This document shows positions 1 to 33,295 of a stretch of 33,295 nucleotides of DNA, one piece after another; within the stretch, counting starts at the first letter, position 1, and the number at the start of each line of letters is the position of its first letter. Origin of the DNA: Armatimonadota bacterium. Lineage in GTDB: Bacteria > Cloacimonadota > Cloacimonadia > Cloacimonadales > TCS61. Both the position numbers and the translations under genes were made by a program. The notes beneath the pieces are model-generated. The model did not search any database. It was not told the DNA's origin and saw only the letters and a program-made list of their open reading frames with translations. Location: contig JABMPU010000154.1 in assembly GCA_013203665.1 (NCBI GenBank), forward strand, positions 1 through 33,295, read 5' to 3'.

Positions 1-24
1 ATCATATACTGAATATTGAATTAA

Positions 25-98
25 CCCACAACTTCAGTTGTGGGAATAATCAAACCCACATATAAAAATTTCAACCATTTTAATGGTTTCTGAAATTT
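25..98. repeat. Two intergenic palindromes (REP-like)
   Basis: Positions 25-44 form a near-perfect dyad: 9-bp arms CCCACAACT/AGTTGTGGG around a 2-nt centre. Positions 66-98 form a second hairpin with outer arms AAATTTCA/TGAAATTT and an inner palindrome AACCATTttAATGGTT (73-88). Just before them, 8-21 reads as two 7-nt units (ACTGAAT ATTGAAT). The inner palindrome has the same design as AACCGTTttAACGGTT at 17242-17257, so these look like members of one dispersed palindrome family. No protein-coding sequence is seen here. Confidence 0.6.
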
Positions 99-125
99 CA
101 ACTAATTATGCAGAACTCATTTTTA

Positions 126-154
126 ACTTACCAAATTTTTGAAATTCGGCAAGT
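126..154 (-). repeat. Hairpin downstream of coaE, possible weak terminator
   Basis: Thirteen-nt arms at 126-138 and 142-154 with a 3-nt loop. On the plus strand two positions are A/C mismatches, but in RNA from the minus strand the same positions are G-U wobbles, so the stem is complete only in the coaE transcript. It starts a few bases after the coaE stop. The tract after it is not U-rich, so termination or 3'-end protection is inference. Confidence 0.45.
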
Positions 155-156
155 TT

Positions 157-822
157 TTATATTTCAATTAACCTTTTAATATTTCTATGCTTCATTTTCT
201 TTATGATTTGAAGCAGGTTTTCGAGTCTCTCAAATAAATTTTCTAAGCTTGTATTATTCATAATATTTACATCTGCTAATTTCTGTTTTTCAAAATCCGA
301 TATTTGAGAATCAATTATCTGTTTTGATCTTTTTTCTGAAATTTTTCTTTTTTTGATGATTCTTTGAATTTGAATCGTTTTTTCCGAAGAAATATTTAAA
401 ACAAGGTCAAAGGCTTTTTCCAATTTGTTTTCAAAAAGTAGCGGAATTTCAAAAATCAATATCGGCACTTGACACAAGTTTTTTAAACATGTGTTAAGTT
501 GCTCACACTCATCAATTATCTTCTGCATTTCTTTTCTTATTTTGGGATGAAGGAGCTGATTTAAAAAACTCAGTTTTTCCTTTGATCCAAATACAATCTG
601 ACCGAGTTTCTTCCTATTAATCTTTTTATTATCTAAAATTTCTTTACCAAATTTTTCCATAAGTTTATCAATAATATCTTCGTCATCCAGAAATTTATGA
701 CCAATCTTATCAGCATAAATAACTTTATAACCTTTTTCTTCAAACCATTTCGAAACCAGAGTTTTGCCCGAAGCAATTCCACCGGTAATAGCAATCAGAA
801 AAGGTCGATTAGATTGTTTCAT
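157..822 (-). CDS. coaE: Dephospho-CoA kinase
   Basis: Phosphorylates the 3'-OH of the dephospho-CoA ribose, the last step of coenzyme A synthesis, in the cytoplasm. The Walker A loop GGIASGKT lies about 14 residues from the chosen start, followed by the family features YADKIGH (acceptor-side Asp), the HPKIRKEM region and the IFEIPLLFE motif. About 221 residues is close to the usual 200-210, with a slightly longer Lys-rich C-terminus. An upstream reading extends to a TTG at 849 and an ATG at 846, but the ATG at 822 puts the P-loop at the normal distance from the N-terminus. The start overlaps the 3' end of cdaA by 14 nt, which suggests translational coupling in folP-cdaA-coaE. No clear ribosome binding site is seen. 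Confidence 0.93.
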   Translation of the reverse strand: MKQSNRPFLIAITGGIASGKTLVSKWFEEKGYKVIYADKIGHKFLDDEDIIDKLMEKFGKEILDNKKINRKKLGQIVFGSKEKLSFLNQLLHPKIRKEMQKIIDECEQLNTCLKNLCQVPILIFEIPLLFENKLEKAFDLVLNISSEKTIQIQRIIKKRKISEKRSKQIIDSQISDFEKQKLADVNIMNNTSLENLFERLENLLQIIKKMKHRNIKRLIEI

Positions 823-1552
823 CTTTGATTTTTTGAGACAGTTCATCAATTGTTAGATCAGTGGAAATAATACCATTTTTAGCAACAGAAATTCTCCCTG
901 TTTCCTCAGAAACAACAATAGCAAATGCATCGGATTTTTCTGTAATCCCAATCGCAGCTAGATGTCGAGTACCAAATTTTTGTGTATATCCGATATTTTC
1001 CGAAAGCGGTAGAACAACTTTTACAGCTAAAATTCTTTCTTTTCTGATGATAACAGCTCCATCGTGTAAAATTGTTTTACTATTAAAAATCGTGAGCAGT
1101 AATTTAGTGGAAATCCAGGCATCTATTGTTTCTCCGCTTTCAACGTAATCATCCAGTTTACCATTGTTTTCAATCACAATTAAAGCACCTATTTTCCGGA
1201 AAGACATAATCGAAACAGTATTGAGAAGACGAGAATAAATTTTCTTTTTTGTATCTTTAAAAACCGACATCAAATCCCGATTTCTGACTAACCTGGAAAA
1301 CAAATTCCGAATTTCAGGATGAAATATGATGATAAAAGCTATTACCCAGTAATCTTTTAAAAGTTTCAAAAATGAGGTCATCATAGACAAATTCAGAACT
1401 GAAGCTGTAAAATATAAAAGCAAAACCAATCCAAAACCAAGAATAACCTGAAAACCACCTGTTTTTTTAAGAAGAAATATCAGACGATATAATAAAAAGG
1501 AAACCATTAAGATATCGATCACATCGGTAATTTTGGGTATTAAAAAACTCAT
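809..1552 (-). CDS. cdaA: Membrane diadenylate cyclase (CdaA family)
   Basis: Makes cyclic di-AMP from two ATP at the inner membrane. Three hydrophobic segments (about residues 10-29, 35-58 and 64-78) precede a DisA_N/DAC domain. The catalytic DGA motif is in LHDGAVII (164-166), and the SEETGRISVA block is intact. The second signature motif, usually RHR in GTRHRAA, reads GTRHLAA here (196-198), so the second arginine is leucine. Length 247 is a little shorter than B. subtilis CdaA because the C-terminus is short. The ATG overlaps the folP stop by 4 nt (ATGA). In Firmicutes cdaA is usually followed by cdaR and glmM; neither is here, and coaE follows instead. Family assignment is firm; activity with the Leu variant is unverified. 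Confidence 0.9.
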   Translation of the reverse strand: MSFLIPKITDVIDILMVSFLLYRLIFLLKKTGGFQVILGFGLVLLLYFTASVLNLSMMTSFLKLLKDYWVIAFIIIFHPEIRNLFSRLVRNRDLMSVFKDTKKKIYSRLLNTVSIMSFRKIGALIVIENNGKLDDYVESGETIDAWISTKLLLTIFNSKTILHDGAVIIRKERILAVKVVLPLSENIGYTQKFGTRHLAAIGITEKSDAFAIVVSEETGRISVAKNGIISTDLTIDELSQKIKDETI

Positions 1553-2745
1553 ATTGCTTCACCTACTTTCTCTAAAGTTTGTAAAAGTTGTTTATGCTCT
1601 TTCACATCGTGAACTCTCACAAAATGGATATTATGCTGAAAAGCAAGAGCAGTTGCAGCCAAACTTCCTGCTAATCTTTCTTTGGGAGTTGAATCATAAA
1701 TTCTTCCAATAAAACTCTTTCGCGAAGCTCCTAACACAATTGGAACATTTAGACAATGAAATTCCATTATTTTTTTAAGAATGAGCAGATTATCAGAATG
1801 TCTTTTACCAAAACCAATTCCCGGATCGATCAGAATCCTTTCCTTTGAAATTCCATTCGAAATACAAAAATCAATTCTCTCTTTCAGGAAAGACAAAATC
1901 TCGCTGATTGTGTCTTGATAAAAAGGTTTTTTCTGCATTGTTCGAGGAGTTCCCTGCATATGCATCAAAATTATTGGAATATGTTTGTTTTTTTTTAGAA
2001 CTTTAATCATGGATTTATCAAATCGTAATGCACTGATATCGTTCACAATAGAAGCTCCAGCTTGAATGGCGGCTTCAGCGACATCTGCTTTATATGTATC
2101 TATTGAGATTGGAACTTTCCCAGATAATCTTTCTATTATTTGAATCACCCGTTGAATTTCTGTTTGTACACTAATTTCTTCTGCTCCGGGTCGGGTTGAT
2201 TCTCCACCAATATCAATGATATCTACTCCTTCATCAATCATTTTTAGAACGTGTTCTACTGCTTTGTCCGGATTTAAAAATTCATTTCCATCGGAAAAAC
2301 TATCGGGCGAAACATTCAGGACTCCAATAATCCTTATTTTATCAAGCAAGACTTCTTTTCCATTACAGTTTAGTATTCTGACTGATTTTTCTAAAATCTG
2401 CTCTAACGTTTTTTCCAGATCTGCTTTTATTTCTGAAAGACCAAAGATGGTTTGATATTCCAGTTTCTTAATTATTTTCTTTATTTTATCAGCATTTCCC
2501 ATAAGTATCACATCGCTGATTTTCTCTTTTCCTTCCACTACTCCGCGTGCTACAGCAGCATCTCCCCCAATGGAAAGCATTTCCTGCTTTAAAATATTGG
2601 CTGCTCCTAATTTTACGTTTTCCAATTTGATATTAAGACCAATCGCTTTAGGAGCCATCACTTGCACACCTTGAGATGAAACATTTATTTTGTTCAGCTC
2701 ACGTGTAGCTTCTTCGACATTTTGTATGTACAAAATTCTGTTCAT
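1549..2745 (-). CDS. folP: Dihydropteroate synthase with N-terminal extension
   Basis: Condenses 6-hydroxymethyl-7,8-dihydropterin pyrophosphate with p-aminobenzoate. The TIM-barrel domain starts near residue 138 and has all signatures: IIGVLNVSPDSFSDG, IDIGGESTRPGA, SIDTYK, NDISALR, ILMHMQGTP, DPGIGFGKR, GASRKSF and the final VRVHDV. Residues 1 to about 130 are an extra N-terminal domain (with LKQEMLSIGGDAA) not found in E. coli FolP (about 280 aa) but present in the long DHPS form of some thermophiles, clostridia and archaea. Its role is not known to me. The ATG at 2745 has an AAGGAG about 12 nt upstream, rather far. It is the first gene of the folP-cdaA-coaE set and reads away from the aro operon. 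Confidence 0.93.
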   Translation of the reverse strand: MNRILYIQNVEEATRELNKINVSSQGVQVMAPKAIGLNIKLENVKLGAANILKQEMLSIGGDAAVARGVVEGKEKISDVILMGNADKIKKIIKKLEYQTIFGLSEIKADLEKTLEQILEKSVRILNCNGKEVLLDKIRIIGVLNVSPDSFSDGNEFLNPDKAVEHVLKMIDEGVDIIDIGGESTRPGAEEISVQTEIQRVIQIIERLSGKVPISIDTYKADVAEAAIQAGASIVNDISALRFDKSMIKVLKKNKHIPIILMHMQGTPRTMQKKPFYQDTISEILSFLKERIDFCISNGISKERILIDPGIGFGKRHSDNLLILKKIMEFHCLNVPIVLGASRKSFIGRIYDSTPKERLAGSLAATALAFQHNIHFVRVHDVKEHKQLLQTLEKVGEAI

Positions 2746-2826
2746 GAACTATTATTTCTCCTTCATAAGAACGTGTGTCGAGGTGAAACTATGTCTTGTA
2801 ATTGTCAAATAATCTTTTAAGAACCG

Positions 2827-3110
2827 AATTAGCCACTAAGAACACGAATGGACACGAAGAAGAGAAGAAGTAATAATAATCAAATCATAACAGCTTTTGC
2901 TTACCTTGAAAAGGTTCAAAAGATTTCTCTTCTTGCTGAACCTTTTCAACGGTCAAAATCTCAGATTAGTACCATAACCATTGAAAAGGTCTATTTGAAA
3001 GAATTCCTCTGTAAGTAAACCGTTTTCAAAGTAATCAATATCGGAAAGTTCATTTTTGCTTTTTATGATGATTTTTTTTTCGTGTTTCTTCGTGTTCTTA
3101 GTGGCTAATT
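2827..3110. mobile_element. Inverted-repeat element, MITE-like, no ORF
   Basis: The two ends are exact inverted copies for 22 nt (2827-2848 and 3089-3110). After a 3-nt mismatch on each side, 7 more nt match (2852-2858 and 3079-3085). The interior of about 220 bp has no coding sequence but contains a separate hairpin repeat (2904-2953). No target-site duplication is evident. The arm sequence (AGCCACTAAGAACACGAA type) belongs to a family seen singly at 7531, 9050, 31087 and 31706. It fills the divergent space between folP and the aro operon, so both promoters must lie in or beside it. It could be a decayed non-autonomous transposon or two inward-facing copies of a simple repeat. Confidence 0.55.
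2904..2953. repeat. 50-nt hairpin repeat, copy 1
   Basis: Perfect 13-bp arms at 2906-2918 and 2937-2949 enclose an 18-nt pyrimidine-rich loop containing TTCTCTTCTTGC. A second 50-nt copy lies at 31782-31831. The two copies differ by a few bases, and one difference in the stem is compensated on the opposite arm. Confidence 0.7.
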
Positions 3111-3129
3111 AAGTTTTATCTGAAAATCA

Positions 3130-3158
3130 TTGACATCGAAAATTTGTCAGGAAAAGTA
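3130..3158 (+). promoter_or_regulatory. Possible sigma-70-like promoter for the aro operon
   Basis: TTGACA at 3130-3135 matches the -35 consensus. At 17 nt spacing the -10 position reads AAAGTA, a poor match. Its place, about 30 nt before the chosen aroC start and just outside the inverted-repeat element, is suitable. Weak call. Confidence 0.25.
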
Positions 3159-3188
3159 AACTCGAAAAAAAAATCCCAGGATACAAAG

Positions 3189-4490
3189 ATGAAATCGAAT
3201 AGTTTTGACAGATATTTTGGAATCACAACTTTTGGTGAAAGTCACGGACCAGCAATCGGTGTTGTTATCGAAGATGTAAAACCCGGAATCGAGTTTCCAT
3301 TAAACGAAATCCAAAAAGCCCTCGATTCCAGAAAACCCGGGACAAGGCAATTCACATCCTCTCGCAAAGAAGAAGATAAAATCGTAATTCTTTCAGGAGT
3401 TTTTGAAGGTAAAACTACTGGCATGCCTATCTGTTTGGTGGTTTATAATAAAAATCATCGCTCCGAAGATTACGAACATTTGAAGAATCTTTTCCGTCCG
3501 GGACATGCAGATTACACATATTTCAAGAAATTTAAGATTTTTGATTATCGCGGTGGAGGAAGAGCTTCTGGAAGAGAAACTATTTCCAGAGTTGCAGCAT
3601 CCGGTTTGGTCGAAGATTTATTACATGATATTAATATCAATTGCTATCCAGTCCAAATTGGAAAAAACTTTGCAAAAAACTATGACCTGAATTTCCAGAA
3701 TGATCTCTATTGGCATGATAAAACAAACTTCGAAGAACTGCAAGATGACTTAGTTTCTATTCAGAAAAGAGGAGATTCTGTGGGTGGGATCGTGGAAGTT
3801 AAAATCGAAAATCTTCCTGCTGGTCTGGGAGATCCGGTTTTTGAAAAACTTGATGCAAACCTTGCCAAAGCAATACTTTCAATCGGTTCTGTAAAGGGAA
3901 TCGAATTCGGAGAAGGATTCAACCTGGCAAATCTTAAGGGCAATGAAGCAAATGATCAAATTAGTAAAAATGGTTTCTTGAGTAATCATTCCGGTGGAAT
4001 TCTGGGCGGAATCAGTACAGGGCAAAATCTCATTTTCAGATTCGTCATCAAACCTACTTCATCAATTAATATTCAACAAAGAACCATCACAAAAAAAGGA
4101 GAGGAAATTTCCTTCATATCAAAAGGACGGCATGATACATGTATAATTCCCAGAATTATTCCGGTGGCAAAAGCAATGATAAAATTAGTGCTTGCGGATG
4201 CTATCAGTTATCAGAAGCTCATTGAAAATCAATATCTCAATTTGCTGGATTATCGCGAAGCAATCGATAAAATTGATGGGGATATTTTAATTGCTCTTTA
4301 TCGCAGAAAAGAACTTTCTGAACTAATCGGGAAATTCAAAGAAGAAAAAAATATCGAAATTGTGGATTATGAACGGGAAAAAGAACTTCTAAAGAATCTT
4401 AGAAAGAAAGCAAAAACTTGGAAACTTGATGAAGATTTTATTGAAAATATCTGGAAAATGATAATTGCCGAAAGTAAGAAAAACCAATGA
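3189..4490 (+). CDS. aroC-aroQ: Bifunctional chorismate synthase - chorismate mutase
   Basis: Residues 1 to about 345 are chorismate synthase (EPSP to chorismate, FMN-dependent): GESHG at 16-20, RPGHADYTYFKKF, the FMN-site block DYRGGGRASGRETISRVA, and KGRHDTCIIPR. Residues about 352-433 are an AroQ-type chorismate mutase (chorismate to prephenate). This tail aligns without gaps to the E. coli P-protein mutase domain from Arg11 to Gln88 and keeps its active-site residues: Arg356, Arg373, Lys384, Asp393, Glu397, Ser429 and Gln433, the last residue. A TTG at 3144 would add 15 Lys-rich residues. The ATG at 3189 is preferred because AGGA lies 7 nt upstream and chorismate synthases begin this close to GESHG. 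The stop overlaps the next ATG (ATGA). Both domains look intact, so a two-step enzyme is a strong inference. Confidence 0.93.
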   Translation: MKSNSFDRYFGITTFGESHGPAIGVVIEDVKPGIEFPLNEIQKALDSRKPGTRQFTSSRKEEDKIVILSGVFEGKTTGMPICLVVYNKNHRSEDYEHLKNLFRPGHADYTYFKKFKIFDYRGGGRASGRETISRVAASGLVEDLLHDININCYPVQIGKNFAKNYDLNFQNDLYWHDKTNFEELQDDLVSIQKRGDSVGGIVEVKIENLPAGLGDPVFEKLDANLAKAILSIGSVKGIEFGEGFNLANLKGNEANDQISKNGFLSNHSGGILGGISTGQNLIFRFVIKPTSSINIQQRTITKKGEEISFISKGRHDTCIIPRIIPVAKAMIKLVLADAISYQKLIENQYLNLLDYREAIDKIDGDILIALYRRKELSELIGKFKEEKNIEIVDYEREKELLKNLRKKAKTWKLDEDFIENIWKMIIAESKKNQ

Positions 4491-5869
4491 TAATTTTATC
4501 AATTCCATTTTTAAATAAAAAATTTATTACAAAGCAAGTTACTGAATATCGAGATAAATTTGAATGGCTGGAATTCAGGTTGGATTTTCATTCTGATTTT
4601 GAAAAATTTCCTCAGAATTTAATTAATCAAGAAACTATAATTACAATTCGAGATGCTTCTAAAGAAGGAAAATATCCATCAAGCTTTTCCAATAAAATCT
4701 CGTTTTATAAGGAAATGATCTCAAAATATAATTGCCTGGTAGATTGTGAAATTGAACTCTACAAAAGGCAATTTTTACCAGCATCAAATCTCATTCTTTC
4801 TTATCATGATTTTGCAGAAAAAATTGATAATAAGAAATTGGAATATTTTATTAATATTTCAAATTCTATTCCTTCAAAATATCTAAAAATTGCTGTAAAC
4901 ATCAGTAATTATTCAGATTTCTCAAAAATGAAATTATTAATTTCTAACTCAAACAAACCGATTTTATTTGTTGGAATGGGAAAGCTGGGAAAAATCTCGC
5001 GTTGGTTGTATCCATTTTCAGGATCGATTGGAACTTATGTAGGGTTGTCTGAATTTCCCACTGCAAAAGGACAAATAACAATCGCTGAATCTGAAAAATT
5101 CAATTTGAAGAATATCAATATAAATTCAAAAATCGGAGGAATAATAGGAGGAAAACAGGTTGAAAAATCTCTGGGTTTGAAATTTTATAATCGCTATTTC
5201 AGAAAGAAAAATTTTAATGCAGTTTATCTTCCTTTTATTGTAGAAGATTTGAACGACTTTTGGAACTGGTTCGAATGGTCAAAAAAGAGATGTGAATTTT
5301 ACGGACTTACATTTACGATGCCATTCAAAACAATAATTGCCAAGAAATTACAATATCGTTTGCCTACTGCAAATCTCTATCTTCCAACCAAAAATGAGAT
5401 ATTTAACACTGATGCAACTGCGTTTCAAAAATCCGTCCAATATCTGAAAATAAAAAGTAGTGATAAGATCCTGATTTTTGGAAGCGGTTCAACTACAGAA
5501 ACTGCTCTTTTCTCTCTTGCCAAATTTAAGAATATTATAATTTCTGGAAGGAATACAAAGATAGGAAAGCTATTATCTTCTAAATATAATAATAAATTCA
5601 TTTCTTTGCAAAATGCAATAAATCTTACTTTTGATTTAATAATTAATTGCACTCCAATTGGAATGAATAATGAACATTTCTTTGAATCTACAAATCTTCA
5701 ATTTCCTATGAAAATCATTGACTTGCCATACTCTGATAAAAAAACTCCTCTTATTCAGAAATGTGAGGAAGAGAAAATTCCATTTGTAGATGGAAAGATG
5801 TTTTGGAAATGGCAAGCAGAAATTCAGTTAGAGAAGTTTTCGAAAATTTTTAATAAGAGAGAATCATGA
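4487..5869 (+). CDS. aroDE: Bifunctional 3-dehydroquinate dehydratase (type I) - shikimate dehydrogenase
   Basis: Residues 1 to about 208 are type I dehydroquinate dehydratase: WLEFRLD with Glu29, His107 in SYHDF, Schiff-base Lys134 in LKIAV, Arg172 in GKISR and Gln196 in TAKGQI. Residues about 214-460 are shikimate dehydrogenase: Lys281 in MPFK, Asn308-Asp309 in NTD, a degenerate dinucleotide loop GSGST (330s; usual GAGGA), INCTPIGM and Gln443 in KWQAE. The usual shikimate-binding HSxSP reads roughly KSLGL, so one serine is lost. Together the halves convert 3-dehydroquinate to shikimate. The order matches the plant DHQ-SDH fusion. It overlaps aroC-aroQ by 4 nt and the next gene by 4 nt, so the operon is translationally coupled. 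The divergent dehydrogenase motifs make cofactor preference uncertain. Confidence 0.9.
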   Translation: MIILSIPFLNKKFITKQVTEYRDKFEWLEFRLDFHSDFEKFPQNLINQETIITIRDASKEGKYPSSFSNKISFYKEMISKYNCLVDCEIELYKRQFLPASNLILSYHDFAEKIDNKKLEYFINISNSIPSKYLKIAVNISNYSDFSKMKLLISNSNKPILFVGMGKLGKISRWLYPFSGSIGTYVGLSEFPTAKGQITIAESEKFNLKNININSKIGGIIGGKQVEKSLGLKFYNRYFRKKNFNAVYLPFIVEDLNDFWNWFEWSKKRCEFYGLTFTMPFKTIIAKKLQYRLPTANLYLPTKNEIFNTDATAFQKSVQYLKIKSSDKILIFGSGSTTETALFSLAKFKNIIISGRNTKIGKLLSSKYNNKFISLQNAINLTFDLIINCTPIGMNNEHFFESTNLQFPMKIIDLPYSDKKTPLIQKCEEEKIPFVDGKMFWKWQAEIQLEKFSKIFNKRES

Positions 5870-7425
5870 AAAAAATATTAAACCTTTTTTGGATTGGTAT
5901 TTTGTTGATTTTATTATCCTGCACAGTAACTCATTATTCAGATAGTATTTCACAAACTTTAAAAGATGCAGGAAATAACAAAAAAGAAATTAAAAAAGCG
6001 ATCTCCTATTTTCAAGTAAAGGAAGATTCATTACAATTGAATGCACTCTATTTTATTTTGGAAAATCTGAAAAATCATTGTTATGTGGAATTCGCTCTTT
6101 ACGATTCCAATAAAGTGGAAATTCCCTTTAATATTTTGGATTATAAAAATTATGATGAAACGATTCTAGCACTCGATAGTTTGGAAGAAATAAATGGTGA
6201 ATTGAATTGGAAACGGAAAAAAAAGTCGGAGGATATTGAAACTATAACTTCAGAGCTTCTGATCGAAAATATTGAGCTGGCATTCAAAGCCTGGCAGCAA
6301 AAATCCTGGGCAAAAGATTTTTCTTATGATGAATTTCGAGAATACATTTTGCCTTATCGTGGAAGTAGTGAACCGCTGGAAAGCTGGCGTCCGTTTTTCC
6401 TGGAAAGATATGAAAATCTATCCGAAGAAATGAATGATCCAACTGATCCAATCGAAGCAGCCAGGCTGATAAATGAAGATGTAAAAAGCTTATTCGGTTT
6501 TGATGCTAGATTTTATTGTCATCCAACAGATCAGGGATTATCTGAAATGCTGAAAAATGAACTTGGTCGCTGCGAAGATATGACCAATTTCACGATTTAT
6601 GCACTGCGAGCAAACGCTCTCCCTATTACCAGCGATTACACTCCTCATTGGGCAGATACAGGAAATAATCATGCCTGGAATACAATCATCATGCCCGGAG
6701 GAAAAGCTGTTCCATTTATGGGAGCAGAAGCAAATCCCGGTGATTACAATTTGCATCATAAACTTGCAAAAGCTTATCGCAAAACTTTTTCTGAACAAAA
6801 AGATAATCTTGCTTTCAAACTAAATGAAGGTGAAAAAGCTCCTCCTTGGCTTACCGGTAAAAATTATCTCGATGTGACTCCAACCTACACAGAAATCTCT
6901 GATGTTACTTTAAAAATCAATTATGATATTCCGGATAGTACGAGATTTGCTTATCTTTGCGTTTTCAATGCAGGTGAATGGAAGGCAATTCATTGGGGAA
7001 AAATTAATTCTTTAAATAATGTTACATTTGATAAAATGGGTGTTGATATTGCTTATCTTCCCATGTTTTATGTAAATAAAGAACTCATTTCTGCAGGTTT
7101 TGCTTTCATTCTGGAAAATGATGGAACTCTGAGAGAATTAAATAAAAGTGAAACAACAAAAAATCTCAAATTAATCTCAGTTACAAAAAAGACCATCAAG
7201 CAGGCAACAGAAAATAAAGAGATTATTTTCTTAGATGAAGATGCTGAATATGAACTTTTCTTTTGGGAAGATGAATGGATATCTTTGGGAGAAAAAAACT
7301 GCAACGTAGAACCACTATTATTTGAAGATGTGCCGTCAAACTGTCTTTACTGGCTTGTTAAGAAAGATTCAAGAAAAGAAGAACGGATTTTTACTTATGA
7401 AAATGGAAATCAGGTTTGGTGGTAA
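5866..7425 (+). CDS. Lipoprotein with transglutaminase-like domain
   Basis: The N-terminus is a lipoprotein signal with lipobox LLSC and acylated Cys19. After an alpha-helical region (about 30-210) comes a transglutaminase/protease-like core: Cys236 in GRCEDM, His269 in NNHAWN, and a following acidic residue in the MGAEANPGD stretch, the Cys-His-Asp arrangement of this superfamily. The C-terminal part (about 315-519) looks beta-rich, as in similar Bacteroidetes transglutaminase-domain lipoproteins. The substrate is unknown; peptidase or cross-linking activity on the cell surface or in the periplasm is possible. The ATG overlaps the aroDE stop by 4 nt, so it is transcribed with two aromatic-biosynthesis enzymes although no metabolic link is apparent. 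Confidence 0.82.
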   Translation: MKKILNLFWIGILLILLSCTVTHYSDSISQTLKDAGNNKKEIKKAISYFQVKEDSLQLNALYFILENLKNHCYVEFALYDSNKVEIPFNILDYKNYDETILALDSLEEINGELNWKRKKKSEDIETITSELLIENIELAFKAWQQKSWAKDFSYDEFREYILPYRGSSEPLESWRPFFLERYENLSEEMNDPTDPIEAARLINEDVKSLFGFDARFYCHPTDQGLSEMLKNELGRCEDMTNFTIYALRANALPITSDYTPHWADTGNNHAWNTIIMPGGKAVPFMGAEANPGDYNLHHKLAKAYRKTFSEQKDNLAFKLNEGEKAPPWLTGKNYLDVTPTYTEISDVTLKINYDIPDSTRFAYLCVFNAGEWKAIHWGKINSLNNVTFDKMGVDIAYLPMFYVNKELISAGFAFILENDGTLRELNKSETTKNLKLISVTKKTIKQATENKEIIFLDEDAEYELFFWEDEWISLGEKNCNVEPLLFEDVPSNCLYWLVKKDSRKEERIFTYENGNQVWW

Positions 7426-7440
7426 GTAGCATATTCATTA

Positions 7441-7523
7441 TCGAGTCGTAAAGAACCTGTGATGACGACTCGAGGTATCAAGCAATAAAGATTACCTCGA
7501 CTCGACGCAAGCTTTCGAGTCGA
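7441..7523. repeat. Cluster of three TCGAGTCG-type hairpins
   Basis: Three adjacent dyads share the TCGAGTCG/CGACTCGA word: arms 7441-7449 with 7465-7473 (9 bp), 7471-7477 with 7493-7499 (7 bp), and 7497-7505 with 7515-7523 (9 bp, 9-nt loop). The arms overlap slightly, so alternative foldings are possible. It lies 15 nt after the lipoprotein stop. It may act as an mRNA 3'-end structure or be a REP-type repeat; no U tract follows. Confidence 0.6.
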
Positions 7524-7530
7524 CAAAATT

Positions 7531-7556
7531 TTCGTGTTAATTCGTGTAATTCGTGG
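7531..7556. repeat. TTCGTG tandem repeat, three units
   Basis: Three TTCGTG words at 9-10 nt spacing (7531, 7541, 7550). Same family as 9050-9080, 31087-31120 and the arms of the 2827-3110 element. It ends about 20 nt before the start of the phosphorylase gene. Confidence 0.55.
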
Positions 7557-7578
7557 ATAGAAAAGAAAAGGAAAAGTT

Positions 7579-8916
7579 ATGAATCCTGTTGAGATTATCA
7601 TCAAAAAGAGAGATGGCAAAGAACTTTCCAAAGATGAAATAAGATTTTTCATAGAATCATATTTGAAAAATGAAATTCCAGAATACCAGATGTCAGCATT
7701 TTTAATGGCAATTTATTTTAGTAATATGAATCCTGATGAGATTCAAACACTAACTGAAATTTATATTGATTCCGGTAAAAGAATCTCATTTCCAGATGAG
7801 ATGAAAACAGTAGATAAACATTCCACAGGTGGAGTTGGTGACAAAGTCAGTTTGGTTCTCGCCCCGATTGTTGCAGCTTGCGGATGTAAAGTTCCCATGA
7901 TTTCCGGTAAAGGATTGGGACATACAGGTGGAACTTTGGATAAACTTGAATCCATTCCCGGATTTCGCACAAATCTATCTGAAAAAGAATTCAAAGAAAT
8001 TGTGAAACAAGTCGGTTTCAGCATAATCGGTCAATCAGACGAATTAGTCCCCGCAGACCGTAGAATTTATGCACTCCGCGATGTAACCGGAACAGTTGAT
8101 AGTTTACCACTCATAACTGCGAGCATTATGAGCAAGAAAATTGCTGAGGGAGCAAAAAACCTCGTCATAGATCTGAAGGTTGGAACCGGAGCTTTCATAA
8201 AAAAAATGGAAAAAGCTGAGAAACTTGGTAAATTATTGATGCAAACTGGAAAAAAATTAGGTCAGAAAGTTTCTGTGGTTTTCTCTAATATGAATTCTCC
8301 ACTCGGAGAATATGTGGGAAATGCTCTTGAAATCAAAGAGTGCATCGAATATTTAAAAGGCAAAAAAATACATGATATCCATCTTATAACCAAGGCTTTA
8401 GCAGTAGAGATGCTTTTACTTTCCAGGATAGCAAAAGATCGAAATATCGCAATTGAAATGATAAAAAATGTTCTAGAAAATGGTTCAGCCCTGGAATGTT
8501 TCAAGAAATTCATTCATGCTCAGGGAGGTGACTCCGAAATTTGTGAAGATACTTCTAAACTACCACAAGCAAAATTTCAAATCCCAATTATTTCAGATAA
8601 AAAAGGTTGGATAAAATCTATCAATACTCAAAAAATCGGATATGCTTTGATCGATATCGGTGCAGGTAGAAAAATGATCGATTCTAAATTGAATTATGCA
8701 GCCGGAGCTTATCTCCCAAATAAAATCGGAGACTTTGTTGAGCAGAATTCTGAGATAGGAAAAGTATTTTGTGATGATGATAAAATGGGAAAATCAGTCG
8801 TTCAAAAGATACTTAAGAGTTATTCATTTTCTGCTTCAAAATCTGAATTTGATGAAAAATATTTCAAAGAAATGGAACTGATTTATGGTTTAGCCAAAAA
8901 TCTTGATAATGGGTAA
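7579..8916 (+). CDS. pdp: Pyrimidine-nucleoside phosphorylase (thymidine phosphorylase family)
   Basis: Reversibly splits pyrimidine nucleosides with phosphate into base and (deoxy)ribose-1-phosphate for salvage. The 445 residues match the family length (430-440). Visible motifs: phosphate site KHSTGGVGDK, the signature SGKGLGHTGGTLDKLE, GQSDELVPADRRIYALRDVTGTVDSLPLI, ASIMSKK and DLKVGTGAFIK, and a C-terminal AGAYLPNKIGD-type lid. YALRDVTGTVDS and ASIMSKK are closer to the Bacillus-type PyNP (accepting uridine and thymidine) than to E. coli DeoA, but specificity cannot be settled by eye. An AAAGGAAAAG stretch precedes the ATG. It is separated from the preceding lipoprotein gene by a hairpin-rich gap, so it may be its own unit. 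Confidence 0.92.
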   Translation: MNPVEIIIKKRDGKELSKDEIRFFIESYLKNEIPEYQMSAFLMAIYFSNMNPDEIQTLTEIYIDSGKRISFPDEMKTVDKHSTGGVGDKVSLVLAPIVAACGCKVPMISGKGLGHTGGTLDKLESIPGFRTNLSEKEFKEIVKQVGFSIIGQSDELVPADRRIYALRDVTGTVDSLPLITASIMSKKIAEGAKNLVIDLKVGTGAFIKKMEKAEKLGKLLMQTGKKLGQKVSVVFSNMNSPLGEYVGNALEIKECIEYLKGKKIHDIHLITKALAVEMLLLSRIAKDRNIAIEMIKNVLENGSALECFKKFIHAQGGDSEICEDTSKLPQAKFQIPIISDKKGWIKSINTQKIGYALIDIGAGRKMIDSKLNYAAGAYLPNKIGDFVEQNSEIGKVFCDDDKMGKSVVQKILKSYSFSASKSEFDEKYFKEMELIYGLAKNLDNG

Positions 8917-9049
8917 GTCGAAGAATATCTTTTCACCGTTCCGAAGGTCTGAAAGAAACAATGAAAGAGTTGACCGTTAGAAAGGTAGGACGGAACCTTT
9001 TCAAAGTGAATAAAACAGATACGATTTGGTTATTTTGCTTCTTTTATTC

Positions 9050-9080
9050 TTCGTGTCCATTCGTGACCTTCGTGGCTGAT
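9050..9080. repeat. TTCGTG dispersed repeat
   Basis: Three TTCGTG words at 10- and 9-nt spacing, ending in GGCTGAT. In reverse complement it resembles 31087-31120 and the left arm at 2827. The rest of 8917-9050 contains imperfect inverted words (CGTTCC near 8940, GGACGGAACC near 8989) and no gene. Confidence 0.5.
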
Positions 9081-9120
9081 CAGTTCCAAAATTCTTGACA
9101 CATAAAAGATTGAAAATAGA

Positions 9121-9150
9121 TTGACTTTTGATTTAAAAAAATAATATTAA
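9121..9150 (+). promoter_or_regulatory. Probable sigma-70-like promoter for rpmF-plsX-fab
   Basis: TTGACT at 9121-9126 is followed at 17-18 nt by ATATTA/TATTAA (9144-9150) in a very AT-rich tract. The rpmF start codon is 34 nt further, with AAGGAG and AAGGGA ahead of it. It is the best promoter-like sequence before the fatty-acid operon. Confidence 0.5.
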
Positions 9151-9183
9151 TTTATTCATTTAAAAGGAGTTAAGGGAAGCATT

Positions 9184-9363
9184 ATGGCAGTTCCAAAAAG
9201 AAAAGTCTCAAAATCTCGCAGAGATAAAAGAAGAACACATTATAAAGCTGAAATGCCTACAATAGCTGTTTGCTCAAATTGTGGTGAACCGGTTAAACCG
9301 CACAATATTTGTGCGAAATGCGGATATTACAACGGACGAAAAATTAAGGAAATCAGCGAATAA
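9184..9363 (+). CDS. rpmF: 50S ribosomal protein L32
   Basis: A 59-residue protein starting MAVPKRKVSKSRRDKRRTH, the canonical bL32 N-terminus, with two CxxC zinc-binding pairs (CSNC near 30-33 and CAKC near 43-46) and the usual CGYYNGRKI end. It is the zinc-ligand form of L32. AAGGGA lies 6 nt before the ATG. It is the first gene of rpmF-plsX-fabH-fabD, an order conserved in many bacteria that links ribosome and membrane-lipid synthesis. plsX begins 25 nt downstream. Confidence 0.97.
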   Translation: MAVPKRKVSKSRRDKRRTHYKAEMPTIAVCSNCGEPVKPHNICAKCGYYNGRKIKEISE

Positions 9364-9388
9364 AATCCCATCTCAGGAATAATATTTT

Positions 9389-10384
9389 ATGCGTATCGCT
9401 TTAGATGGTTTTGGCAGTGATAATGCACCTTTCCCGGAAGTGGAAGGTGCAATTCTTGCAATTAAGGAAAATCTTTGTGAAAAAGTTTTTCTGGTTGGCA
9501 AAGAAAATATCCTGAAAAAAGAACTGGAAAAATTCTTTTATGAAAAAAAACGCATCGAAATAGTTCACGCTCCTGAAGTTATCACAATGGAGGATCCTCC
9601 ATCCAGCGTTGCCAAACAAAAACGTAATTCTTCCATTGTAAAAGCAGTTGCTTTACAAAAAAATGGCTTAGCAGACGGATTGGTAAGTGCCGGCAATACA
9701 GGAGCTGTGATGGCAGCTTCACTTTTGGGTTATGGAAGAATAAAAAATATTCTGAGACCCGCTATAGCTATGACTTTACCAACAAAAAAGAAACCAACCA
9801 TCATTCTTGATGTGGGAGCAAATGTAGATTGTTCTTCAGAAAATCTTGTTCAATTTGCCAAACTCGGCAGCTTATATGCTCGGTTTTTTTTTAAGAATGA
9901 AAGCCCCAGAGTCGCTTTATTAAATATCGGTGAGGAAAGTGCAAAAGGTAACGAACTTGTAAAAAAAGCTTTTTCAAAATTATCAAAATATACTGATATC
10001 AATTTTGCTGGTAATATCGAAGGTGAAGGGATATTGAGTGGCAAATTCGAAGTTATTGTATGCGACGGATTTGTGGGAAATGTGATGCTGAAAACTGTTG
10101 AGGGCGTTGCCTTTGCAATTTTTGATATGATGAAAGAACAGATGAAGAAGGATTGGGTGGCAAAAATCGGAGCTCTTCTTTCTTATCCTGTTTATTCCTA
10201 TCTAAAGAAAAAAATGGATCATACGGAATATGGTGGAGCTTTGCTAGTTGGCTTAAATGGAATTTCTGTTATTTCTCATGGCAGAGCAAATGCCAAAGCA
10301 ATTAAGAATGCCATAAGATTTGCAGTAAATATTGCAGAATCAGGTTTTATTGAGCACACCAGAAAATATTATGAGAGGTTGTAA
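9389..10384 (+). CDS. plsX: Phosphate acyltransferase PlsX
   Basis: Converts acyl-ACP plus phosphate to acyl-phosphate for the PlsY glycerol-3-phosphate acyltransferase, at the cytoplasmic face of the membrane. The N-terminus MRIALDGFGSDNAP is the family MDGMGGDxAP motif in slightly altered form. EVITMEDPPSSVAKQKRNSSIV, the GLVSAGNTGAVMA block, ILDVGANVDCSSENL and CDGFVGNVMLKTVEG are all characteristic. Length 331 is normal. CAGGA lies 10-11 nt before the ATG. fabH starts 2 nt after the stop. Confidence 0.96.
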   Translation: MRIALDGFGSDNAPFPEVEGAILAIKENLCEKVFLVGKENILKKELEKFFYEKKRIEIVHAPEVITMEDPPSSVAKQKRNSSIVKAVALQKNGLADGLVSAGNTGAVMAASLLGYGRIKNILRPAIAMTLPTKKKPTIILDVGANVDCSSENLVQFAKLGSLYARFFFKNESPRVALLNIGEESAKGNELVKKAFSKLSKYTDINFAGNIEGEGILSGKFEVIVCDGFVGNVMLKTVEGVAFAIFDMMKEQMKKDWVAKIGALLSYPVYSYLKKKMDHTEYGGALLVGLNGISVISHGRANAKAIKNAIRFAVNIAESGFIEHTRKYYERL

Positions 10385-10386
10385 TT

Positions 10387-11382
10387 ATGATAGCAAAATA
10401 TAATGCAAAAATTACCGGAACCGGTCATTTTGTTCCGGAGAAAATTCTTACTAACGCTGATCTGGAAAAAATGGTTGATACTTCCGATGAATGGATACGC
10501 ACTCGAACCGGGATGTCTGTTAGACATGTTGCCAGTAAAGATGAAGCAGCCTCAGACTTATCTTATCATGCTGCTTTAAAAGCCCTGGAAGCTGCTGATT
10601 TGAAACCCAAAGACCTTGATATGATAATCGTGGGAACTATTTCCGGTGATCATGCTTTTCCTTCCACAGCTTGCATCCTGCAAAAGAAATTAGGATTAAG
10701 AAACTTTCCTGCCTTTGATATCTCTGCTGGTTGTCCGGGTTGGATTTATGCTATCAATATTGCCAAACAATTTGTGGAAAACGGAGTCGCTCAAAATGTC
10801 CTGGTTATTGGAGTAGAAATCCTGACAAAAATCACGAATTATAAAGATCGTAATACCTGTATTTTATTTGGAGATGGTGCAGGTGCATCTATTATCTCTC
10901 GGAAAGAACCAACAGATATTTCCAGAATTATTGATTCTGAAATCACTGCAGATGGAACTCATAATGAACTTCTCATTCAAGAAGCTGGTGGCTCCAGAAT
11001 GCCTGCTTGCAAAGAATCTGTGAAAAAAAATCTGCATACTCTTTATATGGAAGGAAATAAAATATTTAAATTTGCTGTGAAATCAATGTATTCAATGTGT
11101 GATATCGTCTTGAAAAGAAACAACCTGGATGTTACTTCCATCGACTGGTTAATTACTCATCAGGCAAATATGAGAATTATTGATGCTCTCGGAAGAAAGA
11201 TGAAAATCGATACTAATAAGGTAATTGTTAACATTGAAAAATATGGCAACACATCTTCAGCAACAATACCAATTGCTCTTGATGAAGCGATTCGAGAAGG
11301 CAAAATCAGAAAAGGAGACTTGGTTTTAATGGCTTCTTTCGGTGCTGGATTAACTTCCGGTAGTTTATTAATCAGATTATAA
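10387..11382 (+). CDS. fabH: Beta-ketoacyl-ACP synthase III
   Basis: Starts fatty-acid synthesis by condensing acyl-CoA with malonyl-ACP. The Cys-His-Asn triad is visible: Cys in DISAGCPGWIYAI, His in WLITHQANMRIID and Asn in KYGNTSSATIPIAL. Also present are GTGHFVPEKILTN at the N-terminus, DEWIRTRTGM, FGDGAGASII and the C-terminal FGAGLTSGS. Length 331 is typical. A GAGAGG motif ahead of the ATG overlaps the plsX 3' end. It uses product of malonyl transfer by the adjacent FabD. Confidence 0.97.
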   Translation: MIAKYNAKITGTGHFVPEKILTNADLEKMVDTSDEWIRTRTGMSVRHVASKDEAASDLSYHAALKALEAADLKPKDLDMIIVGTISGDHAFPSTACILQKKLGLRNFPAFDISAGCPGWIYAINIAKQFVENGVAQNVLVIGVEILTKITNYKDRNTCILFGDGAGASIISRKEPTDISRIIDSEITADGTHNELLIQEAGGSRMPACKESVKKNLHTLYMEGNKIFKFAVKSMYSMCDIVLKRNNLDVTSIDWLITHQANMRIIDALGRKMKIDTNKVIVNIEKYGNTSSATIPIALDEAIREGKIRKGDLVLMASFGAGLTSGSLLIRL

Positions 11383-11395
11383 AAGAGAGGAATTT

Positions 11396-12331
11396 ATGGT
11401 GAAAATTGCATTTATTTTTCCCGGTCAAGGTGCTCAGTATATTGGCATGGCAATGGATTTTATAGAACGAAATCCTGAATATGAAACAATTCTGAAGAAA
11501 TTCGACGAAAAAAATAAAACCACTCTTTTCAAAATTATGAAAGAAGGTCCAGAAGAAAAATTGAAAGAAACAAAATTCACCCAACCTGCAATTTTATTTC
11601 ACAGCATAATTGCCATGAAAACACTTTTAGCAGAAAAAGAGATTAAGCCGGATTTTGTAGCAGGTCATTCATTAGGCGAATTTTCCGCACTCGTTGCCAA
11701 TGGTGTTCTTAGTTTGGAAGATGCAATGTATCTTGTACACAAACGTGGCGAATTCATGATTAAAGCAAATGAAGGAAAACCTTTTGCTATGGCTGCAATC
11801 ATCGGACCGGATTCAGAAAAAGTAAAAGAAATCTGCTTGCAAGCCTCTAAAGATGGAATTGTGATTGCTGCAAATTTTAATACTCCGGTTCAAACTGTTA
11901 TTTCAGGCTCCAAAGCAGGTGTGGAAAAAGCTTGTGAAATCTTTAGAGAAATCGGTGCAAAAAGAGTTGTGCCTTTAGTTGTGGGTGGTCCTTTTCATTC
12001 ACCTTTGATTGAAAAAGCAAAAACCTGGCTTGCAGAAGAAATGGAAAATATACGCTTCTCCCCCACTGAAATTCCTGTTATTTCAAATGTGAATGCTGAA
12101 CCTACTGCCAATCTGCAAGAAATTAAAGAAACTCTTGCAAATCAAGTTACTTCTGCTGTTTTATGGGTAGATTCCGTAAACTTTATGATCGAGAACGGAG
12201 TGGAATTATTCATTGAATTCGGTCCAAAAAAAGTTTTAGCTGGCATGATCAAGAAAATCAATCGTGAAGTAAAAGTTCTTAGTATCGATAAAATTGAAGA
12301 TGTGGAAAAAGTAGCTGAAGAATTAAAATAA
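11396..12331 (+). CDS. fabD: Malonyl-CoA:ACP transacylase
   Basis: Transfers malonyl from CoA to ACP. Motifs: IFPGQGAQYIGM near the N-terminus, catalytic Ser in GHSLGEFSAL, the Arg in VHKRGEFM, catalytic His in GGPFHSPLI, and VISNVNAEP and IEFGPKKVL near the end. Length 311 is normal. The start codon follows GAGAGGAATTT, a good ribosome binding site. The stop is only 4 nt before the HEPN gene, which interrupts the usual fabD-fabG order. Confidence 0.97.
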   Translation: MVKIAFIFPGQGAQYIGMAMDFIERNPEYETILKKFDEKNKTTLFKIMKEGPEEKLKETKFTQPAILFHSIIAMKTLLAEKEIKPDFVAGHSLGEFSALVANGVLSLEDAMYLVHKRGEFMIKANEGKPFAMAAIIGPDSEKVKEICLQASKDGIVIAANFNTPVQTVISGSKAGVEKACEIFREIGAKRVVPLVVGGPFHSPLIEKAKTWLAEEMENIRFSPTEIPVISNVNAEPTANLQEIKETLANQVTSAVLWVDSVNFMIENGVELFIEFGPKKVLAGMIKKINREVKVLSIDKIEDVEKVAEELK

Positions 12332-12335
12332 TTTT

Positions 12336-12722
12336 ATGACCAAAGAAGAATTAATTTCATTTTGGATTGAAGGTTCGGATAGAGACTTTGAATCAATGCT
12401 TCATATGTTTGGATCAAAGGACTATCATTGGGCTTTATATGTAGGTCATCTTGTTATTGAGAAATTACTCAAAGCATATTACATTAAAAAAATTGATTCT
12501 CAACATCCCTTTATACACAATCTTTTACGATTAGCAGAAAAATCAAATTTAGATATAACTGAAGAGCAGAAAAAGTTTTTAGTGAGAGTAACAACTTTTA
12601 ACTTGCGAGCAAAATACCAGGATTATAAAAATAATTTTTATAAATTATGCACAAAAGAATTCACAGAAAAATGGATTAATGAAATCAAAGAGTTTCGGCA
12701 ATGGATAAAGAAACAGCTTTAA
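12336..12722 (+). CDS. HEPN-domain protein, putative toxin of HEPN-MNT pair
   Basis: A 128-residue, mostly alpha-helical protein of the HEPN (PF05168-like) type: an N-terminal helix with SDRDFESMLHMFGSKDYHWALYVGHLVIEKLLKAYYIKK, the pattern of HEPN proteins paired with minimal nucleotidyltransferases, and a C-terminal FNLRAKYQDYK block resembling the R-Y-P-D motif of this subfamily. The classical C-terminal R-x4-6-H ribonuclease motif is not seen there (Tyr residues instead); an R-x6-H occurs near the N-terminus but in another helix. HEPN proteins with MNT partners are often toxins whose tyrosine is AMPylated by the partner; that role is inference. No clear ribosome binding site is seen. It begins 4 nt after fabD and overlaps the MNT gene by 22 nt. 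Confidence 0.8.
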   Translation: MTKEELISFWIEGSDRDFESMLHMFGSKDYHWALYVGHLVIEKLLKAYYIKKIDSQHPFIHNLLRLAEKSNLDITEEQKKFLVRVTTFNLRAKYQDYKNNFYKLCTKEFTEKWINEIKEFRQWIKKQL

Positions 12723-13009
12723 AATTATTAAAAAATTATATTGTATTTCTAAAAACAAAAAAGTATAATATAAAAAGCGCTTATTTATTTGGCTCTTATG
12801 CAAAGGATAAATATGATGAAGACAGTGATATAGATCTGGCAATCATAATGAAAAACCTGGAAAACAATTATGAAATGCAAGTAGAATTAATGATTTTAGG
12901 CAGCAAATTTGATTCAAGAATTGAACCACATCCAATCGACGAAACTGATTTTAATTCAACTTATCCTTTCGCCTACGAAATCATGAAAACAGGCATAAAA
13001 ATTTTATGA
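12701..13009 (+). CDS. MNT-type minimal nucleotidyltransferase, putative antitoxin
   Basis: A 102-residue nucleotidyltransferase domain. The signature G-S-x10-D-x-D is present in AYLFGSYAKDKYDEDSDIDLAII, giving the two metal-binding aspartates; a third acidic position may lie in FDSRIEPHPID. In MntA/HepT systems this protein inactivates its HEPN partner by adding AMP. The start overlaps the HEPN 3' end by 22 nt, and fabG begins 15 nt after the stop, so both genes must be transcribed with the fatty-acid operon unless they have an unseen internal promoter. Base composition looks somewhat more AT-rich than the flanking fab genes by eye. Confidence 0.85.
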   Translation: MDKETALKLLKNYIVFLKTKKYNIKSAYLFGSYAKDKYDEDSDIDLAIIMKNLENNYEMQVELMILGSKFDSRIEPHPIDETDFNSTYPFAYEIMKTGIKIL

Positions 13010-13024
13010 AAAATTGGAGATATT

Positions 13025-13768
13025 ATGTATAATTTTGAAGGAAAAATTGTAATAATTACAGGTTCTGCCAGGGGAATCGGTTTTGCTATTGCAGAAACTT
13101 TTGCAGAAAATGGTGCCACCTCTATTATTCTCGATTTATTTCAGGATGCTGTTGATGAAGCAGTTAAAAAAATTACTGATAAAGGTTTTAAAGCTTTCGG
13201 ATATGTAGCTGACATAACAGACTCCGAATTAACAGGCAACCTTTTCAAAGAAATATTTCAAAAATTCGGTAAAATCGATATTCTTATAAACAATGCAGGC
13301 ATCACCAAAGACGGGCTTCTTATGAAAATGAAGGAATCTGATTGGGATGCAGTCATCAATGTAAATTTGAAGGGAACTTTCATCTGTACACAAAAAGTTT
13401 GCAGGTTTATGATGAAACAAAGACAAGGTGTTATATTAAATATTTCTTCGATTGTTGGCATTATGGGAAATGCTGGTCAGGCAAATTATGCCGCTTCAAA
13501 AGGTGGAATAATTACTCTCACAAAATCAGCAGCCAAAGAATTCGCATCCCGCAATATAAGAGTGAATGTAATCGCTCCCGGATTCATTGAAACAGAAATG
13601 ACAGCCCAATTACCAAAAGAAATTGTTGACAAATATTTGGAAGCAATTCCTTTAAGACATATAGGTACATCAAAAGATGTTGCTAATCTTTGTTTATTTT
13701 TAGCTTCAAAGGAAGCTGATTATATAACCGGTCAGACTATTCAGGTCGACGGTGGTTTGATAATGTAA
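13025..13768 (+). CDS. fabG: 3-oxoacyl-ACP reductase
   Basis: NADPH-dependent reduction of 3-ketoacyl-ACP in the elongation cycle. SDR features in order: TGSARGIGFAIA cofactor loop, NNAGITKDGLLMKM, catalytic Ser in LNISSIVG, the YxxxK motif in ANYAASKGG, VNVIAPGFIETEM and the terminal ITGQTIQVDGGL. Length 247 is typical. TTGGAG lies 5 nt before the ATG. It sits after the HEPN-MNT pair rather than directly after fabD. Confidence 0.96.
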   Translation: MYNFEGKIVIITGSARGIGFAIAETFAENGATSIILDLFQDAVDEAVKKITDKGFKAFGYVADITDSELTGNLFKEIFQKFGKIDILINNAGITKDGLLMKMKESDWDAVINVNLKGTFICTQKVCRFMMKQRQGVILNISSIVGIMGNAGQANYAASKGGIITLTKSAAKEFASRNIRVNVIAPGFIETEMTAQLPKEIVDKYLEAIPLRHIGTSKDVANLCLFLASKEADYITGQTIQVDGGLIM

Positions 13769-13788
13769 AAAAAAATTAGGAGGAAATA

Positions 13789-14022
13789 ATGGACATCATT
13801 GCAAAAGTAAAAGAGATCATTGTGGAAGAACTTGGCGTAGAAGAAAGTGAAGTAACAATGGAAGCAAGTTTCATCGAAGACCTTGGAGCAGATTCTCTCG
13901 ACACAGTCGAATTAATCATGAAATTTGAAGAGGAATTTGAAATTGATATCGCAGATGACGAGGCTGAAAAATTGACTACAGTTGGAAAAGCTATCGATTA
14001 TCTCAAATCCAAGATCAGCTAA
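13789..14022 (+). CDS. acpP: Acyl carrier protein
   Basis: A 77-residue acidic carrier of acyl chains. The phosphopantetheine attachment serine is in [15 protein letters not shown], followed by the acidic helix [22 protein letters not shown] strong AGGAGG is placed 5 nt before the ATG, fitting a highly translated protein. A strong hairpin follows (14039-14060), between acpP and fabF. Confidence 0.97.
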
Positions 14023-14038
14023 TTTCGAGATTTTGTTT

Positions 14039-14070
14039 GGTGGAGTTTTAAAACTCCACCTTTATTTTAA
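14039..14070 (+). terminator. Intrinsic terminator or attenuator after acpP
   Basis: A perfect 22-nt palindrome (14039-14060, GGTGGAG arms) followed by a T-rich tract (TTTATTTTAATTTT). It stands between acpP and fabF, so it would reduce read-through into fabF or stabilise the acpP mRNA 3' end. Confidence 0.7.
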
Positions 14071-14131
14071 TTTTGTTTGAAAGAGATACTTTCATCTTAA
14101 TAAAAAAATCTTATTTTGAGAGGTTAAAAAA

Positions 14132-15373
14132 ATGAATAAACGAAGAGTTGTTATCACAGGTTTGGGAACAATAAACGCAGTTGGAAACAACATAGATGAA
14201 ACCTGGAAAGGACTTGTTGCCGGTAAATCCGGTATCGGATTAATAACGAACTTTGAAATAACTGATGAATTCACCAGCAGAATTGCCGGTGAAGTAAAAA
14301 ACTACATTCCTACGGACTATTTTGAAAAAAAAAGAATTAAGAAACTCGATAGGTATACTCAATTTGCACTTATAGCTGCAAAAGAGGCTTTAAATGATTC
14401 TGGCTTAACCGATTTTGATCACGACCGGGCTGGAGCAATAATTGCCTCCGGAATCGGTGGAATGGAAACCTTTGAAGCTGAAGCCAGAAAAATGGTAAAT
14501 TCCGGTCCTAAAAGAATAAGCCCTTTCTTTATCCCAAAAATGATAGCCAATATCGCCTCAGCAGAAGCTGCAATCGAGTTTAACTTAAGATCGATCAATT
14601 TCAATATTTCTTCAGCTTGTGCATCTGCAAATCATGCAATGGGAACAGCTTTCCGCACAATTCAATATGGAGATGCTGATATTATTCTCTCAGGTGGTTC
14701 AGAAGCTTCAGTAACTTCACTTGCTGTGGGAGGTTTTTGCGCCATGAGAGCACTCAGCACAAGAAATGATGATCCTCAAAAAGCCTGTCGCCCATTCGAT
14801 AAAGAACGAGATGGTTTCATTATGGCTGAAGGAGCATCAGTATTGGTTCTGGAAGAATTGGAACATGCCTTAAAACGAAATGCCAAAATCTATGCTGAAA
14901 TTGTTGGTTATGGTGCCACTTGCGACGCTTTTCATATTACTGCTCCATCACCAAATGGAGAAGGTGGAGCACGTGCAATCAAAGCTGCAATATCAGATGC
15001 AAATCTGAAACCTGAAGAAGTCGATTACATCAATGCTCATGGCACTTCCACTCCTCTAAATGACAAAAATGAAACTGCATCTCTGAAAACCGTTTTTGGT
15101 GATCACGCCTTTAATCTTAAGATAAGTTCTACGAAATCAATGGTTGGACACATGCTTGGAGCAGCAGCCGGAACTGAAGCTATTGCCTGCTGCAAATCAA
15201 TTGAAACCGGTATCATCCATCCCACTATCAACTATGAAAATCCTGATCCTGAATGCGATCTGGATTATGTTCCTAATAAAGCAATTGAAAAAGATGTAAA
15301 CATTGCAGTTAGCAATTCGCTCGGTTTTGGTGGTCATAACGGAGTATTAGTTTTTAAAAAGTTTATTAAATAA
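14132..15373 (+). CDS. fabF: Beta-ketoacyl-ACP synthase II
   Basis: Elongating condensing enzyme that joins acyl groups to malonyl-ACP. Triad: Cys in NISSACASANHAMG, His in NAHGTSTPLNDKNE, and His in KSMVGHMLGAAAGTE. The N-terminus RRVVITGLGTINAVG and C-terminus NSLGFGGHNGVLVFKKF are family hallmarks. Length 413 is normal. GAGAGG precedes the ATG by about 7 nt. A terminator overlaps the stop codon. Confidence 0.97.
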   Translation: MNKRRVVITGLGTINAVGNNIDETWKGLVAGKSGIGLITNFEITDEFTSRIAGEVKNYIPTDYFEKKRIKKLDRYTQFALIAAKEALNDSGLTDFDHDRAGAIIASGIGGMETFEAEARKMVNSGPKRISPFFIPKMIANIASAEAAIEFNLRSINFNISSACASANHAMGTAFRTIQYGDADIILSGGSEASVTSLAVGGFCAMRALSTRNDDPQKACRPFDKERDGFIMAEGASVLVLEELEHALKRNAKIYAEIVGYGATCDAFHITAPSPNGEGGARAIKAAISDANLKPEEVDYINAHGTSTPLNDKNETASLKTVFGDHAFNLKISSTKSMVGHMLGAAAGTEAIACCKSIETGIIHPTINYENPDPECDLDYVPNKAIEKDVNIAVSNSLGFGGHNGVLVFKKFIK

Positions 15374-15395
15374 GGGCGAATAATTCGCCCTTTTT
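15372..15395 (+). terminator. Intrinsic terminator overlapping the fabF stop
   Basis: Inverted arms AAGGGCGAA (15372-15380) and TTCGCCCTT (15384-15392), 3-nt loop, continuing into a run of Ts. A classical rho-independent terminator closing the fatty-acid operon. It lies directly before the TTG start of rnc, so rnc is probably expressed by read-through or from an unseen promoter. Confidence 0.8.
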
Positions 15396-15400
15396 GCATT

Positions 15401-16135
15401 TTGAAAAAAATCAGAAAACTTCTCTCGCTTTTCCAAAAAAAGAGTACTAATAGCCTTCTATTACAAGAATTACAAGACACAATCAATTATCATTTTAAGG
15501 ACAAAACTCTATTAATTTCTGCCCTAACTCACACATCAGTCAGCACTTCAACTCAGGGAATTTCTGCCTTTGAGCGAATGGAATTTCTGGGAGATTCGAT
15601 TTTGGGTTTAGTTGTGGCAGAAGAACTTTTTGTGAAATTCCCAAAATATTCCGAAGGAGAACTTTCCAAACTTAAATCTCAACTTGTTTCCAGAAAATTT
15701 TTAACCATGAAAGCTAAACAGATCCGGTTGGGAAAATATATTCATTTGAGTTCTGAAGCAAAGGAAAGTGGAGGGCAAAATTCTTCATCGATTCTATCCG
15801 ACGCAATGGAATCATTAATTTGCGCAATTTATTCGGATGGATACATTCAACAAGCTCGTAAATTTATAAAAAAAATTATTCTGAAAAATTTTGAATCTTC
15901 AATCAAATCCAGTGAATTGATCAATTACAAAAGCATTTTGCAAGAATACACTCAATCTAAATATCAAAATATTCCAGTTTATAAAATCATCCAGGAACAA
16001 GGTCCGGATCATGAGAAAGTTTTTACAATCGAAGTTTATTTCAATGGGAAAAAATTCGGTGTGGGTAAAGGACCCAACAAAAAAGAAGCTCAGCAAAATG
16101 CTGCCAAAGAAGCATGCTCAATATTGAAGTTATAA
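15401..16135 (+). CDS. rnc: Ribonuclease III
   Basis: Cuts double-stranded RNA in rRNA and mRNA processing. The catalytic domain carries ERMEFLGDSILGLVVAEELF with the metal-binding Glu/Asp, then LSDAMESLICAIYSDG with the second Asp and Glu; the C-terminal dsRNA-binding domain has NYKSILQEYTQ and GVGKGPNKKEAQQNAAKEA. Length 244 with a short basic N-terminal extension. The start is TTG; no ATG or GTG lies in frame between the upstream stop (fabF TAA at 15371) and the conserved core. No ribosome binding site is visible, and the preceding bases form the terminator tail, so rnc is probably poorly translated. The fabF-rnc order is common. Confidence 0.94.
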   Translation: MKKIRKLLSLFQKKSTNSLLLQELQDTINYHFKDKTLLISALTHTSVSTSTQGISAFERMEFLGDSILGLVVAEELFVKFPKYSEGELSKLKSQLVSRKFLTMKAKQIRLGKYIHLSSEAKESGGQNSSSILSDAMESLICAIYSDGYIQQARKFIKKIILKNFESSIKSSELINYKSILQEYTQSKYQNIPVYKIIQEQGPDHEKVFTIEVYFNGKKFGVGKGPNKKEAQQNAAKEACSILKL

Positions 16136-16147
16136 TCCTCAACTATC

Positions 16148-17137
16148 ATGAAGATTCTTCCCATTTTCATTCCTCATCTTGGCTGCCCATTTAATTGCGT
16201 TTATTGCGACCAACATCTGATAACCAAAACAATTCATATAAATCCAAAAGAAATAGCAAAGAGAATAGAATATTTTTGCCGGAAAAATGCAGCTTTGAAA
16301 GATAAAGAAATTGCCTTCTTTGGTGGTACTTTTACCAATCTTCCCATCAAAAAACAAACAGAGCTTTTCGATCTGACAAAACCATTTTTGTCCCAAATTT
16401 CCGGTATCAGAATCTCAACCCGTCCGGATTTTATAGATGATAACGTCCTGAAACTTTGCAAAGAAAATATGGTGAAAGTCATTGAACTCGGTATTCAAAG
16501 TTTTTCGGATGATGTTCTTACCGCAAGCAAAAGAGGATATAATTCCAAAACTGCAATTTCAGCTTGTGATTTGATTAAGAAACACAATTTCAAACTCGGA
16601 ATTCAATTGATGCCGGGTCTGCCGGATTTCTCTGAGAAAAGCATAAAAGAAACCGTAAAAACTACTATTCGTATTCAACCTGATTTTGTGCGAATTTATC
16701 CTGCAATTGTTCTAAAAGAAACGGTTCTGGAAAAATGGTATAAAGAGCAGAAATTTCTCCCGCTCACAATTGAAAAAGCTGTTGAAATCGTATCTGAAAT
16801 GAAACTCGAATTTGATAAAAGCAACATAAAAATAATTAAAATAGGTTTGCACTCTGACATTGATTTAAACTCAATTGTAGCTGGACCATATCATTCTGCT
16901 TTCGGTGAACTTGTAAATTCAAATATCTTATCAAAAAAAATCATTAAAGAATATAAAAAATCATCAACTTTAATTATTTCTTCTAAAGATGTTTCACTTT
17001 TTAAAGGTTTCGATTCCCGGATGTTATCAAAATTAAAAGAGAAATTAAAGTTGGACAAAATACCAATTATTATAAATTCGAATTTAGCACAAAATAATAT
17101 TTATTGGAGAAAAGTATCTCCTGAAAAATTCTGGTAA
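16148..17137 (+). CDS. Radical SAM protein, Elp3-like
   Basis: A 329-residue radical SAM enzyme. The cluster motif CxxxCxxC is in GCPFNCVYCDQ near residue 13, followed by the SAM-binding FFGGTFTNLP, STRPDFID, ELGIQSFSDDVL and LGIQLMPGLP typical of the Elp3/coproporphyrinogen-oxidase-like branch. There is no acetyltransferase domain, unlike true Elp3. The same kind of gene lies between rnc and smc in clostridia, so the neighbourhood (12 nt after rnc) is conserved. The function of this subfamily is not established; a tRNA or protein modification is possible. Confidence 0.87.
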   Translation: MKILPIFIPHLGCPFNCVYCDQHLITKTIHINPKEIAKRIEYFCRKNAALKDKEIAFFGGTFTNLPIKKQTELFDLTKPFLSQISGIRISTRPDFIDDNVLKLCKENMVKVIELGIQSFSDDVLTASKRGYNSKTAISACDLIKKHNFKLGIQLMPGLPDFSEKSIKETVKTTIRIQPDFVRIYPAIVLKETVLEKWYKEQKFLPLTIEKAVEIVSEMKLEFDKSNIKIIKIGLHSDIDLNSIVAGPYHSAFGELVNSNILSKKIIKEYKKSSTLIISSKDVSLFKGFDSRMLSKLKEKLKLDKIPIIINSNLAQNNIYWRKVSPEKFW

Positions 17138-17202
17138 ATAATGATAAGTTTATCTTTTAATAGAATTGAATAAAATATGTTAGAAAATATTCCAAATATT
17201 AG

Positions 17203-17259
17203 GAAACCGATGAATCGGTTAAAAATTGTTATCTTGTTATTAACCGTTTTAACGGTTTC
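17203..17259. repeat. Nested palindrome, possible bidirectional structure
   Basis: Two local hairpins, AACCGATgaATCGGTT (17205-17220) and AACCGTTttAACGGTT (17242-17257), can alternatively pair over distance: GAAACCG with CGGTTTC outside and CGGTTAA with TTAACCG inside, giving two exclusive folds. It lies between the radical SAM gene and the VWA-like gene. The second palindrome has the same layout as 73-88. The rest of 17138-17295 shows no gene. Confidence 0.6.
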
Positions 17260-17295
17260 ATATCTTGCCGAATATCACTTATTAGAGTTGATTCA

Positions 17296-19281
17296 ATGAT
17301 TTTATTCTTTATATTTATAACTGTAATTTTGATTACCTGGTTTTATAAAAAAACCATTCCTGAAATCGGAAGAGAAAAAAAGTATCTTCTGATTTTTCTC
17401 AGAAGTATTTCAATTATTGCGGTTTTAATACTTCTATTAAATCCGATACTATACTTTTCACAAAAGATTTCAAAGAAATCAGAAATCTTTTTCCTCTCAG
17501 ATATTTCTGAAAGTATGAATCAAAAAAAAGACGAAATCAACAAAATTGCAACTTTAAAAGAATTTAAAGAAAAAATTAAGGATAAACTTGTATCGCAAAA
17601 TTATAATATTTCTGAAATTGAATTCGCCAACGGAATGAATGGTATAAAATCTTCTACAAATCTTTCCAAGACGTTTGAAGATATATCCAAAAAGCTCAGT
17701 CTAACTGATGTTAAAAATATTTTTCTTTTTTCAGATGGTTGGTTCAGAGATGAAAATTTGAACATTTTAGATGATTTTAATATTCCCATTTTCACATTTA
17801 ATCCCAATTTTGAAATCACAGATTTTGACCTTGAAATTTCCAATTTGAATTTCAATAAAAATGCATATAAAAACGAAATAACTCCAATTATTGTAAATGT
17901 TTCTGCATCACATTTCAATCAAAAAGCAAAAGTGAATCTGATTATAAATGGAAAAACATCTCAAACAAAAAATGTTGATTTCTCAAATGATAACTTTCAG
18001 CAAATCATCTTTGAGCAGATTTTTGAGAAAACCGGTTTACAGCCTTTTGAGATTGTCATCGAATCTGATATGGAAAATGAGATCAACCTGGCAAACAACC
18101 GCTTTCCTGCTGCTATTCAGGTTCTGGATAATCGTGCTAAAATATTGGTTATTTCCGACAATTTGAACTGGGATGTGAAATTCATTTTGGATGCGGTAGA
18201 GAAAAATCAACGCTGGAATTCGGATTTTCTACTCAAAGACAGAATCTTGAAAAAAGGTAGAAAAACCACCAGTCTTTCAGAAAATATCAAAGAAACTGTT
18301 GTTCTGATCTTAATTAATTATGATTTTCTGAATCTCACTCATATTGAGACAGAAATTATAAATAATTTTGTGAAAAATGGAGGAGGTCTTCTTATATTTG
18401 GAAAACCTGTAACTTCGCTTATTGACATCCTGCCAGCAATTCATTCCGGAATTGCTTCATCCTTTAAATCCACATTTTATTTTACTGATGAAAGTAAGAA
18501 ATTTCAAACATTTGAATATCTTAAAAATACAGATGAAATTCCACCGGTTGATTATTATTATGTTAATGCCAAACTGCAAGCAGAAATCCTGGCAAAAATC
18601 GAGAATGATGAGCAAAGTCCGGCAATTCTATTTAATGAATTTGAAAATGGTAAAGTGCTTTATTTCAGTTTTAATAATCTTTGGAAATGGCAGCTTCGCA
18701 ATTCCGATTATTCTGATTTTATGACAAATATTATTTTGTGGTTAAGTGCATCAAATACAGAAAGGTTCGTCTCTTTCACAGATAAATATAGTTACTTTGA
18801 GGGAGAAAAAATCATGATTACATTAACTGCGTTTGATGAAAAACTGGCACCAATAACAAACCTTACAGCAAAATTGATAATAAAACAAAATGAGAAAAAG
18901 ATTTTGGAAGAATATCTGCTTGAAAAAAGAGATGAATATTTCGCGGAAATTGAAGAATTGGAAAAAGGAAGCTATCGTTATTCGATCTTTGCTGAAAAAA
19001 CCGAGCAACAAACTTCCGGCAATTTCCTGATCACAGATGATAATCCGGAAGCAAGAGACAGGGGATTCAATCAACCTTTGCTCGCTTATATTTCCAAACA
19101 AACCAATGGAAAAATAATTGATGAGGAAACTCTATCTGATTTTACATTTCCCAAAGCGATTTCTAAAATTGAAGAGCTTAAAACCGAATTACCCATTTAT
19201 CGGAAATGGTATTTAATCGCTATATTTTTGGTTTGCTTCTGTACGGAATTATTCCTCAGAAAAAGATGGGGACTGCTTTGA
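17296..19281 (+). CDS. Membrane protein with VWA-like and GATase1-like regions
   Basis: 661 residues. Hydrophobic segments at about 2-16 and 30-53 anchor the N-terminus, and one at about 637-652 ends the protein just before a basic RKRWGLL tail. Between them is a von Willebrand A-like region with MIDAS motif DISES at 69-73. A later part (about 275-380), with KILVISDNLNWDVKFIL and NNFVKNGGGLLIFGKP, resembles the glutamine-amidotransferase-like fold used in large VWA membrane proteins. Family members often sit beside MoxR ATPases; none is present here. Function is unknown; metal-dependent protein binding at the periplasmic side is an inference. It is a single gene between palindromic spacers, convergent with the tautomerase gene. 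Confidence 0.7.
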   Translation: MILFFIFITVILITWFYKKTIPEIGREKKYLLIFLRSISIIAVLILLLNPILYFSQKISKKSEIFFLSDISESMNQKKDEINKIATLKEFKEKIKDKLVSQNYNISEIEFANGMNGIKSSTNLSKTFEDISKKLSLTDVKNIFLFSDGWFRDENLNILDDFNIPIFTFNPNFEITDFDLEISNLNFNKNAYKNEITPIIVNVSASHFNQKAKVNLIINGKTSQTKNVDFSNDNFQQIIFEQIFEKTGLQPFEIVIESDMENEINLANNRFPAAIQVLDNRAKILVISDNLNWDVKFILDAVEKNQRWNSDFLLKDRILKKGRKTTSLSENIKETVVLILINYDFLNLTHIETEIINNFVKNGGGLLIFGKPVTSLIDILPAIHSGIASSFKSTFYFTDESKKFQTFEYLKNTDEIPPVDYYYVNAKLQAEILAKIENDEQSPAILFNEFENGKVLYFSFNNLWKWQLRNSDYSDFMTNIILWLSASNTERFVSFTDKYSYFEGEKIMITLTAFDEKLAPITNLTAKLIIKQNEKKILEEYLLEKRDEYFAEIEELEKGSYRYSIFAEKTEQQTSGNFLITDDNPEARDRGFNQPLLAYISKQTNGKIIDEETLSDFTFPKAISKIEELKTELPIYRKWYLIAIFLVCFCTELFLRKRWGLL

Positions 19282-19282
19282 G

Positions 19283-19307
19283 ATTGAAAATTGAAAATTG
19301 AATATTT
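19283..19307. repeat. Heptamer array ATTGAAN
   Basis: Three and a half 7-nt units (ATTGAAA, ATTGAAA, ATTGAAT, ATTT) directly after the VWA gene stop. The same heptamer occurs within the coding sequence at 23785-23816. Confidence 0.6.
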
Positions 19308-19310
19308 ATG

Positions 19311-19407
19311 CTTGTTCCTCCCGAAAGCCTTCGGGACACTTGAGATTATATTACTTGCAAAGTTAAACTTCGCAGACATTTACGTTACGAAGAAAATCTT
19401 CGTAACG
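19311..19407. repeat. Two palindromes in the convergent spacer
   Basis: 19319-19336 is a hairpin (TCCCGAA ... TTCGGGA) within a longer CTTGTTCC-type repeat with a relative at 31122-31154. 19383-19407 is a strong hairpin with 11-bp arms (CGTTACGAAGA) and a 3-nt loop. They separate the convergent VWA-like and tautomerase genes. Neither side has a good U tract, so REP-like is preferred over terminator. Confidence 0.6.
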
Positions 19408-19418
19408 AGATGATAAAT

Positions 19419-19598
19419 TTAACCTAAAGGTTTACCTCCCACTCCAAAATTTTCTCGTGGCACTTCATCAATTCTCACGTAAACAGCTCCTTCCGGTTTT
19501 TTGGTTACTTCCACAATAACATCTGTCATTTTTCGGATTAACTGTTTTTTTTGTTCGGATGATAAATCACCAGCATTTGCCACTGTAACAACCGGCAT
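19419..19598 (-). CDS. Small tautomerase, 4-oxalocrotonate tautomerase family
   Basis: A 59-residue protein beginning MPVV, so removal of Met exposes the catalytic N-terminal proline. The pattern EQKKQLIRKMTDVIVEV and VYVRIDEVPRENFGVGG matches the family, with Phe50 kept. Positions equivalent to Arg11 and Arg39 of 4-OT are Leu and Tyr, with an Arg at 41, so the substrate probably differs from 4-oxalocrotonate. GGAGG placed 5 nt before the ATG at 19598 fixes the start; a longer upstream reading (to 19622) would bury the proline. Natural substrate unknown. Confidence 0.87.
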   Translation of the reverse strand: MPVVTVANAGDLSSEQKKQLIRKMTDVIVEVTKKPEGAVYVRIDEVPRENFGVGGKPLG

Positions 19599-19658
19599 AA
19601 TTCCTCCAATTTTTAAATACAAAATGGAATATGAAAAATAAGAAAATTCGCATCAATT

Positions 19659-19727
19659 GTCATTCCCGTGAAAACGGGAATCCATTGAAATAATAAATTT
19701 TAGATTCCGCATCAAGTACTGAATGAC
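19659..19727. repeat. dRS3-like inverted repeat
   Basis: The left part contains ATTCCC-N8-GGGAAT (19661-19680), the layout of the dRS3 repeat known from Neisseria and of the widespread GTCATTCCCG-type elements. The ends are inverted (GTCATTC at 19659-19665, GAATGAC at 19721-19727), and the right half is a decayed inverted copy of the left. It lies between the tautomerase gene and the terminator of the next operon. Confidence 0.6.
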
Positions 19728-19761
19728 AAAAAAAATACTCCTTATTCCCACATTTATAAAC

Positions 19762-19795
19762 ACAAAAAAGGGCAGGAATTTCCTGCCCATATTTT
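19762..19795 (-). terminator. Intrinsic terminator after the DUF5723-like gene
   Basis: Arms GGGCAGGA/TCCTGCCC (19770-19777 and 19781-19788), 3-nt loop. Read on the minus strand the hairpin is followed by six Ts. It lies about 17 nt after the outer-membrane protein stop and probably ends the six-gene minus-strand operon. The plus-strand side also has a T-rich tail, so it may work both ways. Confidence 0.8.
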
Positions 19796-19805
19796 TATTT
19801 ACACA

Positions 19806-21116
19806 CTAAAATTTCAGGATTGCCCCTGCAGAATACGACAGTCCTTTTGAATATGATGGAAACGGTGAATAGTAACTTCGCAATGCCCAACTAAATGCGA
19901 AAGTCTTAAATTCCAAACCTGAACCTAATGAATAGTGAGATGATCTCTCGTCACCAAAACCAAAACCCAATCTGATTGGCAGCCATTTCAAGATATCATA
20001 TTCTGCACCCAAAGAAATTTTTGGTTTAGAGGAAGTGAAAGCACTCGATTCAAATCCCTGAACATAATCTAAGTAGAAATTAAAAACTTTCAATTCATAC
20101 TTTCCACCCATATGAATCTCAAACGGGATAGTCTGCTTAATTTCATTTATAGTGTAAGTTGTATCCACTTCATCGAATTGGTCGCCAAAATCATAATTTC
20201 CGGAGTAGGCATATATGGAATCACCATAAGCACTGAAAATATGCTGCTGACAATCGCTTGACCAGGTGATATTTCCAAAAAGATTTTTAAAAGCCAGACC
20301 CACAGTAATGTTCTCATTAAGTTTAGATAAGAATCCGATATCCATTCTGAAACCTGAACCAGGGAAGGTTTTCTCTGTTTCTTTTGAGAACTCACCATCT
20401 TCTCTTTTTATGCCACTGGTTTGAATCTTAATATTAGTATCAATTTCTGCACCATTAGGAGAATTGACTATTGAGGATTCAAGTTTGGAAATCTTAGCAT
20501 ATCCAGCTCCCAAAATATAACTGATGCTGAAACCACCATAAATCGGCGGAAGTCCATAAGGTAAAAGGTCTTTCAAACGTAATTTTTGGGCATAGCCAAG
20601 CCTGTTTTCGTAAAATCCGACCACTTCTCCGGTGCAATCTGAAAAATCATATTCCTGGAATGCGATATCTTCAATAAGAAATTCGAAAAGCCCCTTTGAA
20701 AACCGTATAGTGGATAACACACTTGCAGTTGAGGAAAAAGCATAGTTCTTATATGAAAATGATGTGATCAAAGGCGTGAAACCCAAATCAAAATCGAAAC
20801 CAAATCCGGAATCAGGAATTCTATCAAGAATATCTTGTTCATCTCCCTCATCTAAATATTGTCCTACTATATCATTATAAAAGGCAATTGAAAAAGCGTT
20901 ATTGGCAAGGCTTAAATTCAAAGTAGAAAGACTTATTGTTATTTTATTGTCGTATAAAGCCAAATTTGCCGGATTCCAACCTAAAGCACGATACCCGGAA
21001 GCTTTAATCAAGTAGGCATCTCCAAGTGAAATACTGATAGGATTATCAAATGTATCTGCAGTTAGATTCAAAGAGATAAACGAAAAAATGATGGATATAA
21101 ATATTATCTTTTTCAT
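19806..21116 (-). CDS. Outer-membrane beta-barrel protein, DUF5723-like
   Basis: 436 residues with a signal peptide (KKIIFISIIFSFISLNLTA|D) and then SLGDAYLIKASGYRALGWNPANLAL, a start shared by DUF5723/PorV/FadL-like barrels. Alternating strands rich in aromatic and polar residues follow (FGFDFDLGFTPLITSFSYKNYAFSSTASV; GFRMDIGFLSKLNENITVGLAFKNLFG), and the protein ends in Phe (GAILKF), as outer-membrane barrels do. GGAGG is well spaced before the ATG, and only 1 nt separates it from the upstream lipoprotein stop. The two are probably partners at the outer membrane; the cargo is unknown. Confidence 0.75.
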   Translation of the reverse strand: MKKIIFISIIFSFISLNLTADTFDNPISISLGDAYLIKASGYRALGWNPANLALYDNKITISLSTLNLSLANNAFSIAFYNDIVGQYLDEGDEQDILDRIPDSGFGFDFDLGFTPLITSFSYKNYAFSSTASVLSTIRFSKGLFEFLIEDIAFQEYDFSDCTGEVVGFYENRLGYAQKLRLKDLLPYGLPPIYGGFSISYILGAGYAKISKLESSIVNSPNGAEIDTNIKIQTSGIKREDGEFSKETEKTFPGSGFRMDIGFLSKLNENITVGLAFKNLFGNITWSSDCQQHIFSAYGDSIYAYSGNYDFGDQFDEVDTTYTINEIKQTIPFEIHMGGKYELKVFNFYLDYVQGFESSAFTSSKPKISLGAEYDILKWLPIRLGFGFGDERSSHYSLGSGLEFKTFAFSWALRSYYSPFPSYSKGLSYSAGAILKF

Positions 21117-21117
21117 C

Positions 21118-23661
21118 TTATTCCTCCGATTCCGCTATATGGATTTCAGCTTCGAGATAGCCAATGATTTTGATATTATCTGAACCTCTTATTGTAACGA
21201 CCTCTCCGTCAGTTCCTAAAATAGAAAGCTCAGCACCAATATAAACATCTTGATGTTCTCTATCCAAAAATACATTGAAATCATCACCTGATAAATTTAG
21301 AATTATTTCGTTTGATGTTGGTTCGCCGGAAACTCCGTTTACAATTTCAGCAGCTTCAATAAATAATGAATCAATTAAAAGACCGGGATTAGTGAAAACT
21401 TCCGTTGAATCTGTGGAGAAAAAGACTCTTATATCAGCCCCAAATGGAAATTTATTCTCAGCATTCATTACCAACTTTATTCCATCTATGTTCTCATCAA
21501 GTACATCCTGACTTTCATCATTCATAGTAATTGTATCTAACGTATCTGTGATTGTATGGTCTGCCACAATGAATTTCATTGGAGTGGTTACAGCATAAGA
21601 ACCAGCAATTGAATCGTTTAGAGCAATTGAGCCGGGAGTGATCCCATCACCAATAGTTGCAATGATATCTGTAACTGTAATAGATGAAGGCACCAAATTA
21701 AGCAAATCTGTTATACCATCTTCAATAATAATTTCTGTAGTTGTTTCTTTATAGATGGTTTCATTAACATCAATAGCTACAGATTCTCCTGCATCGTTAC
21801 TACCAACCAGATGCATACTCAGGTTACAATCAAAACCAATCTGGTTTAAAATTTCAATATGAAGCTCTACAATCTGAAATTCCAAAAGACCCTGAAGACT
21901 ATCGGGCAAATCATCCAATTCAATCTCTTCATAAATATCTTCCATTTCAACTTCTTTATTATCGATGACTCCGATAACTTCCTGTAAAATCATGTCTCCA
22001 ATAGAAATAACGGCAGCAACTTCATCGTCATAATTTATTGGTACATACTCATCTCCTGTACTTTCGGTAATAACAGAATACGAATAATGTAGAGAATCAA
22101 TCGGCATAGTAGAATTGGGGTCTAGACCAATCGTATAACCTGCAAAATTAAAGGTCGTGTCTCCAGGACAATGGAAACTGACTTCCAATGGGACACCAGC
22201 CTGAGTATAGATTTCATTAAAAACAAGATCGATATCCGCTTCCAAAGGAAGAGTGTAATTCTGGCTAATATCAATAACAACTTCACAACCATTGATCTCA
22301 GCAAAGAAAAGACTGAATTCACCTGTGCTGTCTATCACTGTTGAACTTTCATCTTCGATTGTAAAGCTGCCAAACTTGCCTACGATCTGCTCAAAAACCA
22401 TATCTCCAAATACAATTTGCGTGAGAATTTTATCTTCAGGAGTGATCAAAACATAATCCGGATACGTGCTTCCACTGGAAGAATAAAGCGTAAAATGTAA
22501 AGAATCGAGTGGATTCTCTCCTGCTGCATGAATCAAACAATCATCAAGAATAATTGGAATATCATAGGTGTTTCCACTAAGAAGACCAAATTCTTCAATT
22601 TTATAGGGATTGTTATATGGATCGAACAACTCGGTAAATTCTATGATCAATGTATCCACATCGATGGGTAAATAGTTCTCAATATGAATATTACCAGTAC
22701 AAGTAGCAATTTCCGCTGAAAGCACTTGAATATCTTCATCAGAAATGGAAATTGCATCTTCATGATTGACAGAAGCAGCTTCCAGAATAGCACTCGCTTC
22801 AGAAACTGTCATATTGCCAACGCTAAATGTTACATCAAAAGAATCATCCTCATCCACATTTATCGGTCCGGATGTTCCGTCGGTTGTCAGATAACATTTC
22901 AAATAATTTTCTCCGTAAACAGTCTGTCCGTCAAACGGAAGCATCATATACTCAGTGTCACCTGGTCCTATGGAAGGATAAATGTAATGTTCGAACATAA
23001 AAATTGAATCCGGATGTGAAGCAGAAGTTCCATTTGTCCAGAATTCAAAGTGCATCTGGAAAGCTTGATCCGGTATATCTGAGCTTAAAGGAATTTCCGT
23101 ATTATTATGAAATGTTATAAACACAGTTCCTGTATCGATGATAACATATTCAAGGTTGTCGTTATCAAAAATACCAAAATCTTGATAGAATGGTTCGAAA
23201 TCATAAAATGGTGGAATTTGTTCACCCACAACAGGTCCTATTCCTCCGCCCAATGATTCATTGGCAAAATCCAGAACCAGTACACTAGCCTCAGCATTAC
23301 CTGTTCCTTCCACCTCGATCCTGTCCACATTCCTTTCAAATTCACGTTCCTGACTGTCGATTGTCAACTCGTCTCCAATCTCACTCTCAAAAGTTGTTTC
23401 CTGGCTATCAATTTTTAGATCATCTTCCGTAACATGTTTCGTTTCAAATTCATTGGAAATCGAAAACATCATAGTATCATTTTCAACTACAATAATGAAA
23501 TCATCGGTTGAATCTGCCAGGTCCGACATATAATACGATTGACTGATTAATGGAAACTCGATTTTCTTATCAAATTCCGGTGCTTCAAAACTTTTGATAG
23601 TGCACGAGAAAACTATGACAATCAAAATCAAGAATCCAAATAAATTAAGATATTTCTTCAT
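21118..23661 (-). CDS. Large lipoprotein with internal repeats
   Basis: 847 residues. A lipoprotein signal ends in IVIVFSC (Cys20). The mature part is acidic, with few lysines, and looks all-beta. A module of about 150 residues recurs at least twice and probably three times: each has an I-S/F-x-G-D/N-M element (SVGNMTVSEA, VFGDMVFEQIVG, SIGDMILQEVIG) followed by an E/D-rich stretch and then a V/L-x-I-x-N-strand block (IHIENYLPIDVDTLIIEFTE, VVIDISQNYTLPLEADIDLVF, IEILNQIGFDCNLSMHLVG). No known domain is recognised. Good ribosome binding site (AAGGAGAG). Directly followed by the DUF5723-like barrel, so a surface-exposed partner is likely. No function is assigned. Confidence 0.75.
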   Translation of the reverse strand: MKKYLNLFGFLILIVIVFSCTIKSFEAPEFDKKIEFPLISQSYYMSDLADSTDDFIIVVENDTMMFSISNEFETKHVTEDDLKIDSQETTFESEIGDELTIDSQEREFERNVDRIEVEGTGNAEASVLVLDFANESLGGGIGPVVGEQIPPFYDFEPFYQDFGIFDNDNLEYVIIDTGTVFITFHNNTEIPLSSDIPDQAFQMHFEFWTNGTSASHPDSIFMFEHYIYPSIGPGDTEYMMLPFDGQTVYGENYLKCYLTTDGTSGPINVDEDDSFDVTFSVGNMTVSEASAILEAASVNHEDAISISDEDIQVLSAEIATCTGNIHIENYLPIDVDTLIIEFTELFDPYNNPYKIEEFGLLSGNTYDIPIILDDCLIHAAGENPLDSLHFTLYSSSGSTYPDYVLITPEDKILTQIVFGDMVFEQIVGKFGSFTIEDESSTVIDSTGEFSLFFAEINGCEVVIDISQNYTLPLEADIDLVFNEIYTQAGVPLEVSFHCPGDTTFNFAGYTIGLDPNSTMPIDSLHYSYSVITESTGDEYVPINYDDEVAAVISIGDMILQEVIGVIDNKEVEMEDIYEEIELDDLPDSLQGLLEFQIVELHIEILNQIGFDCNLSMHLVGSNDAGESVAIDVNETIYKETTTEIIIEDGITDLLNLVPSSITVTDIIATIGDGITPGSIALNDSIAGSYAVTTPMKFIVADHTITDTLDTITMNDESQDVLDENIDGIKLVMNAENKFPFGADIRVFFSTDSTEVFTNPGLLIDSLFIEAAEIVNGVSGEPTSNEIILNLSGDDFNVFLDREHQDVYIGAELSILGTDGEVVTIRGSDNIKIIGYLEAEIHIAESEE

Positions 23662-23672
23662 ATTCTCTCCTT

Positions 23673-26255
23673 TTATTTCATCAGAACCATTTTCCTGGTT
23701 GATGAATATTTTCCTGCCTGCATCTTATAAAAATAAATTCCGGATGCAACAGGTCTGTTCATATCGTCTTTTCCGTCCCAAACAATTGAAGATTGATTAT
23801 TGAAAATTGAATATTGTTTAATTTTTTCTCCTTTGATATTATAGATTTCAATTACAGGATTTTCGATATTAAAAGGCATTTCGAAACTTATTATGGTTTC
23901 AGGATTAAATGGATTTGGATAATTCTGATATAACATGGGTAAAGAAGAAACAACATTATTTTCAGATGAAAGATTAATCAGACTCCATACCACTTCGATC
24001 TCAAAATATGTATCATCCTCAAAAGTTGCTGTTAAAACACCTCCACCGGGATAACTCCAGGAAGTTGCACCAGTTACATTTGCGGGAGGATTACCGGTGA
24101 AAAATTGAACTGTACAGCCTGTGCTGATATAACCTTTGGCTAAATCAGTTTCAATGTTTAATGAGATATTCGTTGTATCTGAACAAGTGATAATATCCAC
24201 ATCATCATAATCCACATCCTGACCATCCTTTAAAAAAAAGACGCTGGGAATTTCACCATTAAGACGGGAAATATTTAAAGCATAACCATCAAAAGCAACG
24301 TCCACACCTAAGAAATCAGTAGTAACAAGATCAGAATTATATTTTACCAGAGAAATAGCTTCTTTATTATCCTCTGCAATTGTTCCACCAATGCAATCTC
24401 CTAAATTTATGGGCGTATAAACAAAATCTCTGGTTGATTGAGCAGGCATTAAAAAAGATGAAAAAAGAACTAAATCACCTGTAGTAATTGAAGCCTGTGT
24501 TACAGTATGCTCATCAGCAATATTGTAGCCACCCTCATGATAATCATCATAACTGGAAAGAGTAATTGCTGAAGATGAATTTATAAAGAAATTCAGGTCA
24601 ACTCCATTTACCGAATATTTTGAACCGTTTGCAGTTAAGACAAAATCGTTTCCTGTATTTCCACCACCATTTCCATGAAGAAGCCAATCGTAAGTATGAG
24701 AAGCCTCACTATATACATAATCTGAAATTATGAAATAGTTGTTATGAATAAAAGAGACACACCTCATAAAATAGGCATCTTCATACATTGTTAAAACTTC
24801 GGCATAATCGATAAAAGGAGTATCAAAATAATTTGCGATTAGAGCATCTGTTCCATTGGCAGCAGCAGTACTGGCAGCACTTGGACCTTCTCCATCCACC
24901 AGGATTAAACTGTGATTTTTGGCATACCGAACCAGATCGTGCTGGTCATAACTGATATATCCGCTATCCATTGCCAGAAGCTCTCCATAAGCATAAATAA
25001 TAAAACTCATATTATCCGGATGTTCATGAGCACGACCACCTTCTCTGGCAATTCCATATTCTCCGAGCAAGCACATATAAACTGCGTTCTCCTCCCAACT
25101 GCTTCGGAAAATTGCCTGTCCTGCTTCTGGTAAGAAATAAGTTAAATCTTCCGGTTCTGTAATCCCGGTATAATTATCATCATAAACGCAGATCATCTCA
25201 ATATCCAGATTTCCCGGCGAAGCATAAGTATTATACGGATTTCCGGAATCAATATAATCCCAGGCAAATACATCATCATCATAATAACCTGCAAAAAAAC
25301 CACTGAAATAATATGGTTCATTGAAACTATCATCAAAATTGGGACGAGCACCATTTGGTAATCGAATTTTAATTCCCCAGGCAGCATTCAGTTGAAATCT
25401 CTCATCCAAAAGATTTGGCGGCAAACTGGTTCCTGCATAATCTTCTGTGGCGCCATTTACAAAATTATTATGAGCAATGGCAAAAGGAATAACATTGAAA
25501 GCAGTATATTTCTGATAATGAGCTCCTTCAGACCAGCCTCCATCAGCATCCACCAAGTATTCGTGATATGAATTATGCAGCAAGTTCATTCCATAATTTA
25601 TCCAGGATAGAGGTTGTTCCGTTACATCACCGCTTGTTTCCGTATTAAGAACAATAGCAGCCATTCCCAGGGCAGAAGCAAGTTTGGCTCCGAAGTTCGT
25701 CTTTTTACCTCCTGCTTCCCAAAGAATATTAACCAGGTAATCATTCATAATATCATCATATAAACCGGCAGCCATCGCCTGAATCTGGTCTCTCACATCA
25801 GGTTCGTCTCCTGCGAAATCATAGCTATTACCTTTTAGAAAGTCATAAGCAGTAGAAATTGCAGTTAAATTTTCCGAATCCCAAATGATGTTTTCATAAA
25901 CATCAGTATAACCACTTGCCGGTTCCCGGTCTGCAACTAAAAGATATTCTTTAGCTTTATCTGCATAAAGAACATCGCTCTGCATCAGATAACGAAATGC
26001 TGCTGAGCGGCATACTTCTGCTTTGTCTCTTTCCATTTCGCAAGCTGAGTATTCAACATCAGATTTTGATTCGATATTCGCATGAGAATCGGAATAGGGA
26101 GCAATGAGAATTCTATCTCTGACAGCCTCCAATTCAGCTTCTTCCAGAATTGTTCTGGGCCAATGTGTGTACTCCGGATGCCATGCTCCTTGTGCTAATA
26201 GTGTTGTTGTACAAAATAATGTGATTAAAAAAACTAAAAATTTTACATACTTCAT
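23673..26255 (-). CDS. Secreted heparinase II/III-like lyase with C-terminal sorting domain
   Basis: 860 residues, signal peptide ending near LLAQG. An alpha/alpha-toroid region (about 35-350, with EAGGKKTNFGAKLASALGMAA and HEYLVDADGGWSEGAHYQKYTA) is followed by the heparinase II/III C-terminal beta region, with RAHEHPDNMSFIIYAYGELLAMDSGY carrying the family histidine, and NHSLILVDG. Such enzymes cleave acidic polysaccharides by beta-elimination; the sugar here is unknown. The last 90 residues are the sorting domain: NYPNPFNPETIISFEM, IYNIKGEKI, WDGKDD, ASGIYFYKM and KMVLMK. GGAGG 7 nt before the ATG at 26255 fixes the start; a TTG at 26261 is too close to it. A heptamer array is embedded in the sorting domain (23785-23816). 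Confidence 0.85.
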   Translation of the reverse strand: MKYVKFLVFLITLFCTTTLLAQGAWHPEYTHWPRTILEEAELEAVRDRILIAPYSDSHANIESKSDVEYSACEMERDKAEVCRSAAFRYLMQSDVLYADKAKEYLLVADREPASGYTDVYENIIWDSENLTAISTAYDFLKGNSYDFAGDEPDVRDQIQAMAAGLYDDIMNDYLVNILWEAGGKKTNFGAKLASALGMAAIVLNTETSGDVTEQPLSWINYGMNLLHNSYHEYLVDADGGWSEGAHYQKYTAFNVIPFAIAHNNFVNGATEDYAGTSLPPNLLDERFQLNAAWGIKIRLPNGARPNFDDSFNEPYYFSGFFAGYYDDDVFAWDYIDSGNPYNTYASPGNLDIEMICVYDDNYTGITEPEDLTYFLPEAGQAIFRSSWEENAVYMCLLGEYGIAREGGRAHEHPDNMSFIIYAYGELLAMDSGYISYDQHDLVRYAKNHSLILVDGEGPSAASTAAANGTDALIANYFDTPFIDYAEVLTMYEDAYFMRCVSFIHNNYFIISDYVYSEASHTYDWLLHGNGGGNTGNDFVLTANGSKYSVNGVDLNFFINSSSAITLSSYDDYHEGGYNIADEHTVTQASITTGDLVLFSSFLMPAQSTRDFVYTPINLGDCIGGTIAEDNKEAISLVKYNSDLVTTDFLGVDVAFDGYALNISRLNGEIPSVFFLKDGQDVDYDDVDIITCSDTTNISLNIETDLAKGYISTGCTVQFFTGNPPANVTGATSWSYPGGGVLTATFEDDTYFEIEVVWSLINLSSENNVVSSLPMLYQNYPNPFNPETIISFEMPFNIENPVIEIYNIKGEKIKQYSIFNNQSSIVWDGKDDMNRPVASGIYFYKMQAGKYSSTRKMVLMK
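23785..23816. repeat. Heptamer array inside the sorting domain of the lyase gene
   Basis: Four and a half 7-nt units, CAATNNN on the coding strand, translated in frame as YSIFNNQSSIV. The same heptamer family lies outside genes at 19283-19307 and 8-21. It falls in the loop just before the conserved V-W-D/N-G strand. Confidence 0.7.
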
Positions 26256-26295
26256 AAACAAACCTCCATCTCTTATTTTTTTCTCTTTTCTCCTT

Positions 26296-27399
26296 TTATT
26301 TCATTAAAGTTATTTTCTTTGAACAAATTACTCGACTTTCATTTTTTAGAATAATGAAATAAATACCTGAAGCTTGATTCTTTGCGTTCCAGCTAACTTC
26401 TGATTGCTGACTGCTAATTACTAATTCATCTACTTTCTGTCCTTTCACATTATAGATCACCAGCTCCGTGTCCTCCGTAATCTCTGTGGTTAAATTAAAC
26501 GAGATCGTGGTAGTCGGATTAAACGGGTTTGGAAAAATTCTACAATTCATACTATTTTTATTTTCTAAAACATTTCCTATTCCCGCACCATTAGACAAGT
26601 AAAAAAACAATTGAGGAGCTTCATTAATAACACTCGTTTCATATGATGTAAATCCCACCTGATCTGCCAAATCATCCCAATCCGTATTTATTTGAAAAGC
26701 AATCCGGTATTGAGTTATATCTCTTCCCATTGTATAATCTTGTAGAACACAATCCGTTACATCAAGATAACGGTACCCATCTTCTCCGCTTTCCGTTATT
26801 GTACCAATGTTATGATTATATGTATAGGGGTTGCCATGATCTCCTTTCGACCAATCTAAAGAATCCAGTTCATACCCATAATCAATATGGCTCATGATAC
26901 ATTTTATAGTATCACCTCCCGCTACATCCCAAATCGGAAAATCAGATTGTGGGAAACCAAGATAATTTAAATTTCCGTGGCTTATCCATTGATAAAGTCT
27001 CACATTAACGGAGTCAATATCATATCCAACTGGTATCTCTGGTAAAGAAAAGGTTAAATACGAACGAAAATGTGTGTTCGGGATTTGAGGTCCTCCCATA
27101 CCATTCAACATCTGATCACCTGTGTTTAATTCATACATCCAATTATTCACAACAAATATTTCTGTTGGTAATTCAAAAGCAATATAACCATCCAATGGTC
27201 CAATTGAATACACACTGTCTATTATTGTATCGGCAGAGAGAAAGGACCCCGGTATGCACCAGGGCATGAATGGAAAAAGTAATCCGCCTACGCAAAGAAC
27301 AGCAAGAAAAATATTGCTTCCGCCTTCACAAAATTTCGGCGAGACAAGTCGTCGTGACAAGAAGGATAAAGGAAAAAATAATATTCGTTTTAATTTCAC
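26296..27399 (-). CDS. Secreted protein with C-terminal sorting domain, DNRLRE-like region
   Basis: About 367 residues. Start chosen at GTG 27399, with GGAG 6 nt upstream; the ATG at 27411 overlaps that GGAG and has none of its own. The N-terminus is odd: hydrophobic ILFFPLSFLS, then basic RRLVSPKFCEGGS, then a second hydrophobic stretch FLAVLCVGGLLFPFM. The middle (about 75-265) looks like a DNRLRE/carbohydrate-binding beta domain: paired strands such as FRSYLTFSLPEIPVGYDIDSVNVRLYQW and a D-V-T-D position. The end is a sorting domain (FPNPFNPTTTISFNL, IYNVKGQKV, SGIYF, KKITLMK) with an embedded heptamer array. It lies 22 nt after the metalloprotease stop, or 10 nt if the ATG is used. Function not assigned. 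Confidence 0.75.
   Translation of the reverse strand: MKLKRILFFPLSFLSRRLVSPKFCEGGSNIFLAVLCVGGLLFPFMPWCIPGSFLSADTIIDSVYSIGPLDGYIAFELPTEIFVVNNWMYELNTGDQMLNGMGGPQIPNTHFRSYLTFSLPEIPVGYDIDSVNVRLYQWISHGNLNYLGFPQSDFPIWDVAGGDTIKCIMSHIDYGYELDSLDWSKGDHGNPYTYNHNIGTITESGEDGYRYLDVTDCVLQDYTMGRDITQYRIAFQINTDWDDLADQVGFTSYETSVINEAPQLFFYLSNGAGIGNVLENKNSMNCRIFPNPFNPTTTISFNLTTEITEDTELVIYNVKGQKVDELVISSQQSEVSWNAKNQASGIYFIILKNESRVICSKKITLMK
26392..26426. repeat. Heptamer array inside the sorting domain of the 26296 gene
   Basis: Five 7-nt units, coding-strand form AATTAGT/AGTCAGC-like with A(A/G)T(T/C)AG(N) consensus, translated as ELVISSQQSEVS. It is at the same loop as the array in the neighbouring lyase gene but with a different heptamer sequence. 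Confidence 0.7.
27300..27370. repeat. TCGCCGAA-type repeat within the N-terminal coding region
   Basis: On the minus strand this reads TTGTCTCGCCGAA, a short A/T spacer, then GAAGGCGGAAG. A similar layout (AAGTCGAA, spacer, GCGAAGAC) occurs outside genes at about 30863-30887. Here it lies in the signal-peptide region of the 26296-27399 gene and encodes the basic RRLVSPKFCEGGS segment. Nearby, 27246-27265 forms a small hairpin (CCCCGGT/ACCAGGG). Confidence 0.4.
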
Positions 27400-27421
27400 G
27401 AGCTTCTCCATTGCTCATTTT

Positions 27422-28657
27422 TTACTTAAAACTTATTTTCTTATTTTCCCAACGACTTCTAAAATCAAATAGATTTTCCGGGTAAGAAATTGTCTGGAAA
27501 TTCTGTTCAATGAGAATTAATCTTTTTTCAATTTGTTCGTGCGTATAATGTTCATTTGTAGATTCGGTATTTTCTTGAGCGAGTCTATGCAGAAGATTCA
27601 AAATTTGGCGGCTGTCATAACCGGCACGCGTAGCATATATCATTCCTATGTAATCTGCATCTTCTTCATAAGCTTCCAATCGTCCCTGAAAAATCGTTTC
27701 GAAAATCTCGAATGATAATGCTTCCATTTCCTGTTCTGTCTTTTTGGTCTCCTCATCGGAAACATCATGTACAATTTCCTCATCCAGTTTAGCAAAAGCA
27801 TCATCAGATTTGATGTGATGTTTTCTTTTTTCGCTCTCTATCATTCCGTGACGACGGGCAACATGAGCGATTTCATGTGCCAACACAAAAGCAAGTTCCG
27901 CTTCTGTCCGGATATTATCCAATATTCCCCTGGTAACAAAAACGATTCCACCCGGACAAGCGTAAGCATTAGTTTTATCCGTATCCAAAATAAAAAAATT
28001 GAATTGGATATCAAAGGCATCACTTGATTCTACAATAATATTGCCAACCTGGTTGATGTATTCCTGCATTTCTTTATTTTCATAAAGTCCGATTGTAGAA
28101 ATCCTGGAGGCAATTCCCAAACCAAACCCTTCCTCTGAAAAAGAGAAGAAATTTCTTCCCTCGTAAGGAGGAATATCAACTTTATCCAGGTTCTTTTTAC
28201 GGTCAAAATTCTGATATGTCTTTTGCCTGAAATTGCTGAAATCTTGTATATTCATCTGAAAAGCCAAATACGTTTCCAGGAAGTTTGGATTACCATCAAA
28301 TTTCTTGGTGAATCTTTCTGCAAAGCCCTTCACACCAGCAGACATCCCATGTTGAGAAACTCTTAAAGATGCAGTTTGAGAACCCATCATAGAAAAAATA
28401 TCGCTCTGCACCTTTCTCTCTTCCGTAACTTTTTCCGAAACATAACCCGTGATTTCATCAGCTTGAATCCGGAGCCAGCCATTCTCTTTTTTCAGGATTG
28501 TAAATTCTGTGCCATTAGAAAGTTCTGCAATGGTTTCAAAGAATGAGCCCGGACCATTACGCACGATTGCCCTATCTCTTTTTACTGTGGCTGTTTCTTC
28601 ACATAAAATGTTTAAAGAAATCAATAAAATCAAAAAAATAAAAACTGTTTTTTTCAC
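27422..28657 (-). CDS. M48-family metallopeptidase with SH3 domain
   Basis: 411 residues from the GTG at 28657. An N-terminal hydrophobic signal (KKTVFIFLILLISLNILC) is followed by a bacterial SH3-like domain (about 22-80: VKRDRAIVRNGPGSFFETIAEL ... GWLRIQADEITGYVS). The peptidase M48 domain follows: HEIAH at 261-265 and third zinc ligand near Glu330 in AYEEDADYIG. The type resembles BepA/Loi-type periplasmic proteases in outer-membrane quality control. GGAGG 4 nt before the GTG and a GTGA overlap with the cyclase stop fix the start; the ATG at 28687 would put the signal peptide 10 residues in. Envelope localisation is inference. Confidence 0.88.
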   Translation of the reverse strand: MKKTVFIFLILLISLNILCEETATVKRDRAIVRNGPGSFFETIAELSNGTEFTILKKENGWLRIQADEITGYVSEKVTEERKVQSDIFSMMGSQTASLRVSQHGMSAGVKGFAERFTKKFDGNPNFLETYLAFQMNIQDFSNFRQKTYQNFDRKKNLDKVDIPPYEGRNFFSFSEEGFGLGIASRISTIGLYENKEMQEYINQVGNIIVESSDAFDIQFNFFILDTDKTNAYACPGGIVFVTRGILDNIRTEAELAFVLAHEIAHVARRHGMIESEKRKHHIKSDDAFAKLDEEIVHDVSDEETKKTEQEMEALSFEIFETIFQGRLEAYEEDADYIGMIYATRAGYDSRQILNLLHRLAQENTESTNEHYTHEQIEKRLILIEQNFQTISYPENLFDFRSRWENKKISFK

Positions 28658-30804
28658 TTTGCCTCCAATGTTAATACACCGTCCCAATTTTTCGGATTAG
28701 TTTTTCTTAACTTAATGCAACGGTCAAGCATAACTTTTGAGGGTTTATCTTCAAGAGGTAAATTTGCCAGTTTTTCAAATATCTTTATAGCTTCTTTCCA
28801 TTTTGCATTTCTATACATTTCAAGAGCTTGCTCGTATTGGACAATCCACTCCGGTTTTGAATTTCCATTTTTTTCATCCATAAGCTGAAAAATTTTTGTT
28901 GGCAGAGTCTTTCCTTTTACTCGCACAATATCCAAGTCGCGGCAAATAACATCATTTTTAACAAGTTCATAAGTGCTTTCGCTGATAATTATATCTGTTT
29001 TATAGAATTTGTTTACACCTTCCAATCTTGAAGCCGCATTTGCTGCATCACCGATTGCAGTGTAGTCCATTCTTCTTATTGAGCCAATATTTCCTGCTAT
29101 TATCGAACCTGTATTTATTCCCAATCTTGTACCAAGATGAAGTTCCTCCGGTACTGTAAGATTTTTTTTCTTTGATATTTCCCGGCAGTATTTTTTGTGA
29201 GCAATGGCAGCTTTGCAAGCAATAAGTGCGTTATCCTTCCTGAAAATAGGAACACCAAAAAGCGCCATAATTCCATCACCCGTATATTTATCTAAAAGTC
29301 CGTCATTATCGAGCACAAAATTTGTGAGTTTATCAAAATATTCATTTAGATTTTTCACTACTTCAGTTGGTGTCTTCCCCTCAGAATAAGTTGTAAAATC
29401 ATAAATATCAGAGAACATTACAGTTGCTTGTATCTCTTTACCGCCAAGTTCTACATTGTGCGGATGTTTTTCCAATTCGTTTATTACATCCGGGCTGAGA
29501 TAGCGTGTAAATATTTTCTTGATTTCAGCTTTTGCTTTTCCTTCCACCAGGTAACTAATCGTTACATAAAATCCGTAAGATAGTACAAATCCCATTATTG
29601 GAATAATGAAATTTAGTAAAATCCTGTTATTCTTCCAAAGAAAATAATTTAAAAATGTGATAAAAGCGAGCAGTAAAAGCAATATAAAATTGCTCTGTTT
29701 CATCGGAAAATGTGTGATAGTAAAATTAGCGAGAAAGCATATTATCAAAGTAAACGTCAAAGCAAACCAGATGGGAACAACTTTAACAAAATCCTGGTGA
29801 ATGAAATTACTCAAAATGGTTGTCCAGATTTCCATTCCGGGCAGGAAAGAAGAAATGGGAGTGGCACGAAGATCGTTCAGACCGGAAGCTGTCGCTCCGA
29901 TTATGATATATTTATCTTTGAAAACATCAGACGAAAGAAGAGGAGCATTACCCGAATAAATCGCAGAAGCGGATTGGATCACAGCTTGAAAAGGATAATA
30001 TTTAAAGGCATTTTCGCCATACCAATTCACCAGGTATTGTCCGTTTTTATCAATTGGAATGGAAAGAGTATCCAAAACTAAATGTTTCTTCTGAATAAAA
30101 AGCGAGTCGGTTCTTTGATTCAGAAAGACGCTGAAAGCTAATTGTGGAAGAATATTGTCTTTTACTTTTTGTAAGATGGGAACTTTTCGGATTACGCCAT
30201 CACGGTCTGGAATCACATTTATCACTCCAACCGATTTTGTAGCATTCAGAAGAACATCGATCGGTTCTCTCAATCCCGCATAAATATTTTCAAATGGATA
30301 TTTTCCTCCAGTAAGGTTAAGAGAAAATCTATTCAGAACAGGGCTGACTTTAGTGGAATCTTCCGTAAGTTTGGTTGCTAAAAAAACATTCTGATTATTT
30401 TTCATAGCATTGGCAAAATCACCATCGGTTTGCTCTGAAGATGTTTCTTCTCTTTCCGTATCCGGTGAATCAAAAATGACATCAAACAAAACAGCTTTTG
30501 CCTTCGAGCGAGTGAAATAATCTATAACATAACCATAATAGGAGCGGGGCCAGGGCCAGGGAATTCCATTTTTTGTAAAGAAATCGATGCTGCCATCATC
30601 GATTGCTACTACTACAATATTGGAATCAGCTTTTGCAGGTACCGTGTCGAGCCTGAAACGATAGTCTGTAAGTTTAAGTTCAACTTCTCTGAAGAAACCT
30701 GTGGTTCCAATCAAATATGAAATCGTTGTAATAATGAAAGCTGCGATTAAAAGGACATACCATTTTTTATAAATTTGAACAACATTAAATTCAGGTAGTT
30801 TCAT
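28654..30804 (-). CDS. CHASE2-containing class III nucleotide cyclase
   Basis: 716 residues. An N-terminal membrane helix (about 16-34) is followed by an extracytoplasmic CHASE2 sensor (about 36-325, with VELKLTDYRFRLD, VVVAIDDGSI, WPWPRSYYGYVID and KAVLFDVIFDSP), then three membrane helices (VPIWFALTFTLIICFLA, ILLLLLAFITFLNYF, FIIPIMGFVLSYGFYV), then the cyclase domain. Metal ligands are in MFSDIYDFT and LDKYTGDGIMALFG; the transition-state Asn/Arg lie in TAIGDAANAASRLEG. The lysine in LDKYTGDG favours adenylyl over guanylyl cyclase, tentatively. The C-terminus has a helical tail that may be a TPR-like motif. It is the first gene of the six-gene minus-strand run. Signal sensed: unknown. Confidence 0.92.
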   Translation of the reverse strand: MKLPEFNVVQIYKKWYVLLIAAFIITTISYLIGTTGFFREVELKLTDYRFRLDTVPAKADSNIVVVAIDDGSIDFFTKNGIPWPWPRSYYGYVIDYFTRSKAKAVLFDVIFDSPDTEREETSSEQTDGDFANAMKNNQNVFLATKLTEDSTKVSPVLNRFSLNLTGGKYPFENIYAGLREPIDVLLNATKSVGVINVIPDRDGVIRKVPILQKVKDNILPQLAFSVFLNQRTDSLFIQKKHLVLDTLSIPIDKNGQYLVNWYGENAFKYYPFQAVIQSASAIYSGNAPLLSSDVFKDKYIIIGATASGLNDLRATPISSFLPGMEIWTTILSNFIHQDFVKVVPIWFALTFTLIICFLANFTITHFPMKQSNFILLLLLAFITFLNYFLWKNNRILLNFIIPIMGFVLSYGFYVTISYLVEGKAKAEIKKIFTRYLSPDVINELEKHPHNVELGGKEIQATVMFSDIYDFTTYSEGKTPTEVVKNLNEYFDKLTNFVLDNDGLLDKYTGDGIMALFGVPIFRKDNALIACKAAIAHKKYCREISKKKNLTVPEELHLGTRLGINTGSIIAGNIGSIRRMDYTAIGDAANAASRLEGVNKFYKTDIIISESTYELVKNDVICRDLDIVRVKGKTLPTKIFQLMDEKNGNSKPEWIVQYEQALEMYRNAKWKEAIKIFEKLANLPLEDKPSKVMLDRCIKLRKTNPKNWDGVLTLEAK

Positions 30805-30822
30805 TTATTATTCCTTAATTTA

Positions 30823-31003
30823 TGGGTTCTGCATAATTGGGTGTTTTTGTCATCCTGCTTGCCAAGTCGAAGCTAGCGAAGACTGGAGGAATTCTTCTTG
30901 CTTTTCTCTCGAAGGAACTCCGCTTTTAATGAGATTCTTCGGAAGATTACCTTTGGAGGAAAACTCAGAAAGACATACTTTTTGACATTTTGCAGAATCC
31001 TTA
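30823..31003. mobile_element. Small MITE-like insertion, 181 bp
   Basis: Exact 13-bp direct repeats flank it (30810-30822 and 31004-31016, ATTCCTTAATTTA). Inside, short inverted ends TTCTGCA (30827-30833) and TGCAGAA (30991-30997). Further in, GTCATCCTG (about 30849) and CAGAAAGAC (about 30966) form a second inverted pair as in the common GTCATCCTGAG-type repeats. No coding sequence. It lies upstream of the cyclase start. The remaining 31017-31086 shows nothing. Confidence 0.5.
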
Positions 31004-31086
31004 ATTCCTTAATTTAACAATAGAGGATAAATTACATAATGTTATACTTCGTCAAGAATTTTATGATTGGGTACTAGATAATTGTT

Positions 31087-31154
31087 CAGCCACTAAGGTC
31101 GCGAAGCAACACGAAGACACTCCTTGTACCTCCAGAAAGCTTTCGGGAACAAGC
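31087..31154. repeat. CACGAAG repeat followed by CTTGTTCC-type palindrome
   Basis: 31087-31120 (CAGCCACTAAGG..., ACACGAAG) is the same family as 2827-2858 and the reverse complement of 9050-9080. 31122-31154 contains CCAGAAAGCTTTCGGG between CTTGT and ACAAG, a copy of the repeat at 19311-19343. Confidence 0.5.
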
Positions 31155-31229
31155 AGAAAGAATCATTTCTAAATCCGAATTTCTAATTTCAAATAAAATG
31201 ATAAAACCAAAATGTCCAAATATTTGAGA

Positions 31230-31280
31230 TTTGTAATTTGGAATTTTATTAGATATTAGAAATTTGTTATTTGGAATTTA
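31230..31280. repeat. AT-rich direct repeat
   Basis: TTTGTAATTTGGAATTTT (31230-31247) and TTTGTTATTTGGAATTTA (31263-31280) match at 16 of 18 positions. The second runs into the stop codon of the small membrane-protein gene. Simple repeat of no evident function. Confidence 0.45.
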
Positions 31281-31685
31281 TCCTTTTTTGGGTTTTTGCT
31301 CTTTCTTCTCTGTTACTTTTTCAGGTTCTTTTTTCTTTGGTTTCTTTTCGGTTTTTTCCGGTTCTTCTGCTTTTTCATAAATATTAATTTCAAGTTTCCC
31401 TTTTGAAAGTGCTGGATAGAAATCATCGATATATTCCTCGATCTTCGCTTTCAACTCTTTATCTTTTTTCAAAATTTCCTTACTGAACCCAAGCTTTAAT
31501 ATGGATTGAGGAAATGTAATTGTTAAAGAGATTTCCGGTTCTTCCCCAACTGTATTTTTAAGATAAAGAGGTAGAGTTTTATCGATCTCCAATGCAGTTT
31601 TGATTTTTAAGTAGAATTTATATCCATGATATACAATAAAAGAAATTAAGCCATACCAGAATACTTTTTTACAAAATTTTTTCAT
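31278..31685 (-). CDS. Small membrane-anchored K/E-rich protein
   Basis: 135 residues, unrecognised. One hydrophobic segment (about 8-22, VFWYGLISFIVYHGY) next to a Lys-rich N-terminus, a middle domain of about 65 residues with predicted strands (EPEISLTITFPQSILKLGF), and a low-complexity tail of Lys, Glu and Pro (from about 105). GGAGG 5 nt before the ATG at 31685 fixes the start; an ATG at 31697 overlaps that site. It stands alone in repeat-rich DNA. Could be a periplasmic spacer or tether. Confidence 0.65.
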   Translation of the reverse strand: MKKFCKKVFWYGLISFIVYHGYKFYLKIKTALEIDKTLPLYLKNTVGEEPEISLTITFPQSILKLGFSKEILKKDKELKAKIEEYIDDFYPALSKGKLEINIYEKAEEPEKTEKKPKKKEPEKVTEKKEQKPKKG

Positions 31686-31705
31686 CCTTTCCTCCATAAT
31701 AATTT

Positions 31706-31725
31706 ACCCGCGAAATACACGAATA
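31706..31725. repeat. CACGAA repeat fragment
   Basis: CGCGAAATACACGAAT, a short member of the TTCGTG/CACGAA family just upstream of the small membrane-protein gene. Confidence 0.35.
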
Positions 31726-31781
31726 AATTATTCTTGTTTTTGTATCTGCTTTAATACCCGAATCGGGCTTTTCCTTATGAA

Positions 31782-31831
31782 CCTTGAAAAGGTTTATAAG
31801 ACTTCTCTTCTTGCTAAACCTTTTCAACGGT
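31782..31831. repeat. 50-nt hairpin repeat, copy 2
   Basis: Same length as copy 1 (2904-2953). Arms at 31784-31796 and 31815-31827 pair over 13 bp. Relative to copy 1 a C in the left arm is T, and the facing G is A, so pairing is kept. The loop keeps CTTCTCTTCTTGC. Confidence 0.7.
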
Positions 31832-32099
31832 TTCTTGCAACTACCAGATTTCAAGCAGACTGGACTTCACACGCCGAAGGTGAGTGGAAACTGAGATCGT
31901 TTTCGATAAATCGAAAGCCGACTTTCTGGACTTCAGGATACTGAGCGTTCTTTTGTTGTTTCAACCGTCTCGGTTGAAACACATCGTTTCCATCAACACC
32001 GTCTCGGTGTTCAATAATTCTTAAACAAATTTATAACATTCCGATCGGGACGGTCGTCTCAAACCTGTCCTTCAACCGGGACCGATGAAAGAACGAGTA
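31832..32099. repeat. Palindrome-rich spacer with CCGTCTCGG hairpins
   Basis: No gene. 31958-31980 has 10-bp arms around TCT (GTTTCAACCG/CGGTTGAAAC), and 31995-32011 has 7-bp arms around the same TCT (AACACCG/CGGTGTT): both share the core CCGTCTCGG. A smaller dyad TTTCGA/TCGAAA is at 31910-31925. The region 32041-32090 has diverged words (ACGGTCGTCTC, ACCGGGACC). It follows the stop of the OB-fold gene on the minus strand, so a transcript 3'-end structure is possible. Confidence 0.6.
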
Positions 32100-33074
32100 T
32101 TATTTCATCAGGATCATCTTTTTAACGCAAGTGTAATCTCCGCAGTTCATTTCGTAGAAATAAATGCCGCTGGAAACCGGAGCTCCATTATCATTTTCAC
32201 CGTTCCAGACTACCTGATGCACTTGAGCTTCAAAATCAGCTCGAACCAGAGTCTTAACTTTTTCTCCTTTGATATTAAAAATATCAATGCTGACAAAACC
32301 TGGATTATCCATAGAAAATTCAATAGTAGTTTCCGGGTTAAACGGATTGGGATAATTACCGATCAGCTCTTTAACAGCGGGAACAATTCCTCCGCCGGTT
32401 CCTGCATCATGAATCAAATCTTCCGGAGTTCGCGGATTAACACCATATTCTTCATAAGACCAATCAACCATTCCAGAAAGACTAGCCCAAACATCGTTTA
32501 AAACAATAACGATTGGCGGTACTACCTCATCAAGATAGAAAAATCCATCATCCATCTGGCAATCTCCGGTTCCATCACTCACATACCACTGTCCAAATTC
32601 AATCTGCTCTTCTGTTACTGTTACATCCAGCAGATTCACTAAACATCCCTCATATTGCTCTGCATCGACCGGATCGATCAAGTTGCCGGTTTCAACAACA
32701 ATTGCATCAGGAACCGGATTACCTGAACTGAGAATTGTATAACTTGTAAGATTACTGATTTCAGTCATTCCGAAATATTCCGAGACAACTCCGGTAATTT
32801 CTACTTCATCTCCAACCTCAGGAAAAATCTCTCCAAAATAGACCAAGACTCCTTTCCAGGCTCCACCTTCCGGCATTGAAATAAAATAATTATCATCATA
32901 ATGAGCCCAACCAATAGCAGTAACGATTCCGGTGAGCGTTACAGTATCACCTTCCAGTAAAGACGGATAAGTTCCATCCCCTGCAACTGTGGTGTACTGA
33001 ACATCATAAATTGTGGTGGCAAAGCAAGTAAAAACAAAAATTAATACAACAAAAATTGACAACAACTTTTTCAT
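32100..33074 (-). CDS. Secreted OB-fold protein with C-terminal sorting domain
   Basis: 324 residues, signal peptide KKLLSIFVVLIFVFTCFA. The mature start TIYDVQYTTVAGDGTYPSLLEGDTVTLTGIVTAI and the repeat VGDEVEITGVVSEYFGMTEIS are the OB-fold type found ahead of secreted nucleases (YhcR/extracellular endonuclease N-termini), with a probable second OB-like unit (about 120-210). No nuclease domain follows; the sorting domain comes next (NYPNPFNPETTIEFSM, IFNIKGEKV, WNGENDNGAPVSSGIYFYEM, KKMILMK). Start at 33074 with GGAGG 5 nt upstream; the ATG at 33086 overlaps the site. It could bind extracellular DNA or sugar, or be a leftover of a nuclease. Its sorting domain lacks the heptamer array. Confidence 0.82.
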   Translation of the reverse strand: MKKLLSIFVVLIFVFTCFATTIYDVQYTTVAGDGTYPSLLEGDTVTLTGIVTAIGWAHYDDNYFISMPEGGAWKGVLVYFGEIFPEVGDEVEITGVVSEYFGMTEISNLTSYTILSSGNPVPDAIVVETGNLIDPVDAEQYEGCLVNLLDVTVTEEQIEFGQWYVSDGTGDCQMDDGFFYLDEVVPPIVIVLNDVWASLSGMVDWSYEEYGVNPRTPEDLIHDAGTGGGIVPAVKELIGNYPNPFNPETTIEFSMDNPGFVSIDIFNIKGEKVKTLVRADFEAQVHQVVWNGENDNGAPVSSGIYFYEMNCGDYTCVKKMILMK

Positions 33075-33183
33075 AACTCCCTCCATTTTTTTTAGTTTAT
33101 TGTGGGAAGATAAAAGTTTTTATGATAATTGACGTCAAGAATTTTCTGTGGAACACCCATTAAAAGTTCCGGGATATTGTTTA

Positions 33184-33290
33184 GTTCAGGGTTCAGGGTT
33201 GTGGGTTGTGGGTTGTGGGTTCAAGGTTCAAGGTTCACGGGTTCCCGTGTTCACGAATTCACGATCTCACGAATTCACGTGTTCTAGGTT
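33184..33290. repeat. Heptamer array and octamer array
   Basis: 33184-33239 is eight exact 7-nt units: GTTCAGG twice, GTTGTGG three times, GTTCAAG twice, GTTCACG once. 33252-33285 or so has 8-nt periodicity in CACGAATT/CACGATCT words, an 8-nt relative of the TTCGTG family. No gene is seen from 33087 to the window end. Confidence 0.75.
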
Positions 33291-33295
33291 GGGAT

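Follow-up and report, generated by a model that had tools for sequence, protein, structure and literature searches.

Why should a chorismate synthase run on into a chorismate mutase, and what would a cell do with the prephenate that such a protein makes? The question is raised by a single gene in a stretch of 33,295 nucleotides (hereafter the window) from a bacterium deposited as a member of the Armatimonadota and placed by its genome in the Cloacimonadota. The gene and its surroundings contain the following features:

1549-2745, minus strand: dihydropteroate synthase, identified by Pfam, with about 140 residues preceding the Pfam domain.
3189-4490, plus strand: aroC-aroQ fusion gene, an open frame of 433 residues plus stop with two Pfam domains above cut-off.
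3216-4205, plus strand: chorismate synthase half, residues 10-339 (PF01264, 404.7 bits; TIGR00033, 381.6 bits).
4224-4241, plus strand: linker, residues 346-351, placed from the secondary structure of the predicted model.
4251-4487, plus strand: AroQ chorismate mutase half, residues 355-433 (PF01817; ungapped alignment with E. coli PheA; fold match to 1ecm).
4487-5869, plus strand: aroD-aroE fusion (PF01487 and PF08501 above cut-off), overlapping the aroC-aroQ stop by four bases.
5866-7425, plus strand: transglutaminase-core protein with a lipoprotein-like start, found after aroDE here and in two other loci (L036 and L033).

The fusion frame runs from ATG to TGA without internal stops, and its start at 3189 agrees with the N-terminus common to its relatives. 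In the first half, the Chorismate_synt match exceeds its cut-off of 27 bits many times over and covers positions 1-326 of the 327 in the profile, which corresponds to a complete AroC; TIGR00033, with a cut-off of 212.2 bits, likewise assigns this half to the full-length AroC family. In the second half, the CM_2 profile (PF01817) scores 69.4 bits against a cut-off of 27 and is matched from position 1 to 79 of 80. Between Arg11 and Gln88 the E. coli PheA mutase aligns with it without a single gap (26 of 78 residues identical), and all seven residues R11, R28, K39, D48, E52, S84 and Q88 have their counterparts, so that it belongs to the CM_2 family both by profile score and by its E. coli-type catalytic residues. 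The original prediction had described one frame with a complete chorismate synthase and an AroQ mutase, aligned without gaps and with the seven catalytic residues conserved; the Pfam matches, the open frame and the PheA alignment bear this out.

Among the NCBIfam matches listed, no mutase sub-family model scored over its cut-off, the best being the archaeal chorismate mutase TIGR01791 with 46.8 of the 66.95 bits needed. Pfam gives only PF01264 and PF01817 in the chain, and the prephenate dehydratase or dehydrogenase domain of a P- or T-protein is absent from it. The identity of an isochorismate-pyruvate lyase (PchB) was considered and rejected (NF005475, 34.6 of 126 bits; the genome lacks a Chorismate_bind match). 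The fused mutase is the sole CM_2 match in the window genome.

The structure was predicted with 39 relatives as input (mean pLDDT 83.5, pTM 0.81), and confidence is low at residues 1-7, 105-118 and 122-124 of the AroC half. The last AroC helix (320-345) is followed by a linker of about 6 residues and by three mutase helices (352-387, 394-410 and 415-432). Residues 350-433 of the model superpose on residues 5-88 of 1ecm_A over 84 residues (Z 12.7, rmsd 1.1 A), and the AroC half matches solved chorismate synthases with a best Z of 30.6. On these sequence and model comparisons, the window gene very probably encodes a bifunctional AroC/AroQ enzyme, in which the AroC half would turn EPSP into chorismate and the AroQ half would turn chorismate into prephenate.

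The gene beside the fusion was tested in 10 of 11 loci of relatives (in L104 it lies next but one). In 8 of these 10 it matches the dehydroquinase family above cut-off and also the N-terminal family of shikimate dehydrogenase, the latter below cut-off in L114. In L106 and L110, which belong to family f10, the neighbour has no aroD or aroE family match at E 0.001, and in L103 a different gene follows the fusion. The pairing of the fusion with aroD-aroE is therefore common, not universal; in some f10 loci the adjacent gene is either too diverged to be recognised or a different gene altogether.

Several other observations concern the same region. An inverted repeat lies upstream of the fusion (2822-2861 and 3076-3115), with 40-base arms that are 85% complementary and 214 bases apart; its core of 20 exact bases is found nowhere else in the window. 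The dihydropteroate synthase is as long as its relatives in L033 and L036, and the window genome has this enzyme but no Chorismate_bind match of PabB type. An Rfam scan of the window gave no matches at gathering scores.

The survey set consisted of 124 genomes of the Cloacimonadota. AroC was matched in 57 of them and CM_2 in 58, and in 56 of the 57 AroC-bearing genomes AroC continues in frame into the mutase, although some of these fusions are cut by contig ends (such as those of G016, G101, G004 and G024) and AroC of G013 lies in two separate frames. A frameshift or stop between the halves, which would have counted against the original prediction, is absent from the frame; since the same in-frame join recurs in 56 of the 57, chance and assembly error, whether chimera or frameshift, are excluded. 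An alignment was made of 49 sequences from the 56 fused genomes, and 48 of them (all but G016, which is cut by a contig end) were placed in a tree, where they form one clade with support of 99/89. Among five close pairs tried, dN/dS could be computed for four and was 0.096-0.14 in AroC and 0.079-0.199 in the mutase. The single clade and the low dN/dS therefore indicate that the join arose once, as far as the tree shows, and that both halves are under purifying selection.

R11 and R28 are conserved in all 49 aligned fused proteins and K39 in 48, the remaining one being cut by a contig end. Gln88 behaves differently. Its counterpart, Gln433, is indeed the last residue of the window protein, as first described, but the dependence on the extreme C-terminus is not general: the Gln occurs in 32 of the 49 (two of which are cut by contig ends) and in none of the 10 from family f10. 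The fused mutases of that family (L101, L106-L115) stop about seven residues early, lacking a Gln88 counterpart.

One genome, G035, is the exception to the join. Here aroC, of 332 aa, and the mutase, of 91 aa, are separate genes with a 14-base overlap, in a run (L116:1729-7405) that comprises aroDE, DAHP synthase, aroB, EPSP synthase, aroC and mutase. The G035 AroC is very divergent and sits outside the fused clade on a very long branch, which makes its placement unsure. The unfused state may be ancestral, or it may stem from replacement or fission. Another genome, G044, has a lone mutase of 87 residues (L117:6192-6455) directly after a long helicase-like gene; it has two U32 matches and neither an AroC nor an AroB match.

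A scan for relatives found 9 loci. Six match AroC and mutase, five of them titled Candidatus Cloacimonadota and one Armatimonadota (L032, whose fusion is 86% identical to that of the window); three Bacteroidota loci match the AroC half only. The scan detects close relatives only, and independent fusions in other phyla may exist. The join had been put forward as unlike known AroQ fusions, and in keeping with this, the portions seen of the literature that we found on such fusions, including PMC4921024, PMC11237513 and PMC1173090, name no AroC-mutase fusion.

If the enzyme makes prephenate, the next matter is what consumes it. Prephenate dehydratase was found in only one of the 124 genomes (G038, not the window genome), although the same search was positive in all 14 control genomes. 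The G038 hit is a mutase-prephenate dehydratase gene (L118:2500-3564). Its contig has a G+C content of 50.3%, and three other contigs of the same bin have 30.7-33.4%; the contig is thus probably a contaminant. Prephenate dehydrogenase was matched above cut-off in none of the 124 genomes (two matches were weak), although this search was positive in 13 of the 14 controls. The original prediction that the fusion commits chorismate to phenylalanine and tyrosine is not supported by the window genome, where neither enzyme was found.

Other users of chorismate are few. The Chorismate_bind family, which comprises the anthranilate, aminodeoxychorismate and isochorismate synthases (TrpE/PabB-type), occurs in 7 of the 124 genomes, the window genome not among them. 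Five of these seven have AroC, so that free chorismate must be available there. Upstream in the pathway, DHQ synthase (AroB) was found in 57 of the 124 genomes; these include the window genome, whose AroB protein scores 267.3 bits against a model cut-off of 305. Both AroC and AroB are present in 46 genomes; 11 have AroC without AroB, and 11 the reverse. CmoA was tried as a user of prephenate and set aside: it had no match above cut-off in the 124 genomes and sub-threshold matches in 60, in a search that exceeded its cut-off in one of 14 controls, E. coli being the kind of genome expected to be positive. The consumers of chorismate and prephenate covered by these searches were prephenate dehydratase, prephenate dehydrogenase, the Chorismate_bind family and CmoA. 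Because the standard dehydratase and dehydrogenase are absent and chorismate users are few, prephenate looks like the end product of the pathway, and within the families searched it probably is. With so few chorismate users left, nothing would oppose linking the last two steps in one chain.

The fusion may instead serve ordinary synthesis of phenylalanine and tyrosine through other enzymes, for example a PheC-type cyclohexadienyl dehydratase or enzymes as yet unknown. These amino acids are the commonest fate of prephenate, and enzymes of PheC type do exist, some of them fused to chorismate mutase according to the part of PMC4921024 at hand. We nevertheless regard this explanation as unlikely, since both standard families are missing under searches that recover them in almost every control, and since it leaves unexplained the co-occurrence of AroC with another protein family, U32.

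Two U32 proteins of E. coli, TrhP and RlhA, require prephenate for the hydroxylation of tRNA and rRNA, as reported in the portion seen of PMC6599085, which leaves open the role of prephenate in the reaction. The window genome has two U32 proteins, of 400 and 683 residues, both encoded outside the window. The former shares 38% identity with E. coli TrhP over 410 columns and conserves E162, C170 and C177, which the same portion of PMC6599085 gives as essential in TrhP; its best model is that of TrhP (NF011996), for which it reaches 391.5 of 534 bits and so stays below the cut-off. For the latter, alignment with RlhA over 351 columns gives 30% identity. All of the 30 best U32 loci, and all 14 further loci examined, retain the key Glu and both Cys.

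U32 proteins occur in 69 of the 124 genomes, and their distribution follows that of AroC closely. Both are present in 56 genomes, AroC only in 1, U32 only in 13 and neither in 54 (Fisher p 2e-21, a kind of value that shared ancestry inflates). The sole genome with AroC only, G054, is 64% complete. Among the 70 better genomes, defined by completeness of 90% or more and contamination of 5% or less, both are present in 39, AroC only in none, U32 only in 3 and neither in 28. With an RpoB tree covering 67 of these 70, a model of dependent gain and loss beats the independent one (LR 30.7, p 3.5e-6), in a test that is generous when events are few. A stricter test, by independent pairs, was less decisive. 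In the 67 better genomes, four pairs differ in AroC; U32 changes the same way in 1-2 of them and is unchanged in the rest, which is not significant. In a tree of 108 rows, which included one wrong-frame row (G067), there are 11 such pairs, with U32 changing the same way in 2-5, the opposite way in none or rarely one, and unchanged in the rest, again not significant. RpoB itself was matched in 109 of the 124 genomes, and G093 was omitted from the 108 because of a split stretch in its 1842-aa frame. Few independent gains and losses thus lie behind the correlation.

The three good genomes that have U32 without AroC are G008, G044 and G090. The first two also lack AroB. G090 has AroB and sits among fusion-bearing relatives, so that its missing AroC is likely a gap.

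A second alternative supposes that operon neighbours were fused and fixed once, with no special meaning, and that the correlation with U32 arises because genomes in some families have been reduced in general. The separate, overlapping aroC and mutase genes of G035 speak for such a history, the independent gains and losses are few, and the U32 correlation stands without an unrelated control family. A neutral fusion leaves unexplained, however, why genomes that lack the standard phenylalanine and tyrosine enzymes should retain the pathway, and none of the 39 better genomes with AroC lacks U32; we therefore consider this improbable, more so than the amino-acid route. That the AroQ half serves to regulate or dimerise AroC and is not a catalyst is hardly credible: AroQ-like domains can regulate DAHP synthases, which gives a precedent, and Gln88 is absent in some relatives, but this half is the only mutase found in the window genome, and the invariance of R11, R28 and, but for the truncated sequence, K39 speaks for catalysis.

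The best explanation, and one toward which the comparisons lean to a moderate degree, would be a bifunctional enzyme that makes prephenate mainly for U32 proteins related to TrhP and RlhA. These proteins would use it to hydroxylate pyrimidines of tRNA or rRNA without oxygen, and we rate it as somewhat probable that they are the main user of prephenate. A broader proposal, which we hold to be evenly balanced between true and false, is that the shikimate pathway of the Cloacimonadota is no longer an amino-acid route: it may have been cut down to prephenate, with its last two steps fused, and U32 proteins may use prephenate as a cofactor or oxygen source when they hydroxylate RNA anaerobically. 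No title or abstract found on Cloacimonadota with chorismate or auxotrophy, or on prephenate with RNA hydroxylation, describes a pathway of this kind.

A large part of the phylum apparently retains the pathway while lacking the usual phenylalanine and tyrosine enzymes. If U32 proteins are the users, the role of prephenate in RNA hydroxylation would here be separated from amino-acid synthesis, and these organisms would offer a simple system in which to learn what prephenate does in hydroxylation. Moreover, the mutase sits on the enzyme that produces its own substrate, which makes the protein a natural case for asking whether a fusion channels chorismate.

In the AroQ fusions known to us, the partner of the mutase either opens the pathway or acts directly after prephenate. 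The P- and T-proteins of E. coli (AroQ-PheA and AroQ-TyrA) have the same AroQ fold and catalytic residues as the window protein, and are likewise fused to a neighbouring pathway enzyme; their partner uses prephenate and their mutase is N-terminal, whereas in the window protein the mutase is C-terminal and its partner produces chorismate. The DAHP synthase-mutase fusions of Bacillus, Geobacillus and Porphyromonas also place AroQ on a shikimate enzyme, and two structures (5j6f and 5gmu) match the mutase half; there the partner catalyses the first step of the pathway, in the window protein the last. The 'bifunctional' chorismate synthases of fungi and M. tuberculosis (1r52, 1ztb) are AroC enzymes, as here, but the term refers to a flavin reductase activity and not to a mutase domain. 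In the chorismate mutase/cyclohexadienyl dehydratase proteins (8cq3, 8cq6; PMC4921024, in the part at hand), the mutase is joined to an adjacent step, as in the present case, although the dehydratase comes after the mutase step and belongs to a family unlike AroC. Like E. coli, the window genome has one U32 protein resembling TrhP and another resembling RlhA, with the key Glu and both Cys retained; in E. coli, prephenate also feeds phenylalanine, tyrosine and CmoA, users not found in the window genome.

Follow-up and report, generated by a model that had tools for sequence, protein, structure and literature searches.

Short repeat DNA in two loops of putative type IX sorting domains of a Cloacimonadota bacterium

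Heptamer arrays in the window and the domain that carries them

The window analysed here, meaning the whole stretch of 33,295 nucleotides, contains a gene for a heparinase II/III-like secreted protein (the lyase gene, 23673-26261, reverse strand; open reading frame and Pfam match PF07940), whose product ends in a C-terminal sorting domain (CTD; 23676-23942, reverse strand). Next to it lies a second sorting-domain gene (26296-27411, reverse strand; likewise from its open reading frame and Pfam), with its CTD at 26299-26556 on the same strand. The TIGR04183 / PF18962 match scores 40.7 bits in the lyase and 40.6 bits in the second gene, at a cut-off of 23. The closest named relatives of the lyase come from Ca. 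Cloacimonadota CSMAG_2896 (72%) and Ca. Cloacimonas sp. SDB (56%).

Each of these two genes carries a tandem array of exact 7-nt units, and re-reading the coding strand bore out the original prediction on both position and period. In the lyase gene (23785-23816, reverse strand) the coding strand reads CAATATT CAATTTT CAATAAT CAATCTT CAAT, spaced by exactly 7 nt, and this CAATNNN array encodes QYSIFNNQSSI, which spans the end of strand 4, the Lβ4β5 turn and strand 5. In the second gene (26392-26426, reverse strand) the five units AATTAGT AATTAGC AGTCAGC AATCAGA AGTTAGC all fit A(A/G)T(T/C)AGN and encode LVISSQQSEVS. As predicted, both arrays occupy the same CTD position, namely Lβ4β5 between the KG(Q/E) motif and the invariant W, hereafter site B. 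A second loop of interest, Lβ2β3 or site A, reads MPFNIENP in the lyase, where no repeat was recognised (23856-23879, reverse strand); in the second gene it holds the filler NLTTEITEDTE, a 9-mer repeat of the ACNGAGNNC type (26464-26496, reverse strand).

CAAT-type DNA was also said to occur between genes, and a CAATNNN array indeed lies at 19283-19307 (no strand assigned), immediately behind the stop codon that ends the upstream gene (19279-19281). While two sorting-domain genes with arrays had been described correctly, the window holds a third one (32100-33086, reverse strand) whose canonical 18-residue loop is free of repeats and serves as an internal control. Of all period-7 arrays in the window, the strongest lies between genes and is of the GTTCAGG type (33184-33244, no strand assigned). 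Upstream of the third gene, at 33184-33279, GTTCAGG heptamers pass into GGGTTCAC / TTCACGAA 8-mers, such that unit length shifts inside a single array. Another intergenic stretch, 30805-31277, combines a TGTCATCCTGCTTGCCAAGTCGAAG-type palindrome with degenerate heptamers (ATTTGTA/ATTTCTA) and resembles elements seen in two other genomes (G001 and G010).

The heptamer arrays are real and not due to chance. A sample of 965 kb of the 3.4-Mb genome, made of stretches chosen around sorting domains, contained 62 period-7 arrays (score of at least 12) against 0 in a second-order Markov copy, and periods 8 and 9 were likewise over-represented. When synonymous codons were resampled with the peptide held constant, the observed period-7 score was reached at p=0.01 for the lyase and p=0.001 for the second gene. 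Across 20 CAATNNN tails the score averaged 15.8, as opposed to an expected 5.1.

The lyase CTD is modelled as a seven-strand Ig-like fold (AlphaFold2 pLDDT 89). Across 73 tails, AlphaFold2 predicted a beta-sandwich whose strands follow the order found in known CTDs (pLDDT 89), an Ig-like arrangement like that of the PorU, PorZ and RgpB CTDs, and the best Foldseek matches among solved structures were PorU (6za2), a T9SS substrate (8glk) and PorZ (5m11), at E values of about 1e-3 that are modest but specific. The genome also encodes SprA (TIGR04189, 505 bits summed) and the sortase PorU (NF033707, 431.7 bits, cut-off 420). By profile matches and models, then, the tails are type IX secretion C-terminal sorting domains. 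In the model, site A corresponds to Lβ2β3 and the motif IYNxKGQ to Lβ3β4, which lies between the two filled loops; the lyase array peptide forms a strand-turn-strand, and the same strands are predicted for a tail whose filler is palindromic, with lower confidence inside the filler. In Porphyromonas CTDs, Lβ3β4 and the C-terminus are essential and the remaining loops are variable (PMC11285876). The arrays lie in other loops and therefore avoid exactly the parts that are known to matter.

Repeat fillers across the sorting-domain family

This genome contains at least 150 tails matching TIGR04183 / PF18962. We read the loop between KGQ and W in 142 tails: most have a canonical 18-residue hairpin (KVKTLVNEQLSAGQHSVV), and in about a third site B is filled by translated repeat DNA belonging to a dozen or more unrelated classes. 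These comprise heptamers (CAATNNN, TCAGNNN, AGTCAGC, AATTA(G/C)N, ATTCCTA and others), 8-mers (CAAATCNN, TTAACCAG) and small palindromes such as TTCCCAAACTGGAGTTTGGGAACGAG, GTCATCCTGAGCGAAGTCGAAGGA and GTGACGAGTCCCTCGTCAC; fillers were sorted into classes with regular expressions, and a few assignments, for example those based on single short matches, are doubtful. The suggestion that the loop tolerates insertion is supported. Site A, just before IYNxKGQ, holds 9-nt types translated as TESTENTE, AENAENAE or KDAKDAK.

Mapping heptamers onto the listed sorting-domain genes, the check proposed with the original prediction, revealed strong enrichment at site B in other cargo genes, with 266 period-7 arrays per 100 kb as compared with 0.5 in other coding DNA; the linker before YPNPF had 50 and intergenic DNA 21. 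Period-9 arrays reached 73 per 100 kb in site A, 13 in intergenic DNA and 0.7 in other coding DNA (gene calling was mechanical). Genome-wide we count about 38 separate CAATNNN arrays, overlapping rows having been collapsed by hand, and about half of them lie in site B.

Further places of insertion were seen beside the two main loops. Heptamer arrays sit in the linker directly before YPNPFNP at C94:46688-46724, C201:63849-63885, C7:96120-96149, C82:1039-1069 and C88:5378-5409 of this genome. A third place lies right after NPFNP in tails of G010 (L111, from 3083 onward; also L196, L197, L198 and L206), where the inserts SGAGRSP, SSTGRSS and VASRSPE recur and seem to form a filler family specific to that genome. 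A fourth is the loop between the last two strands, in the tails L193 and L156 and in the C-terminal part of L111 (CLHPDSSGKAG, PHNLSGKTG). In G010 a sorting domain (C112:46795-47040) also ends an open frame of 7763 residues.

Untranslated intergenic copies exist for several filler classes, including CAATNNN. The search used 104 kb of cleaned, masked intergenic DNA and is semi-quantitative: without masking, truncated tails at contig ends produced 85% matches for a control segment, and with it controls fell to 7-23%, the segment after W still giving 23%. Four of the larger classes (n of 4 or more), among them the AGTCAGC class of the second gene, had no match in these 104 kb, and for this reason some fillers may be confined to tails. 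The filler GTGACGAGTCTCTCGTCACAA..GACGGAGTCGGCTACTCCATA, carried by L142, L157, L163 and other G001 tails, was seen in tails and was absent from the cleaned intergenic DNA; it is perhaps a tail-only element. Separately, the genome has seven matches to Y1_Tnp (PF01797, the IS200/REP-associated transposase), one of them broken by a stop codon, at C116:31850, C51:13766, C76:27243 and four more places. Such transposases are possible movers of the palindromic elements.

Filler turnover between relatives and spread as DNA

No two of the three lyase orthologs share a filler: the gene studied here has heptamers, the CSMAG_2896 ortholog a TTCCCGAAC..GGGAACG palindrome, and the SDB ortholog a longer loop of unrelated sequence. 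The same behaviour emerges from comparison with the same-genus genome G001, which is limited to 21 ortholog pairs. In pairs with bodies 79-94% identical, DNA identity is about 92% up to YPNPF, drops to 0.3-0.7 in sites A and B, rises partway again in IYNxKGQ, and from W on is back at about 0.9 in the clearest pairs. Among pairs with at least 73% body identity, DNA identity at site B was 0.51 in repeat-bearing tails (n=13) as opposed to 0.86 in repeat-free ones (n=8; p=3e-4), and at site A 0.64 (n=13) as opposed to 0.87 (n=8; p=9e-4), while the flanking DNA was alike in repeat-bearing and repeat-free tails (0.89 and 0.83 before, 0.80 and 0.82 after). When stretches replaced between the two genomes were mapped without bias, tail DNA had 13 in 6.7 kb, intergenic DNA 16 in 6.8 kb and the remaining coding DNA 10 in 95 kb. 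Tails differ from other coding DNA (p=3e-10), at about 18 times its rate, and do not differ from intergenic DNA; they therefore behave like intergenic DNA. The intergenic breaks themselves hold palindromes and heptamers of the same general kinds as the fillers.

Could such differences stem from short-read metagenome contigs that were misjoined in repeated tails? The assemblies are indeed fragmented metagenomic drafts (220 contigs for G000, about 590 for G001) with many tails near contig ends. However, orthologous DNA flanks the replaced loops on both sides and the same fillers recur in the same loop of many separate genomes, which makes misassembly very improbable; the reading frames are intact as well.

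The original prediction went on to propose that gain or loss of single units might act as a phase or diversity switch for secreted proteins. The diversity half holds in another sense, in that orthologs differ in the repeat that fills the loop; the frame-switch half is not supported, filler length and phase being constant. Slippage by 7 nt would shift the frame of the sorting domain and toggle cargo secretion, and there are reasons to consider it: the tandem units lie in coding sequence upstream of the essential C-terminus, and in strains of other bacteria heptamer arrays differ by 7-nt steps (PMC4679880). Yet all uninterrupted CAATNNN fillers form one 15-residue loop in one phase, and no ladder of 7-residue (three-unit) steps was seen among fillers, nested insertions apart. 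In three genomes, 334 of 335 paired tail halves are intact, the sole broken tail having a stop codon rather than a frame shift, and these genomes, one per species as in all our comparisons, displayed neither unit-number variation nor a frame-shifted form. Moreover, arrays of 4-5 imperfect units are poor substrates for slippage, and palindromes and 8-mers occupy the same loop. We thus consider a switch highly improbable. Given that 7 mod 3 is 1, a heptamer array without stops yields one and the same seven-residue cycle whichever frame is read, and only the array ends set the frame downstream; this frame-independent cycle may help arrays to be tolerated.

The CAATNNN filler offers the clearest view of spread. 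A 42-nt pattern consisting of the filler and the W codon, with up to 3 mismatches, was found in 13 of 125 Cloacimonadota genomes, spanning 5 genera, one of them from another family, with 0 hits for reversed controls. Seven foreign carriers have a clear ortholog here (at least 55% identity), and in 6 of them that ortholog has another filler; at least one filler thus spreads as DNA between mostly non-orthologous genes. Over 56 copies, variation affects 1.9% of sites in the CAAT core and 9.8% in NNN (p=3e-13) irrespective of codon position, and the GTN codon that directly follows the array has a free third base, unlike the frozen synonymous sites within. Variation in the heptamer register together with this free base means that conservation is at the level of DNA, not of the peptide. 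Read in antisense, CAATNNN arrays would meet stop codons at seven-residue intervals, in keeping with the one orientation that they have in tails. In three G001 tails, a 33-nt palindrome is nested in-frame within the heptamer array.

These observations bear on the idea that QYSIFNNQSSIV is nothing more than a favourable beta-hairpin, which selection has conserved or produced by convergence, with the DNA period arising from codon choice. The predicted strand-turn-strand and the constant length within a class would suit it. Nevertheless, synonymous resampling does not reproduce the period, variation follows the heptamer register with frozen third positions next to a free codon, the same DNA is found untranslated between genes, and a dozen unrelated fillers serve the same place; we regard selection on the peptide as very unlikely to be the explanation.

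Somewhat less remote, but still unlikely, is the exchange of whole sorting domains, whereby domains and their fillers are duplicated or swapped as units and shared fillers mark recent duplicates. The filler at site A is statistically associated with that at site B (p=5e-8 in this genome, 5e-6 in G001), and a few ortholog pairs, L035/L158 among them, differ across most of the tail. On the other hand, the excess similarity between tails of this genome that share a CAATNNN filler is limited to about 20 nt on each side, and beyond about 9 nt after W they are no more alike than others (p=0.26 and 0.69). In L065/L148, L109/L156, L091/L191 and L086/L159, identity with the ortholog returns to about 90% in the DNA after W. 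Near-identical CAATNNN filler across genera requires transfer between species or a homogenising process, and conversion within one genome does not explain it. Replacement by dispersed repeats, as opposed to point changes at adenines, does not suggest a diversity-generating retroelement.

Proposed origin and relation to known repeats

The reading we favour, with a probability of roughly 0.7, is that the arrays are the genome's own short repeats, residing in permissive CTD loops and exchanged as short tracts, with no slippage switch. The source would be the genome's population of 7-, 8- and 9-nt tandem arrays and small palindromes, which come to lie in the permissive loops Lβ2β3 (site A) and Lβ4β5 (site B) of type IX CTDs. 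If the secretion signal is read from the conserved Lβ3β4 turn (IYNxKGQ) and the C-terminus, the flanking loops can accommodate whatever sequence is free of stops, in frame and able to form a turn. New repeats would enter these loops as they enter intergenic DNA, and resident fillers would be swapped between tails through their conserved flanking DNA, by ectopic recombination or gene conversion, with occasional transfer between related species. Selection would remove out-of-frame outcomes; the loop probably affects export little, making most changes nearly neutral, and the filler may be lost together with the tail on cleavage by PorU. As an expected outcome, species differ in what the loop contains, and the loop varies fast without breaking the protein.

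A more specific and more tentative proposal, which we think somewhat less probable than its negation, is that each filler is a mobile micro-cassette, about 35-75 nt long, which travels from one sorting-domain gene to another, both within a genome and between genera, and enters one structural loop where conserved flanking DNA holds it. Among the compared genomes, we saw no donor-recipient pair and caught no element in the act of moving. If the proposal is true, secretion tails would be a reservoir and exchange site for repeat DNA, and each species would have its own set of loops.

Several known systems invite comparison. Rickettsia palindromic elements (RPE) and REP within ORFs are small dispersed repeats, normally intergenic, that are found in frame in likely functional hosts (PMC3733652). 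Similarly, small palindromes fill site B in-frame in many tails here, and a repeat can be present in one protein and absent from its ortholog with the frame kept. However, RPE occur in various host genes, while here the hosts are essentially one domain family and two to three of its loops, other coding DNA having 0.5 arrays per 100 kb rather than many unrelated hosts; tandem 7-9-nt arrays are also used, and fillers are replaced between close orthologs. The TAACTGA heptamer direct repeats of Beggiatoaceae, Cyanobacteria and Bacteroidetes are mostly intergenic, with some in ORFs, often at protein ends, and related genomes differ in 7-nt steps (PMC4679880). They too are 7-nt direct repeats in many places, but with one fixed unit that precedes start codons in the main species, whereas here many units are concentrated in a secretion-tail loop. 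The likeness to cyanobacterial STRR raised in the original prediction stands as far as a multi-copy heptanucleotide tandem goes; it lies in unit length and copy number, and we claim no membership. Our search of the open-access literature found no statement of STRR in a conserved loop of secreted proteins, nor an earlier description of repeats in T9SS sorting domains. The BrickBuilt MITE of P. gingivalis was considered as a parallel and set aside as strictly intergenic. As in the CTDs of PMC11285876, loops other than Lβ3β4 vary strongly in length and sequence; that work, in the part available to us, compares different cargoes and does not deal with repeat DNA, whereas here dispersed repeats are the source of variation and change between orthologs.

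A practical consequence concerns annotation: peptides such as QYSIFNNQSSIV, FPIPNSSLLIPNQ and CHPERSRRI in the secreted proteins of this group are best read as translated repeats. More broadly, a single protein domain gives the genome's short repeats a refuge within coding sequence, where they are quickly replaced. Repeats usually found between genes occupy one coding loop here, several hundred times more densely than the rest of the coding DNA, and turn over there as fast as in intergenic DNA. With at least 150 copies of the landing site per genome, known ends, a frame filter and many relatives, the family constitutes a natural experiment on the movement of short repeats. The natural insertions also map the free and the fixed parts of the type IX signal, in agreement with the Porphyromonas mutants.
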